Source of the DNA: Methylocystis echinoides
GTDB lineage: Bacteria; Pseudomonadota; Alphaproteobacteria; Rhizobiales; Beijerinckiaceae
Length of the DNA: 64,000 nt
Reading direction: 5' to 3'
Assembly: GCF_027923385.1 (NCBI RefSeq)
Contig: NZ_BSEC01000001.1
Span: 694,501-758,500 of the forward strand
Shown: piece by piece, positions 1-64,000 of the stretch
Layout: every line of letters begins with the position of its first letter
Position numbering within the stretch: the first letter of the stretch is position 1
Translations under genes and position numbers: made by a program
Notes under the pieces: generated by a model
Database searches by the model: none
The model's input: the letters and a program-made list of their open reading frames with translations, nothing else
Told to the model about the DNA's origin: nothing

Positions 1-1020
1 GCCGTCGCTGTCCAGAACATAGACGAAGGCGCCGTTGGGGCCGCGCTGCACGGCCGGGCTCGGGACCACGGTGGCGTTTTTGATCGTGTCCAGCATCAGC
101 CGCACATTGACGAACTGGCCGGGCCACAGGCCGAGATCGAGATTGGCGAAGGTCGCCTTGAGTTTGACCGTGCCGGTCAGGGGATCGATCTGGTTATCGA
201 CGACGGAGAGGTCGCCCACTTCCAGATCGGTGGCGTTGTCGGGGGCGAGCGCCCGCACTTTCGCGACGCCCGCGGCCTGCGCCTTCTGCACCGCCGGCAG
301 TGCCTGCTGGGGCAAGGTGAAGACGACATAGATCGGCTTCAGCTGCGTGACGACGACGATGCCGCTCTGGTCGGAGGGGTGCAGGATGTTGCCGACGTCG
401 ACCAGCCGGATGCCGACGCGCCCGTCGATGGGCGAGCGGATGGTGGCGTAGTCCAGCGTCGTCTTGGCGTTGTCGATCGCCGCCTGATCGGCGCGCACCT
501 GCGCCTCGAGCTGCGAGACCTGCGCCTTCTGGGTGGTGTATTGCTGCGCCGAGAGGAACTTGCCGGCGACGAGCTTCTCGTAGCGGACGAGATCGACCCG
601 GGCGTTGGCGAGATTGGCCTCGTCCTGCGCCTTCTTGGCGACCGCCTGATCGTAGAGCGCCTTATACAGCGCGGGGTCGATCTCGGCGAGGACGTCGCCC
701 TTTTTCACATCCTGACCTTCGGTGAAGGCGAGATGCAGGAGTCGCCCGTCGACCTGCGTGCGGATCGTCACCGTATTGAGCGCCTGCACCGTGCCGACGG
801 CGTCGATGGTCACGGGCACATCCTGCACGCGCGACTGCGCCGTCGCCACGCTCACGGTCTCGTCGCGCCGGCGGCTTCCATCCGCGCCGGCCTGGGTCCC
901 TTCGGCCGCGGGCTTCTCCGCGCCGCCGAAGCGAAAGCCGCTCTGCCAGCCCCAACCGACGACGAGCGCCAGCGCCAGCGCGCCTATCGCCATCAGAATA
1001 CGCCGGTTGGCGCGGATCAT
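1..1020 (-). CDS. RND efflux periplasmic adaptor (HlyD/MdtA-like), 3' end outside window
   Basis: This is the membrane-fusion subunit that would link an inner-membrane RND pump to an outer-membrane channel. The visible 340 residues start with a basic stretch and one hydrophobic anchor (about residues 8-25). Then come a barrel-sandwich (lipoyl-like) segment containing TIRTQVDGRL, an alanine/glutamine-rich coiled-coil hairpin, and a second half-lipoyl segment with the family-typical YATIRSPIDGRVG. A beta-barrel region follows. The start ATG at 1020 overlaps the stop of the outer-membrane gene by four bases (ATGA), so the two are translationally coupled. The pump itself would lie to the left of the window. 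The substrate cannot be told. Confidence 0.88.
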   Translation of the reverse strand, partial: MIRANRRILMAIGALALALVVGWGWQSGFRFGGAEKPAAEGTQAGADGSRRRDETVSVATAQSRVQDVPVTIDAVGTVQALNTVTIRTQVDGRLLHLAFTEGQDVKKGDVLAEIDPALYKALYDQAVAKKAQDEANLANARVDLVRYEKLVAGKFLSAQQYTTQKAQVSQLEAQVRADQAAIDNAKTTLDYATIRSPIDGRVGIRLVDVGNILHPSDQSGIVVVTQLKPIYVVFTLPQQALPAVQKAQAAGVAKVRALAPDNATDLEVGDLSVVDNQIDPLTGTVKLKATFANLDLGLWPGQFVNVRLMLDTIKNATVVPSPAVQRGPNGAFVYVLDSDG

Positions 1021-2576
1021 GGAAAGATGCCCTTGTCGGCCTCATAGGCCGCGTTTGCCTGTGCGATTTCGGCGTCTCTGGTGGTGGGGGACCATCCGCC
1101 GCCGAGCGCCTGATATAGGCTCGTTGCAGCCTGAAAGTAAGTGAGACGCGTCACCGCGAGCTGATCCTGAGCCTGAAAAAGCGTCGTCTGGGTCGTGGAC
1201 AGGGTGATGATGTCGATGGTGCCCTCCTGAAGCCGCATCTCGGCGGCGGTCAGGGCGCGCTGCGCGGCCGAGGCCGCGGCGGTCTGCGCCTTCAGCGCGG
1301 CCTCGGTCTCCTTGAGCGCGATCAGCGCATTCTCGGCGTCCGACAGGGCGGTCAGGATCTGCTTGCGATAGAGCGCCGCAAGCTCGGTGAAACGCCCCTT
1401 CTGCAGCTCGTAATTGCCCTGGATGTTGAAGCCGTCGAAGATCGGCTGCATGAGATTGGACGCCGCCTGCCACGCCACCGCTTCCGGCCGCAGGAGATTG
1501 TGCAGCAGCGCGGTCTGCACGCCATACTGGCCCGTCAGCGTGATCGAGGGGAAGAAGGCGGCGCGCGCCTGCAGGACGGAGAATTCCTGCGAGGCGAGCC
1601 GCGCCTCCGCCTCGGCCACGTCGGGGCGGCGCAGCAGGACTTCCGAGGGCAGGCCGGGGGCGACCTTCGGGCGTGTCAGCCGGGTGAGCGAGCCGCCGGC
1701 GATGTCGACGCTTTCCGGCGTCTCGCCGATCAGCACGGCGAGCTGGTTCTTCGTCTGGCGGAGCGTCTGCTCCAGCGGCGGGATGGTGGCGCGCGCCTGC
1801 GCCAGCACGCTCTCCTGCTGGGCGGTGTCGAGCGCGCTCGCCACGCCGACCTCGAAACGCGCCTGAATGGCGCGATTGACCCGTTCGGCGATGGCGACGT
1901 TGTTATGCGCGATGCGCAGCCGGTCCTGCGCGGTGAGCACCTGAAAATAGGCGTTCATCACCGAGGCGACGGTAGAGATTTCCACCGTGTCGCGGTTGAA
2001 GCGGCTGGCGTTGGCGAGGAGCCGGGCCGCGTAGGAGGCGTCCTCGTTCTTGCCCCAGAAGTCAATCTCGTAGCTTGCGGTCAGGCCGAGCTGGAAGAAG
2101 CCGAATTCGCGCGCGCGGAAATTGTTCGTCGTGTTCTGCGCGGTGGAGGAAGCCGTGCCGGAGGTCGAGGCCGGGGTGATGGCCGAGCCGGCGGAGGCGA
2201 CATTGGTGGTGGTGCCGGGCACGCGCGTGGTGCGGGCGATGTCCTGCATGGCGATGTTGGGCCAGAGCGCGGCGCTGTTGACGCGCGCCTGCGCGTCGGC
2301 CTGGGTGATGCGGGCGGCGGCGGCGGCGATGTCGAGATTTTCGCCCACGGCGTTTTCGACGAGCTTCGCCAGCTCCTTCGAGCCGAATTTGACGGCGAAG
2401 TCGGGTCCGCGCGCAATCGGCGCGGCCGACGCCGGCTTCGCCTCGCGCAGCCGTTCGGGCGGCGGGAGCGCGAGGTCCGGCTTGTTCCATTCGAGGTCGC
2501 AGCCGGAGAGAAGCGTCGTCATCCCCACAAGCAGGGCGCGGCTGCGGCGTGAACGCAGAAAGGTTTCTTTCGCCAC
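1017..2576 (-). CDS. NodT/TolC-family outer-membrane efflux lipoprotein
   Basis: This is the outer-membrane channel component of a tripartite efflux system, about 519 aa. A basic, hydrophobic signal segment ends in the lipobox LLSGC, which predicts a lipid-anchored outer-membrane lipoprotein of the NodT type. Two tandem outer-membrane-efflux (OEP) repeats follow, rich in alanine, glutamine and long helices. The start is uncertain. I chose GTG at 2576 because it gives a conventional 20-25 residue lipoprotein signal. A TTG at 2615 is in frame. An ATG at 2522 would leave too short a signal. The gene lies upstream of, and is coupled to, the adaptor gene, so the operon order is channel, adaptor, then probably pump. 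Confidence 0.85.
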   Translation of the reverse strand: MAKETFLRSRRSRALLVGMTTLLSGCDLEWNKPDLALPPPERLREAKPASAAPIARGPDFAVKFGSKELAKLVENAVGENLDIAAAAARITQADAQARVNSAALWPNIAMQDIARTTRVPGTTTNVASAGSAITPASTSGTASSTAQNTTNNFRAREFGFFQLGLTASYEIDFWGKNEDASYAARLLANASRFNRDTVEISTVASVMNAYFQVLTAQDRLRIAHNNVAIAERVNRAIQARFEVGVASALDTAQQESVLAQARATIPPLEQTLRQTKNQLAVLIGETPESVDIAGGSLTRLTRPKVAPGLPSEVLLRRPDVAEAEARLASQEFSVLQARAAFFPSITLTGQYGVQTALLHNLLRPEAVAWQAASNLMQPIFDGFNIQGNYELQKGRFTELAALYRKQILTALSDAENALIALKETEAALKAQTAAASAAQRALTAAEMRLQEGTIDIITLSTTQTTLFQAQDQLAVTRLTYFQAATSLYQALGGGWSPTTRDAEIAQANAAYEADKGIFP

Positions 2577-2795
2577 GCCGGCCGTCAACAGAAGCTTACT
2601 CCATCTTGCCGCCAACGCGCCGCGCCGGGTGGCGGCCCGGCCAAAACCCGGTCAAACCCGTCGATCTCGCCTTGTCCTGCACGCAGGCGAAGGGGCGGTC
2701 GCGCGGTTCCATGCGGCTGAATCAATGTTCGCAAGCTCGCCCGGCGGATTGTGGGCGTCAAGTAACCCATCGTTAACTTTACTGCCCAAATCGGG

Positions 2796-3449
2796 TCAGT
2801 TGGCCTCTTCCTCCACGGGTTTCGGACGTGGACGGGCCGCCTTGGCCGTGGCGGGCTTCGCTTCCGACTTCGCCTCCGTCGATTTGCCCTCGGCGGACTT
2901 GCCCTCGGCGGCCTTCCCCTCGGCCGATTTCGCCTCGGCGGATTTTGCGGGTTTCGCCGGTTTGGCGGCGCCTTCGGCCTTCAGCTTTTCGGCGCCCTTT
3001 TCCGCGGATTTGGGCTCGTCTCCGGCCTTGTCCTCGGCCTTCGCCTCGGGCTTGGCTTCCGCCTTGGGCTTCGGCGGGCCGGACACGCGCGTCCAGGTCT
3101 CGCTCTGGCAGAGGAAGGCGACGAGACATCCGGTCATCGTCATCTGCGTGGGGGAATCATAGCTGATCTTGCCCGTGTAGGTCTTGCCGTCCTCGGGATT
3201 GAAGAGATCGCCCTTCCAGTTGTTGGGGCCGGTCTTGGCCGCGGAGCGCAGGATGATCGGCGGCGGGCTGCCGTCGACGCCCGGCAGCGTGCCCTTGGCG
3301 CAGAGCTTGCCGGAGCAGTCGTAGAATTCGAGCTTGTCGGTCGGGTGGCCGTCGCGCACCCAGACGCCATAGATCGCATCCGCCGCGAGGCTCGCGGATG
3401 GCGCGCAAAGGGCCATCGCGGCGAAAAAGCCCAGCATAGATCTCTTCAT
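2796..3449 (-). CDS. DUF2147-family secreted protein with long Lys/Ala/Glu tail
   Basis: The protein has 217 aa. A signal peptide (residues 1-22, ending SLAA) is followed by a DUF2147 domain (about 23-120). That domain begins with the family-typical AIYGVWVRDG and has cysteines in DCSGKLC and near CLVAFLC. The last 95 or so residues are a low-complexity tail of K, A, E, S and P, including imperfect repeats of AEGKS. DUF2147 proteins are periplasmic or outer-membrane-associated and have no firmly established function. The gene lies 70 bases downstream of hpnN on the same strand and may be cotranscribed with it. The start ATG at 3449 is the only one that gives a signal peptide. Confidence 0.8.
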   Translation of the reverse strand: MKRSMLGFFAAMALCAPSASLAADAIYGVWVRDGHPTDKLEFYDCSGKLCAKGTLPGVDGSPPPIILRSAAKTGPNNWKGDLFNPEDGKTYTGKISYDSPTQMTMTGCLVAFLCQSETWTRVSGPPKPKAEAKPEAKAEDKAGDEPKSAEKGAEKLKAEGAAKPAKPAKSAEAKSAEGKAAEGKSAEGKSTEAKSEAKPATAKAARPRPKPVEEEAN

Positions 3450-3519
3450 GACGCCCGTTTCCCGATTTCTGGCGCGACAGCGCCTATTTCGAATAGCCAA
3501 ATGCGAACGCCCCATTTCG

Positions 3520-6114
3520 TCAAGTCGCGTCGGCCTCTTCCGGCGGATGGCGCGGCGGCCCGAGGAAGGCCGGAACGATGATGAAGGCCGCAAGCAGCGT
3601 GAAAAACAGTGAGATGGTCAAAAGCTGGCCCATGCTGGCCGTGCCCGGATGGCTCGACAGGAACAGACTGCCGAACGCCGTGCCGGTGGTGAGCGAACTG
3701 AAGAAGATCGCGCGGGTGAGGCTCGACGCGAGCATGTCCGCGACGCCCTTCCGCCACGCGATGACATAGTAGATGTGAAAGGCGACGCCGACGGCGAACA
3801 TAAGCGGCAGCGCGATGATATTGGCGAAATTCAAGGAGACTCCCAGAAGTTCCGCCGCCTGAAGGCTCATGACCCCGGCGAGCAGGAGCGGGCCCAGCGT
3901 GAGCGCCACATCCACTGCATTGCGCAGAGCTACGGCAAGAATAAGGAAAATCGCCACGAAGGCGAAAAGCCCCGCCTCCAGAAAGGCCTGGGTGACGGTC
4001 TTGCCGGCTTCCGAAATAATGATCGGCGGGCCGCTGGACTCGGGCGTGATCGCCAGCATGGCGTCGGCGAAGGCGCGCATGACGGCGCGGTCGTTGCTGT
4101 CGCCCTTGGGCGTCGTCTCCAGACGGACCTTGCCATCCGCGGAAATCCAGTCGGCGCGCAGTTCCTCGGGCAGCGTCTCCGGCGTCACGCGCTGGGCCTG
4201 AAGCGCCTCGCGCATCTGATTCATCAGCTTGTCGAAGCCGCCAAAGGCGGCGACGCGCGCCTTTTCGCGCACTTGCGGCGTGGCGGCGGCGAGGTCGTCG
4301 AGCGCCGAGGCGAAGCGCAGCACGGGCGGCGACAGGCGCTTGCCCATGCTGGCGCGCAGCGCCTTGGCCGCCGCCTTCAGCGCCTTGACCGTTTCCGCAT
4401 CCGTCGGGGCGGGCTTCGCCTTCGGGTCGAGCGCCCCATGCAATTCTGTCGACGCCCTCTGGATCAGCGCCAGCTTCTCGTCCTGATCGTCAGGGATGAG
4501 CGAAAACACCGAATCGACGTGATCCACTTCCGGCAATGCGAGGATCTTCGCCTTCAGCTCCTTCGCCGCCTCCAGCGAGGGCGCGAGCGTCTCGATCCTG
4601 TTGGGGGCCGTCTTGGGGTCCTTGGCGAGATCGAGGAAGGTTGAAACCGATTCGACCTTCTGGTCGCGCAAATTCATCGGATTCGAGTCGAAATGCAGCC
4701 GCATCAGCGCCGGCGTGCCGGCGAGCACGATGGCCGCCGTGCCGATCAGCACCGCCGGGCGGTGGTGGGCGATCCAGTGGTCCACCGCCGCGAGCGAATG
4801 GGTGGCGATCGGCACATGTTCGGCCGGCGGATGCAGAAGCTTGATGGCCGCCGGCAGGAAGGTCAGCGTCGCGAAATAGGCGATGATCATGCCGACGCCG
4901 GCGATCAGGCCCAGCTCGGCGACGCCGAGGAAGGGGGTCGGCAGGAAGCAGAAGAAGCCGGCGAGCAGCGAGACCGCGGCGAGGGTCAGCGAGAAGCCGA
5001 TGTTCTTCGTGGCGTGCAGCAAGGCGGGCTCGAGATCGCCATGGCCGTGGCGCTCCTCGCGATAGCGTGTCGCGAACTGAATGCCGAAATCGACGCCCAG
5101 ACCGATGAACAGCGCCGCGAAGGCGACGGAGATCAGATTGAAGCGCCCGATCAGCAGGATGCCGGCGCCCGAGGTGATGCCGAGGCCCGCGAGCAGCGTC
5201 ACCAGCACCGCGAGAATGAGCTTGGGCGAGCGCAGCGCGGCGAAGAGGATGAAGGCCACGACGACCAGCGTGCCCACCGTGTTGAACGCCATGTTCTCGG
5301 AGAGCGTGGCGAATTCCTCGTCCGCCAGCGGCACTTCGCCGGTCAGGCGGAAGGTGTAGCCGTTCTCCTTGGTGATGCCGAGTTCGGCGGCGGCCTTGCG
5401 CACGACTTCGATGGCCTGCGCGCCCGGCTGCAACTCGCTGAAATCGAGCACCGGATTGATCATCACGATGCGGCGCTTGTCCATCGGCGGGCCGGGCGGC
5501 GCCTCTTCCTTGCCGCCCGAGAGCAGCTTCTCCCAATTGACCTGGGTCGGATGGCCGGCGAGCGTGTCCTCGAAAGCCTGCGAGAACTGTTCGAGCCCGT
5601 TGAGATACATTTCGGTGGCGCGGGGGCTGCCGGCGGCGCGCTTCTGATTGGCGACGAGAACGGTGGAGAGGCCGCGCAGCGTCGGGTCTTCGGCGAGCGG
5701 CGTCAGCACGTCGCGCTGGCCGATCATCATGCCGATCGCATGCTCGACCTCGGGCTGGTCGAGATAGAGGAGGCCATTTTTCGTGAAGTAAGCCGGATCA
5801 TCCGGGCGCCAGACCCGCAGCATCAGCGGCTTGCCCTTCAGCTCGGCGGTGAGCCTTGCGGCGGCGTCATTGGCGGCCTCGCCATTCGGCGCGTCGATGA
5901 CGACGGCGATGGAGTTTTCGAGCTGCGGGAAGGCGCGATAGAGCGCGACCTGGTTCTTGCGCCAGCTCATCTCCGGGGAGAACAGGTTCTGCGTATCGGT
6001 GTCGATCGCAAAACGCTGGACGGTGAGGTAAACGCCGCCGCCGGTCAAAGCGAGTGTGAGAAGAACCACGGTCCAGGGCCAACGAAGACAGAAGGCCACC
6101 AGCTTTTCCAACAT
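3520..6114 (-). CDS. hpnN: hopanoid transporter HpnN (RND/MMPL superfamily)
   Basis: An 864-aa MMPL/RND-type membrane protein. One transmembrane helix (about 15-33) precedes a large periplasmic loop, a five-helix membrane block (about 310-460), a second periplasmic loop and a second block near the C-terminus. This is the usual RND duplication. Sequence features such as RFAIDTDTQNLFSPEMSWR are typical of the hopanoid-associated HpnN group. In Rhodopseudomonas, HpnN is required to move hopanoids to the outer membrane. The start at 6114 gives the conserved MLEKLVAFCLRWPW beginning; the in-frame extension upstream looks non-coding. No squalene-hopene cyclase gene is in the window. Assignment is from family resemblance and is strong. 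Confidence 0.9.
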   Translation of the reverse strand: MLEKLVAFCLRWPWTVVLLTLALTGGGVYLTVQRFAIDTDTQNLFSPEMSWRKNQVALYRAFPQLENSIAVVIDAPNGEAANDAAARLTAELKGKPLMLRVWRPDDPAYFTKNGLLYLDQPEVEHAIGMMIGQRDVLTPLAEDPTLRGLSTVLVANQKRAAGSPRATEMYLNGLEQFSQAFEDTLAGHPTQVNWEKLLSGGKEEAPPGPPMDKRRIVMINPVLDFSELQPGAQAIEVVRKAAAELGITKENGYTFRLTGEVPLADEEFATLSENMAFNTVGTLVVVAFILFAALRSPKLILAVLVTLLAGLGITSGAGILLIGRFNLISVAFAALFIGLGVDFGIQFATRYREERHGHGDLEPALLHATKNIGFSLTLAAVSLLAGFFCFLPTPFLGVAELGLIAGVGMIIAYFATLTFLPAAIKLLHPPAEHVPIATHSLAAVDHWIAHHRPAVLIGTAAIVLAGTPALMRLHFDSNPMNLRDQKVESVSTFLDLAKDPKTAPNRIETLAPSLEAAKELKAKILALPEVDHVDSVFSLIPDDQDEKLALIQRASTELHGALDPKAKPAPTDAETVKALKAAAKALRASMGKRLSPPVLRFASALDDLAAATPQVREKARVAAFGGFDKLMNQMREALQAQRVTPETLPEELRADWISADGKVRLETTPKGDSNDRAVMRAFADAMLAITPESSGPPIIISEAGKTVTQAFLEAGLFAFVAIFLILAVALRNAVDVALTLGPLLLAGVMSLQAAELLGVSLNFANIIALPLMFAVGVAFHIYYVIAWRKGVADMLASSLTRAIFFSSLTTGTAFGSLFLSSHPGTASMGQLLTISLFFTLLAAFIIVPAFLGPPRHPPEEADAT

Positions 6115-6242
6115 GTAATGAACCCCGGAACCTGCGTTGAGACGTTTCGCTGCCGAAAAACGCGTTCTTCTATACGCGCGCGGCGCCCGCGCACCAAGCC
6201 GCCAGACGCGGCGCGGCCGGCGAATTACAGAAATCGTAAACA

Positions 6243-7418
6243 CTACAGGTAGCTTAGCACCCACAAATCAGGACGCCGCCGCTTCACGCCGGCGAACCAG
6301 CGGCAGGGCCCATAGAGCGCGGCGACGACGACGACCCACGCCACATAGGCTCCCGCGAGGCCGAACCCGAATTCCGCCGGCGGACCTGATTTCACCAAAC
6401 TCCCAATGTCGACAAGGCTATAGCCCCGGACGGCGGCGAGCGCCAGCGCCGCCGCAATCCCCAGATACAGATGCAGCACGTAAAAGAGCAGCGGCGTGCG
6501 TCCGAAGGTCTCGAGCCCCCGCGCCGCCGCGCCGGTGAGCCGCGCCAGTGCGGGAAGGATGAGCGCCGCCCCGCCCAGCGTGACGAGAAGATAAAGGGCC
6601 GAGGGTGGATATTTGGTGACATTGAAAAAGGACATCGCGGTGAAAACAGCGTCGCGCTGCGTCGTCCAGTCATGGGGATCGCCGTAGAGGTGAGCGGCGC
6701 GCAGCGCAACGAAGGCCGCGAGGGCGCAAAGCCCGCCGCTGCGAAGCCAGACGTCGCGCCGTTCGGGGGCGGCCTGAAAAAGCGGCCCGAGGCCGAAGCC
6801 CAGCGCCACGACCCCGATCCAGGGGAGCGCCGGATAGATGACCGCGCCCGGAACGCCGAAGGGCAGCGCGCCGCCTTCGTGCAGCAGCCGCCATAGCGGG
6901 GCGACGGCGCCGAGACGCGCCGAGGCCACCCCATCGAAGAGGTTGTGGCCCAGAATGATAGCGGCGCCGATGGCCAGAACCAGTCGCGTCGGCAGGCGCG
7001 AGAGGAGCGACAGGGCCAGCAGACCGCAGCCGATGGCCCAGAGCGTGCCCAGAAGCACGCGGCCCGGCCCGCCCCAGACGGGGCTGATGACGACGGCGTC
7101 GAGGGCGATGAGCCAGAGGCCGCGCGTCGCCAGAAACAGGCTCAGCGTCGCCGGGCTGCGGCCGCGCGCGCCATAGAGATAAGCGCCGACGCCGGCGAGC
7201 AGCGCGAAGGTCGGCGCGCAGAAATGGGTGACGAAGCGCGTCAGGAAAAGAAACGGATAGGTGCGGTCCAGATCGGTCGGACTGAAGCGCAACGCGTCGG
7301 CGTCGAAGAAGTCGCGCATGTGGTCGAGCGCCATGAGGATCATGACGAGACCGCGCAAACGGTCGATTTCCGGCAGGCGGGGATCCTTTTGCGGCTCCCA
7401 GCCGGGGACCGGCGTCAT
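6243..7418 (-). CDS. DUF1624 / HGSNAT-like multi-pass acetyltransferase family protein
   Basis: A 391-aa polytopic membrane protein with roughly ten hydrophobic helices. The N-terminal motif IDRLRGLVMILMALDHMRDF is characteristic of DUF1624 and the heparan-alpha-glucosaminide N-acetyltransferase catalytic-like family, in which a histidine in the first helix is thought to act in acyl transfer. The substrate in bacteria is unknown. The start ATG at 7418 overlaps the ccdA stop in an ATGA junction, so this gene is translationally coupled to ccdA. A functional link to cytochrome maturation or cell-envelope modification is only inference. Confidence 0.8.
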   Translation of the reverse strand: MTPVPGWEPQKDPRLPEIDRLRGLVMILMALDHMRDFFDADALRFSPTDLDRTYPFLFLTRFVTHFCAPTFALLAGVGAYLYGARGRSPATLSLFLATRGLWLIALDAVVISPVWGGPGRVLLGTLWAIGCGLLALSLLSRLPTRLVLAIGAAIILGHNLFDGVASARLGAVAPLWRLLHEGGALPFGVPGAVIYPALPWIGVVALGFGLGPLFQAAPERRDVWLRSGGLCALAAFVALRAAHLYGDPHDWTTQRDAVFTAMSFFNVTKYPPSALYLLVTLGGAALILPALARLTGAAARGLETFGRTPLLFYVLHLYLGIAAALALAAVRGYSLVDIGSLVKSGPPAEFGFGLAGAYVAWVVVVAALYGPCRWFAGVKRRRPDLWVLSYL

Positions 7419-8146
7419 CCGAGCGTCGCCAGTCCGGGGAACATCTCCAGCAGCCAGAAGGACATTTCCTGCACGCCGCCGGTGAGGAAGGCGACGCCCG
7501 TGACGATCAGCAGCACGCCGACGATCATCTCCACCTTGCGGAAATGCTTGCGGAAACGCGCCACGAAGGCGAGAAACCGGCCGAGCGCGAGACCGGCGCC
7601 GATGAAGGGCAGGCCGAGCCCGAGCGAATAGGTGGCGAGCAGCGCCGCCCCGCGCGCGACCGTGTCCTGCGTTCCGGCGACGGCGAGGATCGCCGCGAGG
7701 ATGGGCCCGATGCAGGGCGTCCAGCCGAAGGCGAAGGCGAGCCCCATCACATAGGCGCCGAAGAGACCCATCGGCTTTGCGATCTCCGCCCGCTTCTCGC
7801 GATAGAGCAGTTCGACCCGGAGCAGGCCGACGAAGTGCAGGCCCATCAGGATGATGACGCCGCCGGCGAGCCAGGAGAGCATTTGCAGATTGGCGCGGAT
7901 CACCGATCCGAAGGCGCTCGCCGTCGCGCCCAGCGCCACGAAGACCGTGGTGAAGCCCAAAACGAACAGAATGGCCGAGAAGAGCACGTCGCGCCGCGCC
8001 TGCGAGCGGGTCTCGATTTCGAGATCCTCCATCGACACGCCGGCGAGATAGGTCAGATAGGGCGGCACCAGCGGGAGCACGCAGGGTGACAGAAAAGATA
8101 AGAGCCCTGCCGCCGCCGCCGCAGGAAAGGTCACATCCGCCGCCAT
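7415..8146 (-). CDS. ccdA: cytochrome c biogenesis protein CcdA
   Basis: A 243-aa inner-membrane thiol reductant carrier of the CcdA/DsbD transmembrane family. It moves electrons from cytoplasmic thioredoxin to periplasmic thiol proteins used in cytochrome c maturation. Six hydrophobic helices are visible, with the paired redox cysteines in LSPCVLPLVPPYL (first repeat) and GWTPCIGPILA (second repeat), as expected for the internal duplication. The start ATG at 8146 follows an AAGGGG ribosome-binding site. It is the first gene of a two-gene unit with the DUF1624 protein. The ccm operon it may serve lies about 10 kb away at 18285-22536. Confidence 0.93.
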   Translation of the reverse strand: MAADVTFPAAAAAGLLSFLSPCVLPLVPPYLTYLAGVSMEDLEIETRSQARRDVLFSAILFVLGFTTVFVALGATASAFGSVIRANLQMLSWLAGGVIILMGLHFVGLLRVELLYREKRAEIAKPMGLFGAYVMGLAFAFGWTPCIGPILAAILAVAGTQDTVARGAALLATYSLGLGLPFIGAGLALGRFLAFVARFRKHFRKVEMIVGVLLIVTGVAFLTGGVQEMSFWLLEMFPGLATLG

Positions 8147-8487
8147 GGTGATCCCCTTCAAGTTGTTCGGCGTTGTGCCACAGGCCGCGGCCGGGCGCAA
8201 AGGCGCCGCCGCGCGCAGACAGGCCGGACCACCGGCGCGCGGCGCGGGCAGGCCAGTATTCGCGAAGCTCAATCTTGGTAAAAGAACCGGGAATTGGTTC
8301 CCTATGTTCGCTCAAATCTGGTTCTTTGACGCGCCAGAAAGGAAGTTAATCTGCGTTCCGACAGGGAAAGATCGGGAGCTCGGGAATATGATCCAGCATA
8401 GCCGCGCATCAATGGTGAAAGCGACCATGTTTATTGCCGGAGGACTGGCGTTTTTTCTTGTCGTGATGCATCAGGCGTCGCAACTAT
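8147..8487. other. intergenic region upstream of ccdA
   Basis: This 341-bp stretch between ccdA (leftward) and the 3' end of the acyltransferase gene should hold the ccdA promoter. The right half has lower GC content than its surroundings and contains a short plus-strand reading frame, reported separately. I see no convincing hairpin or repeat in it. Confidence 0.5.
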
Positions 8488-8495
8488 TCAGGTAG
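8388..8495 (+). CDS. possible 35-aa single-span membrane peptide
   Basis: A short reading frame starting with ATG at 8388, preceded by GGGAG at a 9-base spacing. It encodes a basic N-terminus (MIQHSRASMVKATM) followed by one hydrophobic segment (FIAGGLAFFLVV) and a short tail. An in-frame ATG at 8304 would extend it to 63 aa. The layout fits a small membrane protein, but there is no homology I recognise. The last codons overlap the antisense end of the acyltransferase gene. It may be chance. Confidence 0.3.
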   Translation: MIQHSRASMVKATMFIAGGLAFFLVVMHQASQLFR

Positions 8496-9618
8496 AGACG
8501 AGTATTCCCGGCGGCTGAACTCTCCCGGCCGCCGGGCTTTCGAGCCGTCGCGACAGGGCGCGCCCGTAGCCGACGAGGCGCTGTTCGAGAGGAAACATCA
8601 TCAGGCAGAACAGGATCACGACGCCCATCAGCGCGATTTGCGATCCCGCGTCGAGGCCGTTGAAAACCGGTCCGTTGCAGAGCTGCTGCCAGAGATAAAC
8701 CGAATAGCTGGCGCGTCCGAGCCAGGCGAGGACGCCGAGAGACAGCAGTCGGCGCAGCGCGGTCCCCGCCGCGCCCGACAGCAGCACCAGCGTCGGGACG
8801 GCGCCGATGTAAAGCAGGCGATACCAGGCGATGAGTGCGCCCTTCGCGGCCTCGTCGGCGCCGAAAGAGGCGATGACGCTGCGCGGCATGAAGACGATGG
8901 TCGCCGCGCCGATCATCACGGGAATACGCCAGCCGTCGCTGACCCGCAGGGCCGTCAGCGCGCGCGGCGCGTCCCGGCGAATGCTGTGCTTCGCCGCCAG
9001 GAAGCCCGCGAAAAACAGCGCATAGGCGATCACGCAGCCAATCTTGCCGATCCACCAGATCGTGAACACCGCCGGGACCGCCGCGAATGCGACGGCCGCC
9101 GCGGCGGGCAGGAAGCGCGGCGCCCTGTCCAGCGCCAGCCATGCGAAGACCGCCGGAAAGAGGAAATAGAACTGGGCTTCGAAGGCGAGGCTCCACGTGT
9201 GGCCGACATACCAGTTGCAGGCGACGCCGGGCGCGGTGGAGTTGCACAGATAAAGCGCGGCGCTGGCGAAATGATCCCAGCCGAAGTCGATGACGCCGGC
9301 CGACCCCAGCGCGAGCAGCGTCGTCAGATACGCCATCAGGGGCGGGACGATGCGGAAGAAGCGGCGGATGTAGAAGGCCCTCGCCGAGAAATCGCCGGTC
9401 GCCGCCGCCTCCTTCAGGCAGCCGAGGCTGACGACATAGCCGCTGATGAAAAAGAAGATGAAGACGCCGGTCTCGCCATATTGGGCGATCACCCCGAGCG
9501 GGCTCTTTTCATAAAGAGCGCCAATGGCGTGGTTCATGCCGAGGTGGTCGGCGAAAACCATGAGAATGGCGGCGACGCGCCAGCCATCGAGATAATCCAA
9601 CCGGTCGGCCGCGCGCAT
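8488..9618 (-). CDS. acyltransferase family 3 (OafA/YrhL-like) membrane protein
   Basis: A 376-aa integral membrane acyltransferase of family 3, which adds acetyl or other acyl groups to surface polysaccharide, lipopolysaccharide or similar glycans. It opens with YLDGWRVAAILMVFADHLG, the usual first-helix motif with the conserved histidine. About ten hydrophobic segments follow, and it includes the family-typical WSLAFEAQFYFLFP. The gene stands alone on the minus strand, with no glycan cluster next to it, so the acceptor is unknown. The start ATG at 9618 is supported by the motif falling close behind it. Confidence 0.85.
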   Translation of the reverse strand: MRAADRLDYLDGWRVAAILMVFADHLGMNHAIGALYEKSPLGVIAQYGETGVFIFFFISGYVVSLGCLKEAAATGDFSARAFYIRRFFRIVPPLMAYLTTLLALGSAGVIDFGWDHFASAALYLCNSTAPGVACNWYVGHTWSLAFEAQFYFLFPAVFAWLALDRAPRFLPAAAAVAFAAVPAVFTIWWIGKIGCVIAYALFFAGFLAAKHSIRRDAPRALTALRVSDGWRIPVMIGAATIVFMPRSVIASFGADEAAKGALIAWYRLLYIGAVPTLVLLSGAAGTALRRLLSLGVLAWLGRASYSVYLWQQLCNGPVFNGLDAGSQIALMGVVILFCLMMFPLEQRLVGYGRALSRRLESPAAGRVQPPGILVST

Positions 9619-9912
9619 GATCTTTCCACAGGCGCCATTTGGCGCGATTCGGGTGAAAGCCGGACATTTTCAGACGACGACGCTTTTGTGAAGCTTGCGT
9701 CCCGTTCCCCAAAGTCCCCTGCAGCCACATGAATCAGCCCGCCGCGCGCATAGATCAGCGGTAACGATTTTTTGTAGTAAAAAAATACTAAAAAGTAACC
9801 AGCGCGCGGCCTCTATAGTCAAGTGATTAATTTAACCAGTATATCTGCCTTTTGTTGTTTTTCCTTGAGGTTCTGTGAGAGTGAATTGCTACGCTCAAGC
9901 GGAGACCTATAC
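9619..9912. promoter_or_regulatory. AT-rich divergent intergenic region
   Basis: This 294-bp divergent region separates the acyltransferase from the large haem protein. Positions about 9765-9860 are clearly more AT-rich than the window average and include runs of A and T, as expected for the promoter of the rightward gene. A GGAG ribosome-binding site lies eight bases before the ATG at 9913. I cannot define -35/-10 boxes with confidence. Confidence 0.45.
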
Positions 9913-12900
9913 ATGAAACGATGCGCCATAATCGCCGCGGCACTGGCGGCGTCTCTTGCGCCGAAGGCTGCAAATGCGCTGGACGCGCCGCCTTTTACTT
10001 TCGGTCCGAACAGCTTCGTGAACTTCGAAACCCCGCATGTGCATCCGCTCGAACGGACGCCGGACGGGGCGAAGCTGCTCGCGGTCAACACCGCCGAAGG
10101 CTCGCTCATGGTGTTCGACCTCCAGACGGGCGTGCCGGTGCAGAGCAAGACGATCCTGGTCGGCGTCGACCCTGTTACGGTGCGCGCGCGGTCCGCCACC
10201 GAGGCCTGGGTCGTCAATCGCGTCTCCAACTCGATCAGCGTCGTGGATCTTGCGAGAGGCGCGGTCGTCGACACGTTGCAGATCTGCCGGGCGCCCGGCG
10301 ACGTCGTCTTCGCGGATGGCGATCAGGCCGTCGTTTCCTGCACGCGTCCCAACAAGCTCGTCGTCGTGGGAGCCTCGACCCGGAAGATTCTCAGCGAAGC
10401 CGACATCGCCGGCGAAAGCCCGCGCGCGCTCGCCCTCAGCCTTGACCGGCGCAAGGTTTACGCCGCGATTTTCGAGTCCGGCAACACATCGACGGTTCTG
10501 GCGGGCGACACAGCGGATCCGCGGATCCGAAATGCGGCGCAGAATTTCAACGGCCCCTACAGGGGCGCAAGCCCGATCCCGAACGCGGGGACGAGCTTCA
10601 ACCCGCCGCTCAATCCCGACGCGGGACCGCCGCCGCCGGTCAGTTCGATCGTCTTCAAGACCGGGAACGGCTTCTATACGGGCGGCGTGAACTGCAACAA
10701 CGACGTTTTCGGCGACCCGATCTACGGTATCGTGAAAGCGTGCTACGTCCTGAATGAGACAACCAACGACTGGACCTTCTGCGCCGCGGAAGGTCAGCGC
10801 TGCGTCTTCACCGGCCGCCAAAAGGTCCGCTACGGCGCCAACGGCTTCTTCAGCACGGGCCGATGGAAAGACGACACCAATGGCGACTGGACCGCCATGG
10901 TGACCGGCAACCTCTCCGCCCTGTCCAACCGCGTGTCCGGTTGGGATTTGCCCGATCGCGACGTGGCGGCCTTCGATCTCACGACCGGAAAGGTCAGCTA
11001 TCAGACGGGTCTGATGAATTCGGTGATGGCCATCGGCGTCAATCCCTCGACGGGCGATGTGACGGCGGTCGGCACCGAGGCGTCCAACCATATTCGCTTC
11101 GAGCCGCTGCTGAAGGGAACCTTTCTCAAGGTTCGCTGGGCCCGGTTCCAGATGGGCGGCGTTCCGGTGATCTCGGATCTGAACGCCCATATCGATTACA
11201 GCAAGACGAGTTCGGCGCCGGCGCTCAAGGGACTATCCATCGGCGATCCACGGGCGATCGAGTGGCGGCCCGGCGGGGTTGCGGCCTATGTCATCGGCAT
11301 GGGGTCCAACAATCTGATCGGGGTCACCAGAAACGGCGCTCGCTTCATCACCGTTCCCGTGGGGAAGGGACCGACCGGCATCGCCATCGATGCGCCGCGC
11401 GGCTACATTTATGTTCTGAACAGGTTCGACGCGACGATTTCGGTCCTCAGATACAACAATCCCCTGACGACGGTGTCCTACTTCGATCCGACGCCGCGCG
11501 CGATCAAGGACGGCCGGCCTTTCCTCTATGATACGCGCATCGGCTCCGGGCACGGCCAGATTTCCTGCGCCTCCTGTCATATCGACGCGCGCACCGACCG
11601 TCTGGCCTGGGACCTCGGCAATCCGGCGGGCCCGGTCGAAATGCGCGGGAACGTCCGCTTCCACCCGATGAAAGGCCCGATGGCGACGCAGACGCTGCAA
11701 AACATCATCGGCAGTCCGTCGCTCCACCATCGCGGCGACAAATCGGACCTCTTTGGTTTCGCCGACTCCTTTCGCGATCTGCAGGGCGCCGCCGCCCCGC
11801 TCGATCACGACTCGATGGCGAAATTCGAGGCCTTCCTCGCGCAGGTCGCCTTCCCGCCGAACCCGAACCGGGAGCTCGACAACAGCCTCAGCCGCGTCGT
11901 CTCGCTGCCGGGACCGCTGAACAGCGTGCGGGCCTTCGGCGACGCGTCGACGGCGCCGGGCGCGAGGTTCTGCGGGGCCGCCTGCCACGGAGGGGGCAGC
12001 CGGGGCCGCGCGGATGTCCAGGGACCGAATGTGCTGCATCTGTCGCAGCCGGCGAGCCCGCAGAGTTTCCAGGGCCTGAACGATCGTCTCGGCATGTTCT
12101 GGCTGAGCAAGGAGGGCAGCACGGTCGGCACCGGCATAAGGACGCAAGGCGCGCACGACTCGACCTTCGCCAATGAAGGCGTGTCGAATGACATGGTCGC
12201 CTACATGCTGTCCTTCGAGGGGCCGGCCGATTACTTCCCGGACCGCACCGCCAATTCCCATGCGGGCGTCGGCGCGACCGTCTCTGTCACGCCAACGCCC
12301 GTGAACGACACGCTGACCGTCTGCGCGGTCGAAGGCCAGATCTGTCAGGTCAGCAAACTCATGGAGGCTGTCTACGGCACATCCCCGGGGCCGACGCTCA
12401 CCAAACTCGTGCGCACCAATTTCCGTTGCGGCGGCGACAGTTTTGGCGGCGGCGACCCGGTTCCCGGCGTCGTGAAGACCTGCTACCTCCGCCAGCCGTC
12501 CTCGGCGGCTGTCGTCGCCAATCTGATGGACATCGCGGACACAAGGAAGGTTGGGCTGGTCTATTTCGGCACGGTCAATGGCGCGCCGATCGGCGGCTAC
12601 TACATCGGGAACAGGCGCTTCCAGACGGATCGCATTGGAACCGAGCTCGGCGTCGACGACCTCCTCAAGCTGGCGACCAACGATGCGCCGATCCAGTTCA
12701 TGCTGGTCGCGCGTGGCTCGGAATATCGCATCGGCGTCGACGCCGACCTCGACGGCCGCCTCAACGGCGACCGCGTCGCGGCCGGACAAGACCCGCGCCA
12801 GCCCGTGGCCAATAGCTGGAACGCCTGCGCGACGGAGGGCCAAAGCTGCGCGGCTACGCCAGCCGCCGTTGTGCGATATGGCGCGCCGGGGGCCTATGCC

Positions 12901-12993
12901 TACACCGTCGCAAGGGGCGATGTGACGTGTTCGGTCGCGACCTTCGGCGATCCCGCGCCGGGCAAGGCGAAGAGCTGCGACATCGCGCGTTGA
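9913..12993 (+). CDS. secreted beta-propeller / c-type haem protein with cysteine-rich modules
   Basis: A 1026-aa exported protein with a signal peptide (1-22, ending KAANA). The N-terminal half has repeated blade-like segments typical of YVTN/YncE beta-propellers, such as MVFDLQTG and YIYVLNRFDATISVL. A canonical haem c site CASCH is at about 552-556. It is followed by HPMKGPMATQTLQ and LHHRGDKSD, which resemble di-haem cytochrome c peroxidase-like proteins. A possible non-canonical site, CGAACH (CX3CH), is at about 687-692. Three related cysteine-rich modules (about 259-320, 800-858, 970-1026) share CAxEGQxC, VRYGA and FGDPxPG motifs with four cysteines each. Function unknown; periplasmic or surface redox role inferred. 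A hairpin terminator follows. Confidence 0.75.
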   Translation: MKRCAIIAAALAASLAPKAANALDAPPFTFGPNSFVNFETPHVHPLERTPDGAKLLAVNTAEGSLMVFDLQTGVPVQSKTILVGVDPVTVRARSATEAWVVNRVSNSISVVDLARGAVVDTLQICRAPGDVVFADGDQAVVSCTRPNKLVVVGASTRKILSEADIAGESPRALALSLDRRKVYAAIFESGNTSTVLAGDTADPRIRNAAQNFNGPYRGASPIPNAGTSFNPPLNPDAGPPPPVSSIVFKTGNGFYTGGVNCNNDVFGDPIYGIVKACYVLNETTNDWTFCAAEGQRCVFTGRQKVRYGANGFFSTGRWKDDTNGDWTAMVTGNLSALSNRVSGWDLPDRDVAAFDLTTGKVSYQTGLMNSVMAIGVNPSTGDVTAVGTEASNHIRFEPLLKGTFLKVRWARFQMGGVPVISDLNAHIDYSKTSSAPALKGLSIGDPRAIEWRPGGVAAYVIGMGSNNLIGVTRNGARFITVPVGKGPTGIAIDAPRGYIYVLNRFDATISVLRYNNPLTTVSYFDPTPRAIKDGRPFLYDTRIGSGHGQISCASCHIDARTDRLAWDLGNPAGPVEMRGNVRFHPMKGPMATQTLQNIIGSPSLHHRGDKSDLFGFADSFRDLQGAAAPLDHDSMAKFEAFLAQVAFPPNPNRELDNSLSRVVSLPGPLNSVRAFGDASTAPGARFCGAACHGGGSRGRADVQGPNVLHLSQPASPQSFQGLNDRLGMFWLSKEGSTVGTGIRTQGAHDSTFANEGVSNDMVAYMLSFEGPADYFPDRTANSHAGVGATVSVTPTPVNDTLTVCAVEGQICQVSKLMEAVYGTSPGPTLTKLVRTNFRCGGDSFGGGDPVPGVVKTCYLRQPSSAAVVANLMDIADTRKVGLVYFGTVNGAPIGGYYIGNRRFQTDRIGTELGVDDLLKLATNDAPIQFMLVARGSEYRIGVDADLDGRLNGDRVAAGQDPRQPVANSWNACATEGQSCAATPAAVVRYGAPGAYAYTVARGDVTCSVATFGDPAPGKAKSCDIAR

Positions 12994-13016
12994 TCGCCCT
13001 GCCGCCGCAGAAAGAG

Positions 13017-13044
13017 AACCCCCCGACGTCCGCGCCGGGGGGTT
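13017..13044. terminator. hairpin between convergent genes
   Basis: A 9-bp GC-rich stem (AACCCCCCG paired with CGGGGGGTT) around a 10-base loop lies between the ends of the haem protein gene and the D-amino-acid dehydrogenase gene. It has no strong T-tract on either side but is placed to stop transcription from both directions. Confidence 0.6.
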
Positions 13045-13051
13045 CAACGCG

Positions 13052-14293
13052 CTAAAACCGTGTCGCTGAATAGGGTGCTGGGTCGGTGAAGGGGCTTTCG
13101 CCGGTCATCATTTCGGCGAGCAGCCGCCCGCTGACCGGCCCGAGCGTCAGCCCGTGATGGGCGTGGCCGAAATCGAACCACAGCCCCTTGTGACGCGGCG
13201 CCTCGCCGAGCACGGGCAGCATGTCCGGCAGGCAGGGGCGCGCGCCTTTCCACGGCGCCTGATCCAGCGCCGGGCCGAGCGGGAAGAGCAACCGGGCGAT
13301 CGGCTCGCAGCGCTCGATCTGCACCGGCGTCGGCGGCGCGTCGCGGGGCGCGAACTCCGCTCCGCTGGTGAGCCGCACGCCGCGCGCCATGGGCGCGAGC
13401 AGGTAGCCATTGTCGGCGTCGAGGATCGGATGGTTCAGCTTCGTTCCGCGCTGCGGGGCGTAATGCATGTGATAGCCGCGCTTGAAGCCGAGCGGCATGT
13501 CGTAGCCGTAGCGCCGGTAGATGAGGTCGGACCATGGCCCCAGCGCCACGACCGCCGCGCCGGCGCCGATGCGGCCGTCCGGCCCCGCGACGCTCCAGCG
13601 CCCGTCCGGCTCCTGTTCGAGCGTCAGCGCGTCGGCGGAAACGAAGCGCCCGCCGCGCGCGGAAAACAGATCGGCATAGGCTTTGGCCAGCGCCCCGGGA
13701 TCGTTGATGAAAGCCGTGTCGAGGTAATGGACGGCGCCCGCGACGGTCGCCAGATTTGGCTCGCGCGCCAGCACCCCCTTCGCATCGAGAATGTCGATGT
13801 CGAGGTCGTAGGCGCGCAGTTTCTCGGCTTCGGCGACGCCGGCCGCGAGGGTTTCCGGGCGGCGAAACAGCTTGAGCCAGCCGGTGCGGCGCAGCAGCGT
13901 CCCGCAGCCGGCCTGCTGGATCAGCGCCTCATGTTCGATGAGGCTGTCCTCGATCAGCGGGCGCCGGGCGGCGATGTTTTTCGCCACGCGCGCCGGCGCG
14001 CTCTCGCGCCAGTAGCGCAGCAGCCAGGGGCCGACCGAGGGCAGGGCGCCGAGGTGGTAATGCGCCTCGGGCAGCAGGTTGAGCGCATATTTGATGAGCT
14101 TCGCCGGATCGCGCGGGAACAGATAGGGGAAGATCGAGGAGCGCTCGATCAGGCCGGCGTTGCCGAAGCTCGTCTCCAGCCCCGCGCCGCGCCGGTCGAC
14201 GAGCACCACGTCGCGCCCGCGCGCCTGAAGATGCAGGGCGGCGGAGACGCCCACCATGCCCGCGCCGAGAACGATCACATCCGCCGTCTTCAT
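13052..14293 (-). CDS. D-amino-acid dehydrogenase (DadA-like FAD oxidoreductase)
   Basis: A 413-aa FAD-dependent oxidoreductase of the DAO/DadA family that oxidises D-amino acids to 2-oxo acids, passing electrons to the respiratory chain. The Rossmann FAD motif VLGAGMVGVSAALHL lies at residues 8-22, and the family-typical HAHHGLTLGPVSGRLLAEM is near the C-terminus. The length is usual for DadA. There is no alanine racemase (dadX) beside it, so the exact substrate is open; hydroxyproline- or glycine-oxidase-like relatives are possible. It sits just downstream of the parDE pair on the same strand. Confidence 0.82.
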   Translation of the reverse strand: MKTADVIVLGAGMVGVSAALHLQARGRDVVLVDRRGAGLETSFGNAGLIERSSIFPYLFPRDPAKLIKYALNLLPEAHYHLGALPSVGPWLLRYWRESAPARVAKNIAARRPLIEDSLIEHEALIQQAGCGTLLRRTGWLKLFRRPETLAAGVAEAEKLRAYDLDIDILDAKGVLAREPNLATVAGAVHYLDTAFINDPGALAKAYADLFSARGGRFVSADALTLEQEPDGRWSVAGPDGRIGAGAAVVALGPWSDLIYRRYGYDMPLGFKRGYHMHYAPQRGTKLNHPILDADNGYLLAPMARGVRLTSGAEFAPRDAPPTPVQIERCEPIARLLFPLGPALDQAPWKGARPCLPDMLPVLGEAPRHKGLWFDFGHAHHGLTLGPVSGRLLAEMMTGESPFTDPAPYSATRF

Positions 14294-14368
14294 GCCGCCT
14301 CCATGATGGCTTCATATGGCCGCGCGCCTGTCGCGACGCCAGAACCAAGCAAGCGGGGGGCCGGTCCT

Positions 14369-14683
14369 TCATATGCGGGGCGGCAGGTCCCGGAACATCT
14401 GTTGAGCGTCCCGAGCCCCGTGAAGGATACGCGCAACGCCGACCGGGCGCCGCGCCAGATCATAGACGATCAGGTACGAAAGAACCGGCCAGAACTTGAC
14501 TGGCTCATCGGTAAGATCTTCACGACTGTGTCCGATCCCGGGGTTTTCGCCGACGATCCGCAGCGCCCGGCGAATCTCGACGACGACATGACGCGCGCTT
14601 GCTGGACCCGCGTTCCGTATCAGATAGCGCCGGATGTCGTGAAGATCGGACTGTGCTTCTGTCGACAGGCGAAAGCCTGTCAA
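14369..14683 (-). CDS. parE: ParE/RelE-family toxin
   Basis: A 104-aa type II toxin of the RelE/ParE superfamily. It shows the usual pattern: an N-terminal LSTEAQSDLHDIRRYL helix and a C-terminal beta-sheet with LIVYDLARRPVGVARILHGAR. The start overlaps the antitoxin stop by four bases, which is the normal coupling for these pairs. ParE toxins inhibit DNA gyrase, while RelE relatives cut mRNA; the sequence alone does not settle which. The pair has no mobile-element neighbours in view. Confidence 0.88.
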   Translation of the reverse strand: MTGFRLSTEAQSDLHDIRRYLIRNAGPASARHVVVEIRRALRIVGENPGIGHSREDLTDEPVKFWPVLSYLIVYDLARRPVGVARILHGARDAQQMFRDLPPRI

Positions 14684-14949
14684 TTCGATCCCCGTCGGTC
14701 CTGCGCCTCGAGTTCGGCCTCGAGGCGGTCGAAGAACGCTTCGCCATCCACGCTGTCTCCAGCGCGCAGCGAGGCCATGCCTGCCGCAACCTTCGCCCGG
14801 ATTTCATCCTTGCGAGAGGCTTCGAGCTGGTCGCGCTCCTCCAGCAGCCGCAGCGCCTCGCGCAGGACCTCGCTTGCTGATGTGTATCGGCCGGTGTCGA
14901 CTTTCTGGCGCACCAGTTGCTCGAGTTCCGGGGTGAGGCTGACGCTCAT
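14680..14949 (-). CDS. parD: ParD-family antitoxin
   Basis: An 89-aa antitoxin. The N-terminal ribbon-helix-helix segment (MSVSLTPELEQLVRQKV, then YTSASEVLREALRLLEER) binds DNA, and the acidic C-terminus (DGEAFFDRLEAELEAQD) would wrap the toxin. It is upstream of parE and overlaps it by four bases. Antitoxins of this family repress their own promoter, which should lie in the 69 bases before position 15019. Confidence 0.9.
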   Translation of the reverse strand: MSVSLTPELEQLVRQKVDTGRYTSASEVLREALRLLEERDQLEASRKDEIRAKVAAGMASLRAGDSVDGEAFFDRLEAELEAQDRRGSN

Positions 14950-15018
14950 TTTTCATTTGCTCCCGACGGGAACCGACTAAGGTAGAGTAATCGCGCCGCG
15001 CGATTCCGCAATCACTCA

Positions 15019-16227
15019 TCACCCGAACAGCGACGCCAGATAATACGCCGCGCCCGCCGCCAACCCGCCGACGAGAAAGGTCTGCAGGCCCGACCTCAGC
15101 GGGCTCACCCCCGTGAGCCGCCCCTTCACAGCGCCGAAAACGAGCAGGGCGACGCCGGTGAAAAGCGCCGAATGGATGAGCGCGCGCTTCACATCCTCCT
15201 CGAATATATAGGGCGCGAGCGGGATCAGCCCGCCGACGGCATAGGCCGTGGCGATGGTCGCCGCGCTGATCGGCGCGCGTTTCGGGTCCGGACGCTCCAG
15301 CCCCAGCTCGAAGCGCATCATGAAATCCACCCAGCGCTTCTTGTCGGCCGAGAGGGCGGCGACGACGGAATCGAGCTCGGGCTTCGTGAGCCCATATTGC
15401 GCGAAAATATCGCGCAGCTCGTGGCGCTCCTGCTCGGGCAGCTTCTCGACCTCCAGATATTCGCGCTTCTCCTCCGACAGGAAATGCTCCTGATCGCTGC
15501 GCGCCGCGAGATAGCCGCCGAGCCCCATGGCGGTGGCGCCCGCGACGATCTCCGCAAGCCCCGCCGTCACCACCACGCGGCTCGATGCGATCGCCGCCGA
15601 AATGCCGGCGGCCAGCGCGAAGGGCACGGTGAGGCCGTCCGCCATGCCGATGACCACGTCGCGCACGGTCTCGGTGTTGAGGAAATGCCGCTCCACATGC
15701 TCGCCCGGCCCTGCTCTGGGCCGCCGGCCCCAGAGCAGGGCGTCGAGCGCCTCCGCGCCCAGCGCCCGCTCGAGTTCGACGAAGGCGAAAAAGGGAATGA
15801 GGCTCACGAAGACGATGGCCGCCGTCATCAGGATCGCCTGAAGCGAGCCGTCGCCGATGGTCGGGACCGCCGCCGCGACCGTCTTGCCGCGCCACACGCC
15901 GATGAGCGTTTCCTCGGCGGTGTGGAACGCGATCAGCAGCAGGGCGAAAAGCGCCGACTTAATCAGGGCCGGAACGGCGACCGGCGCGTCCGGGCGGCTC
16001 TCGCCGAGCCTGAAGTGCTGGGCGAGGAGCACCACCTTGGCCAGGGCGAGCGCGTTCAGGAGCGCGAAGCCCTGCTGGTAGGCGAGCAGATCCTCATTGA
16101 AAATGAAAGCCTTATGCAGGGAGAAGAGGGTCAGCAGCACCCACAGATAGAGGAATATCGCGACGAATTGTCTGCCTTCCTCGGCGGCGCCCGCCTTCAG
16201 GCGCGAGAGTTTTTCCTGATCCATCAT
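15019..16227 (-). CDS. VIT1/CCC1-family transporter fused to an N-terminal membrane domain
   Basis: A 402-aa membrane protein in two parts. Residues 1 to about 170 form an unfamiliar domain with about four helices, including an intramembrane HTAEETLIG motif. Residues about 175-402 match the VIT1/CCC1 iron/manganese transporter family, with the first-helix motif VRDVVIGMADGLTVPFALAAG, the MGLGGYLAARS segment and the FMMRFELGLE region. VIT proteins move Fe(II) or Mn(II) across membranes. The fusion reads through without interruption. The start MM at 16227 is preceded by a GGAAGG site; the in-frame upstream extension is GC-rich intergenic sequence. The gene is divergent from purB. Confidence 0.82.
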   Translation of the reverse strand: MMDQEKLSRLKAGAAEEGRQFVAIFLYLWVLLTLFSLHKAFIFNEDLLAYQQGFALLNALALAKVVLLAQHFRLGESRPDAPVAVPALIKSALFALLLIAFHTAEETLIGVWRGKTVAAAVPTIGDGSLQAILMTAAIVFVSLIPFFAFVELERALGAEALDALLWGRRPRAGPGEHVERHFLNTETVRDVVIGMADGLTVPFALAAGISAAIASSRVVVTAGLAEIVAGATAMGLGGYLAARSDQEHFLSEEKREYLEVEKLPEQERHELRDIFAQYGLTKPELDSVVAALSADKKRWVDFMMRFELGLERPDPKRAPISAATIATAYAVGGLIPLAPYIFEEDVKRALIHSALFTGVALLVFGAVKGRLTGVSPLRSGLQTFLVGGLAAGAAYYLASLFG

Positions 16228-16411
16228 CCAGCCTTCCCGGCGCCTTGCGCCCCGGCCGTGTCTTACCCCGCGCCGGCCCAATGGAACATGACCGAAGGCA
16301 AAATCCGCGCCCGGGGGCCGCCGGATTGACCCGGCCGCGCGAATTTGCGAACCGGAAGCCCGAACGCCGGCCCCCGGCCGGCCCGACCTTTCCCGATTTT
16401 CCGAGGCTCCC

Positions 16412-17716
16412 ATGATCCCGCGCTATTCCCGACCCGAGATGACGAGCATCTGGGAGCCGCAAACGCGCTTTCGCATCTGGTTCGAGATCGAGGCCTATGC
16501 CTGCGACGCGCTGGCGGAACTCGGCGTCATCCCCAAGGAGAGCGCCAAAAACATCTGGGACAAGGCCGATTTCGTTAAGTTCGACGTCGCCCGCATCGAC
16601 GAGATCGAGCGCGTCACCAAGCATGACGTCATCGCCTTCCTCACTCATCTCGCGGAATTCATCGGCCCGGATTCGCGCTTCGTGCATCAGGGCATGACGT
16701 CCTCGGACGTGCTCGACACCTGCCTCGCGGTGCAGCTTTCGCGGGCGGCGGATCTCCTGATCGCCGACGTCGACGCGCTGCTCGCGGCCATCAGGAAGCG
16801 CGCCCATGAGCATAAATTCACGCCGAGCATTGGCCGCTCGCATGGCATTCACGCCGAGCCCGTGACCTTCGGGCTGAAGATGGCGCAGGCCTACGCCGAA
16901 TTCACCCGCGCCCGCGAGCGTCTGGTGACCGCGCGCAAGGAGGTCGCCACCTGCGCGATTTCCGGCGCCGTCGGCACCTTCGCCAATATTGATCCCCGCG
17001 TCGAGGAATATGTCGCGCACAAGATGGGCCTCGTTCCCGAGCCCGTGTCGACGCAGGTCATCCCGCGCGACCGCCATGCGGCCTTCTTCGCGACATTGGG
17101 CGTCGTCGCCTCCTCGATCGAGCGGCTCGCCACCGAAATCCGTCATCTCCAGCGCACCGAAGTTCTCGAGGCGGAGGAATTTTTCTCGGCCGGGCAGAAG
17201 GGCTCGTCGGCCATGCCGCACAAGCGCAACCCGGTGCTCACCGAAAACCTCACCGGCCTCGCCCGCCTCGTGCGCGGCATGGCGATTCCGGCGATGGAGA
17301 ATGTGGCGCTCTGGCACGAGCGCGATATTTCGCATTCCTCCGTCGAGCGCATGATCGGCCCCGACGCCACCGTGACGCTGGATTTCGCCCTGGCGCGGCT
17401 CACCAATGTCATCGACAATCTCGTGGTCTATCCCGAGAACATGAAGAAGAACCTCGACAAGCTCGGCGGGCTCGTCCATTCGCAGCGCGTGCTGCTGGCG
17501 CTCACGCAGAAGGGCGTCTCACGCGAGGACGCCTATGCGATGGTGCAGCGCAACGCCATGCCGGTCTGGCGCGGCGAGGGCGAGTTTCGCACGCTGCTCG
17601 GCGCCGATCCCGACGTGAGCGCGAAACTGTCGCCGGCCGAACTCGACGAATTGTTCGACCTCTCGTACCACTTCAAGCACGTGGACACGATTTTCCGACG
17701 CGTTTTTGGAGAATAA
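16412..17716 (+). CDS. purB: adenylosuccinate lyase
   Basis: A 434-aa enzyme of purine synthesis that splits SAICAR to AICAR and adenylosuccinate to AMP, releasing fumarate. The fumarase/aspartase superfamily signature GSSAMPHKRNP is present around residue 267, with upstream TSSDVLDTCLAVQL and the active-site SIGRSHGIHAEP segment. Length and start (ATG at 16412, motif MIPRYSRPEMTSIW) are normal for the alphaproteobacterial form. Its last 44 bases overlap the antisense end of a DUF2721 gene. purH, also in the pathway, lies at 29444. Confidence 0.97.
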   Translation: MIPRYSRPEMTSIWEPQTRFRIWFEIEAYACDALAELGVIPKESAKNIWDKADFVKFDVARIDEIERVTKHDVIAFLTHLAEFIGPDSRFVHQGMTSSDVLDTCLAVQLSRAADLLIADVDALLAAIRKRAHEHKFTPSIGRSHGIHAEPVTFGLKMAQAYAEFTRARERLVTARKEVATCAISGAVGTFANIDPRVEEYVAHKMGLVPEPVSTQVIPRDRHAAFFATLGVVASSIERLATEIRHLQRTEVLEAEEFFSAGQKGSSAMPHKRNPVLTENLTGLARLVRGMAIPAMENVALWHERDISHSSVERMIGPDATVTLDFALARLTNVIDNLVVYPENMKKNLDKLGGLVHSQRVLLALTQKGVSREDAYAMVQRNAMPVWRGEGEFRTLLGADPDVSAKLSPAELDELFDLSYHFKHVDTIFRRVFGE

Positions 17717-18146
17717 GCGTCGTTCGGTCGACTTCGAAGGCCGAGAGGCGGACTTCCCGGCCGAAGAAGACGAGCGCGGCGGTGAACAGCGCCATGGCGA
17801 GGGCGAACATGGCGCCCGCGCCATATTCGTGCCGCATGCGCAAAAAGGCGGTGATGAAACTGAGGATGACGAGAATGCTCGTCACGATACAGCTCGCCAC
17901 GCCCCAATAGATCGCACGGTGCATCAGCCGGGCGCGTTTTTCGAGGATGGGCAGTTCTTCCCTCAGTTGCGTGCGGTCCTCCGCATCGTCCAGCCTGTCG
18001 AGCAGATGCGAGCGATCGACAATGCGATCCAGCCGCGTCACCAGAACGCTGAGAAGCTGCGCCTCGGCGGCCAGCAGAAAGGCCGGCCCGGTAACCTGAT
18101 AGATGACGGTCGAAAGCTGCTGGACGGAGGGGGAATCGAATGTCAT
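17673..18146 (-). CDS. DUF2721-family membrane protein
   Basis: A 157-aa protein with an N-terminal amphipathic segment (VQQLSTVIYQVTGPAFLLAA) typical of DUF2721, a charged middle (about 40-75) and two transmembrane helices (about 79-102 and 113-128). The function of the family is unknown. The start ATG at 18146 gives MTFDSPSVQQL; a much longer in-frame upstream extension is antisense to the ccmI gene and is not real. The 3' end overlaps the end of purB by 44 bases in antisense. Confidence 0.8.
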   Translation of the reverse strand: MTFDSPSVQQLSTVIYQVTGPAFLLAAEAQLLSVLVTRLDRIVDRSHLLDRLDDAEDRTQLREELPILEKRARLMHRAIYWGVASCIVTSILVILSFITAFLRMRHEYGAGAMFALAMALFTAALVFFGREVRLSAFEVDRTTLILQKRVGKSCPRA

Positions 18147-18284
18147 CTGGCCTCGTCTCGCGGGGAACGACGGCATCCTGCCCGGAACCAGCCGTTCACG
18201 CAATTCTGTCGCTGACTGGTCCGTTGGGGCGGTGATTCTGTATTTTTCTTCCAAAGCGCCCGCCGACGCCTTAAACAGCGGGCC

Positions 18285-19412
18285 ATGATCTGGCTCATCT
18301 TCGCACTTCTCACCGGCGCCGCCGTCATGGCGGTCCTTGCGCCGCTCGCCTTTCGCGGCGAGGCGCGGGACGCCAGCGCGGCCGACATCGACTTTTTCGA
18401 GGAGCAGCTCGCGGAGATTGCGCGCGAGAAGGCGGAAGGCCGTCTCGACCCCGCCGAGGCGGAGGTCGCGAAGACGGAAGCCGCCCGCCGTCTCCTGCGC
18501 GCCGAATCCGCGCCGAAAGCCCGCGCCGGCGGCTCCCGCAGGAACGCGCTGGTTGCGGCGCTGGCCGCGATCGTCATCGTCCCGGCCGTCGCCGTGCCGC
18601 TCTATCTGCGGATCGGGAAGGTCGACATGCCCGACATGCCGCTGACCGCGCGGCTGGAATCCGCGCCCGAGCGGGGCGATCTCGCCGGCGCCGTCGCCCG
18701 CATCGAGCAGCATTTGCGCGAGCATCCGGAGGACGGGCAGGGCTTCGAGGTGGTCGCGCCCTATTACCTGCGCACCGGGCGCGGCGAGGAGGCCGTCGCC
18801 GCCTATGAGAAGGCGCTCAAGCTTCTCGGCGCGACGGCGCAGCGTCATTCGACGCTTGGACAGGCGCGCATGGTCGTCGCGCAGGGCAAGGTGACGGCGG
18901 AAGCGCAGAAGGATTTCGAGGCGGCGCTGGCGCTCGATCCGAATGATCCGATGGCGCTCTATTATCTCGCGCTCGCCGCCGAGCAGGCCGGCGACAAGGA
19001 GAAGGCCATCGCCATGTTCGGCGCGCTGGAGGCCAACGCCTCCAGTGACGCGCCCTATCTCCCGGCTGTCCGGAAGCGGCTCGCGGCGCTGCGCGGCGAG
19101 CCCGAGGCGCCGCCGCCGCCGCCGATGGCGGCGCAGCAGGGACCAGGGAGCGCGCAGGGCAAGGCGATTGCGGCCATGCCGGCGCAGCAGCGCGACGCGG
19201 CGATCCGCGGCATGGTCGACCGGCTTGCGACGCGGCTCCAGGCGCAGGGCGACGACGTCGAGGGCTGGCTGAAGCTCATTCGCGCCTATAGCGTGCTCGG
19301 TGAAGGCGAGAAGGCGAAGAAGGCCGTGGGCGACGCCCGCAAGGCGCTCGCCGGCAAGGAGGGCGGCGCGCGCGTCGACGCGCTGGCGAAGGAACTCAAT
19401 ATCGGAGGGTAG
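18285..19412 (+). CDS. ccmI: cytochrome c maturation protein CcmI (CycH)
   Basis: A 375-aa subunit of the haem ligation complex that binds the C-terminus of apocytochromes c and delivers them to CcmF/CcmH. Two transmembrane helices (about 1-20 and 90-110) flank a charged cytoplasmic loop with leucine-rich helices (FFEEQLAEIAREKAEGRLD). The rest is periplasmic and carries tetratricopeptide-like repeats. It is the first gene of the ccmI-ccmE-ccmF-ccmH operon, the cycHJKL order usual in rhizobia. A REP element separates it from ccmE. Confidence 0.93.
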   Translation: MIWLIFALLTGAAVMAVLAPLAFRGEARDASAADIDFFEEQLAEIAREKAEGRLDPAEAEVAKTEAARRLLRAESAPKARAGGSRRNALVAALAAIVIVPAVAVPLYLRIGKVDMPDMPLTARLESAPERGDLAGAVARIEQHLREHPEDGQGFEVVAPYYLRTGRGEEAVAAYEKALKLLGATAQRHSTLGQARMVVAQGKVTAEAQKDFEAALALDPNDPMALYYLALAAEQAGDKEKAIAMFGALEANASSDAPYLPAVRKRLAALRGEPEAPPPPPMAAQQGPGSAQGKAIAAMPAQQRDAAIRGMVDRLATRLQAQGDDVEGWLKLIRAYSVLGEGEKAKKAVGDARKALAGKEGGARVDALAKELNIGG

Positions 19413-19535
19413 CCCCCTCCCTGTCCCTCCCCCGCTGACGCGGGAGAGGGGACGCTCACCGGCGTGAGCCGTGAACTTCATGAAGACCACGATCTGCTCC
19501 CTCTCCCGCAAAGCGGGGGAGGGGTGGGGAGGGGG
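19413..19535. repeat. REP/BIME-type palindromic element between ccmI and ccmE
   Basis: The element has two inverted GC-rich palindromes: CCCTCCCCCGCTGACGCGGG on the left and CCCGCAAAGCGGGGGAGGGG on the right, joined by a spacer of about 55 bases. Outer arms read CCCCCTCCCTG and, inverted, GGGGAGGGGG. It begins immediately after the ccmI stop and ends 15 bases before the ccmE ATG. The same family recurs at 21961-22086 and 61592-61717. Confidence 0.88.
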
Positions 19536-19550
19536 AAACGGCGAAAGATC

Positions 19551-19988
19551 ATGACGCGCAAAGGCAAGAGACTGACTCTCATCATCGGCGCCCTCGCCGT
19601 TCTGGGCCTCGCCGCCGGACTGATGCTGTTCGCGCTGCGAGACAATATCGTCTTCTTCTACACGCCCTCCGAACTGGCGCAGAAACAGACGGCGCCCGGC
19701 GCGCGGCTGCGCATCGGCGGCCTCGTCAAGGAGGGCAGCGTCGTGAAGAACGGCAAGGATGTTTCCTTCGTCGTCACCGACCGCACCAAGGACCTCGACA
19801 TCACCTACACCGGCCTGCTGCCCGATCTCTTCCGCGAGGGACAGGGCGTCGTCGTCGACGGCCAGTTGCAGGCGGGCGGAAAATTCAGGGCCGACAGCGT
19901 TCTCGCCAAGCATGACGAGCGCTACATGCCCAAGGATGTCGCCGACGCGCTCAAGAAACAGGGCGTATGGCAGGGAGAGCAGAAGTGA
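19551..19988 (+). CDS. ccmE: haem chaperone CcmE (CycJ)
   Basis: A 145-aa periplasmic haem chaperone anchored by one N-terminal helix (about 8-29). It binds haem covalently through a histidine and hands it to CcmF for attachment to apocytochromes. The haem-binding motif HDERY is present, with H121 as the reactive residue. The domain before it is the usual OB-fold barrel. Start ATG at 19551 gives the standard MTRKGKRL beginning. The frame extends upstream through the REP element, but that extension is not typical of the family. The stop overlaps the ccmF GTG start. Confidence 0.95.
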
Positions 19989-21955
19989 TCGTCGAAACCG
20001 GACATTACGCGCTCGTTCTCGCGCTGGCTCTGGCGCTCATGCAATTCGCCATCCCCTTCGCGGGGGCGCGGCTCAATGACACGGCGCTGATGCGCGTCGC
20101 GCGGCCGGCCGCGATCGTGCAGTTTCTCTTCGTCGCGCTCGCCTATGGCGTGCTGACCTACGCCCATGTCGTTTCCGATTTCTCGCTCGTCAACGTCATC
20201 GAGAATTCGCATTCGCTGAAGCCCTTCATCTACAAGATCTCCGGCGTGTGGGGGAATCACGAAGGCTCCATGCTGCTGTGGGTCCTGGTGCTCTCCTTCT
20301 GCGGCGCGCTGGTCGCGCTCTTCTCGGCGACCATGCCCGACAAGCTGCGCGCCGACGCGCTCTCCGTTCAGGGCCTGCTGGGCGCGGCCTTTCTTTTGTT
20401 CATCCTGCTGACCTCCAATCCCTTCGCGCGCGTCGATCAGCCGCCGTGGGAAGGGCGCGACCTCAATCCGATCCTTCAGGACCCCGGCCTCGCGATCCAT
20501 CCGCCGCTGCTCTATCTCGGCTATGTCGGCTTCTCGATCGTCTTTTCCTTCGCGGCGGCGGCGCTCATCGGCGGGCGCATCGACGCGGCCTGGGCGCGCT
20601 TCGCAAGGCCCTGGACGCTCTTCGCCTGGGTGGCGCTGACGCTCGGCATCGCCATGGGCTCCTACTGGGCCTATTACACGCTCGGCTGGGGCGGCTTCTG
20701 GTTCTGGGACCCGGTCGAGAACGCCTCGCTCATGCCCTGGCTCGCCGGCACGGCGCTGCTGCACAGCGCGGCGGTGATGGAGAAGCGCGAGGCGCTCAAG
20801 GTCTGGACGATCTTCCTTGCAATTCTGGCCTTCTCGCTGTCGCTGCTCGGCACTTTCCTCGTGCGCTCCGGCGTGCTCACCTCCGTGCACGCCTTCGCCA
20901 GCGATCCCGAGCGCGGCGTCTTCATTCTGGGCATCCTGATCTTCTTCATCGGCGGCGCGCTGGCGCTCTTCGCCATCCGCGCCGGCTCGCTGCCCACTGG
21001 CGGCCTGTTCGCGCCGATCTCGCGCGAGGGCGCGCTGGTCGTGAACAATCTGCTGCTCTCGGCGAGCTGCGCGACGGTTGTCATCGGCACGCTCTACCCG
21101 CTGGCGCTGGAGGCGCTGACCGGCGAGAAGATTTCCGTCGGCGCGCCCTTCTTCAACACGGTGCTGATCCCCGTCGCTTTGCCGCTCGCGCTGCTCATGC
21201 CGATTGGCCAGATGCTCCCGTGGAAGCGCGGCGATCTCGGCGCGGCGCTCTCACGTCTGCGGGTCGCCTTTGTCGTGGGCCTCGTCGGCGCGGCGGCGCT
21301 CGGGGCGCTGTACGGGACGCCCTTCCTCTCGATCCTCTTTGGCGGGGTCGCCGTTTATCTCGTCGTCGGCGGCGTGAGCGACATCGTCCAGCGCGTCACT
21401 TTCCGCGCCGCCTCGGCAGGCTCGGTGTTCGCGCGCCTGCGCGGCGTGCCGCTGTCGGCCTGGGGCACGTCCATCTCGCACGCGGGCATGGGGCTGACGC
21501 TGCTCGGCCTCGCCGCGACGGGCTGGGGCGTGGAGAACATCCTCGTCATGAAGCCCGGCGATTTCTACGATGTCGGCCCCTACAGGCTCGGCATCGAGTC
21601 GGTCGATGCGCGACAGGGGCCGAATTATTCGGAAATCTATGCGGTCATGGCCGTGCGCGCCGGCGACCGGACGCTCGCAACCATCGAGCCCGCCAAGCGC
21701 AACTATCCGGCGCGGCGGATGCAGCGCTCGGAGGCCGGCATTGTGACGCTCGGTCTCGGGCAGGTTTATGCGGCGATCGGCGAGTCGCATCCCGACGGGA
21801 CCATCGACGCGCGGCTTTACTGGAAGCCCTTCGTGACGCTGATCTGGTTCGGCGCGCTGGTGATGGCGTTCGGCGGCGCCTGCTCGCTGGCGGACCGGCG
21901 CTTGAGGATCGGCGTCGCAAGGCGGGCGGTTGCGTTGCCGGAGGCTGCGGAATGA
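19985..21955 (+). CDS. ccmF: haem lyase subunit CcmF (CycK)
   Basis: A 656-aa polytopic membrane protein that carries out haem ligation to apocytochrome c together with CcmI and CcmH. The haem-handling WWD signature, with [20 protein letters not shown], is at about residues 233-252. Many transmembrane helices and conserved periplasmic histidines are visible. The start is GTG at 19985, which overlaps the ccmE stop (GTGA). A start six codons further upstream is less likely. The stop overlaps the ccmH ATG in the same way. Confidence 0.95.
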
Positions 21956-22536
21956 TGAGAGAGGCCCCCTCACTGTCCCTCCCCCGTTTCACGGGAGAGG
22001 GGACGCTCACGATCAGCAATGTCGATGAAGTCTCGCGCCCGACTCCCTCTCCCGCGAAGCGGGGGAGGGTTGGGGTGGGGGCCCTCGCCGGCGCCACTCT
22101 CCTCCTCATGACCCCCGTCCTCGCCGTCACCCCGGCGGAAAAACTGTCGGACCCGGCGATGGAGGCGCGCGCCCGCGCCATCACCAGTGAGCTGCGCTGC
22201 CTCGTCTGTCAGAATCAGTCGGTCGACGATTCCGACGCCTCGCTGGCGAAGGACCTGCGCACATTGGTCCGCGACAAGCTCAAGGAAGGCCTGACCGACG
22301 CGCAGGTGAAGGACTATGTCCACGAGCGCTACGGCGATTTCGTGCTGCTGCGGCCGCCGGTGAAGATGGAGACGATCCTGCTCTGGACCGCGCCGCTGCT
22401 GGCGCTTCTGGCGGGCGCCGCGGCGGTCTGGACGGCGGCCCGCCGCCGCCGCGCGCCGGCCGGCCCCGCGGTCCTCACCGAGGAAGAGCGCGTGCGGCTG
22501 AAGGCGCTCGGGGTCGAGCGGGACCTCGATCGGTGA
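21952..22536 (+). CDS. ccmH: CcmH (CycL) thiol-disulfide subunit with REP-encoded N-terminus
   Basis: A 194-aa periplasmic oxidoreductase that keeps apocytochrome CXXCH cysteines reduced. The active site LRCLVCQNQS (C83, C86) and the C-terminal membrane helix (about 138-158) are normal. The N-terminus is odd. The first ATG overlaps the ccmF stop (ATGA), but codons 4 to about 42 are encoded by a REP element, giving SLSLPRFTGEG and [14 protein letters not shown] before the signal peptide hydrophobic core (GALAGATLLLMTPVLA). An internal GTG at 22075, behind a GGGGGAGGG stretch supplied by the repeat, is an alternative start. The enzyme domain is certain; the start is not. Confidence 0.9.
   Translation: MMREAPSLSLPRFTGEGTLTISNVDEVSRPTPSPAKRGRVGVGALAGATLLLMTPVLAVTPAEKLSDPAMEARARAITSELRCLVCQNQSVDDSDASLAKDLRTLVRDKLKEGLTDAQVKDYVHERYGDFVLLRPPVKMETILLWTAPLLALLAGAAAVWTAARRRRAPAGPAVLTEEERVRLKALGVERDLDR
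21961..22086. repeat. REP/BIME-type element inside the ccmH 5' coding region
   Basis: Same family as the element at 19413. The left palindrome is CCCTCCCCCGTTTCACGGGAG and the right palindrome is CCCGCGAAGCGGGGGAGGG, with outer arms GAGGCCCCCTC and GGGGGCCCTC. The spacer contains GACGCTCACGATCAGCA and GATGAAG, which are also found, inverted, in the element at 61592. It starts six bases after the ccmF stop and stays in the ccmH frame without a stop codon. Confidence 0.88.
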
Positions 22537-22635
22537 GGGGAGCCGCCAGCCCCCTGTTCAACGGCGTCGCGCTGCAATATAGGGGGCGGGAGCGTTTTTG
22601 AGCCGCCCGCGCGGCGCAGCCAAGAGAAGCGGAAC

Positions 22636-22881
22636 ATGGCCGAACATTCCACGCCCCATTTCCACAACACGCCCGGCGTCGCAGAGATTCGCGTGGGGGC
22701 GAAGGAATTCATGTGCATTGGCGCGCTGCCGCCCTACGACCATCCGCATGTCTATATCGACATGGGCGCCGAGTCGCAGGCCGTCTGCCCCTATTGCTCG
22801 ACGCTCTATGTCTACGACGCCTCTCTCCATGGCGGCGCCGAGCCGAAGGAATGCGTTTATCACGCCGAAGAAGCGGCCTGA
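22636..22881 (+). CDS. small zinc-finger protein (zf-CHCC / NDUFS6-like)
   Basis: An 81-aa protein with a CHCC zinc site: C27 in EFMCIGA, a histidine in YDHPHVYIDMG, and C51 and C54 in AVCPYCSTLYVY. This is the zf-CHCC family that in mitochondria forms complex I accessory subunit NDUFS6. In alphaproteobacteria it is a short stand-alone protein of uncertain role, often found next to FAD monooxygenase genes as here. The start ATG at 22636 is preceded by AAGCGGAA. Confidence 0.85.
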   Translation: MAEHSTPHFHNTPGVAEIRVGAKEFMCIGALPPYDHPHVYIDMGAESQAVCPYCSTLYVYDASLHGGAEPKECVYHAEEAA

Positions 22882-22896
22882 TCCGGCTCTGACGGC

Positions 22897-24081
22897 GTGA
22901 GCGCCCCCATCGTCATCGCGGGCGCCGGGATCGGTGGTCTGACAGCGGCCCTCGCCGTCGCACAGGCGGGACGCCGCGTCCATCTGATCGAGCGCGCCGC
23001 GAAAATCGAGGAAGTCGGCGCCGGTTTCCAGATCGCGCCCAATGCGGGGCGCGCGCTCGCCCGGCTGGGTCTTGAAGAGGCGCTCGCCGCCGTCGCCCTC
23101 GAACCACAGGGCATCAATGTCCGCCGCGGCCGGGACGGCGCCGTGCTGGCCCGGCTCGACGTGTCGGACGTGCGCGCGCAATGGGGCGCGCCCTTCCGCG
23201 TCTTCCACCGCGCCGATCTCCAGCAGGTCCTGTTGCAGGCGGCCCTCGGACATCCCCAGATCGAGATCCGGACCGGGACCCGCCTCGGCGAATTCGAGGA
23301 CCGGGACGGCGTCATCCGCCTGCGCGCCCATGGGCCCGAAGGCGTCGAGGAGATCGTCGCGGCGGGGCTCGTCGGGGCGGATGGCCAACGCTCGGCCGTG
23401 CGCGCCCATCTCCTTCCGACCGAGCGCGACGCGCCCGTCTATTCCGGCCGCACCGCCTGGCGGGCGCTGATCCCCACCGAGCTGGCGCCGCCCGAATTGC
23501 GCGCCCGCGAGAGCCATCTGTGGCTGCTGCCCGGCGCCCATGTCGTGCATTATCCGTTGCGCGACGGCTCCATCATCAATGTCGTCGTCATCGTGTCCGA
23601 ACCGCCGCGCCATACCGAGGGCGCGGCGATTCTCGCGCTCGACGGTCCCGAGCTCGCCCGCCATCTGCGGCGCCAGCAGCCGGCCGAAATGCTGGCCGCG
23701 CTGATCGAGGCCGGGGCGAGCTTCAGGCACTGGCCGCTCTTTGCCCGCCCCCCGCTCAAGCGCTGGAGCCGGGGCGGCGTGACCCTGCTCGGCGACGCGG
23801 CGCATCCGATGATGCCGTTTCTCGCGCAGGGCGCGGCGCAGGCGATCGAGGATGCGGAAGCGCTCGGCCTCGCCTTCCGGCAGCTTGGCGCGAGCGTCGA
23901 GCGCACCTTCGCCGCCTATGAGGCGAAGCGGATCGGCCGCGCCGCGAAAATCGTGCGGGCCTCCTGGCGGCAGGGCGAATATTTCCATTTGAGCGGACTC
24001 GCGGCGTCGGCCCGCGATCTGACCATCCGCGCGCTCGGCGGGCGCGGGATGCTCGCCCGGAACGCATGGCTTTACCGGTAG
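22897..24081 (+). CDS. FAD-dependent monooxygenase (UbiH/salicylate hydroxylase-like)
   Basis: A 394-aa class A flavoprotein monooxygenase. The FAD-binding motif VIAGAGIGGLTAALAVAQAG is at residues 6-25, the DG motif (GADGQRSAVR) is central, and GDAAHPMMPFLAQGAAQAIED lies near residue 298. The C-terminal DNA-encoded part is short, as in salicylate 1-monooxygenase relatives. The start is GTG at 22897, 15 bases after the zinc-finger gene, so the two are probably cotranscribed. The substrate is not evident; ubiquinone-ring or aromatic hydroxylation are both possible. Confidence 0.82.
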   Translation: MSAPIVIAGAGIGGLTAALAVAQAGRRVHLIERAAKIEEVGAGFQIAPNAGRALARLGLEEALAAVALEPQGINVRRGRDGAVLARLDVSDVRAQWGAPFRVFHRADLQQVLLQAALGHPQIEIRTGTRLGEFEDRDGVIRLRAHGPEGVEEIVAAGLVGADGQRSAVRAHLLPTERDAPVYSGRTAWRALIPTELAPPELRARESHLWLLPGAHVVHYPLRDGSIINVVVIVSEPPRHTEGAAILALDGPELARHLRRQQPAEMLAALIEAGASFRHWPLFARPPLKRWSRGGVTLLGDAAHPMMPFLAQGAAQAIEDAEALGLAFRQLGASVERTFAAYEAKRIGRAAKIVRASWRQGEYFHLSGLAASARDLTIRALGGRGMLARNAWLYR

Positions 24082-24236
24082 GCGCGCTGTCCAGCGCCGG
24101 CGCAATGTGTCGCGTGGGCAACAGGGCGACGCTGTCGGCGCCGGGGGCGAGCGTCGACAGTGGCCAAGCGCCCGCGGGCTTGTTAAGAAACCGTGAATTA
24201 CCGGCTTAAGGGGCTGATTTGTTGGGCGGCTTGGCG

Positions 24237-25058
24237 ATGAGATTCCTGTTGGCCGGCGTCGCTGCCCTTTCGCTCGCGCGCGGCTGCGCCGCGGCGGAGC
24301 TGACCCCGCCGCCCAAGACCGACGCCAAGGGCTGGATCGTCACCGTCAGCGTCATCGGCGCGGTGCGGCCGAGCTTTCCCGGCTCCTCGGAAATGACGGG
24401 CTATCCCTTTCCGGCCGTCTCCTTCCGCCGGGTCGGCGAGGCTGAAACCTTCTCGACGCCCGACGAGGGTTTCGGCCTCGATGTCCTCGACATGGGCTAT
24501 CTGAAGGCCGGACCGGTCGCCAACTTCACCTTCGAGCGCGGGCGCCAGCCGCAACTCTTCGGCCTGCACACCGTCGGCCTCACCCATGAGGTGGGCGGTT
24601 TCGTCGAAGCCTATCCGATCGATCATTTCCGCGTGCGCGCCGAGATGCGGCAGGGCGTCGACGGACACAAGGGCTTCGTCGCGGCGTTCTACGCCGACGC
24701 CTATGAGACGCTGGGCGCGTTCCGCCTGTCGGTCGGCCCGCGCCTTAATTTCGGCGACAACACCTACGCCAACGCTTTCTTCTCGGTGACTCCCTTCGAG
24801 GCGCTGCTCAACGGCCGCCTCACGCCCTATCAGGCGACCGGCGGTTTCACCGCCGCCGGCGGCATGGCCACCGTGCGCTACGACCTCAACGACCTGACCA
24901 GCGTGTCGATCTATGGCGGCGGCCAGCGCCTGCTCGGCAGCGTCGGATCGAGCCCCATTCCCAATGTCGCCGGCTCGCGCAACCAGTTCAACGCGGGGCT
25001 TGCCGTTTCCCGCTCCTTCATCGTGCATCCGGAAGCCTTCCTGCCGGACCTCTTCTGA
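24237..25058 (+). CDS. MipA/OmpV-family outer-membrane protein
   Basis: A 273-aa protein with a signal peptide (1-20, ending GCAAAE), followed by alternating hydrophobic beta-strands typical of an outer-membrane barrel and a C-terminal aromatic residue (DLF). Segments such as GPVANFTFERGRQ and the FVEAYPIDHFRVRAEMRQG strand fit the MipA/OmpV family (scaffolding protein for peptidoglycan enzymes, or porin-like). I chose ATG at 24237 because it gives a clean signal peptide; a TTG at 24219 is in frame. The protein lacks an obvious functional partner here. Confidence 0.8.
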   Translation: MRFLLAGVAALSLARGCAAAELTPPPKTDAKGWIVTVSVIGAVRPSFPGSSEMTGYPFPAVSFRRVGEAETFSTPDEGFGLDVLDMGYLKAGPVANFTFERGRQPQLFGLHTVGLTHEVGGFVEAYPIDHFRVRAEMRQGVDGHKGFVAAFYADAYETLGAFRLSVGPRLNFGDNTYANAFFSVTPFEALLNGRLTPYQATGGFTAAGGMATVRYDLNDLTSVSIYGGGQRLLGSVGSSPIPNVAGSRNQFNAGLAVSRSFIVHPEAFLPDLF

Positions 25059-25393
25059 CCGGGCGCTCCCACGATTTTGCCGCTTTCGCGCCACAAAACT
25101 TACGGCGCCGAGGGGTCGTTAACCGCAATCCGGCCCCCGCGTTAACCCTTGCTCGCTCAAGTCGATCCAAAGCATAGCGCGCCGCGCCGTCGCAGGCGGC
25201 TTGGTCTGAAATATAACGTTTAAAATCAATTGCTTAGTGAATAGCATCAAATTTTACGCATTTTTCTTCCGGAAAATTATACTTACCTTCGTTCCGCGAA
25301 AATCTGAACGAATTCGCGTAAAATGCGGCGGAATTGCTTTCAAGGACAGCAAAACAACGAACCTATTCTCGTCTCATCGAATGGAGACGCGAA
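25059..25393. promoter_or_regulatory. AT-rich intergenic region before the cysteine proteinase genes
   Basis: A 335-bp region. The part from about 25205 to 25330 is strikingly AT-rich for this genome, including AATTTTACGCATTTTTC and a TATACT hexamer at 25278. It should hold the promoter of the rightward proteinase gene. A GGAG ribosome-binding site lies just before the ATG at 25394. No repeat or RNA gene is evident. Confidence 0.45.
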
Positions 25394-26017
25394 ATGTTCG
25401 GGTTCATCGTCAAAACGGCCGCCATCTACGTCCTCGCCGGCGCGGCGCTTATTGCTTCCGCGACGACCGCCGACGCCGGGCCGGAAGGTTCAAGCTACGC
25501 AGTGGCCGGCGCCGAGACGAGCGTGCCGTTCGGCTGGGTGGATTTCTGCCAGCGCTACAGGGGCGAATGCGCCGACGAGACGCACGCGCCGCGCGACATC
25601 GACCTGACCTCCGCCGCGCTGAAGAAGATTGCCCGCGTCAACGCCTGGGTGAACAAGAGCATCCAGCCGGTGACGGACGAGGAGCATTGGGCGACGGTCG
25701 ACGCCTGGGACTATCCCGCGGACGGCAAGGGCGATTGCGAGGATTACGCGCTGCTGAAGCGCCGGATGCTGATCGCCAAGGGCTTTCCGAGCGAAGCGCT
25801 GCTGCTGACGGTCGTGAAGGAGGCGAACGGCGACGGCCATTCGATCCTGACCATCCACACCAACCGCGGCGACTATGTGCTCGACAATCTCACCGACGAG
25901 GTGAAGCCCTGGACGCAGACGCCCTATCGCTTCGTGAAGCGCCAGTCGCAGGAAAACCCGAACATCTGGGTGGCGCTCAGCGAACCCGGCGCCCGCCTGG
26001 CCTACGCCGGACGTTGA
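25394..26017 (+). CDS. transglutaminase-like cysteine proteinase (BTLCP), copy 1
   Basis: A 207-aa exported protein of the bacterial transglutaminase-like cysteine proteinase family (DUF920, LapG-related). A signal peptide (about 1-28, ending TADA) precedes the domain. The catalytic triad is visible as C115 in GKGDCEDYALLKRR, H149 in GDGHSILT and D164 in YVLDNLTDEV. LapG members cut large adhesins under cyclic-di-GMP control, but no adhesin or LapD is adjacent here, so that role is only a possibility. It is followed by a strong terminator and then by a paralogue. Confidence 0.88.
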   Translation: MFGFIVKTAAIYVLAGAALIASATTADAGPEGSSYAVAGAETSVPFGWVDFCQRYRGECADETHAPRDIDLTSAALKKIARVNAWVNKSIQPVTDEEHWATVDAWDYPADGKGDCEDYALLKRRMLIAKGFPSEALLLTVVKEANGDGHSILTIHTNRGDYVLDNLTDEVKPWTQTPYRFVKRQSQENPNIWVALSEPGARLAYAGR

Positions 26018-26086
26018 GGACAAGCCGACCGGCGCCTCTTCCCTGGAGGCGCCCTGGCGCCCCGGACATTGCGAGCAAAGCCAGAC

Positions 26087-26117
26087 ATCCAGAGCCCTGC
26101 GGCTCTGGATTTCTTTT
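26087..26117 (+). terminator. Rho-independent terminator
   Basis: A perfect 10-bp stem (ATCCAGAGCC with GGCTCTGGAT) with a four-base loop CTGC is followed by TTCTTTT. It lies 69 bases after the stop of the first proteinase gene, so the second copy must have its own promoter. Confidence 0.88.
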
Positions 26118-26257
26118 GTCCGCTTCGCCTGCCCGCGCCGGCCGCCGGTCCGTCCCGGTAACCATAAGTTAAAGAGACCTTAACGCCCGACTTGGCAAAA
26201 CGGCCTTATTCGTTAATGATTTCTTAACAGCGGTTCGGCGGTTAGGGTTGCGTTAAA

Positions 26258-26884
26258 ATGTGTGTCGCGCGTCGGTTTCTCACAGTCCTCGTTCTTGGCG
26301 CAGCCTGCCTTGGCGTCACCTTCTCGGCCGCCAACGCCGGCGTCCGCGTTCCCGACTCCACCTTCTCGCCGCTCGGTCCCGAAACGAGCATTCCCTTCGG
26401 CTGGGTCGACTTCTGCCAGCGCTACGCGAATGAATGCGACGAGGCGGCGGCGGCGCCCGAGGCCATCGAACTGACGCCGGCCGCTTTCCGCAAGCTCCAG
26501 AGCGTCAACGCAACGGTCAACGGCAAGATCACGCCCGTCACCGACGCGGAGCATGCGGGCGCGCCGGACGCCTGGGATTATCCCGTCGACGGCAAGGGCG
26601 ATTGCGAGGACTATGCGCTGATGAAGCGCCGCGTGCTGATGGAGCTCGGCTTTCCGCGCGCCGCGCTGCTCATGGCGGTGGTGAAGGACGAGCATGGCGA
26701 CGGCCATTCGGTGCTCATGGCCCGCACCAGCCATGGCGACTTCGTGCTCGACAATCTCGCTGACGAGGTGAAGCCCTGGTCGCGCACGCCCTATCGCTTC
26801 GTGAAGCGCCAGTCGCAGGAAAACCAGAACATCTGGGTGTCGATCGGCGCCCCCACCGCCGCGCCGATGTATGTGGCGAAGTAA
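26258..26884 (+). CDS. transglutaminase-like cysteine proteinase (BTLCP), copy 2
   Basis: A 208-aa paralogue of the preceding protein. It has a signal peptide (about 1-27, ending AANA) and the same triad: C116 in GKGDCEDYALMKRR, H150 in GDGHSVLM and D165 in DFVLDNLADEV. The segments SIPFGWVDFCQRY and RTPYRFVKRQSQENQNIWV are nearly identical in both copies, while the signal peptides and tails differ. The pair looks like an old tandem duplication with separate promoters. Substrate unknown. Confidence 0.88.
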   Translation: MCVARRFLTVLVLGAACLGVTFSAANAGVRVPDSTFSPLGPETSIPFGWVDFCQRYANECDEAAAAPEAIELTPAAFRKLQSVNATVNGKITPVTDAEHAGAPDAWDYPVDGKGDCEDYALMKRRVLMELGFPRAALLMAVVKDEHGDGHSVLMARTSHGDFVLDNLADEVKPWSRTPYRFVKRQSQENQNIWVSIGAPTAAPMYVAK

Positions 26885-26974
26885 GGAGAGGCGTCAGTTC
26901 GGGGAAACGAACCCACTCCACGGTCGCGCGATGGCTGTGGATGGTTTCGCTTCGCCCGTCGCGCCCGTCGCTGG

Positions 26975-27505
26975 CTAGGCGATCTCGGCCAGCCCCTTCA
27001 GATACCGGCGCCCGTTCTCGACATAATGCTTCGCCGATTCGAGATGCGCCGCGCGTGACTCTTCGCCCAGTTCTCGCGCGACTTTGGCCGGCGCGCCGAC
27101 GATGAGCGAATTATCCGGATATTCCTTTCCGCCGGTCACCAGCGCATTGGCGCCCACCAGGCAGTTCTTTCCGATCTTCGCGCCATTGAGGATGGTCGCG
27201 CCCATGCCGATCAGGCTGCCCTCGCCAATGCTGCAGCCGTGCAGAATGACATTGTGGCCGATGGTGCAGTCGGCGCCGATGATGAGCGGAAAGCCCATGT
27301 CCGTATGCAGGACGCTATTGTCCTGAATATTGGTGCGGGCGCCGATGGTGATCCATTCATTGTCGCCGCGCAGCACGCAGTTGAACCAGACATTGGCGTC
27401 TTCCATCAGCTCGACGCGGCCGATGAGTTGCGCGCCCGGCGCCACGAAATAGCGGCCGGCGGCCGGCAGGCGCGGCGCGACGCCGTCGAGCGTGTAAAGC
27501 GGCAT
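26975..27505 (-). CDS. gamma-carbonic anhydrase family protein (YrdA/CaiE-like)
   Basis: A 176-aa left-handed beta-helix protein built from hexapeptide repeats (IGADCTIGHNVILHG and GEGSLIGMGATILNG). The three zinc ligands of the gamma-carbonic anhydrase group are present as H67, H84 and H89. Bacterial relatives include YrdA, CaiE and PaaY; many bind metal but have weak or undetected carbonic anhydrase activity. The gene stands alone and is divergent from the heparinase-like gene. Confidence 0.9.
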   Translation of the reverse strand: MPLYTLDGVAPRLPAAGRYFVAPGAQLIGRVELMEDANVWFNCVLRGDNEWITIGARTNIQDNSVLHTDMGFPLIIGADCTIGHNVILHGCSIGEGSLIGMGATILNGAKIGKNCLVGANALVTGGKEYPDNSLIVGAPAKVARELGEESRAAHLESAKHYVENGRRYLKGLAEIA

Positions 27506-27710
27506 GCGTAAAATCTCCCTCGCTTTGGCTTTGCGGCGACTTTGCCATTTCGTCGCCGCCGCCGCAAAGCGTCGTCTCGACGGGACGGGGACGGCAAATT
27601 CGCTGCGGCGCGAAAATCGTATATAAACAGATGCAAGCGGCTTCGCATCCGGCGGCGTGCGCTGTAGAAACCATGGCGGCCGGCGAATCGGAGGACGGGA
27701 CCTGAACGGC

Positions 27711-29378
27711 GTGCGGGAACGGATGCGGCTGGCCGGCGCCTTCGCGGCGAAGGCGTTCGCGCGACGCGCGGCGACGCCCTATCATATCGTCCGCTCGATG
27801 GTCATCGCGCCGCCGGAGCGGCTGCGGATCGCGCCCCCCGATATTCGCACCGCCGACCCGACCGTCGCCGACGAGATCTATGCGGGTTATTTCTCCTTCG
27901 CCGGCAAGACCATGCAGAGCCATGGCGGCTCGCCTTTCCGGCTGACGGCGCCGTCGCCCGCCTGGCGGCGGGCGCTGGCCGGTTTTTCCTGGCTGCGCCA
28001 TTTGCGCGCCGCCGACAAGGCGCTGGCGCAGGCCAATGCGCGCGCCCTCGTCGAGGACTTCCTGTCGCTCAAGAAGCTCGGCCCCGATGATCCGGCGATG
28101 GAGCCGGCCGTGGTCGCGCGGCGGATGCTGTCGTTCTTTTCGCAGTCGCCGGCGCTGCTCGACGGCGCCGAGGCGGATTTCTACGACGCCTTCATGGTCT
28201 CGCTGGCGCAGGGCGCGCGCGTCCTGTGGCGGGCGCTGGCGACGGGTCAGGCCCAGGGTGGGGATCGCCTGTTCTGCGCCATCGCGCTCGCCGAATTCGC
28301 CGTCTGCGCCGACACCGGGCGCAAGATCGCGCCGCAGGTCTCCCGCACCCTGTCGCTCGAACTCGACCGCCAGATTCTTCCCGACGGCGGCCATGTCAGC
28401 CGCAATCCGCAGGTCGCGGTCGATCTCCTGCTCGATCTGCTGCCGCTGCGGCAGGTGCTCGCGGCGCGGGGCCTGCAGACGCCCGCCGCCCTGATGCGCG
28501 CCATGGATCGCATGATGCCGACGCTGCGCATGATGCAGCATGGCGACGGCTCGCTGGGGCTCTTCAACGGTATGGGCGCGACCGAGCTGGATCGCGTCGC
28601 CAATGTGCTCGCCAATGAGGACACGCGCGGCGCGCCGCCGCTGAAGGCGCCCTATTTCGGCTATCACCGGCTCTCGGGGCGGGACGCGCTCGTCCTCGTC
28701 GACGCGGGCCCGTCGCCGCCCCTGGAGTTTTCGCGATGCGCCCATGCGGGCTGCCTCTCCTTCGAGTTTTCGATCGGCGTCGAGCGGATCGTCGTCAATT
28801 GCGGCGCGCCCGCGCCGCCGCATGACGATTTGCGCGATGTCGCGCGCGCCACCGCGGCCCATTCCACGCTCGTCGTCGACGACCGCTCCTCGGCGCGGAT
28901 CGGCCCGAAGGATGCGGGCTGGGCGGCCGGGCTGGTCACGGAGGGGCCGCGCCATGTCGAGGCGGAGCGGCGCGATGCGCCCGAGGCCATGGGCCTGACG
29001 CTCTCCCACGACGGCTATGCGCGGGATTACGGCCTGATCCATGCGCGGGAGCTGACGCTGTCGACGGATGGCGACACGCTTTCGGGCGTCGACCGGCTGC
29101 TCGCCGCCGAGGGCGGGGGCAGGGCTGGCTCGGAGCCGGCGTTCGCGGTGCGATTTCACCTCCACCCGCGGGTCCGCGCCGCGCCGCTCGGCGAGACGCT
29201 CGCGCTCGCGCTTCCCACGGGCGAAACCGTGCTGTTCGCCGCCGAGGGCGCCGTCCCCGAGATCGAGGACAGCATATTTTTCGCCGGGCCGGCCGGCGCC
29301 CGCAAATGCGCCCAGATCGTGCTGCGCGGAAAGGCCGCGCCCGGCGCCGAGCTGCGCTGGACCTTCAAGCGGGTCTGA
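27711..29378 (+). CDS. heparinase II/III family protein
   Basis: A protein of about 555 aa with an N-terminal alpha-helical toroid (about 60-330) and a C-terminal beta-sandwich of the heparinase II/III family (about 340-540), including the [16 protein letters not shown] and [14 protein letters not shown] segments. The substrate in alphaproteobacteria is unknown, and the gene commonly sits just upstream of purH, as here. The start is uncertain: GTG at 27711 is my choice, ATG at 27723 and GTG at 27657 are in frame, and a GGAGG at 27690 would best serve a rare CTG at 27702. It ends 65 bases before purH. Confidence 0.82.
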
Positions 29379-29443
29379 GCGGTTCCGCCGCCTCCGCTTG
29401 TATGTTAAGCGCGGCGCAAATTATCGGAAAAGGATCAGGAACC

Positions 29444-31036
29444 ATGCCGGTCGATCAGCGTAAAATCGCGCGGGCGCTTCTCTCCGTCTCGGACAAGACG
29501 GGCCTCGTGGACTTCGCGCGCGCGCTCGCCGGCCATGGCGTCGAGCTGGTCTCGACCGGCGGCACGCGCAAGGCGCTGGCCGACGCGGGCCTCGCCGTGC
29601 GCGACATTGCGGACCTCACCCTATTTCCCGAGATGATGGACGGCCGGCTGAAGACGCTGCACCCCAAGGTGCATGGCGGCCTGCTGGCGATCCGCGAGAA
29701 TCCCGAGCATGAGGCGGCGATGCTCGCCCATGACATCCGCCCGATCGATCTTCTCGTCGTCAATCTCTATCCCTTCGAGGCGACGCTGGCGAAGGGCGGC
29801 GCCTATGAGGAATGCGTCGAGAACATCGACATCGGCGGCCCCGCGATGATCCGCGCGGCGTCCAAGAACCACGACGACGTCGCCGTCGTGGTCGACCCTT
29901 CCGATTACGCGGCCATCATCGACGAGATGGCGGCGACGGGCGGCGCCACCGGGCTGGCCACGCGCCGGCGCCTCGCGCAAAAGGCCTTCGCCCGTACGGC
30001 GGCCTATGACGCGGCGATCTCCAACTGGCTGGCGAGCGAGCAGGGCGAGGCCGCGCCGCCCGTTCGCGCCTTCGGCGGACGTCTCGCCGAGCCCATGCGT
30101 TATGGCGAGAATCCGCATCAGGGGGCGGGTTTCTATCTCACCGGCGAGGCGCGGCCGGGCGTCGCCACGGCGCGGCAGGCGCAGGGCAAACAGCTCTCCT
30201 ATAACAACGTCAACGACACCGACGCCGCCTTTGAATGCGTCGCGGAATTCGATCCGGCGCGCGCGGCGGCGGTGGTGATCGTCAAGCACGCCAACCCTTG
30301 CGGCGTCGCCGAAGGCGAGTCGCTCGAAGAGGCCTATCTGAAGGCGCTGCGCTGCGATCCGGTCTCCGCTTTCGGCGGCATCGTCGCCCTCAATCGCAAG
30401 CTCACCGCGTCGGCCGCGCGGGAGATCGTGAAGGTTTTCACCGAGGTCATCATCGCCCCGGACGCGGACGACGAGGCCATCGAGATCGTTGGCTCCAAGA
30501 AGAACCTGCGCCTGCTGCTGACGGGCGGGCTTCCTGATCCCCGCGCGAAGGGGCTCGCCTTCCGCAGCGTCGCGGGCGGGTTCCTCGCGCAGTCGCGCGA
30601 CAACGCCGTCGTCGACGACATGGCGCTGAAGGTGGTCACGAAGCGTGCGCCGAGCGCGCAGGAGCTTGCCGATCTGAAATTCGCCTATCGCGTCGTCAAG
30701 CATGCGAAGTCCAACGCCATCGTTTACGCGAAGGACCTCGCGACGGTGGGTATCGGCGCCGGGCAGATGTCGCGCGTCGACAGTTCCCGCATCGCCGCCC
30801 ACAAGGCCGGCGAGGCGGCGCAGGCGGCGGGGCTTGCGGAGAGCCTCGCCATAGGGTCGGTCGTGGCGTCGGACGCCTTCTTCCCCTTCGCCGACGGCCT
30901 GCTCGCCGCGGCGGCGGCGGGGGCGACGGCGGTGATCCAGCCAGGCGGCTCGATCAACGACAAGGACGTGATCGCGGCGGCCGATGCGCAGGGGCTCGCC
31001 ATGGTGTTCACGGGAGTCCGGCATTTCCGGCATTGA
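29444..31036 (+). CDS. purH: bifunctional AICAR transformylase / IMP cyclohydrolase
   Basis: A 530-aa enzyme for the last two steps of IMP synthesis. The N-terminal IMP cyclohydrolase (about 1-200) has the MGS-like fold with [15 protein letters not shown] and [13 protein letters not shown]. The C-terminal AICAR formyltransferase includes [11 protein letters not shown] and [11 protein letters not shown], with the conserved Lys-His pair. The start ATG at 29444 follows an AGGA site. Synteny with the heparinase family gene is common in this order of bacteria. Confidence 0.97.
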
Positions 31037-31156
31037 GGCGGGTGAGGGGCAACCGTCCCTTCGAAGGCCTCTCTCCACTGCGGCGGAAAGCGCTATAGCC
31101 GGACAGCCGCGCCTCGGCTAAGGTGTTTTCCGAAAGTCGTTTCTCAGGAGTTTGTC

Positions 31157-31483
31157 ATGCGCCGCGCCGTCACATTGTCACTTGGCCTCGCCCTCGCGCT
31201 GGGCCTCTTCTCCGGCGAGGCGCTGGCGAAATCGCGCAAGCAGAGGGCCCCGGCGGCGGCTGGCGCCGTGGCGCAGGACCCCAACGCCATTCCACTGCCG
31301 GCCGATCTGAAGACGAACAAGGACTGGCTCGACGACGGCGCCGGCAATCCGGCGTCGGGCACTCTCAAGCCCAACGCGCAGAACAACGACAATTATTTCA
31401 CCCAGCAGCGCAACGGCTACGATCCGACGTGGTACACCGAGAACGGCAGCATCGTGGACAATGGCACCGTGCCGGGCTGGTGA
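31157..31483 (+). CDS. small secreted hypothetical protein
   Basis: A 108-aa protein with a clear signal peptide (1-24, ending GEALA) and a hydrophilic mature part rich in Asn, Asp and Gly, with NNDNYFTQQRNGYDPTWYTE near the C-terminus. There are no cysteines. An AGGAG site lies seven bases before the ATG. I do not recognise a family with certainty. It sits between purH and the convergent prfA. Confidence 0.7.
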   Translation: MRRAVTLSLGLALALGLFSGEALAKSRKQRAPAAAGAVAQDPNAIPLPADLKTNKDWLDDGAGNPASGTLKPNAQNNDNYFTQQRNGYDPTWYTENGSIVDNGTVPGW

Positions 31484-31519
31484 TCGCCGCGCCGCCCGCA
31501 TCTCAGGCGCGGCGCAGGA

Positions 31520-32590
31520 TCACGTTTCGCTCTGGGCGAGCAGCTTCTGCTGGTGGTCCGTGATCAGCCCGTCGATGATCTCGTCGAACTCGCCTTCCAT
31601 CACGCGATCGAGCTTGTAGAGCGTCAGATTGATGCGATGGTCGGTGACGCGGCCCTGCGGGAAATTATAGGTGCGGATGCGCTCCGAGCGGTCGCCAGAC
31701 CCCACCTGGCTCTTGCGGTCCGCCGAGCGTTCCTGATCGAGGCGCTGACGTTCGGCGTCGTAGAGGCGGGAGCGCAGCACGGCCATGGCCTTGGCGCGGT
31801 TGCGGTGCTGTGAGCGCTCCTCCTGCATCATCACCACGATCCCGCTCGGAATATGGGTGATGCGGATCGCCGATTCCGTCTTGTTGACGTGCTGGCCGCC
31901 GGCGCCGCCGGCGCGCATGGTCTCGATGTTGAGATCCCTGTCGTCGATATCGACATCGACCTCCTCGGCCTGGGGCAGAACGGCGACCGTCGCGGCGGAG
32001 GTGTGAATGCGCCCCTGCGTCTCCGTCTCCGGCACGCGCTGGACGCGATGCACGCCGGATTCGAATTTGAGCCGCCCATAGACGCCCCGCCCGAGAATCT
32101 CCGCGACGATTTCCTTGAAGCCGCCGAGCGGGCCGGGGCTTTCCGACACGAGTTCGACGCGCCAGCCCTTCAGCGCGGCGTATTTCTGATAGGCGCGGAA
32201 GAGATCGCCGGCGAACAGCGCCGCCTCGTCGCCGCCCGTCCCGGCGCGCACTTCGAGAATGACGCCTTTCTCATCGGCGTCGTCCTTCGGCAGCAAGGCG
32301 AATTGCAGCGCTTTTTCGGCGGCGTCGCGGCGCGCGCGGACGTCGCCGATCTCGGCTTCCGCCAGCGACCGCATGTCGGCGTCCATCGACGAATCCGCGA
32401 TCATGGCCTCGAGGTCCGTCACCTCGCGCTCGGCGTCGCGCCAGCCGCGGATCGCCTCGACCACATCGTCGAGCGTGGCGCGTTCGCGCGACAGGGCGAC
32501 ATAGGACTGCCCGTCGGCGCCGCTCGCAAGCTTTTCGCCGATTTCCTCGTAACGCCGCAAAATGAGATCGAGCTTGTCTTGTGCGAACAT
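31520..32590 (-). CDS. prfA: peptide chain release factor 1
   Basis: A 356-aa class I release factor reading UAA and UAG. The catalytic GGQ motif is in [19 protein letters not shown]. The N-terminal coiled-coil, the [20 protein letters not shown] segment and the normal length all fit RF1. The start ATG at 32590 gives [17 protein letters not shown]; the upstream in-frame extension is not conserved-looking. It lies 46 bases downstream of ptsP in the usual ptsP-prfA order, but prmC does not follow it here. Confidence 0.96.
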
Positions 32591-32636
32591 TTTCCTGTCG
32601 GGATGAGAGGGCGCGCGTCCGGCTGAAGAAGCGTCG

Positions 32637-34910
32637 CTACACCGGCACGCCGCGCGTGAGCGCGAAATCGCGCAGTTTCTCGCGGATCGAGGGCGCGCCG
32701 TCGTTGGCGTCCAGCAGTTGCGCGACAAAGTCCTGCATCTCGGCGAGATCGAGGCCGAGGATCATGGATTTCACGGGACCGATCGCGGCCGGCGACATGG
32801 ACAGCGAGCGATAGCCGACGGCGAGCAGCCCCAGGGCCTCGAGCGGGCGGCCGCCCATCTCGCCGCAGAGCGTCACCGGCGTTTCGGCGCGGCGACCGGC
32901 GGCGGCGATGCGCTTCAGCGCCCGCAGCACCGGCGGCGAGAGATTGTCGTAGCGCTTGGAGACGCGCGTGTTGTCGCGGTCCGCGGCATACATGTATTGC
33001 ACGAGATCGTTGGAGCCGACGGAGAGGAAATCGGCGCGCTGGGCGATCAGATCGAGTTCCCAAAGGAGCGACGGCACTTCCACCATGGCGCCGAGCTTCA
33101 GCGTCTTCGGCTCCTCGTAATTGTGGCGGCGCAGATGTTCGAGTTCGCGCAGCGCAATCGCCTTGGCCGCCTCGAACTCCGACACATTGGCGATCATCGG
33201 GAACATGATGCGCAATTCGCGCCCGGCGCCCGCCTTCAGCATGGCGCGCAACTGCATGCGCAGCAGGCCCGGCCGGTCGAGGCCGATGCGGATGGCGCGC
33301 CAGCCGAGCGCGGGGTTCTCCTCGTCGATCTTCGCCATATAGGGAAGGATCTTGTCGGAGCCGATGTCAAGCGTGCGGAAGGTCACCGGCCGGTTCGGCA
33401 CGGCGTCGAACACGCCCCGATAGAAGCGGTATTGCTCGTCCATGCGCGGGAAGCGCGGCGCGAGCATGAATTGCAGCTCGGTGCGGAACAGGCCGATCGA
33501 CGCCGCGCCCGTGTCGTGCAGATGCGGCACGTCGATGGCGAGGCCGGCGTTCATGTGCAGCGCGATCTCGACGCCGTCCTTTGTGACGGCGGCGACGTCG
33601 CGCAGTCTCGCATATTGCTCCTGACGGCGGGCGCGCAGCCGCGCCTTTTCGGCATAGGCGTTCTGCACGTCCGGCTGCGGGCGCACATGCACTTCGCCGG
33701 TCGAGCCGTCGACGATGATCGGGTCGCCGGTCTCGACGACGTCGATGAGGCCCGGCACGAGGCCCACCGTCGCGATCCCGAGCGCCCGCGCCACAATGGC
33801 GACATGGCTCGACGGGCCGCCTTCCTCGAGCACCAGCCCGCGCAGCCGCGAGCGGTCGTAATCGAGCAGCGCCGCCGGGCCCATGGTGCGGGCGACGATG
33901 ATGGCGTTGTCGGGCACGCTGTCGCGGTCGGCGACATAGCTCTGGCCGGTGAGCTGATGCAGCAGCCGGTTGGCGATGTCGTCGAGATCGTGCAGCCGGT
34001 CGCGCAGATACGGATCGGTCTGGCGCTGCATGCGGGCGCGGGCGTCGCTCTGGACGCGCTCCACGGCGGCTTCGGCGGTCAGGCCGGACTTCACCGCCTC
34101 GCGCAGCCGGCGCACCCAGCCGCGGTCATAGGCGACCATGCGGACGGTTTCGAGCACGTCGCGGTGCTCGCCCGCGCCCATGCGGTCGCCATGGGCGACA
34201 AGCTCGTCGATCGAGGCGCGCATGGCGTCGACCGCCTGCTCCAGACGGGTGAGTTCGCGCGAGAGATCCTCGGCGACGAGCTGCTTCACGACGACGCGCG
34301 GCTCGTGCAGCAGCACATGGCCGAGGCCGACGCCGTCGCACATGGCGGCGCCCTTGAGGGTCGCGGGGCGGTAGAGGGCGAGGTCGCGCGGGTCCTCGAT
34401 GGCCTGCAGTTCACCGGACGCGATGAGCTCGGCGAGCAGCATCGCCGTCGTCTGCAGCGCCTCGACTTCCTCCTCGGAATAGACGCGGCGGACCTTGTTC
34501 TGCACGACGAGGACGCCGAGCGTGGAGCCGCCGCGCAGGATCGGCACGCCCAGGAACGAGTGATAGGCCTCTTCGCCCGTCTCCGGCTTGTAGGCGAAGG
34601 CCGGATGGTCCTGCGCCTCAGAGAGCGCGAGCGGCTCGGCGCTGCGGGCGATGAGGCCGACGAGGCCCTCGCCGGCGTGCATGGTCGTCTGGTGGACGGC
34701 TTCGCGGTTGAGGCCTTCCGTTGCGTAGAGTTCGAGGCGCTGGTCGGCGCGCAGCACGTAAACGGAACAGACTTCCGCGACCATATTGGCCGCGATCTGG
34801 ACCACGATCTTGTCCAGGCGCGTCTGCGCGCTCACCGGCTCCGCGCTGATCTCGCGCAACCGGCGCAGCAGAAGGCGGGGACCGCCGAGGGCGCTACGCA
34901 TCCAGTCCAT
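32637..34910 (-). CDS. ptsP: PEP-protein phosphotransferase EI-Ntr (PtsP) with GAF domain
   Basis: A 757-aa enzyme I of the nitrogen-related phosphotransferase system, which takes phosphate from PEP and passes it to NPr. An N-terminal GAF domain (about 20-165) is the sensor that distinguishes PtsP from sugar EI. The phospho-accepting histidine is in [17 protein letters not shown] (about residue 365). The PEP-binding barrel includes [11 protein letters not shown] and the catalytic-cysteine segment [11 protein letters not shown]. The start is ATG at 34910, with another in-frame ATG at 34916. The GAF domain probably senses glutamine or a related nitrogen signal, as in Rhizobium and Caulobacter. 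Confidence 0.95.
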
Positions 34911-35338
34911 TCCCATTCGCAACGCGACGCCCGCGGCCGGGCCGACGCGAAAATCGCCGTTCACCCCTGATCGGAAATCCGCGCGCCGCGCGCCGCTGAC
35001 GTCCCTACAGCGTATATTGGCCGACCCCGCCCTCCGCAAGCGCCGCCGACGCGCTCCCGCGCCCGGCCAGTCACGCAAGGACCATACCGCATTTTCGCCC
35101 CGGTTGAATCGGCTTGCAGAAGCGACCGCGAGGCTCTACTGATTTAAGGCGGTCGCCACCCCGGCGCTTGCCGGGCAAGGCGATTTCTCCTGAATAACCA
35201 AGGTCTTCCGGCGTTCGGAGGGTCGAGAGCCTTATTTTGCCCCGCTAAAGTCGCGTCATGGCCGCGATCGACAAGTAGAAAACAGCAGCTCGACCGAGAA
35301 GAGCGCCCGCCATTCGGGCCCCCAGCCGAGAAGAGAAT
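34911..35338. other. divergent intergenic region ptsP / GGDEF-EAL gene
   Basis: A 428-bp region that must hold promoters for both divergent genes. A small perfect hairpin (CCCGGC-GCTT-GCCGGG) is at 35160-35175. I see no gene, repeat family or RNA in the rest. The reading frames crossing it are continuations of antisense frames and look non-coding. Confidence 0.5.
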
Positions 35339-38212
35339 GTGCGCCTTCACTCGCTTCTGATCGCCCTTTTCGCCCTCCTGGTTTCGACGACCGCGGCCCT
35401 TTCCGTGGAATCGGTGCGCGTGCCGCAGGGCGCCCACGCCATCGACCTCACCCATGTCGTCGAGAACCACTCCTCGCAGAGCGACAGGCTGCAGGTTTCC
35501 ACCGCGCCGGGTTCGGATGGCATTGTGCGCCGCATCGAAGTCGGCGCCCGCGAGGCCGGCAGCCGCCCCAACTGGATCGTTTTCGCGCTCACCAACGACA
35601 CCGACGAGCAGATCGAGCGCCTGCTGGTCGCCCCCCACTTCCGGCTTCAGGGGTCCGGGGTCATCTGGCCGGATCTCGGCTCGACCCGCATCTCGGCCAT
35701 CACCGCCAGTCAGGGCTTCCCGCCCGAGGCCGAGGATTCCGCCGACGCCGACGTCTTCCGCCTGACGCTCGACCCCGGCACGACCGTCACCTATGTCGCG
35801 GAGCTGCGCACGCCTAACCTGCCGCAGCTCTATCTGTGGGAGCCCGACGCCTACAAGGACAAGGTGACGAGCCTGACCCTCTACAAGGGCATCGTCATCG
35901 GCATCGCCGGCCTGCTGGCGCTGTTCCTCACGATCGTCTTCGTGGTGAAGGGGGCGGTGATCTTCCCCGCCGCCGCCGCGCTGGCGTGGGCGGTGCTCGC
36001 CTATGTCTGCATCGACTTCGGATTCTGGGACAAGATCTTCGGCTCCGACGCCAACACCGACCGTATCTGGCGCGCGGGGTCCGAGACGGTGCTGTCGGCG
36101 ACGCTGGTCGTCTTCCTCTTCGCCTATCTCAATCTCAACCGCTGGCATGTGCGCGCCTGGCATGTGGCGGCGCTGTGGCTCTTCATTCTGGCGGCGCTGA
36201 TCGGGCTGGCGGCCTTTGACGCGCCGGTCGCGGCGGGCGTCGCCCGCATCTCGCTCGCCGCCATTGCGGTCATCGGCTTCGTGCTGGTGCTCTATCTCGC
36301 CTCGCATGGCTTCGAGCGGGCGATCATGCTGATCCCCACCTGGTTCCTGCTGGTCGTCTGGGTGGCGACGGCGGGCTTCGCGGTGGCCGGCTGGATGACG
36401 AATGATCTCGTCTCGCCGGCGCTGGTCGGCGGTCTCGTGCTCATCGTCATGCTGATCGGCTTTACCGTTATGCAGAACGCCTTTGCGACAGGCGGCCTGT
36501 CTCATGGCGCGATCAGCGACGTGGAGCGAAAGGCGCTGGCCATGACCGGCGCCAATGAGATCGTCTTCGACTGGGACGTGCCGGCCGACCATATTTACGT
36601 CAGCCCCGAGGCCGAGGCGGCGCTGGGTCTCGACCGCGGCGGGCTGGAGGGGCCGGCCTCCTCCTGGCTCGATCTGCTTCACCCCTTCGAGCAGGACCGC
36701 TATCGCGCCTGCCTCGACGCGCTGCTGGAGCAGCGCCGGGGGCGGCTCAATCAGGAGTTCCGGCTCCGCGCGGCCGACGGGCATTATCTCTGCTACCGGC
36801 TGCGGGCGCGGCCCGTGGTGGGGCCGGACGGCGAGGTGATCCGCGTCGTCGGCACGCTCTCCGACGTCACCGACGAGCGCAATGCGCAGGAGCGCCTGCT
36901 GCACGACGCCGTGCACGACAATCTGACGGGCCTGCCGAACCGGGAGCTGTTCTTCGACCGGCTGGAGGCGGCGCTGATCCTCGCGCGCATGGAAAAGGAC
37001 GTGCGTCCGACCGTGCTCGTCATCGACATTGACCGCTTCAAGCAGATCAACGAGCAGGTGGGCGTCGCCATGGGCGACAGCATCCTGCTCACCGTGGCGC
37101 ATCGCCTGACCCGCCTGCTGCAGCCGCAGGACACGCTGGCGCGCATCAACGGCGATGCTTTCGCGATCATTCTGGTTTCCGAGACGCATCCCGATCAGGT
37201 CGTGACCCTGGCCGATTCCGTGCGCCGTTCGCTGGCGACGCCGGTGCGCTTCACCGACCGCGAGATCGCGCTCTTCGCCTCCATCGGCATTTCGCTCTAC
37301 GACCAGCAGACGCATCCGGGCGCGAGCGACATGCTCGACGACGCCGAGATCGCCATGCGCTTCGCCAAGCGCACCGGCGGCAACCGCATCGAAGTGTTCC
37401 GCCCCTCCATGCGCGTGCAGCGCTCCGACCGGGTGACGCTCGAGGCCGACATGCGCCGGGCGCTGGAGCGCGGCGAGGTGAAGGTGTTCTTCCAGCCGAT
37501 CGTGCGGCTGGAGGATCGCACCATCGCCGGCTTCGAGTCGCTCCTGCGCTGGGATCATCCGCGCCTTGGCCGTCTGGAGCCGGCGCAATTCCTGCCCGTC
37601 GCCGAACAGACCGGCCTCGTCATCGATTTCGGCCTGCTGGCGCTGGAGCGCACGGCGCGCGAGCTCGCCGCCTGGCAGCGCGCGCTGGCGGTCGACCCGC
37701 CGATCTTCGCCTCGGTCAACGTCTCCTCGCGGCAATTGCTGCGGCACGATCTCCTGCGCGACGTGAAGAGCGTGCTGCTGCGCCATAACGTTACCAAAGG
37801 CAGCCTCAAGCTCGAAATGTCCGAGGCGCTGGTGATGGAGAATCCCGAATATGCGGCGCAGATGCTCGCCCGCGTGAAGGAGCTCGGCGCCGGTCTCGTC
37901 ATCGACAATTTTGGCGCGGGATATTCCTCGCTGGCCTATCTCCAGCGCTTCCCCTTCGACACGATCAAGATCGATCGCGCCTTCGTGAAGCAGAGCGGCA
38001 AGGGCGCGCGCCCGGTGATCCTGCGCTCGCTGATCGCGCTGGCGCAGGATCTCGGCATGGACGTCATCGCCGAAGGCGCGGAGACCGAGGCCGACGCGAT
38101 CGAGCTGTATCAGCTCGGCTGCGGCTATGCGCAGGGCTACGCCTTCGGGCGTCCGATCAGCGCGCAGGAAGCGCGGCGGCTCGTCGGCGCGGCGCCGGAG
38201 GCGGCGGCTTAG
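35339..38212 (+). CDS. membrane sensor with PAS, degenerate GGDEF and EAL domains
   Basis: A 957-aa protein. A signal/anchor (1-22) and periplasmic domain (about 23-175) precede seven or so membrane helices (about 180-385). A PAS domain (about 395-515), a GGDEF-like domain (about 525-690) and an EAL-like domain (about 700-945) follow. The cyclase signature is degenerate: INGDAF at about 603-608 in place of GGDEF. The EAL domain has ESL at 733-735, and the usual DDFG is DNFG (D856, N857). Other metal and substrate residues seem kept. It may be a cyclic-di-GMP sensor or a weak phosphodiesterase. GTG start. Confidence 0.88.
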   Translation: MRLHSLLIALFALLVSTTAALSVESVRVPQGAHAIDLTHVVENHSSQSDRLQVSTAPGSDGIVRRIEVGAREAGSRPNWIVFALTNDTDEQIERLLVAPHFRLQGSGVIWPDLGSTRISAITASQGFPPEAEDSADADVFRLTLDPGTTVTYVAELRTPNLPQLYLWEPDAYKDKVTSLTLYKGIVIGIAGLLALFLTIVFVVKGAVIFPAAAALAWAVLAYVCIDFGFWDKIFGSDANTDRIWRAGSETVLSATLVVFLFAYLNLNRWHVRAWHVAALWLFILAALIGLAAFDAPVAAGVARISLAAIAVIGFVLVLYLASHGFERAIMLIPTWFLLVVWVATAGFAVAGWMTNDLVSPALVGGLVLIVMLIGFTVMQNAFATGGLSHGAISDVERKALAMTGANEIVFDWDVPADHIYVSPEAEAALGLDRGGLEGPASSWLDLLHPFEQDRYRACLDALLEQRRGRLNQEFRLRAADGHYLCYRLRARPVVGPDGEVIRVVGTLSDVTDERNAQERLLHDAVHDNLTGLPNRELFFDRLEAALILARMEKDVRPTVLVIDIDRFKQINEQVGVAMGDSILLTVAHRLTRLLQPQDTLARINGDAFAIILVSETHPDQVVTLADSVRRSLATPVRFTDREIALFASIGISLYDQQTHPGASDMLDDAEIAMRFAKRTGGNRIEVFRPSMRVQRSDRVTLEADMRRALERGEVKVFFQPIVRLEDRTIAGFESLLRWDHPRLGRLEPAQFLPVAEQTGLVIDFGLLALERTARELAAWQRALAVDPPIFASVNVSSRQLLRHDLLRDVKSVLLRHNVTKGSLKLEMSEALVMENPEYAAQMLARVKELGAGLVIDNFGAGYSSLAYLQRFPFDTIKIDRAFVKQSGKGARPVILRSLIALAQDLGMDVIAEGAETEADAIELYQLGCGYAQGYAFGRPISAQEARRLVGAAPEAAA

Positions 38213-38315
38213 GGCCTCGCGAAGCGTGCAGGAAAACGATAGGCTGCGGCCCTCGTTTTCTTTTGCGCCGTCACGCGCGAAGACAGCCATTCGGAAGGTC
38301 CGTGGATGCGGCCTT

Positions 38316-38408
38316 GCCCCTCACCCTGACCCTCTCCCCGTTTCACGGGAGAGGGGAAGAATCGCGCTCCCTCTCCCCGCCTGCGGGGAGAGGGTCGGGG
38401 TGAGGGGC
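38316..38408. repeat. REP-like inverted-repeat element
   Basis: A 93-bp element bounded by a 25-bp inverted repeat with one mismatch (left arm starts GCCCCTCACCCTGACCCTCT, right arm ends GGGTCGGGGTGAGGGGC). Two inner palindromes, CCCCGTTTCACGGG and CCCCGCCTGCGGGG, lie within. It sits between the GGDEF/EAL gene and ligA and belongs to a sequence subfamily different from the ccm elements. Confidence 0.85.
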
Positions 38409-38448
38409 AGGCAACCACAGAAACGCCGGGGACTGCGCTTTTCGATGA

Positions 38449-40581
<2,133 letters not shown>

Positions 40582-40592
40582 CGCGCGCGGGC

Positions 40593-40626
40593 AAAAAAAG
40601 ACCCCGCCTGCCGAAGCAGGACGGGG
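40593..40626 (-). terminator. Rho-independent terminator for pmoC
   Basis: Read on the minus strand, a 10-bp GC-rich stem with one bulged base (CCCCG-T-CCTGC / GCAGGCGGGG) closes a UUCG tetraloop and is followed by a run of seven T residues. It lies about 160 bases past the pmoC stop and just after the convergent ligA stop. This is the strongest intrinsic terminator I see in the window. Confidence 0.92.
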
Positions 40627-40710
40627 CAAGTTAACGAGGGAGGTCCCCGCGGGCGCCGAGGAGTCGGGGGCCCACGAAGCTGTGATGCGCGCCTTGCGCG
40701 CGAAAGGGTT

Positions 40711-40743
40711 GCCGGCGTCCGTCCAGACCGCACGGACGCCGGC
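40711..40743. other. 12-bp stem-loop downstream of pmoC
   Basis: A perfect 12-bp inverted repeat (GCCGGCGTCCGT / ACGGACGCCGGC) around a nine-base loop, 44 bases after the pmoC stop codon and before the T-tract terminator. There is no T-tract. It could protect the 3' end of the pmoC transcript or help end transcription from ligA. Confidence 0.7.
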
Positions 40744-40786
40744 CCGACACCGCGCGCGGGGTCGGGCGCGCGGCGTCGATCCGGGA

Positions 40787-41554
40787 TCAGCGCAGTTTGT
40801 CGACCATCTCCTGGCCGAGAAGCTTGTGAACACGCGCGAGAATCTGCAGCACCACGCCGAAGATGGCGAGCGACATCCAGCCGAAGAACACGAAGCCCCA
40901 GTGCAGCGGGCCCGCAAATCCTTCATCCATGGACCAGGACGTATGGCCCCACTCGTTGAAGCCGACGTTCGGAATGGTCATGAAGACGCCGACGACGAGC
41001 ACGAGAAAGGCCAGCGAAAAGCCCTTTGCGAAGCTCGGCAGTCGCGTCCGCGCATAGAGGAAGGCGCCCATGCCGATAATCGCGAAGAGCGGGTAGGAAA
41101 TGTAGAAGGTGACGATGTTGCTGGGCGTGAAATCCGTGTCGCGCACCGCCGTCATGTGCCAGACCGCGGTTTGTTCGGAGAAAAAGCTCAGGCCCCAGAA
41201 CAGCGCGAAGGAGAAAATGACCAGCCATTGCACGAGATTGAGCAGACGATGCAGTTCGAGCGCGGGGGTGATCTTGGCAAGGTCGCGGTCGCGCGTGCGC
41301 CACAGCCAGCCTGCCAATCCGGCCGCGCCGCCGATCGAGAAGAAAATCGCCGCCTTGAGCAGGTTGGTCCAGTAGATCTGGAATTCCGGCGAGAAGGAAT
41401 CGAGCCCGGCGCTCCAGCCGAAAAGCTGCTCGTAAAGGCGCAGCGCGGCGACGAGAAGCGTCAACGCCACAACTCCTGAGACAACCGGCCGAAGGTCGAG
41501 GATTTTCCCAGCGTCAGCGGCTGTCGTGGACGTGTCTGTCTTGGTGATGCTCAT
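40787..41554 (-). CDS. pmoC: orphan particulate methane monooxygenase subunit C with altered copper ligands
   Basis: A 255-aa integral membrane protein with the length and signatures of PmoC: YEQLFGWSAGLDSFSPEFQ, RDTDFTPS, FMTIPNVGFNEWGHTSW and PLHWGFVFFGW. PmoC, with PmoA and PmoB, forms the membrane enzyme that oxidises methane to methanol. No pmoA or pmoB is nearby, so this is a stand-alone copy. Aligned by eye to canonical PmoC, the CuD ligands (N200, H204, H218) and one CuC ligand (H133) are kept. The other two CuC ligands are T129 (usually Asp) and N146 (usually His). The start ATG at 41554 has a GGAG site ten bases upstream; it could also work as a variant subunit swapped into PmoCAB. 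Confidence 0.95.
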   Translation of the reverse strand: MSITKTDTSTTAADAGKILDLRPVVSGVVALTLLVAALRLYEQLFGWSAGLDSFSPEFQIYWTNLLKAAIFFSIGGAAGLAGWLWRTRDRDLAKITPALELHRLLNLVQWLVIFSFALFWGLSFFSEQTAVWHMTAVRDTDFTPSNIVTFYISYPLFAIIGMGAFLYARTRLPSFAKGFSLAFLVLVVGVFMTIPNVGFNEWGHTSWSMDEGFAGPLHWGFVFFGWMSLAIFGVVLQILARVHKLLGQEMVDKLR

Positions 41555-41587
41555 CTGAATGTGTCTCCAGAGAAAATTCGGTCGAGG

Positions 41588-41611
41588 CGCGCGGAGGGGC
41601 TTCCCCGCGCG
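41588..41611 (-). promoter_or_regulatory. hairpin in the pmoC upstream region
   Basis: A GC-rich hairpin of about nine base pairs (CGCGCGG arm with CCGCGCG, extended past one mismatch) lies 34-57 bases before the pmoC start codon. On the minus strand it is followed after eight bases by ATTTT. It could be a weak terminator for the upstream DUF2946-like gene or a leader structure of pmoC. Confidence 0.45.
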
Positions 41612-41789
41612 GCAGTTGTTGCGACGAATGGTTCTGGCGAAGCGGAGCCTGGTCGTGGCGACGGAAAAGCGGGAGGAGTCGCTCGTCGGGCGCTTGACGC
41701 GGCGCGTCGTCAACCTCGTTTCGCGTCACGCCCGACGCCGTGGCGTAAACCATTGGCGTCGGCGTGAGCGCAAAGTCGGGATGTGACGA

Positions 41790-42182
41790 TCAGACGGGCG
41801 GCGCGCGCGGAGATTGAGGCGCGCCCTTCGACGCCATGCGCGGCGCCGGGGCAAAAGTTTTCGCGGGCGCGGCGCTTGTCGTCGCGACGAAAGCGACGAT
41901 CGCGCCGGTGATCTGCGCATCGGGCGGCGCCGCGTCGAACGCGCCGCAATGCAGAATGCAGCACGGTCCGTGATGGTGATGCGAAGCGGGACGCGCGGGC
42001 TGCTCGGCGCCGCCGGACGTTTGCCCGGTTGCGCAGATCACGCCGCTGCCGCCCGCGACAACCGGCGCGGCTCCCGCAACGGCGAGCTGCGCGAGCATAA
42101 GGCCGGCGATGACAAACGCCAGCACGCGCGTGAACGCGCCAAGTTTCCGGACTGGATCCACCGCCGCCGCCTTTGGTTCCAT
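41790..42182 (-). CDS. DUF2946-like secreted His/Cys-rich protein
   Basis: A 130-aa protein with one N-terminal hydrophobic segment (about 18-40, signal or anchor), a conserved-looking SGVICATGQ, and a metal-binding-like cluster HHHHGPCCILHC (about residues 70-81), then an Ala/Pro-rich tail. This layout resembles the DUF2946 family, short exported proteins often found near copper-handling genes. It lies upstream of the orphan pmoC on the same strand, separated by 235 bases. A role in copper handling is inference. ATG at 42182 was chosen; a TTG six bases upstream is in frame. Confidence 0.65.
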   Translation of the reverse strand: MEPKAAAVDPVRKLGAFTRVLAFVIAGLMLAQLAVAGAAPVVAGGSGVICATGQTSGGAEQPARPASHHHHGPCCILHCGAFDAAPPDAQITGAIVAFVATTSAAPAKTFAPAPRMASKGAPQSPRAPPV

Positions 42183-42292
42183 CAGCAAGGCTAGAGAGCG
42201 TGCGGAGAGCGGTCAAGCAGCCTGCGTCCGACGCGTCATGCGGCGAAGTGTCTCACACTTTGCGCCCTGCGGCGGCGCGCTGGACTCTACCC

Positions 42293-43663
42293 CTAACGCC
42301 GATGCCGCCGCGCCGGGCTGCGCATCGTGACCAGCTCCTCTGCCGCGGTCGGATGCACGGCCATCGTCGCGTCGAAGTCCTGCTTGGTCGCGCCCATGCG
42401 CATGGGAATGGCGACGAGCTGCGCCATCTCGCCCGCCTCAGGTCCGAAAATATGCGCGCCCAGGACGCGCTGGCTCGCGCCATCGACGACGAGCTTCATA
42501 TAGACCCGCTCGGCGCGACCGGAGAGCGTGGCGCGCATGGGGCGGAAGCTCGTCTCGTAGATGTCGAGCGCGGGGAAGTCTTTCATCGCCGCCGCCTCGG
42601 TCATGCCGACCGTGCCGAGTTCCGGCGTGGTGAAGACGGCGCTCGCCACGCAATCATAATTCACCGTCGTGGGCGCATTGCCGAACACACTATCGGCGAA
42701 GGCGTGGCCCTCGCGAATGGCGACCGGCGTGAGATTGATGCGGTCGGTGACGTCGCCCACCGCATAGATCGACGGCACATTGGTGCGCGACTGCGCGTCG
42801 ACGATGATCGCGCCATTCTCGCGCGTCGCGACGCCGGCGCGCTCCAGCCCGAGAGACTGGGTGAGCGGTCGCCGGCCGGTCGCGATCAGCAGGGCGTCGA
42901 CCTCGCGCGTCTCGCCGTCGCTCATCGTCGCCTTGTAGCCGCCGGCGCTCTTGTCGATGCGCGTCGGCAGGGCGCCCGGGTGATGGATGACGCCCGCGCC
43001 CGTCAGCGCCTCGGCGACGCGCGACCGCAGATCGTCGTCGAAGCCGCGCAGCGGCAGATCGGCGCGATAGGCGAGGGCGACCTGTGATCCGAGCCGTGTG
43101 AAAATGCTGGCGAACTCCACCGCGATGTATCCGGCGCCGACAATCAGCAGCCGTTGCGGGAAGGTCGGAAGATCGAAGATCTCGTTTGACGACAGGCCCC
43201 ATTCGAGGCCCGGCACATGCGGCGCCAGCACGGGGGCGCCGCCGGTCGCGACGAGAATGTAGCGCGCGCGCGCCGTGCGGCCGTCCGAGAAATGCACGGC
43301 GTTGGGACCGGCGATGGTGGCGCGGGCGCGGATGAGCTCGACTTTGGCGTTGCCGAGCGTCTGCTCGTAAAGGCCGGAGAGGCGGGTGATCTCCTTCTCC
43401 TTGGCGGCGACGAGCGTGGGCCAGTCGAAACGCGTCTCGCCGACCTGCCAGCCGAAGCCGCGCGCATCCTCGAAATCATCCGCGAAGCGGCTGGCCATGA
43501 CATAGAGTTTCTTGGGCACGCAGCCGCGAATGACGCAGGTGCCGCCGACGCGAAACTCCTCGGCGATGGCGACCTTCGCGCCATGGCTCGCCGCGATGCG
43601 CGCGGCGCGCACGCCGCCGGAGCCCGCGCCAATGACGATGAGGTCGTAGTCGAAATCGCTCAT
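42293..43663 (-). CDS. gor: glutathione-disulfide reductase
   Basis: A 456-aa FAD/NADPH oxidoreductase that regenerates reduced glutathione. The FAD motif [15 protein letters not shown] is at 11-25. The redox disulfide is C43/C48 in [16 protein letters not shown], the pattern that separates glutathione reductase from lipoamide dehydrogenase. The C-terminal active-site histidine is in [13 protein letters not shown]. It overlaps the upstream rpiA gene by four bases (rpiA stop / gor start). Confidence 0.93.
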
Positions 43664-44385
43664 GCCGGGCCGCCCGTCACATCGCCGATGATGCGCACGC
43701 CGCCGGCGCCGGCGATGAAGATCGCCGTGGCGAGGCCGATGAAGAGACCATGATCGACGACGCCCGGAATGGCGTAGAGCCGTTCGGACAGCGCCTCCGG
43801 CGCGTCGATGGCGCCGAAGGCGCAGTCGAGAATGAAATGGCCGCCATCGGTGACATAAGGCGTATCCGGCGCGCTCAGCCTTTGCGTGATGGTTCCGATC
43901 AGCCCGAGCCCGCGCACGACGCGCTCGATGTGCAGGCGCGTGGACCGCGCGCCGAAGCGGTCGATTTCTACCGGCAACGGAAAGGCGCCGAGCGTGCCGA
44001 CCTCCTTGGTGGCGTCGGCGATGACGAACATGCGCATCGACGCCGCCGCCACGATCTTCTCGCGCAACAGCGCGCCGCCGCCGCCCTTGATCAGCCGAAG
44101 GGACGCGTCGAATTCATCGGCGCCGTCGATGGTGAGATCGAGCTCCGGCGTCTCGTCGAGGGTGGAGAGCTTGATCCCGAGCCCTTCCGCCTGAAGCCGC
44201 GTGCGCTCGGACGTCGGCACGCCGACGACCTCAAGCCCATCGCGCACCCGCGCCCCGAGCAGGTCGACGAAATGCGCCGCTGTCGAGCCGGTGCCGAGGC
44301 CGAGCCGCATGCCATGGGCGACATGGTCGAGCGCGGCCTGCGCGGCGGCGCGTTTCATGGCGTCGGCGGAAAGGGTGGCGGTCAC
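43660..44385 (-). CDS. rpiA: ribose-5-phosphate isomerase A
   Basis: A 241-aa enzyme interconverting ribose 5-phosphate and ribulose 5-phosphate, feeding the pentose phosphate pathway. The phosphate-binding [15 protein letters not shown] is near residue 30, followed by the active-site [24 protein letters not shown] region. The start is GTG at 44385; an in-frame ATG at 44358 is possible. The stop overlaps gor by four bases, so the two genes form an operon, probably with the small secreted protein upstream. Confidence 0.95.
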
Positions 44386-44398
44386 GGGCGTGGGTTTC

Positions 44399-44791
44399 CT
44401 ACTTGGCGGGAGGGGTGCAGACGACCGAGCTTTCGTTGAGCACGAAGCAGATCGACATCATGCCGGAGCGCAGATCGACGCGAAAGACGCCACCCTCGCC
44501 GGTATGGCGGGACGCGACCAGCGCGTAATCGCTGAAGGCGCCGGCCTTCGCGCCCTCGCCCGGGGGATAGCACAGGGTGACGCCGATCTGCGTGCCCTCC
44601 TTGAGCCCATATTGGCAGGCGCCGACTTCGCCCGTCGCCTTGTCGAGGCGGAAGACGCGGTTGAGGTCGGTCTGCGGCGCGGCCAGAAACTCATAGTTTC
44701 CGGCGGCAGAAGCGCAGGTCAAGCCTGTCGCCAGGAAGGGGGCCGAGAGCGCGGCGGCCCGCCACGAATTGAAAAACCGCGAAAGGCGCAT
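44399..44791 (-). CDS. small secreted hypothetical protein with four mature cysteines
   Basis: A 130-aa protein with a signal peptide (about 1-30, ending ASAAG). The mature part has four cysteines (GACQYG, TLCYPP, SICFVL, VVCTPP) that could form two disulfides. The motif [16 protein letters not shown] occurs near the start and [15 protein letters not shown] near the end, an internal similarity that suggests two related halves. I do not recognise the family. It is 13 bases upstream of rpiA. Confidence 0.75.
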
Positions 44792-44902
44792 GTCTTCCTC
44801 CAGTCCCGAATCGGTCCCGGCAGTCTACACAAGCGGGCGCGCCCGCTTCGCAAAATTTGCGGGCCTTGATCCCCGCCGGCCGGCCCGCTAGGCCACTTGG
44901 CC

Positions 44903-45598
44903 ATGACCCAACGCGCGCCCATCCTCGTCTTCGATCTCGACGGCACTCTGGCCGACACCGCCCGCGATCTGATCGCGACCCTGAATGTCCTCCTCGTCCG
45001 CGAGGGCCTGCCGACGGTTGCGCCCTCGGCGGCGCGCAGCCTGGTCGGCGCCGGGGCGCGGGCGCTGATCGAGCGGGGCTTCGCCCTGAACGGCGCGCCC
45101 CTCGCGCCCGAGCGGGTGGAGCCGCTGGTGCAGGATTTTCTTCAACATTACGAGGCGCATATCGCCGACGAGAGCGAACTCTTTCCGGGCGCCCGGGCGG
45201 CGCTGGAGCGCTTTTCGGCCGCCGGTTTCCGCCTTGCGGTCTGCACCAACAAGCCCGAGCCGCTGGCGCGGCTGCTGCTCGACAAGCTCGACGCCGCGGA
45301 CCATTTCGCCGCGATCTGCGGACGGGGCACCTTTCCCATGCACAAGCCCGATCCGCGCACGCTGATGCTCACGATCGAGGCGGCCGGCGGCGATCCGCGC
45401 CGGGCGCTGATGGTGGGGGATTCGAAGACCGACATCGACACCGCCAAAAACGCCGGCGCGCCGGTGGTGGCGGTGGATTTCGGCTATACGGAGACGCCCG
45501 TGACCGAGCTCGCGCCGGACCGGGTGATCTCGCATTTCGACGAGCTGTGGGGGGCCGCGACGGCGGTCCTGGGCGCCTCGGCCTTCGAGCGCACTTGA
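44903..45598 (+). CDS. gph: phosphoglycolate phosphatase (HAD family)
   Basis: A 231-aa HAD hydrolase. Motif I is FDLDGTLADT with the nucleophile aspartate, motif II is CTNKPEPLARLLL, and motif III with the acidic motif IV is GDSKTDIDTAKNAG. The helical cap and length match Gph, which removes 2-phosphoglycolate arising from DNA repair or Rubisco oxygenation. The start is ATG at 44903 in preference to a TTG two codons earlier. It is divergent from the small secreted protein gene and is followed by a tRNA gene. Confidence 0.9.
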   Translation: MTQRAPILVFDLDGTLADTARDLIATLNVLLVREGLPTVAPSAARSLVGAGARALIERGFALNGAPLAPERVEPLVQDFLQHYEAHIADESELFPGARAALERFSAAGFRLAVCTNKPEPLARLLLDKLDAADHFAAICGRGTFPMHKPDPRTLMLTIEAAGGDPRRALMVGDSKTDIDTAKNAGAPVVAVDFGYTETPVTELAPDRVISHFDELWGAATAVLGASAFERT

Positions 45599-45647
45599 CG
45601 GGCGCCCTCGCCGTCTTTTACAGGAAGGCGGTTCGCGTCAACGCGAC

Positions 45648-45722
45648 GGGCGGCTAGCTCAGCGGGAGAGCACTCCCTTCACACGGGAGGGGTCACAGGT
45701 TCAATCCCTGTGCCGCCCACCA
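45648..45722 (+). tRNA. tRNA-Val (CAC)
   Basis: The acceptor stem GGGCGGC pairs with GCCGCCC, and the D-arm reads GCTCAGCGGGAGAGC. The anticodon arm CTCCC-TTCACAC-GGGAG places CAC as the anticodon, which reads the valine codon GUG. The T-arm is ACAGG-TTCAATC-CCTGT. The 3' CCA is encoded. No other tRNA is visible in the window; valS, the enzyme that charges it, is at the right edge. Confidence 0.96.
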
Positions 45723-45856
45723 TTTGAACGCACTACAGCCCACGATGAAGACAAGAGCGCCGCAAAGGCAGCCTCAGCCCGTCGGTCGACGGTGGGCGGG
45801 GTGGAAGCGTATGAGAGGCTCGGCGCGCATCATGCAGCATTGAACGGGAGCCCGCA

Positions 45857-46246
45857 TTGCTTACAGCCGTTTTCGCGTCGGTCTTGGCGCTGTTTTATAT
45901 CTATCTCAGTCTCCGCACGATCCGGTTGCGGAGAGGCAAGAGAATTGCTCTTGGCGCCGGCGGCGACTCCCAGATGGAGCGCGCGATAAGGGTTCACTCG
46001 AACTTCGCCGAATATGTGCCCTTGTCGCTGTTGCTCATTCTCATGCTTGAACTTCAGTCGGCCAACAAGGCGCTTGTCGGCTTTCTGGGCTTTCTCCTCC
46101 TGCTGGGCCGATGCGTGCACGCTTATGGCGTGTCGCAGGAGGCTGAGGACTTTCGGTTCCGTGTTGGCGGAATGATGCTCACTTTCGCGTCGCTTGCGCT
46201 CGCCTCGCTCGCGAACCTCGCAGTTTTCGTCATGGGGTCACACTAA
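45857..46246 (+). CDS. MAPEG-family membrane protein
   Basis: A 129-aa protein with four hydrophobic helices. It carries the MAPEG hallmarks: RAIRVHSNFAEYVPLSLLLI and GRCVHAYGVSQ. MAPEG proteins (membrane-associated proteins in eicosanoid and glutathione metabolism) include glutathione transferases; the bacterial substrates are mostly unknown. The start is TTG at 45857, supported by a GGGAG site seven bases upstream and the hydrophobic segment that follows. Confidence 0.87.
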   Translation: MLTAVFASVLALFYIYLSLRTIRLRRGKRIALGAGGDSQMERAIRVHSNFAEYVPLSLLLILMLELQSANKALVGFLGFLLLLGRCVHAYGVSQEAEDFRFRVGGMMLTFASLALASLANLAVFVMGSH

Positions 46247-46345
46247 AGGCCCGTTGGGGCGGCGCTGGCGTCCGGCATGGGAGGCCGCGAGACTGACGCC
46301 GCTTGCGCTTCGTCGCGGCGTCTAGAGACGCCGCCGCCTGCGCCG

Positions 46346-46882
46346 TCACTCTCCGAAGAGAAACTGAAGCGGATTGGAATAGTCTCGCCGCGACGCATAA
46401 GCGGCGTGCGAGAGATAGCGGCTGCTCGCATAATGCGCCGCGCGGGTCGGGCGGGAGCCCGTGATCGAGATGCTGGCGCCTTCCGCCGCAACCATCTGAT
46501 AGAGCGCCGCCGCATTTCCCGGCGCGAGTCGTACACAGCCATGCGAGGCCGGGCGCCCGAGCGAGCCGGTGGCGTAGGAGCCATGGATGGCGTAGCCGCC
46601 GTGGAAGAAGATCGAATGCGGCATCGGCGCATTATCGTATTTGCGCGAGTAATGCATGGCCTGCAGGCCCGTCGCCGAAAAATGCCCGCGCGGGGTCACA
46701 TAGCCGGCCCGCGCCGTCGAGACCGGCCAGGCGTAACTGCCCTGCGCGGAGGTCACATGCATGGTCTGTGTCGACAGATCGACATGGATCTGCACGCGGG
46801 CGCCGGCCGGCGTTGACGCGAGCGCCGCGATGAGCAGCGCCGGCGCATTCCTGCTGATACGCATGGACGTCTTGATACGCAT
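46346..46882 (-). CDS. L,D-transpeptidase (YkuD family)
   Basis: A 178-aa exported enzyme. The catalytic YkuD signature is present as IHGSYATGSLGRPASHGCVR, with the cysteine nucleophile in SHGCVR. L,D-transpeptidases make 3-3 peptidoglycan crosslinks or attach proteins to the wall. The signal peptide follows a tandem repeat of the start region (MRIKTSMRIS), so two ATG codons lie 18 bases apart at 46882 and 46864. The upstream one has an excellent GGAGG site six bases away and is preferred. Confidence 0.88.
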   Translation of the reverse strand: MRIKTSMRISRNAPALLIAALASTPAGARVQIHVDLSTQTMHVTSAQGSYAWPVSTARAGYVTPRGHFSATGLQAMHYSRKYDNAPMPHSIFFHGGYAIHGSYATGSLGRPASHGCVRLAPGNAAALYQMVAAEGASISITGSRPTRAAHYASSRYLSHAAYASRRDYSNPLQFLFGE

Positions 46883-46925
46883 GGACGCCTCCAACCGCCG
46901 CGGGGCGCGGCTCTAGTCCTTATCG

Positions 46926-47429
46926 TCAGTCTTTGTCGTCGTGCGAGAAGCCGGGTCTGATGACGCAGAGCGCCGCCGTGTCGTTTGGAACCTGCATGTC
47001 GCAGGTCGACAGTATGGCGCTGTCGTCGTGGAAATCGCTCTGGTTCGCCTTTCCGCGACAGCCGCCGAAGGTCGTCGGCAGCGCGCCGTTTTGCAGCTTG
47101 AGCCGGCAGGTGGCCGACTCGAAATAACTGCCGGGCCCCAGACAGCCGTCATAAGTATAATGGAAGATCACCGTGGCCCCGGCCACATCGGTGCAGATCG
47201 AGCCGGTGGCCGCGCCCTCGAGCCCTTTGGTCGACGGGCCTTCCTTGCCCTCGACCTCGAACATCGCAAGGCTCTCGCAGGCGTTGGGCGCGGGAAGCCG
47301 CGCGTTTTTGGCGACCAGCGTTCCGCCGCCGCTCTTCTGATAGCGGAAGCAGAGGTCGGCCCGGGCGGCCGTCGGACAGGCGAAAGCTATTCCAAGCAGG
47401 GGAAGCAGAGTCAGACGGCTTCGGGTCAT
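46926..47429 (-). CDS. secreted hypothetical protein with eight cysteines
   Basis: A 167-aa protein with a signal peptide (about 1-24, ending AARA). The mature protein has eight cysteines spaced along its length (for example DLCFRY, NACESL, GGCRG, ALCVIRPG) and no membrane segment, which suggests a small disulfide-stabilised periplasmic protein. I do not recognise a family. It lies 43 bases upstream of the L,D-transpeptidase gene on the same strand, so the two may be cotranscribed. Confidence 0.75.
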   Translation of the reverse strand: MTRSRLTLLPLLGIAFACPTAARADLCFRYQKSGGGTLVAKNARLPAPNACESLAMFEVEGKEGPSTKGLEGAATGSICTDVAGATVIFHYTYDGCLGPGSYFESATCRLKLQNGALPTTFGGCRGKANQSDFHDDSAILSTCDMQVPNDTAALCVIRPGFSHDDKD

Positions 47430-47673
47430 GGCGACCTCCTGGCAAAAGGCGCGTCAGAATCTCTTGTCCGGGGGGAGGCTGGCGCGGGACCGCCTGTCCG
47501 CCTCTCTCCGAACCGACCTATAATCCGCGCGCCGCCAGATTGTTCCGGGGGCCGCAGCCTTGCCCGCGATCCAGACCGCCGGCCGTGGCCGGGCCACGGA
47601 AACTGTGCGCGGCCCCTCCCGGCGCCGCGCATTGTGAGGGACAGGCGGCGCGTTTTGCCGTTAAAATGGGGCC

Positions 47674-50600
47674 ATGACCCTCACGCACAAACCCGTCGGC
47701 CCCGGCAGCCATGTCTTTCTCGTCGACGGCTCCTCCTTTGTCTTTCGCGCCTATTTCCAGTCCATTCGTCAGGACGCGAAATATAATTACCGCTCCGACA
47801 GCCTCCCCACTGGCGCGGTGCGGCTGTTCTGCACGAAGATCCTGCAATTCGTGCGCGAGGGCGCCGCGGGCGTGACGCCCACCCATCTCGCCATCATCTT
47901 CGACAAGAGCGAGAATTCCTTCCGCAAGGAAATCTATCCGGAATACAAGGCGCATCGCAGCGAGCCGCCGGAGGATCTCGTCCCGCAATTCCCACTCATG
48001 CGCGCCGCCGTGCGCGCCTTCGGCCTGACGCCGATCGAGCAGGATGTTTATGAGGCCGACGACCTCATCGCGACCTATGCCGCGCAGGCGCGCGCAAAGG
48101 GCGCGGATGTGCTGATCGTCTCCGCCGACAAGGATCTGATGCAGCTCATCGGCCCCGGCGTGACAATGTATGATCCGGCGTCGGGCGTCGCCGGCGCCAA
48201 GGGCGCGCGCGAGGAGCGGCTCATCACCGAGGCCGAGGTCGTCGATTATTTCGGCGTGCCGCCCGGCAGGGTCGTCGACGTGCAGGCGCTCGCCGGCGAT
48301 TCGACCGACAATGTGCCGGGCGCGAGAGGCATCGGCGTGAAGACCGCCGCGCAGCTCATCAATGAATATGGCGATCTCGATACGCTGCTCGAGAAGGCCG
48401 GCGCGATCAAGCAGCCCAAGCGCCGCGAGACGCTCACTGATCCTGAATCGGTCAAGCTCATTCGCCTGTCGAAGAAGCTCGTCGAACTGGTGCGGGACGT
48501 GCCGCTGGAAACCAGCCTCGACGATCTCGGCCTGCATCAGCCGGATGCGAAGAAGCTCGTCGCCTTCCTGCAGGCGATGGAGTTCACCACCATCACCCGC
48601 CGCGTCAGCGAACTTTACGGCGTCGACGCGAGCGAAGTGGAGCCCGATCCCGCGTTCATCGGCGCCGCCGGCTGGCGCACCCGCGATGGCGCGGCCGCGG
48701 AGGCGCCCGCCCAAGCGCCTGCCCAAGCGCCGAAGACGCCCGCGCCTGCGCAGGCCCCGCCTGTCGACGGCTTGGCGCCGTCGACGCTCGCCGCCGCGCG
48801 CAAGGCGCAGGCGCTGGCCGCGAAGATCGACCGCTCGGCCTATGAGACGGTGATGCGCGTCGAGCGTCTCGATCAATGGATTGCGGATGCTTTCGCCGCC
48901 GGCGTCGTGGCGCTCGATACGGAGACGACATCGCTCGATCCGATGAGCTGCGCGCTTGTCGGCGTGTCGCTCGCTCTGGAGCCGGGCCGCGCCTGCTACA
49001 TTCCCTTGCAGCATCGCGAAGGCGGGAACGGCGATCTCTTCGGCGGCGCCGATCTCGTGCCCGGACAGATCCCGCTCGCGGCGGCGCTCGACCGGCTGAA
49101 GCCGCTCTTCGAGAGCGACGCGGTGCTGAAGGTCGCGCAGAACATGAAATATGATCTGCTCGTGCTGTCACGCCATGGCGTCGACGTCGCGCCGATCGAA
49201 GACACCATGCTGATTTCTTATGCGCTGGATACGGGCCGCAACAATCACGGCCTCGACGAATTGGCGCAAAAGCATCTCGGCCATGAAAACATTACTTTCG
49301 CGCAAGTGGCGGGATCGGGGCGCAGCTTCATCGGCTTCGCCCGCGTCCCGCTCGACAAGGCGACGGAATATGCGGCCGAAGACGCCGATGTCGCGCTGCG
49401 TCTGTGGCGCGCGCTGCGGGCGCGCCTTCCCGCCGAGCAGAAGACGACCGTTTACGAAACGCTCGAACGGCCGATGGTGGAGACGCTGGCGCGCATGGAG
49501 CGGCGCGGGATCACCATCGACCGGCAGATGCTGTCGCGTCTCTCCGGCGAATTCGCGCAGGACATGGCGCGGCTGGAGGCCGATATTTTCGAGATGGCCG
49601 GCGAGGCCTTCAATCTCGGCTCGCCCAAGCAACTGGGCGAAATTCTCTTCGGCAAGATGGGCCTGCCGGGCGCGAAGAAGACCGCGACCGGGGCCTGGTC
49701 GACATCCGCGAGCGTGCTCGAAGACCTCGCCTCGGAGGGCAATGATTTCGCGCGCCGGATACTCGACTGGCGCCAGCTCTCCAAGCTCAAGAGCACCTAT
49801 GCCGATGCGCTGCCCGGCTTTGTGAACACGGAGACCGGGCGCGTTCACACCTGCTATTCGCTGGGGGCGACGACGACGGGGCGGCTTTCCTCCTCCGAGC
49901 CCAATCTGCAAAACATCCCCGTGCGCAACGAAGCGGGGCGCAAGATCCGCAAGGCGTTCATTGCGTCGCCCGGCCATGTGCTGATCAGCGCGGATTATTC
50001 GCAGATCGAGCTGCGGCTGCTCGCGCATATCGCCGACATTCCGCAGCTCAAGAAGGCCTTCGCCGACGATATCGACATTCACGCGATGACGGCCTCTGAA
50101 ATGTTCGGCGTGCCGGTGAAAGACATGCCGTCGGAGGTGCGCCGGCGCGCCAAGGCGATCAATTTCGGCATCATCTACGGCATTTCGGCTTTCGGACTGG
50201 CCAATCAGCTCTCCATTCCGCGTGAGGAGGCGAGCGCCTATATCAAGCGTTATTTCGAGCGCTTCCCGGGCATCCGCGATTACATGGACGCGACGAAGAA
50301 GATCGTGCGCGAGAAGAACTGCGTGACGACGATTTTCGGGCGCTCGCTGCATTTCCCGCGCATGGCCTCGGCCAACGCGTCGGACCGCGCCTTCTATGAG
50401 CGCGCGGCGATCAACGCGCCGATCCAGGGCGCCGCAGCCGACATCATTCGCCGCGCAATGGTTCGGATGGACGCAGCCCTCGTCGACGCCGGCCTCTCGG
50501 CGCAAATGCTGCTGCAAGTGCATGATGAACTGGTGTTCGAGGCGCCGGCGGCGGAGGCCGAGGCGACGATCGCGGTCGCGCGCCGCATCATGGAGCAGGC

Positions 50601-50679
50601 GCCCTTGCCCGCCGTTGCGCTGTCCGTGCCGCTGAAAGTGGATGCGCGCGCGGCGCAGAATTGGGACGAGGCGCATTGA
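47674..50679 (+). CDS. polA: DNA polymerase I
   Basis: A 1001-aa repair and Okazaki-fragment polymerase with all three domains. The N-terminal 5'-3' exonuclease has FLVDGSSFVFRAYF and the EADDLIATYA motif. A Pro/Ala linker (about 335-370) precedes the 3'-5' exonuclease, which keeps its acidic residues (VVALDTETTSLD), so proofreading should be active. The polymerase domain has motif A (DYSQIELRLLAHI), the O-helix region RRRAKAINFGIIYGIS and motif C (VHDELVFE). Start and length are normal. A REP element follows the stop. Confidence 0.97.
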   Translation: MTLTHKPVGPGSHVFLVDGSSFVFRAYFQSIRQDAKYNYRSDSLPTGAVRLFCTKILQFVREGAAGVTPTHLAIIFDKSENSFRKEIYPEYKAHRSEPPEDLVPQFPLMRAAVRAFGLTPIEQDVYEADDLIATYAAQARAKGADVLIVSADKDLMQLIGPGVTMYDPASGVAGAKGAREERLITEAEVVDYFGVPPGRVVDVQALAGDSTDNVPGARGIGVKTAAQLINEYGDLDTLLEKAGAIKQPKRRETLTDPESVKLIRLSKKLVELVRDVPLETSLDDLGLHQPDAKKLVAFLQAMEFTTITRRVSELYGVDASEVEPDPAFIGAAGWRTRDGAAAEAPAQAPAQAPKTPAPAQAPPVDGLAPSTLAAARKAQALAAKIDRSAYETVMRVERLDQWIADAFAAGVVALDTETTSLDPMSCALVGVSLALEPGRACYIPLQHREGGNGDLFGGADLVPGQIPLAAALDRLKPLFESDAVLKVAQNMKYDLLVLSRHGVDVAPIEDTMLISYALDTGRNNHGLDELAQKHLGHENITFAQVAGSGRSFIGFARVPLDKATEYAAEDADVALRLWRALRARLPAEQKTTVYETLERPMVETLARMERRGITIDRQMLSRLSGEFAQDMARLEADIFEMAGEAFNLGSPKQLGEILFGKMGLPGAKKTATGAWSTSASVLEDLASEGNDFARRILDWRQLSKLKSTYADALPGFVNTETGRVHTCYSLGATTTGRLSSSEPNLQNIPVRNEAGRKIRKAFIASPGHVLISADYSQIELRLLAHIADIPQLKKAFADDIDIHAMTASEMFGVPVKDMPSEVRRRAKAINFGIIYGISAFGLANQLSIPREEASAYIKRYFERFPGIRDYMDATKKIVREKNCVTTIFGRSLHFPRMASANASDRAFYERAAINAPIQGAAADIIRRAMVRMDAALVDAGLSAQMLLQVHDELVFEAPAAEAEATIAVARRIMEQAPLPAVALSVPLKVDARAAQNWDEAH

Positions 50680-50683
50680 TCTC

Positions 50684-50825
50684 GGCGCCCTCATCCGACC
50701 CCGCTTCGCGGGGCCACCTTCTCCCGCGAGCGGGAGAAGGATAACGCGGCAATATTGGTGATCCCTCCCTTCTCCCGCGAGCGGGAGAAGGTGGCCCCTG
50801 CGTCAGCAGGGGTCGGATGAGGGCG
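50684..50825. repeat. REP/BIME-like element between polA and cysN
   Basis: A 142-bp element flanked by a perfect 17-bp inverted repeat (CGCCCTCATCCGACCCC / GGGGTCGGATGAGGGCG). Inside are two near-identical palindromes, CCTTCTCCCGCGAGCGGGAG, in tandem, and outer stems CCCCGCTTCGCGGGG and CCCCTGCGTCAGCAGGGG. It fills nearly the whole gap between convergent polA and cysN and may also act as a terminator. Confidence 0.88.
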
Positions 50826-50831
50826 CGCCGG

Positions 50832-52460
50832 TCAGATTCCCGGATCGTTTCCCGGCGGCTCGCTGCGACTTTCCAGTCCAAACGAATAACGCGTCCAGAA
50901 GCGCTCATGGACGTAATAGAGCGCGAAGATCACGCCCATTTCCACGCCGGTGATCTCCGCCGCGAGCCCTGCATCCTTCACAAACGCATACACGACGAGG
51001 AAGGTCGAGACGCTCGCCGGCAACAGCCAGGAGAAGGCTTTCGCGAGGCTGCGTTTCGGCGACGGCCGATAGGGCTCGGGCGCGAGCTCCACGCCTTCCA
51101 TCGAGGCGTAGCTCAGATCGGTGAGCGGCGCCTCGGCGCGGCGCGTGGAGGCGGCCACCGTCTTCACCATGCCGACCGCCACCGTCTCATTGGTGATGCG
51201 GTCGATCAGAATGAAGCCGCCGGTCTCGCGGTTCTCGACATAGGGATCGCAGGCGACGACCGTTTCGAGGGAAAGCTTCGCCTCGCCGATTTCATTGAAC
51301 GCCAGCGTTTCGCCGGCCGGAATCGGCGCCGCGAGGCCGGTCTCGATCTCGATGCGCGCGTCGAGCGACGTCACATTCGCGGGCGTCGTCTTCGTGCCGA
51401 TCTTGAGCAGGTAATTCTTGCCGATGGCGAGCGGCTCGCGCACCAGCCACAGGAGCTTCGCCTCCAGCCGGTCGCCGACTTTCGCGGGAGAGACGGGCGA
51501 GCTCAGAAGATCGCCGCGCGAGCAGTCGACTTCCTCGGTGAAGGTGAGCGTCACCGACTGGCCGGAGACGCCGCTCTCGAGATCGCCGTCATAGGTGACG
51601 ACGCGCGAGATGCGCGTGTCGCGTCCATCGGGCAGAATGCGCACAATGTCGCCAGGGCGGATGTTGCCGCCGCTGATGAAGCCGGAAAAGCCACGAAAAT
51701 CCAGATTGGGACGATTGACCCACTGCACCGGCATGCGGAAGGGCGCGATGCGCATCACATCCTCGATCGCCACGCCTTCGAGATAGGTCAGGAGCGGCGG
51801 GCCGTCGTGCCAGGGCATCGTTTTCGCGCCATGCACGAGATTGTCGCCGTCCTTGGCGACGAGCGGCAGCACATAGATCGACGCAAAGCGCAGATGCTTG
51901 GCGAAGTCGCGGAAATCCGCCTCGATCCGGCGGAAGGTCTCCTCGCTGTAGTCAACGAGGTCCATCTTGTTGACCGCGACGACCACGTGACGCACGCCGA
52001 ACATCGAGGTGATGACGCTGTGGCGGCGCGTCTGCGGCAGGATGCCCTTGCGGGCGTCGACGAGCAGGATGGCGAGATCGGCGGTCGAGGCGCCGACCGC
52101 CATGTTGCGCGTATACTGCTCGTGGCCGGGCGTGTCGGCGACGATGAACTTGCGCCTGTCGGTCGCAAAGTAGCGATAGGCGACGTCGATGGTGATGCCC
52201 TGCTCGCGCTCGGCGGCGAGGCCGTCGACGAGCAGCGCGAAATCGAGATCGTCGCCCTGCGTGCCGTGCTTCCTGGAATCCGCTTCGAGCGCCGCGATGA
52301 GATCGTCGGGCGCGAGTTCGGCGTCATAGAGCAGGCGGCCGATCAGCGTCGACTTGCCGTCGTCGACCGAGCCGCAGGTGATGAAACGCAGGAGCGGCTT
52401 GTCGGCCGGCGCGCGCGCGACGACGGGGGCAGCAGCCTCGATGACCTCGGCGCCCTGCAT
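50832..52460 (-). CDS. cysN: sulfate adenylyltransferase subunit CysN fused to DUF2061
   Basis: A 542-aa GTPase subunit of ATP sulfurylase. The G-domain motifs are GSVDDGKST (30-38), DTPGHEQY and NKMD, followed by EF-Tu-like beta-barrels. In place of the APS kinase (CysC) domain seen in many fused CysN proteins, residues about 470-527 form a DUF2061 membrane domain with RSLAKAFSWLL and GVIFALYYVHERFW. CysN with CysD makes APS from sulfate and ATP. The start lies one base from the cysD stop. Membrane tethering of ATP sulfurylase by DUF2061 is an inference. Confidence 0.93.
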   Translation of the reverse strand: MQGAEVIEAAAPVVARAPADKPLLRFITCGSVDDGKSTLIGRLLYDAELAPDDLIAALEADSRKHGTQGDDLDFALLVDGLAAEREQGITIDVAYRYFATDRRKFIVADTPGHEQYTRNMAVGASTADLAILLVDARKGILPQTRRHSVITSMFGVRHVVVAVNKMDLVDYSEETFRRIEADFRDFAKHLRFASIYVLPLVAKDGDNLVHGAKTMPWHDGPPLLTYLEGVAIEDVMRIAPFRMPVQWVNRPNLDFRGFSGFISGGNIRPGDIVRILPDGRDTRISRVVTYDGDLESGVSGQSVTLTFTEEVDCSRGDLLSSPVSPAKVGDRLEAKLLWLVREPLAIGKNYLLKIGTKTTPANVTSLDARIEIETGLAAPIPAGETLAFNEIGEAKLSLETVVACDPYVENRETGGFILIDRITNETVAVGMVKTVAASTRRAEAPLTDLSYASMEGVELAPEPYRPSPKRSLAKAFSWLLPASVSTFLVVYAFVKDAGLAAEITGVEMGVIFALYYVHERFWTRYSFGLESRSEPPGNDPGI

Positions 52461-52461
52461 G

Positions 52462-53379
52462 TCAGAAATACCCTTCCTGCTTCTTCTGCTCCATGGAACT
52501 GGAGCCGTCGTGATCGATCAGGCGCCCCTGCCGCTCGGAAGAGCGGCTCTCGCGCATTTCGGTGATGATCTCGTCGAGCGTGGTCGCCTCGCTCTCGATG
52601 CCGCCGGTCAGCGGATAGCAGCCGAGCGTGCGGAAACGCACCATCTTGTGTTCGATCACCTCGCCCGGCTGGAGCTTCATGCGGTCGTCGTCGACCATGA
52701 TCAGCGTGCCGCTGCGGCGCACGACCGGGCGCTCTTTCGCGAAATAGAGCGGAATGACCGGGATGTTCTCGCGCGCGATGTAATCCCAGATGTCCGCTTC
52801 GGTCCAGTTGGACATGGGGAAGATGCGCAGGCTCTCGCCGGGCGCCTTGCGCGTATTGTAAAGCCGCCAGAATTCGGGGCGCTGGTTCTTGGGGTCCCAG
52901 CGATGCTGCGCGGTGCGGAAGGAGAGCACGCGCTCCTTGGCGCGGGACTTCTCCTCGTCGCGGCGCGCGCCGCCGAAGGCCGCGTCGAACTTGTATTTGT
53001 CGAGCGCCTGCTTCAGCGCCTCCGTCTTCATGATCTCGGTATGCAGCTTCGAGCCGTGATCGAAGGGACTGATGTTCATTTCAACCCCCTTGGGGTTGAT
53101 GTATTCGATCAGCTCGACGCCCCATTCCTTCACGAGACGGTCGCGAAACTCGATCATCTCGCGAAACTTCCATGTCGTGTTGACATGGAGCAGCGGGAAG
53201 GGCGGCTTCGACGGATAGAAGGCCTTCATGGCGACATGCAGCATCGCCATGGAGTCCTTGCCGATCGAGAACAGCATCACCGGATTTTCGCATTCCGCGA
53301 CGGACTCGCGCAGAATGTGAATGCTCTCGGCTTCGAGCCGGTCGAGATGGCCGAGCGCGCGCGTGGGCAGGGCGGTCAT
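52462..53379 (-). CDS. cysD: sulfate adenylyltransferase subunit CysD
   Basis: A 305-aa catalytic subunit of ATP sulfurylase, of the PP-loop ATPase family, with the [17 protein letters not shown] motif. It works with CysN. Its ATG overlaps the cysH stop by four bases, and it is followed directly by cysN. The C-terminal segment [20 protein letters not shown] is typical. Length and start are normal. Confidence 0.96.
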
Positions 53380-54134
53380 TGAAAAGCCTCCGGCTCCTTG
53401 GGGGCGGGGCCGCGGCGCAGCACGCCGTCCTCGCCCACATGCAGCCCGCATTCCTTCTTGTCGTCCTGTTCCCACCACCAGCGGCCGGCGCGTTCGTCCT
53501 CGCCGGGCTCGATCGCGCGCGTGCAGGGCGCGCAGCCGATGGAGAGAAAACCCTTCGCATGAAGCTTGTTCACGGGGATGGAGAATTCTTCCGTCGCCGC
53601 GACGATGGCTTCTCGGGAGTAGTCGAGGACAGGATTGATCTTGATCGTCCGGTAGTTCGCGTCGAAGGCGATCATCGGGACATCGGCGCGGGCCGTCGAC
53701 TGATCGGCGCGCAGGCCGGTGATCCAGCCGGAGACGCCGTGCAGGAGGCGTCCGAGCGGCTCCACCTTGCGCACATGGCAGCAGGCCTTGCGCGCCTCGA
53801 CGGATTTGTAAAAGCCGTTGACGCCCTGTTCCTCGACGAGTTCCTCCAGCGGCTTCGCCTGCGGATAGGCGGCGCGGATGCGGCGGGCGTAGCGCGCCTC
53901 GGTCTCTTCCCAAAGCTCATAGGTCTCGGGAAAGAGGCGGCCGGTGTCGATCGTCACCACGTCGATGTCGAGGCCCTGCGTGAAAATCGAATGCGTCACG
54001 AACTGATCCTCGATGCCGAAGCTCGTCGTGAAGACGATGCGGCCGGGGATGAACTCACGCACCAATTTAAGCCGGTGATCGAGATCGAGCGGCAGCAGCC
54101 GTGGCGCGAGAATCTTTGGGATGGAGGCGCTCAT
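53376..54134 (-). CDS. cysH: adenylylsulfate (APS) reductase CysH
   Basis: A 252-aa PP-loop reductase making sulfite from activated sulfate. The four cysteines that hold a 4Fe-4S cluster in APS-type reductases are present: C118-C119 (KACCHVRK) and C201/C204 (CAPC). The catalytic KKECGLH (C229) is near the C-terminus. This predicts use of APS rather than PAPS, which agrees with the absence of APS kinase in the operon. It overlaps its neighbours on both sides by four bases. Confidence 0.94.
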
Positions 54135-54637
54135 TTCGCCGCCGCCTTTCGGCGCGCGTCGAGAATGGAGCCCGGCGCGACATAACCGCGCTGATAGGTG
54201 CGCGCATGGGCCGCGCGCGCGGCGCGCCATTGCGCCTCATCCTGACGACCGGCGATGTCGTCCGGGATCTCGACCGTGTCGAAACCGCAGCCCAGCGCAT
54301 GGGCGTATTGATCCGCGAGCAGCCGTCCGCTCGCGCGCAATTCGCCCTTGAAGCCCGCACGGCGAATGAGCCGCGCCAGTGAAAAGCCGCGCCCGTCGGC
54401 GAAGGCGGGGAAAGCGATCTCGATGAGTTCGAGACGCGGCAGCGCCGCCGCGAGCGAAGCCGGCTCGGTCGTGTTGGGGAGATTGACCCCGAGGCTGACG
54501 CCCGCCGGAAGATTGGCGAGCGCATGCTCCAGCCGCGCCAGCGACACGATCGCCTTGCCGCTTTTCGGCAGCGTTTCCTCGTCGGCGAGACGGCGCCAGC
54601 CGTCTTCGACGAACCGGCCGTCAGATACCAGCGCCAT
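54131..54637 (-). CDS. DUF934 protein of the sulfite-reduction operon
   Basis: A 168-aa protein of family DUF934 (formerly annotated oxidoreductase-associated). The family is encoded almost always between the sulfite reductase and CysH genes in proteobacteria, as here. It has conserved-looking segments such as FPAFADGRGFSLARLIR and GELRASGRLLADQ, and no cysteine cluster or cofactor motif that I can see. It is probably an accessory factor for sulfite reductase. It overlaps cysI by 17 bases and cysH by four. Confidence 0.9.
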   Translation of the reverse strand: MALVSDGRFVEDGWRRLADEETLPKSGKAIVSLARLEHALANLPAGVSLGVNLPNTTEPASLAAALPRLELIEIAFPAFADGRGFSLARLIRRAGFKGELRASGRLLADQYAHALGCGFDTVEIPDDIAGRQDEAQWRAARAAHARTYQRGYVAPGSILDARRKAAAK

Positions 54638-56345
54638 CTTCGCCCTCCCGCCGCAGCACGTCCTTGAAGCGCGCGTGACCGATGCGGCGCCATGTTTCGA
54701 TGAAGCTCTCGCCTTCCTGGCGCTCGGCCAGGTAGAAGTCGACGATATGCTCGATCACATCCGGCACCTGTTCGGCGGTGACGCCGGGGCCGAGCAGCTC
54801 GCCGACATTGGCCGAGAAGGTCGGGTCGCCGCCGAGCGTGATCTGATAGGATTCCTGGCCCTTCTTCTCGAGCCCGAGAATGCCGATCGCGCCGACATGA
54901 TGATGGCCGCAGGCGTTGATGCAGCCTGAAATCTTGATCCCCAGCTTGCCGATGCGGCGCTGGCGCGAGAGATCGGCGAAACGCTTCGAGATCGCCTGCG
55001 CGATCGGGATCGAGCGCGCCGTCGCCAGCGAGCAGTAATCGAGGCCCGGGCAGGAGATGATGTCCGAGACGAGGCCGGCGTTGGCGGTGGCGAGGCCGGC
55101 GGCGTCGAGCAGCTTCCACAGATCGAAGAGATCGTCCTGCTTCACATGCGGCAGGATGACATTCTGTTCGTGCGAAATGCGCAGTTCGCCAAAGCCAAAG
55201 CGTTCGCTGGCGTCGGCGAGAACGCGCATCTGCGCTGAGGTGGCGTCGCCGGGAATGCCGCCGACGGGCTTCAGAGAGACGGTGACGATCGCATAGCCCG
55301 GGGCCTTGTGAGGCGCGACATTCACCTCGACGAAATTGCCGAAGGCCGGATGCGCCACGCGCGCCGCGCGCAGCTTCTCGGAGTCGGCCGGCAGCGCCTC
55401 ATAGGGCGGCGGCGTGAAATAAGCGGCGATCCGCTCGAACTCGGCCGGATCGTAGGAGAAGACGGCGCGGTCCATCCCGGCGAATTCCGCCTCGACGGCC
55501 TCGCGCACCGCGTCGATCCCCTTTTCGTGAACAAGGATCTTGATGCGCGCCTTGTATTTGTTGTCGCGGCGGCCGAAGCGGTTGTAGACGCGCATGATCG
55601 CTTCGAGATAGGCGAGAAGATCGGCGCGCGCGACGAAGTCGCGGATGAGCTTGGCCACGAAGGGCGTGCGGCCGAGGCCACCGCCGACATAGACCTGATA
55701 GCCGATCTCGCCCGCGTCATTCTTCACAAGGGCGAGGCCGATGTCGTGAACCTTGACCGCGGCGCGGTCATGCGCGGCGCCCGTCACGGCGATCTTGAAC
55801 TTGCGCGGCAGGAACGAGAACTCGGGATGCGCGCTCGACCATTGGCGCAGGAACTCGGCCGTGGGGCGCGGGTCTTCGATCTCATCCGGCGCGACGCCGG
55901 CGAAATGGTCGGCCGTGACATTGCGGATGCAGTTGCCGGAGGTCTGGATGGCGTGCATCTCGACCTCGGCGAGCGCCTCGAGAATGTCGGGCGTGTCGAC
56001 GAGCTTCGGCCAGTTGTACTGGAGGTTCTGGCGGGTGGTGAAATGCCCGTAGCCGCGATCATATTTGTCGGCGATGTCGGCGAGGCGGCGCATCTGGCGC
56101 GCGCTGAGCGTGCCATAGGGAATGGCGACGCGCAGCATATAGGCGTGAAGCTGAAGATAGAGCCCGTTCATCAGGCGGAAGGGACGGAATTCGTCCTCCG
56201 TCAGATTGCCGGCGAGACGGCGGCGCACCTGTTCGCGGAACTCGGCGACGCGTTCCTTCACGAAGGCGGCGTCGAAGTCGTCGTAGCGATAGGTCGTGAC
56301 CGGCGCGTTGGGGCGGGTGAGGGTGGTGTCGTGGGCCGTCATCAT
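54621..56345 (-). CDS. cysI: assimilatory sulfite reductase (nitrite/sulfite reductase haemoprotein)
   Basis: A 574-aa sirohaem and 4Fe-4S enzyme that reduces sulfite to sulfide by six electrons. The cluster/sirohaem cysteines are C432 and C438 (SCPGLDYCSLA) and C475 and C479 (KISGCINACGHHH). Two nitrite/sulfite reductase ferredoxin-like half-domains are visible (for example YGTLSARQMRRLADIA and THE-like FTTRQNLQYNW). It is in an operon with a 2Fe-2S ferredoxin, which is the likely electron donor. The frame overlaps both neighbours. Confidence 0.93.
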   Translation of the reverse strand: MMTAHDTTLTRPNAPVTTYRYDDFDAAFVKERVAEFREQVRRRLAGNLTEDEFRPFRLMNGLYLQLHAYMLRVAIPYGTLSARQMRRLADIADKYDRGYGHFTTRQNLQYNWPKLVDTPDILEALAEVEMHAIQTSGNCIRNVTADHFAGVAPDEIEDPRPTAEFLRQWSSAHPEFSFLPRKFKIAVTGAAHDRAAVKVHDIGLALVKNDAGEIGYQVYVGGGLGRTPFVAKLIRDFVARADLLAYLEAIMRVYNRFGRRDNKYKARIKILVHEKGIDAVREAVEAEFAGMDRAVFSYDPAEFERIAAYFTPPPYEALPADSEKLRAARVAHPAFGNFVEVNVAPHKAPGYAIVTVSLKPVGGIPGDATSAQMRVLADASERFGFGELRISHEQNVILPHVKQDDLFDLWKLLDAAGLATANAGLVSDIISCPGLDYCSLATARSIPIAQAISKRFADLSRQRRIGKLGIKISGCINACGHHHVGAIGILGLEKKGQESYQITLGGDPTFSANVGELLGPGVTAEQVPDVIEHIVDFYLAERQEGESFIETWRRIGHARFKDVLRREGEDGAGI

Positions 56346-56656
56346 GCGCCTCCGGAAGCCTGCTTGCCGAGATCGAGGCGCACGCTCGGTCCCTTGATCC
56401 GCATTTTTTCGCGGTAGTGAAGCGGCGTCGGAACGCCGTCCGCGCCAATTTCGACATCGGCGAGGTAAACGTCGACGACGCGATTGGCGGCGATCTCCGC
56501 CTTGCCGAAGGCTTCCAGCGCGCTCGCCTCGCCGGCGTCGCGGGCGACGCGGGCCTTTGCGTGATCGCGCTCCCAGCCGGCGGCGCCGAGGAACAGCACC
56601 TCGCCGTCGGCGAGACTGGAGGCGAGAAGAATCTGCGGATGTTTGAACGCGGCCAT
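56342..56656 (-). CDS. DUF2849 protein of the sulfite-reduction operon
   Basis: A 104-aa protein of family DUF2849, typically encoded just upstream of the sulfite reductase gene in alphaproteobacteria. It has an N-terminal LLASSLADGEVLFLGAAGWE segment and no cysteines. It may help sulfite reductase assembly or regulation, but nothing in the sequence shows how. The stop overlaps the cysI start by four bases, and its ATG overlaps the stop of the ferredoxin gene by one base. Confidence 0.88.
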   Translation of the reverse strand: MAAFKHPQILLASSLADGEVLFLGAAGWERDHAKARVARDAGEASALEAFGKAEIAANRVVDVYLADVEIGADGVPTPLHYREKMRIKGPSVRLDLGKQASGGA

Positions 56657-57024
56657 CACACCTCCTGCGGCAGTTTGAGCGCGAGGCCGCTCATGTCGTC
56701 GGACCATATGATCTGGCAGCTCAGACGGGAATTGTCGTAAAGCATCGGCAATTCGTCGAGCTTTTCCAGCTCGTCCTCGCGCGGCGGCGGCACGCGCGCG
56801 GCCGATTCGGCGTCGAGGACGACATGACATTCCGCGCAGGCGAGCGCGCCGCCGCAGGTGTTGTCCATACCCATGCCGTAATCGCGGAGGATTTCCATTA
56901 ACCGCCAGCCTTCTACGGCCGCGAGTTCATGAAAAACGCCGTTACGGTCCTCGACGCGCAAAAAGGGCGTTTCGGGCTCCAGCGGCGACAGGGAGGTGTC
57001 GACGATGTCCAAAGTGCTACTCAT
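56656..57024 (-). CDS. 2Fe-2S ferredoxin (adrenodoxin type)
   Basis: A 122-aa ferredoxin with the C57-X5-C63-X2-C66 motif (CGGALACAECHVVL) and the fourth ligand at C103 (RLSCQIIWS). It has an extra N-terminal segment of about 20 residues compared with short relatives. As first gene of the cys operon it is likely to deliver electrons to CysI, in place of the flavoprotein CysJ, which is absent here. The start ATG is at 57024. Confidence 0.9.
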   Translation of the reverse strand: MSSTLDIVDTSLSPLEPETPFLRVEDRNGVFHELAAVEGWRLMEILRDYGMGMDNTCGGALACAECHVVLDAESAARVPPPREDELEKLDELPMLYDNSRLSCQIIWSDDMSGLALKLPQEV

Positions 57025-57088
57025 TCGACCGTTTTCGCTTCACACACGCAGGCGTGGCCGCGCTGCCGCGTTCTGTATTTCGAACGGT

Positions 57089-57116
57089 TAGATACCTTAA
57101 ATCGCACGGAAGTCAA
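57089..57116 (-). promoter_or_regulatory. candidate promoter of the cys operon
   Basis: On the minus strand a TTGACT -35 box (57111-57116) is followed by a 16-base spacer and TATCTA (57089-57094) as a -10 box. It is about 65 bases upstream of the ferredoxin ATG, a suitable place for the operon promoter. The match to consensus is partial. Confidence 0.45.
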
Positions 57117-57138
57117 TTCACTTTAGGATTATGCTTTA

Positions 57139-57168
57139 TTCCACAATCAACATTTGTTACTTGTGGAA
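57139..57168. promoter_or_regulatory. 30-bp dyad between the cys operon and the ParA-like pair
   Basis: The 8-bp arms TTCCACAA (57139-57146) and TTGTGGAA (57161-57168) are perfect inverted complements. Inside them AACA and TGTT are also paired, so 12 of 14 symmetric positions match. The dyad is AT-rich for this genome. It lies 114 bases before the plus-strand ParA-like gene and 23 bases from the -35 box of the candidate cys promoter. A two-fold regulator-binding site or a hairpin would both fit. Confidence 0.6.
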
Positions 57169-57281
57169 ATGAATTAGGCAAGCGAATCGAAAGCTGGGGC
57201 ATGACAAGCATACGGGTTGTATGATTGTTAGGAATCAGGGAACCACGGAACGGCGGACGCTCACGCGCCATAGGAGACCGC

Positions 57282-58136
57282 ATGGTAAAAAGGCCGACGA
57301 AACCGATCAAACAGGCGCCGCCTCCCAAGAAGGAGCCGGAGCCGCGCCGCGAAACCCGGGCCGCGCCGCCGCCGCCACCGCCGCAAAAGGCCGCCAAGGC
57401 GCCCCCCACGGTGATCGCCGTCGGCGCGGACAAGGGCGGAGTCGGCAAGACGACGATCGCGCGCGCCGTTCTGGGCTTCCTCGCCCTGAACGACATCGAG
57501 GCCCGCGCCTTCGACACGGAGGCGCCGCGCGGCACGCTGCATCGTTTCCACCCCGAGGAGACGAACATCGTCGATCTGACCTCCACGGCGGATCAGATGA
57601 AGATCATCGACACGCTCAACTCCGCGGAGCACGACGTCAGCATCATCGACGTGCGCGCCGGCGGCCTGAGCCCGGCGCTGCGGGCGCTGGAGGAGATCGG
57701 CTTCTTCGACGCGGTGAAGGCCGGCGAGTTCCGCTTCATCCTGCTGCATGTCATCGGTCCGTCGATCGCCTCTCTCGACGAGATCGCGGAAATCGCGCCC
57801 TATATGGCCGACGCCACCTATTTCATGGTCAAGAACCATGTCAACGACACGACCTTCTTCGAGTGGGACCCCCAGACCCACGCAAAATACTTCGAGGATG
57901 TCGTGACGACCGGGGAAATCACCATCCCCAAGCTCGACTCGCTCGCCTATGAGCAGGTGGAGCTTGCCGGGGCGCCCTTCCTGACCTTCATCGAGAACCA
58001 GAAGACCGACGGCGCCGCCGCGAATTATTCCTTCGTGCTGCGCGGCAAGGTCCGGAGCTGGCTTGCCCGCGTCGCGGACGAATTCGATCGGGTCGGTTTG
58101 CTCGATCTCGTCACCGGGGCCGGCAAGGGACGCTGA
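57282..58136 (+). CDS. ParA/MinD-like P-loop ATPase
   Basis: A 284-aa protein with a proline- and lysine-rich N-terminus (about 1-42) and a ParA/MinD-type P-loop fold. The deviant Walker A motif is intact as ADKGGVGKTTIA with K51 and K56. The Walker A' region has RAFDTEAPRGTL and the Walker B position has VSIIDVRAGGL. It is not in a parAB locus and has no ParB or parS nearby. A GGAG site precedes the ATG at 57282. The function is unknown. It is followed after 35 bases by a homologous gene that lacks the Walker lysines. Confidence 0.82.
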   Translation: MVKRPTKPIKQAPPPKKEPEPRRETRAAPPPPPPQKAAKAPPTVIAVGADKGGVGKTTIARAVLGFLALNDIEARAFDTEAPRGTLHRFHPEETNIVDLTSTADQMKIIDTLNSAEHDVSIIDVRAGGLSPALRALEEIGFFDAVKAGEFRFILLHVIGPSIASLDEIAEIAPYMADATYFMVKNHVNDTTFFEWDPQTHAKYFEDVVTTGEITIPKLDSLAYEQVELAGAPFLTFIENQKTDGAAANYSFVLRGKVRSWLARVADEFDRVGLLDLVTGAGKGR

Positions 58137-58171
58137 AGCGAAGGCGGCGCCGCCTGGTCCGCGGGGGTCAA

Positions 58172-58885
58172 ATGAGTCGCCGCACGCTTGTCTACTTTGT
58201 CTGTTCGCCGCATTCGCGCACAGGGGTGACAACCACTGCGCGGCTGCTGACCGACTACTATCTCTGGCGCGGCGTCACGGTCGAGGGTTTCGACACGGAC
58301 GCCCGCGAACCCTCCTACGCCCTGCGCTTTCCGGATTCCGCCACCGTCGTCGACATTTTCGACGTGCGCGGCCAGATCGCGCTCTTCGACCGGCTGCTCA
58401 TCCCCGACGAAACGCCGAAGGTGGTGGACGTCTGGAGCCGCTCCTTCGACCAGCTCTTCTCCGTCATCGCGGAGATCGGCTTTCTGGAGGAGGCGGAGCG
58501 CATGGATGTCGAGCCCATCGTGCTCTTCCACGCCGACGCCTCCCAGATGGCGGCGAGCAACGCCCGCGTCCTCACCTCGGCCTGGCCGAACCTCTGGCTC
58601 ACGGCGGTCAACAATGAGGGCGCCGCGCCGCTCGGGCCGGCGGCGCACGACATTCTGGAAAATTACGCGGCCCGCGCGAAGATCCTGCTGCCCAGGCTCG
58701 AAGCGCCCATCGCGCGCGCGCTGGACGAGCCCGATCTCTCGCTCTCCGGCCTGCTGATGGATTCGCCGGTCGCCATGTCGCTCGTCGTGCGCGCGGCGCT
58801 CAAGAACTGGCTGATGCCGATCTTCACACAGTTCCGCAGCCACGAACTGCGTATTGCGCTGCAATCGAGCCAGTTTTTGCGCTAG
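58172..58885 (+). CDS. ParA-like protein lacking the Walker A lysines
   Basis: A 237-aa protein related to the preceding one. The regions EGFDTDAREPSYALRFPD and TVVDIFDVRGQIALFDRL align with RAFDTEAPRGTLHRFHPE and its continuation. The nucleotide loop is changed: where the ATPase has KGGVGKTTIAR, this protein has SRTGVTTTAR, and both key lysines are missing. It therefore probably does not hydrolyse ATP in the usual way. It may regulate or pair with the upstream ATPase. It belongs to no family I recognise by name. Confidence 0.78.
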   Translation: MSRRTLVYFVCSPHSRTGVTTTARLLTDYYLWRGVTVEGFDTDAREPSYALRFPDSATVVDIFDVRGQIALFDRLLIPDETPKVVDVWSRSFDQLFSVIAEIGFLEEAERMDVEPIVLFHADASQMAASNARVLTSAWPNLWLTAVNNEGAAPLGPAAHDILENYAARAKILLPRLEAPIARALDEPDLSLSGLLMDSPVAMSLVVRAALKNWLMPIFTQFRSHELRIALQSSQFLR

Positions 58886-58894
58886 GTTCCCGGA

Positions 58895-59944
58895 ATGGAT
58901 TACAAACCGCTCGGCCGCACAGGCCTTTCCGTTTCCGCCATCTGTCTCGGGTCCATGACCTGGGGCCAGCAGAACACCGAGGCCGAAGGCCACGAACAGC
59001 TCGACTTCGCGCTCGACCGCGGCGTGACCTTCATCGACACGGCCGAGATCTATTCGATCCCGCCTTGTCCCGAGACGCAAGGCTCCACGGAGCGGATCAT
59101 CGGCTCCTGGCTCGCGGCGCGAAAGAACCGCGACAGAGTCATCATCGCGACGAAAGTGGCGGGGCGCGGCGACGCGCACTGGCTGCGCGCGGATGGCGCC
59201 CCGCCGGTCCTCGACCGCAAGAACATTCACGTCGCCATCGACGGCTCGCTGAAGCGGCTGCAGACCGATTATGTCGATCTTTACCAGCTTCACTGGCCGG
59301 ACCGCTCCCTGCCGCTCTGGGGCGCGGGCGGGACGACCTACCGGCCGCCCTCGACGCGCGCCGAGGTTCCGATCGAGGAAACGCTCGCCGCGCTGGACGA
59401 ACTGGTGAAGGCCGGCAAGGTCCGCCACATCGGCCTGTCGAACGAGACGCCCTGGGGCGTCGCGCGCTTCCTGCGCGCCGCCGAGCTCGGCCACGGGCCG
59501 CGCGTCGCCTCGATCCAGAACGCCTATAACCTTCTCAACCGCACCTTCGAGATGGGCCTCGCCGAATTCGCCGAACGCGATCAGGTCGGGCTGCTCGCCT
59601 ATTCCCCGCTCGCGCAAGGCTATCTCACCGGCAAATATCAGCATGGCGCGCGGCCGCCCGGCGCGCGCACGACCCTGTTCCAGCGCGGCCAGCGCTATGA
59701 GAAGCCGGGGGTGGAGGCGGCCATCGACGCCTATCTCGCGCTCGCGCGTGACCTGGGCCTCGATCCGGCGCAACTCGCCCTCGCCTATGTGACCTCGCGG
59801 CCCTTCGTGACCTCGAACATCATCGGCGCGACCACTATGGCGCAGCTGAAGACCGACCTCGATTCAGTCGCGGTGAGGATCACGCCCGAGATCGAGCGGC
59901 GGATCGACGAGATCCACCAGCTTCACAGCAACCCGGCGCCGTGA
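58895..59944 (+). CDS. aldo/keto reductase (Tas-like)
   Basis: A 349-aa NADPH-dependent aldo/keto reductase with a TIM-barrel fold. The signature GVTFIDTAEIY has the active-site Asp and Tyr, and LHWPDRS carries the usual His. SNETPWGVARFLRAAE and NIIGATTMAQLKTDLD complete the family pattern. The Tas group is the closest match, with a characteristic WGQQNTEAEGHEQLD beginning. The physiological substrate is unknown. It follows the ParA-like pair after nine bases, so cotranscription is likely. Confidence 0.87.
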   Translation: MDYKPLGRTGLSVSAICLGSMTWGQQNTEAEGHEQLDFALDRGVTFIDTAEIYSIPPCPETQGSTERIIGSWLAARKNRDRVIIATKVAGRGDAHWLRADGAPPVLDRKNIHVAIDGSLKRLQTDYVDLYQLHWPDRSLPLWGAGGTTYRPPSTRAEVPIEETLAALDELVKAGKVRHIGLSNETPWGVARFLRAAELGHGPRVASIQNAYNLLNRTFEMGLAEFAERDQVGLLAYSPLAQGYLTGKYQHGARPPGARTTLFQRGQRYEKPGVEAAIDAYLALARDLGLDPAQLALAYVTSRPFVTSNIIGATTMAQLKTDLDSVAVRITPEIERRIDEIHQLHSNPAP

Positions 59945-59967
59945 CCCGAGCGCCGGCAGTGGGGATT

Positions 59968-59987
59968 CCGTCTTTTGCAGAAGACGG
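59968..59987. terminator. short stem-loop between convergent genes
   Basis: A 7-bp stem (CCGTCTT / AAGACGG) with a six-base loop lies 24 bases past the aldo/keto reductase stop and before the convergent yqgE gene. There is no T-tract, so a terminator role is only possible. Confidence 0.35.
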
Positions 59988-60059
59988 CGCATCCTTCGAG
60001 ACGGCCCTACTCGAGATGATAGTCCGGGCTCGGTGGATGCGGAATTGGGGCCGTTGTTT

Positions 60060-60701
60060 CTAGGCGTGCCCGGCGACGGACGAGAGCCGTTCCAGATCGA
60101 CGCCCATGGAGCGCAGCGCGCGGATGTATTTGCTGCCCAGATCGCGGTCGAACAGCAGAGCCGGATCGGCCGGGCAGTGCAGCCAGCCGTTGCGCTGGAT
60201 TTCGTCCTCGAGCTGGCCGGCGTCCCAGCCGGCGTAGCCGAGCGCCAGAACGGCCCGGTTCGGGCCTTCGCCGGCGGCGATCGCCCGCAGAATGTCGACG
60301 GTGGCCGTCAGCGACACCCCGTCGTCGATCGGCAGCGTCGAATTGTCGATGAAGAAGTCGGGCGTATGCAGCACGAAGCCGCGGTCGGTCTGGACCGGGC
60401 CGCCGGAAAGGACCTGAATCTCCTCCGCGCCGCGCGGCAGGCTGATGCGCTCCTGCGGGGCGATGACCTGTAGCTGCACGAGCAGTTCCGGGAAATTCTT
60501 CACCCGCGACGGCTGGTTGACGACAATGCCCATCGCGCCGTCTTCCGAATGCGCGCAGAGGTAAATGACGGATCGGGCGAAACGCTCGTCCATCATGCTG
60601 GGCATCGCGACGAGCAATTGCCCGTCCAGAAACCGGCTCTCGCCGCCTCCCGCGAAGCGCCCCGGCCTCGCTGCTTCTTGCTTCCTGTACGCCGCGCTCA
60701 T
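60060..60701 (-). CDS. YqgE/AlgH family protein (DUF179)
   Basis: A 213-aa protein of the YqgE/AlgH family. It has the conserved [22 protein letters not shown] beginning, the [11 protein letters not shown] loop and a C-terminal [14 protein letters not shown] segment. The family is widespread, has a solved fold and no settled biochemical role; AlgH was first linked to alginate regulation in Pseudomonas. It is divergent from the DsbD N-terminal-like gene, an arrangement I have seen described for related bacteria. Confidence 0.9.
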
Positions 60702-60787
60702 AGGTTCATGCTACGCCCGCTACGGCCCCTTAACAAGGGGCGTGAGACAACATCGGGTCCGGTCAACCGCCGAAGAATCAGGTGTCA

Positions 60788-61582
60788 ATGTCAACATCCC
60801 GCTCTGGCCCGCGCGCCGCCGCGGCCGCCCTCATCGCGCTCGCCGCCGCCCTGTCGCCCGCCTTCGCCGCCGATTTCGCAACCGCGCCGGCGAAGGGAAG
60901 CGTCTCCGCTGTCCGCCTCCTGTCCGCGGGGCCGCTCGAAGGCGGCGCCTATCGCGCCGGGGTCGAAATCAGCCTTTCGCCGAAAACCGTCACCTACTGG
61001 CGTCAGCCCGGCGAGGCCGGCTCGCCGCCTGTCTTCGACTTCTCCAAATCCGCCAATGTCGCGAAGGTCGAGACCTTCTTTCCCGCGCCCAAGCATATCG
61101 ACGAGGCCGGGACGGTCGTCGCGGGTTATGACGAGACGGTGATTTTTCCGCTAAAGGTCACCCCAAAAGACCCCAAGGCGCCGGTCACGCTCGACATGCG
61201 CCTCGATTATGCCGCCTGCGGCGAGATTTGCCTGCCGGCGCGGGCCGATCTGGCGCTGCCCTTGCCGCAGTCGGGCGCCTCGCCCTTCGCCGCGGCGATC
61301 GCCGGCGCCGAAAAGCGGGTGCCGGCGCGGATCGGCGGGGCCGAGGCGGCGAAGCAGTTGAAGATCACAAAAGCCGGCGACGGCGCCTGGCGTCTCGTCG
61401 CCGGATCGACGCAGGACGTCTTTGCGGAGGTTCCCGAGCCGCTCTTCGTCGAGAGCAAGCGCGACGGCGATGGTTACCTGCTGACGCTGTTCGCGACCGG
61501 CGCGAAGCCCAAGGGGGCGGATGCGACGGTGACGGTGGTGACCGAGAAGGGGGCCTTCGAGGCGCCTGTGCGGCTGGAGTAG
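60788..61582 (+). CDS. stand-alone DsbD N-terminal-like periplasmic protein
   Basis: A 264-aa exported protein. A signal peptide (about 1-28, ending PAFAA) precedes a domain like the periplasmic alpha domain of DsbD (disulfide-bond corrector DsbC-like, PF11412 type). The paired cysteines are in YAACGEICLPA. The membrane and thioredoxin parts of DsbD are absent, so this protein may receive electrons from a CcdA-like partner; a ccdA gene lies at 7415. ATG at 60788 was chosen over GTG at 60782. A REP element follows. Confidence 0.83.
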   Translation: MSTSRSGPRAAAAALIALAAALSPAFAADFATAPAKGSVSAVRLLSAGPLEGGAYRAGVEISLSPKTVTYWRQPGEAGSPPVFDFSKSANVAKVETFFPAPKHIDEAGTVVAGYDETVIFPLKVTPKDPKAPVTLDMRLDYAACGEICLPARADLALPLPQSGASPFAAAIAGAEKRVPARIGGAEAAKQLKITKAGDGAWRLVAGSTQDVFAEVPEPLFVESKRDGDGYLLTLFATGAKPKGADATVTVVTEKGAFEAPVRLE

Positions 61583-61591
61583 CGGGGCGGC

Positions 61592-61717
61592 GAGGCCCCC
61601 TCCCCAGCCCTCCCCCGCTGCGCGGGAGAGGGAGCAGGCTCGGGCCTTCATCGCGGCTGCTGATCGTGAGCATCCCCTCTCCCGCGAAAGCGGGGGAGGG
61701 ACAGGGAGGGGGCCCTC
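61592..61717. repeat. REP/BIME-type element between dsbD-like gene and valS
   Basis: Same family as the two ccm-operon elements, in the opposite orientation. Outer arms GAGGCCCCCTCC and GGAGGGGGCCCTC enclose palindromes CCCTCCCCCGCTGCGCGGGAG and CCCGCGAAAGCGGGGGAGGG. On the minus strand its spacer reads GCTCACGATCAGCA followed by GATGAAG, as in the ccmH element. It lies between convergent genes. Confidence 0.88.
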
Positions 61718-61742
61718 GCCGCAGCGAGCGCGAGGGGTGCGC

Positions 61743-64000
61743 CTACCCCAATCGCCCCAGCGCCGCCGTCAGCTTCTCGATGCGCGCCAGCGCCTCGTCG
61801 CGGCGTTCCTTGTGCTCCTCGATGACTTCGTCATCGGCCTTGGCCATGAAGCCGGGATTGCCGAGCTTCGCCTCGACCTTCTTCACCTCGCCCTCGAGCT
61901 TGCCGATTTCCTTTGCGAGGCGGGCCTTCTCCGCCGAAAGATCGATCACCCCTTCGAGCGGCATGGCGACGACGCTGCCGCGCACGATGATCTGCGCGGA
62001 GGACTTCGGCGCCGCCTCCTCGAAGCCGATGCGCGAGAGGCGCGCGAGCTTTCGCAGCGTCTCGTCCCAGCGCGCGGCGCGGGCCTTCACCTCGGCGTCG
62101 CCGCCGATGACGAGCAGCTCGGTCTCGCTGTTCAGATTCATCTCGGCGCGCAGCGAGCGGATTTCCGAGACGAGATCGACCACCCAGCCGATTTCGCTCT
62201 CGGCCAGCGAATCCTCCAGCCCCTCCAGCGCCGGCCACTCGGCCAGCACGAGCAGGCTTTCGCGCGCCGGGCCGTCCGCGCCCTTGATCGCCCACAGCTC
62301 CTCAGTGATGAAGGGCATGAAGGGATGCAGCAGCGCGTAGATCTGATCGAGCACGAAGGCGGTGGTCGCGCGCGTCTCGTCCTTTTCCGGACCGTCCGCG
62401 CCCATGAGCAGCGGCTTGGTCAGCTCGACATACCAGTCGCAGAAGACGTTCCAGACGAAGCGATAGGCCGCGCCCGCCGCATCGTTGAAGCGATAGGCGT
62501 CGATGGCCGCGCTCACCTCGCGCACGGTGCGCGACGCTTCGCCGACGATCCAGCGATTGAGCATGACCTGATTGGCGCGCGGATTGTAGCCCGAGACGCG
62601 CGCGCAGCCGTTCATCTCGGCGAAGCGCGAGGCGTTCCACAGCTTGGTCGCGAAATTGCGGTAGCCCTCGACGCGCTGCGTGGAGAGCTTGATGTCGCGC
62701 CCCTGCGCCGCCATCGCCGCGAGCGTGAAGCGCAGCGCGTCGGCGCCATATTCGTCGACGAGTTGCAGCGGGTCGATGACATTGCCCTTCGACTTCGACA
62801 TCTTGGCGCCCTTCTCGTCGCGGACGAGGGCGTGGATGTAGACGTCGCAAAAGGGAATCTCCTTCTTGAAGTGCAGCCCCATCATCATCATGCGGGCGAC
62901 CCAGAAGAAGATGATGTCGAAGCCGGTGACCAGCACATTTGTCGGATAGAAGCGCGCAAGCTCCGGCGTCTCGTCCGGCCAGCCGAGCGTCGAGAAGGGC
63001 CACAGCGCGGAGGAGAACCATGTGTCGAGCACGTCCTCGTCGCGGGTCAGCGTCACATCGGCGCCGGTGCGATAACGGGCGGCGGCGTGGGCCGCTTCCG
63101 CGCTCTCCTCGACATAGACATTGCCGTCGGCGTCATACCAGGCCGGAATGCGATGGCCCCACCAGAGCTGGCGCGACACGCACCAGGGCTGGATGTTTTC
63201 GAGCCATTCGAAATAGGTCTTTTCCCAGTTCTTCGGCACGAATGTCGTGCGGCCCTCGCGCACGGCGGCGAGCGCCGGCTGGGCGAGGGTCTTGGCGTCG
63301 ACATACCATTGATCGGTGAGACGCGGCTCCAGCACCGCCTGCGAGCGGTCGCCATGCGGCACCATGTGCTTGTGGTCGTCGATGCCGTCGAGAAGCTCGC
63401 GCGCCTCCATCATTTCGACGACGAGCTTCCGCGCCGCGAAACGGTCGTGGCCGTCGAGCGCGGCGACGGTGGCGGCGAGTTCGGCGGAATCCTCCACCCC
63501 CTCGTGGAAGTCCGCATTGGCGGCGAGCGTCATGCGCGCCTGCGCATCGAGCACGTTCACAAGCCGCAGGCCATGCCGCTTGCCGACCTCGAAATCGTTG
63601 AAGTCATGCGCCGGGGTGATCTTCACCGCGCCGGTGCCCTTCTCGGGGTCCGAATATTCATCCGCCACCACCGGAATGAGACGGCCGACCAGCGGCAGGC
63701 GCAGTTTCTTGCCGACCAGCGCCTTGTAGCGTTCATCTTCCGGATGCACCGCCACGGCGGTGTCGCCGAGCATGGTCTCGGGGCGCGTCGTGGCGACGAC
63801 GATGAACTCGCCCGTCTCTTTTCCCGCGTCGTCGACGACCGGATATTTGAAGCGCCACAGATGGCCCTTCACTTCCTGCTGCAACACTTCGAGATCGGAG
63901 ATCGCCGTATGCAGCACGGGGTCCCAGTTGACGAGGCGCTTGTCCTTGTAGAGCAGCCCGTCGCGATAGAGCTGCACGAAGACCTTCACGACGGCGCGCG
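61743..64000 (-). CDS. valS: valyl-tRNA synthetase, N-terminal part outside window
   Basis: The visible 752 or so residues cover the editing domain (CP1, with ATTRPETMLGDTAVAVHPED), the KMSKS catalytic loop (GAKMSKSKGNVIDPLQ), the anticodon-binding helical domain and the C-terminal coiled coil (KARLAKEIGKLEGEVKKVEAKL). The HIGH motif and about 170-190 N-terminal residues lie beyond the right edge. The enzyme charges tRNA-Val, one copy of which is at 45648. The frame runs unbroken to the window end. Confidence 0.96.
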   Translation of the reverse strand, partial: RAVVKVFVQLYRDGLLYKDKRLVNWDPVLHTAISDLEVLQQEVKGHLWRFKYPVVDDAGKETGEFIVVATTRPETMLGDTAVAVHPEDERYKALVGKKLRLPLVGRLIPVVADEYSDPEKGTGAVKITPAHDFNDFEVGKRHGLRLVNVLDAQARMTLAANADFHEGVEDSAELAATVAALDGHDRFAARKLVVEMMEARELLDGIDDHKHMVPHGDRSQAVLEPRLTDQWYVDAKTLAQPALAAVREGRTTFVPKNWEKTYFEWLENIQPWCVSRQLWWGHRIPAWYDADGNVYVEESAEAAHAAARYRTGADVTLTRDEDVLDTWFSSALWPFSTLGWPDETPELARFYPTNVLVTGFDIIFFWVARMMMMGLHFKKEIPFCDVYIHALVRDEKGAKMSKSKGNVIDPLQLVDEYGADALRFTLAAMAAQGRDIKLSTQRVEGYRNFATKLWNASRFAEMNGCARVSGYNPRANQVMLNRWIVGEASRTVREVSAAIDAYRFNDAAGAAYRFVWNVFCDWYVELTKPLLMGADGPEKDETRATTAFVLDQIYALLHPFMPFITEELWAIKGADGPARESLLVLAEWPALEGLEDSLAESEIGWVVDLVSEIRSLRAEMNLNSETELLVIGGDAEVKARAARWDETLRKLARLSRIGFEEAAPKSSAQIIVRGSVVAMPLEGVIDLSAEKARLAKEIGKLEGEVKKVEAKLGNPGFMAKADDEVIEEHKERRDEALARIEKLTAALGRLG

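Follow-up and report, generated by a model that had tools for sequence, protein, structure and literature searches.

A stand-alone pmoC gene of Methylocystis echinoides encodes a PmoC protein in which two of the three ligands of the copper site CuC are replaced and the ligands of the site CuD are kept. The gene lies in the window, i.e. the whole stretch of 64,000 nucleotides analysed here, and belongs to a PmoC class which, judged by the sequences compared, is monophyletic and conserved. The genes of this class, termed T-H-N after the CuC residues T129, H133 and N146, are constantly paired at the sequence level with an upstream DUF2946-like ORF carrying a Cys-Cys-x-x-His motif and a PRxPP arrest-type motif. 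We interpret the class as a conserved, stand-alone PmoC isoform which has lost CuC, has mostly kept CuD and is controlled by copper, and we assign a probability of roughly 0.5 to this interpretation.

Results

The stand-alone pmoC gene and its genome

The window gene (Table 1) has an intact reading frame and encodes a full-length PmoC of 255 aa, as a sequence-only reading of this DNA had proposed without giving its strand (minus). The protein scored 303.1 bits against PF04896 (Pfam AmoC), above the curated cut-off of 26.7, and fell narrowly below the cut-offs of both NCBIfam equivalogs, NF041641 (312.2 vs. 319 bits) and TIGR03078 (276.1 vs. 280.6 bits). Its top sequence match in the PDB was PmoC of Methylocystis Rockwell (4phz_K). 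Since the printed alignments with 4phz_K, 3rfr_C and the OB3b chain 3chx_C are free of gaps, the ligand numbering can be transferred directly. These alignments bear out both assignments of the sequence-only reading: CuC reads T129-H133-N146 instead of Asp-His-His (D-H-H), and the CuD set N200-H204-H218 (Asn-His-His, N-H-H) is intact. That reading had named ligands at shifted positions as a possible objection; none was displaced. The best PDB match of the AlphaFold model (mean pLDDT 77, uncertain at residues 133-140 and 199-214 near the copper sites) was PmoC of the Rockwell strain (7s4m_C, TM 0.83).

Table 1 Features of the T-H-N pmoC locus in the window
Feature	Position	Strand	Details
pmoC, T-H-N class, 255 aa	40787..41554, stop codon included	minus	ATG 41554-41552
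Codon T129	41168..41170	minus	CuC Asp in canonical PmoC
Codon H133	41156..41158	minus	CuC His retained
Codon N146	41117..41119	minus	CuC His in canonical PmoC
CuD set	40901..40957	minus	N200 40955-40957, H204 40943-40945, H218 40901-40903
Shine-Dalgarno GGAG of pmoC	41565-41568	minus	10 nt before ATG
Gap, upstream ORF to pmoC, 235 nt	41555..41789	minus	
Upstream ORF, 132 aa, DUF2946/CruR-like	41790..42188, stop codon included	minus	PF11162 28.0 bits, cut-off 23.7
C76-C77-I-L-H80 of upstream ORF	41949..41963	minus	putative copper ligands
R128-A-P-P131 of upstream ORF	41796..41807	minus	putative ribosome arrest motif
Terminator-like stem-loop and T run	40601..40622	minus	165 nt past pmoC

The M. 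echinoides genome contains seven pmoC genes: two that belong to identical pmoCAB copies, two that are arranged as pxmABC, and three orphans including the window copy. The other six all read D-H-H at CuC and N-H-H at CuD, and the window copy alone departs. The operon copies of the same genome, all D-H-H, do not share T129 and N146, which was the second objection that had been raised. The absence of pmoA and pmoB from the window was confirmed, as the four pmoA and four pmoB genes sit beside the pmoCAB and pxm copies elsewhere; a search of the genome for an unpaired pmoA or pmoB partner found none. The two other orphans (L003 and L004) are D-H-H copies, one being near-identical to the operon copies and the other lying on the 97-kb contig C7.

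A sigma-70 promoter scan of the pmoC region gave no site, and an Rfam scan returned three matches only, at chance level and each below threshold. The consensus scan for terminator-like sites found four in the region, where 2.6 were expected, which lends the stem-loop listed in Table 1 weak support. Elsewhere in the window, positions 35339-38212 of the plus strand encode a sensor-like protein of 957 aa with 7TMR, PAS, GGDEF and EAL domains.

A conserved PmoC class without CuC

Two database searches seeded with the T-H-N class itself, from which the best 120 of 449 and the best 120 of 360 matches were taken, provided 135 different proteins including that of the window; the share of the class among them is thus not a measure of its prevalence. 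Asn146 was found in 100 of the 135 homologues read, 92 being exactly T-H-N / N-H-H, and 35 were D-H-H / N-H-H. The eight variants, all with Asn146, comprised three S-H-N (CuD S-H-H), one A-H-N, two T-N-N (one with S-H-H) and two T-H-N with A-H-H or N-C-H at CuD. No case of mixing of the D-H-H state with Asn146 occurred among these 135 proteins. CuD was changed in 6/100 class members, where Asn200 is replaced by Ser or Ala, or His204 by Cys. Both sites are altered in the sub-group of P0122, P0126 and P0128 (CuC S-H-N, CuD S-H-H). The earlier proposal of a paralogue with altered CuC and preserved CuD stands as regards the loss of CuC, which is fixed clade-wide; the preservation of CuD does not extend to those six members of the class. 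The accompanying suggestion of different metal needs gained support from the same fixation throughout the clade, and the suggested regulatory or assembly role is a possibility beside that of an alternative subunit.

A tree built from 93 class rows and 62 canonical rows (155 in all) by a quick method with no bootstrap placed the T-H-N class alone on one side of a branch supported by SH-aLRT 99; long branches that meet near the stem leave the nearest canonical lineage unsettled. A highly divergent D-H-H PmoC of the same genus (L036, genome G057) sits on a long branch. When positions were compared between the 93 class rows and 52 canonical rows (a further 10, which are distant, being treated separately), 69 of the 117 near-invariant canonical positions were retained in at least 90% of the class rows. 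Together with the TM score of the model, this retention suggests that the PmoC fold is kept. Besides D129 and H146, most class rows have lost W67, E69, E73, R98, T131, E149, P190, F208 and L212, among others, and E149 is replaced by Thr in all 93. All 10 distant canonical rows likewise carry D129 and H146. The class looks to be under constraint by its coding sequences, with a median dN/dS of 0.15, calculated from 25 sequences with 285 usable pairs out of 300; the canonical copies gave 0.209 (56 sequences, 1537 usable pairs out of 1540). Both values are rough because dS often exceeded 1.

A survey of 39 genomes of the genus recovered the class from 25 (from G208 as a partial gene), among them 22 of the 30 genomes with at least 90% completeness and at most 5% contamination, so that at least 8 of these 30 seem to be without it. 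Six of the 14 genomes in which it was not found are less than 90% complete or otherwise poor, and only part of the matches from these 14 was read. Named carriers are M. rosea, M. suflitae, M. silviterrae, M. parvus and M. bryophila. Among the matches read outside the genus, 15 loci (L024-L035 and L043-L045) from the two further genera of the family that possess pMMO were all D-H-H.

Three other ideas on the origin or role of the gene were discarded. A phage origin is unsupported: of 64 viral-contig pmoC loci, the 61 in which CuC could be read were without exception D-H-H / N-H-H. As to carriage by plasmids, the best match among 10 plasmid records, compared by identity only, was less than 60% identical. 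A stand-in function for a missing soluble MMO is likewise unsupported, since its gamma chain was found in 7/39 genomes of the genus and six of these seven carry the T-H-N class.

The upstream ORF

PF11162 (DUF2946) was the best match for all 11 homologues of the upstream ORF examined and passed its cut-off in three of them. Residues invariant among the 11 include C52, C76, C77, H80 and P127-R128-x-P130-P131, the metal motif thus being CCxxH in place of the CXXC of CruR. The ORFs around 24 class loci and the window were compared in 25 rows, three of which contain the window's own gene. The upstream ORF recurred in 23, and the two misses (L059 and L105) are loci where the contig ends too near upstream. 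The outer neighbours vary, no ORF beyond the stretch of pmoC and the upstream ORF occurring in more than 14 of the 25 rows.

The pairing was tested by looking for a same-strand ORF which ends in R(A/G/P)PP and has its stop codon at most 700 nt upstream of pmoC. Such an ORF preceded 39/39 class loci and 0/88 D-H-H loci, or 24/24 and 0/75, respectively, when distinct upstream sequences were counted; these counts omit three class and eight canonical loci with less than 450 nt upstream and four fragments unreadable at CuC. In the 24 distinct class loci the motif is RAPP (21), RPPP (2) or RGPP (1), the Cys/His motif precedes it at a distance of 45-47 residues, and 148-257 nt separate the ORF from pmoC. 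The loss of CuC, treated by the sequence-only reading as a property of a single protein, is instead conserved across the genus and accompanied by this CruR-like ORF, which points to copper control. Five other CruR-like ORFs of the M. echinoides genome (L185, L186, L187, L188) all end in R(A/G)PP; they stand ahead of TonB receptors (three), ExbB-ExbD (one) and ORFs with no Pfam match (one), so that four of the five head genes of the copper-uptake type, and are likely to form a copper regulon.

Discussion

A proposed switch of the CruR type ahead of pmoC

CruR of Bordetella pertussis is a DUF2946 upstream ORF at which, according to PMC9426467, ribosomes stall at RAPP when copper is lacking and so keep the downstream genes on, whereas copper sensed by the CXXC motif relieves the stall and Rho then terminates transcription. 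Arrest by CruR in vitro was reported later (PMC12992588). RAPP and RGPP are given as strong arrest motifs in PMC9426467, and no test of RPPP was found in the accessible text of that paper; its stated positions place 45 residues between the Cys motif and RAPP, with a gap of 162 nt. By analogy with CruR, scarcity of copper would stall the ribosome at RAPP of the upstream ORF, and the downstream T-H-N pmoC would be transcribed and translated; copper binding to the nascent Cys/His motif would relieve the stall and shut pmoC off. Such a switch gives a simple prediction of when the T-H-N protein is made. We infer that expression at low copper is the likelier direction because spacing, motif and gap resemble those of CruR and because the other ORFs of this kind in the genome mostly stand ahead of TonB receptors and ExbB-ExbD. 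The sign of the control is not certain, since CutF, a relative of CruR, acts oppositely. The family cut-off passed in only 3/11 homologues and the CCxxH motif in place of CXXC count against the interpretation as a copper-controlled isoform.

The opposite sign would follow from control of the CutF type, in which copper stalls translation of the upstream ORF and thereby opens a stem-loop over the downstream start (PMC9973294), so that the isoform would be made at high copper. CutF is itself a member of the DUF2946 family, and the Shine-Dalgarno sequence of pmoC was predicted to be partly paired (probability 0.39-1.0, no control) in 22 of 23 single gap sequences, so that a step resembling that of CutF may take part. 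However, CutF-type loops are described as requiring short gaps (PMC9973294), whereas those of the class reach 148-257 nt. The consensus fold of the 23 gap sequences was very weak at -0.95 kcal/mol, against -0.02 (sd 0.12) for 30 column shuffles, a poor control as shuffling scatters the alignment gaps. With a C-terminal RAPP as in CruR, we regard control of the CutF type as unlikely.

What the T-H-N protein may do

In pMMO structures, copper is reported at one or the other of CuC and CuD, which lie about 6 Å apart, and never at both; the roles of the two sites in methane oxidation are disputed, and CuD is favoured as the active site by recent work (PMC12576850). Absence of CuC and presence of CuD, in a PmoC encoded after a putative copper switch, suggest a subunit that economises on copper. 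By analogy with the CruR system, we take the protein to be a PmoC isoform for copper scarcity, most likely an alternative pMMO subunit limited to CuD. It might replace the operon-encoded PmoC in pMMO protomers, which is the less certain step, and its partners would then be the operon-encoded PmoA and PmoB, as every pmoA and pmoB of the genome is paired. The resulting pMMO would hold no copper at CuC and could use CuD alone, being either an enzyme that spares copper or a structural placeholder.

Several observations weigh against an active enzyme. According to work cited in PMC6572826, mutation of C-subunit ligands inactivates a pMMO homologue, the hydrocarbon monooxygenase, and CuD itself is changed in 6/100 class members. 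The loss of W67, E69, E73, R98, E149 and P190, besides the ligands, and the genomes of good quality which seem to be without the gene also speak against the preferred interpretation. The full chain, in which copper starvation acts through a nascent-peptide switch to give a natural CuD-only pMMO isoform in Methylocystis, is tentative and on balance rather improbable.

As the main alternative, possible if doubtful, the T-H-N protein may have ceased to be an enzyme subunit and be a copper-handling membrane protein, made at low copper together with uptake genes. It would bind copper at a CuD-type site and either deliver it to pMMO or retain it as a store. Genes for TonB receptors and ExbBD do follow other CruR-like ORFs in this genome, the T-H-N gene stands alone, without pmoA and pmoB, and several invariant positions of canonical PmoC are lost. 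Yet the protein is still about 55% identical to real subunits and keeps 69/117 near-invariant positions, and a structure search confined to the PDB found no known chaperone with the PmoC fold.

The single-gene, divergent C subunit AmoC3 of Nitrosomonas is induced by stress. A similar role for the T-H-N protein, with general stress rather than copper as the inducer, appears quite improbable. In Methylocystis strain SC2, a chromosomal single-gene product, PmoC2Gs (UniProt J7QLZ6), was detected and increased with ammonium (log2 2.3 at 75 mM), copper being unmentioned in the accessible text of that study (PMC9600857). PmoC2Gs may be the T-H-N gene and thereby evidence for it at the protein level, to judge from the one-contig genome G190, in which two single pmoC genes, one T-H-N with the upstream ORF (L257) and one canonical (L259), accompany three pmoCAB operons, but this assignment is by elimination, not by name, and the upstream ORF speaks for copper.

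Decay of a gene copy, or an error of sequence or alignment, which the loss of two metal ligands and other conserved positions might suggest, can be dismissed in view of the conservation of T-H-N across the class, with the same residues in 92/135 homologues read, a dN/dS of 0.15 (rough, as dS is high), open frames and a gap-free alignment.

The T-H-N clade represents a natural experiment in cultured Methylocystis, e.g. M. parvus and M. rosea, in which CuC is gone and CuD is mostly kept, and such a natural PmoC makes the controversy on CuC and CuD directly testable. If a CuD-only isoform were active, CuC would be dispensable for methane oxidation.

Comparison with known systems

Singleton pmoC genes and control of the CruR type are known; the CuC-less PmoC class and its pairing with a CruR-like ORF appear to be new. 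A literature search, mostly outside subscription papers, found no title or beginning of an abstract on the T-H-N class or its upstream ORF and no CruR-like switch ahead of a PmoC gene in print; the sole co-mention with pmoC was a general copper review containing the word "cutf" once.

The pair in the window resembles CruR-bfrG as described in PMC9426467 in its DUF2946-type ORF, Cys motif, C-terminal RAPP, spacing and long gap to a copper-related gene. It differs in the downstream gene, PmoC instead of an uptake receptor, and in CCxxH instead of CXXC. CutF-CutO of Rhodobacter capsulatus (PMC9973294) shares the upstream-ORF family and is alphaproteobacterial, but it is described with a short gap and a stem-loop, whereas the T-H-N loci have a long gap and no convincing conserved stem-loop was found in them. 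Phage-encoded PmoC also stands alone; unlike the T-H-N class, it is D-H-H in the 61 readable viral-contig loci, and all three CuC residues are likewise reported for it in PMC7674155.

Canonical PmoC (PF04896; Rockwell 4phz/7s4m, OB3b 3chx) is similar to the window protein in length, fold and CuD N-H-H, with about 55-57% identity, and differs from it in D-H-H at CuC, in E149 instead of Thr and in its place in the pmoCAB operon. Singleton pmoC genes, which the sequence-only reading rightly took as known, occur in many Methylocystis strains, and their function is called open (PMC7285482, PMC10171618, PMC9600857). The accessible parts of these accounts make no split by copper ligands. Our comparison divides the singletons into at least two classes, namely canonical D-H-H copies (e.g. 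L003, L004 and L259) and T-H-N copies with the upstream ORF.
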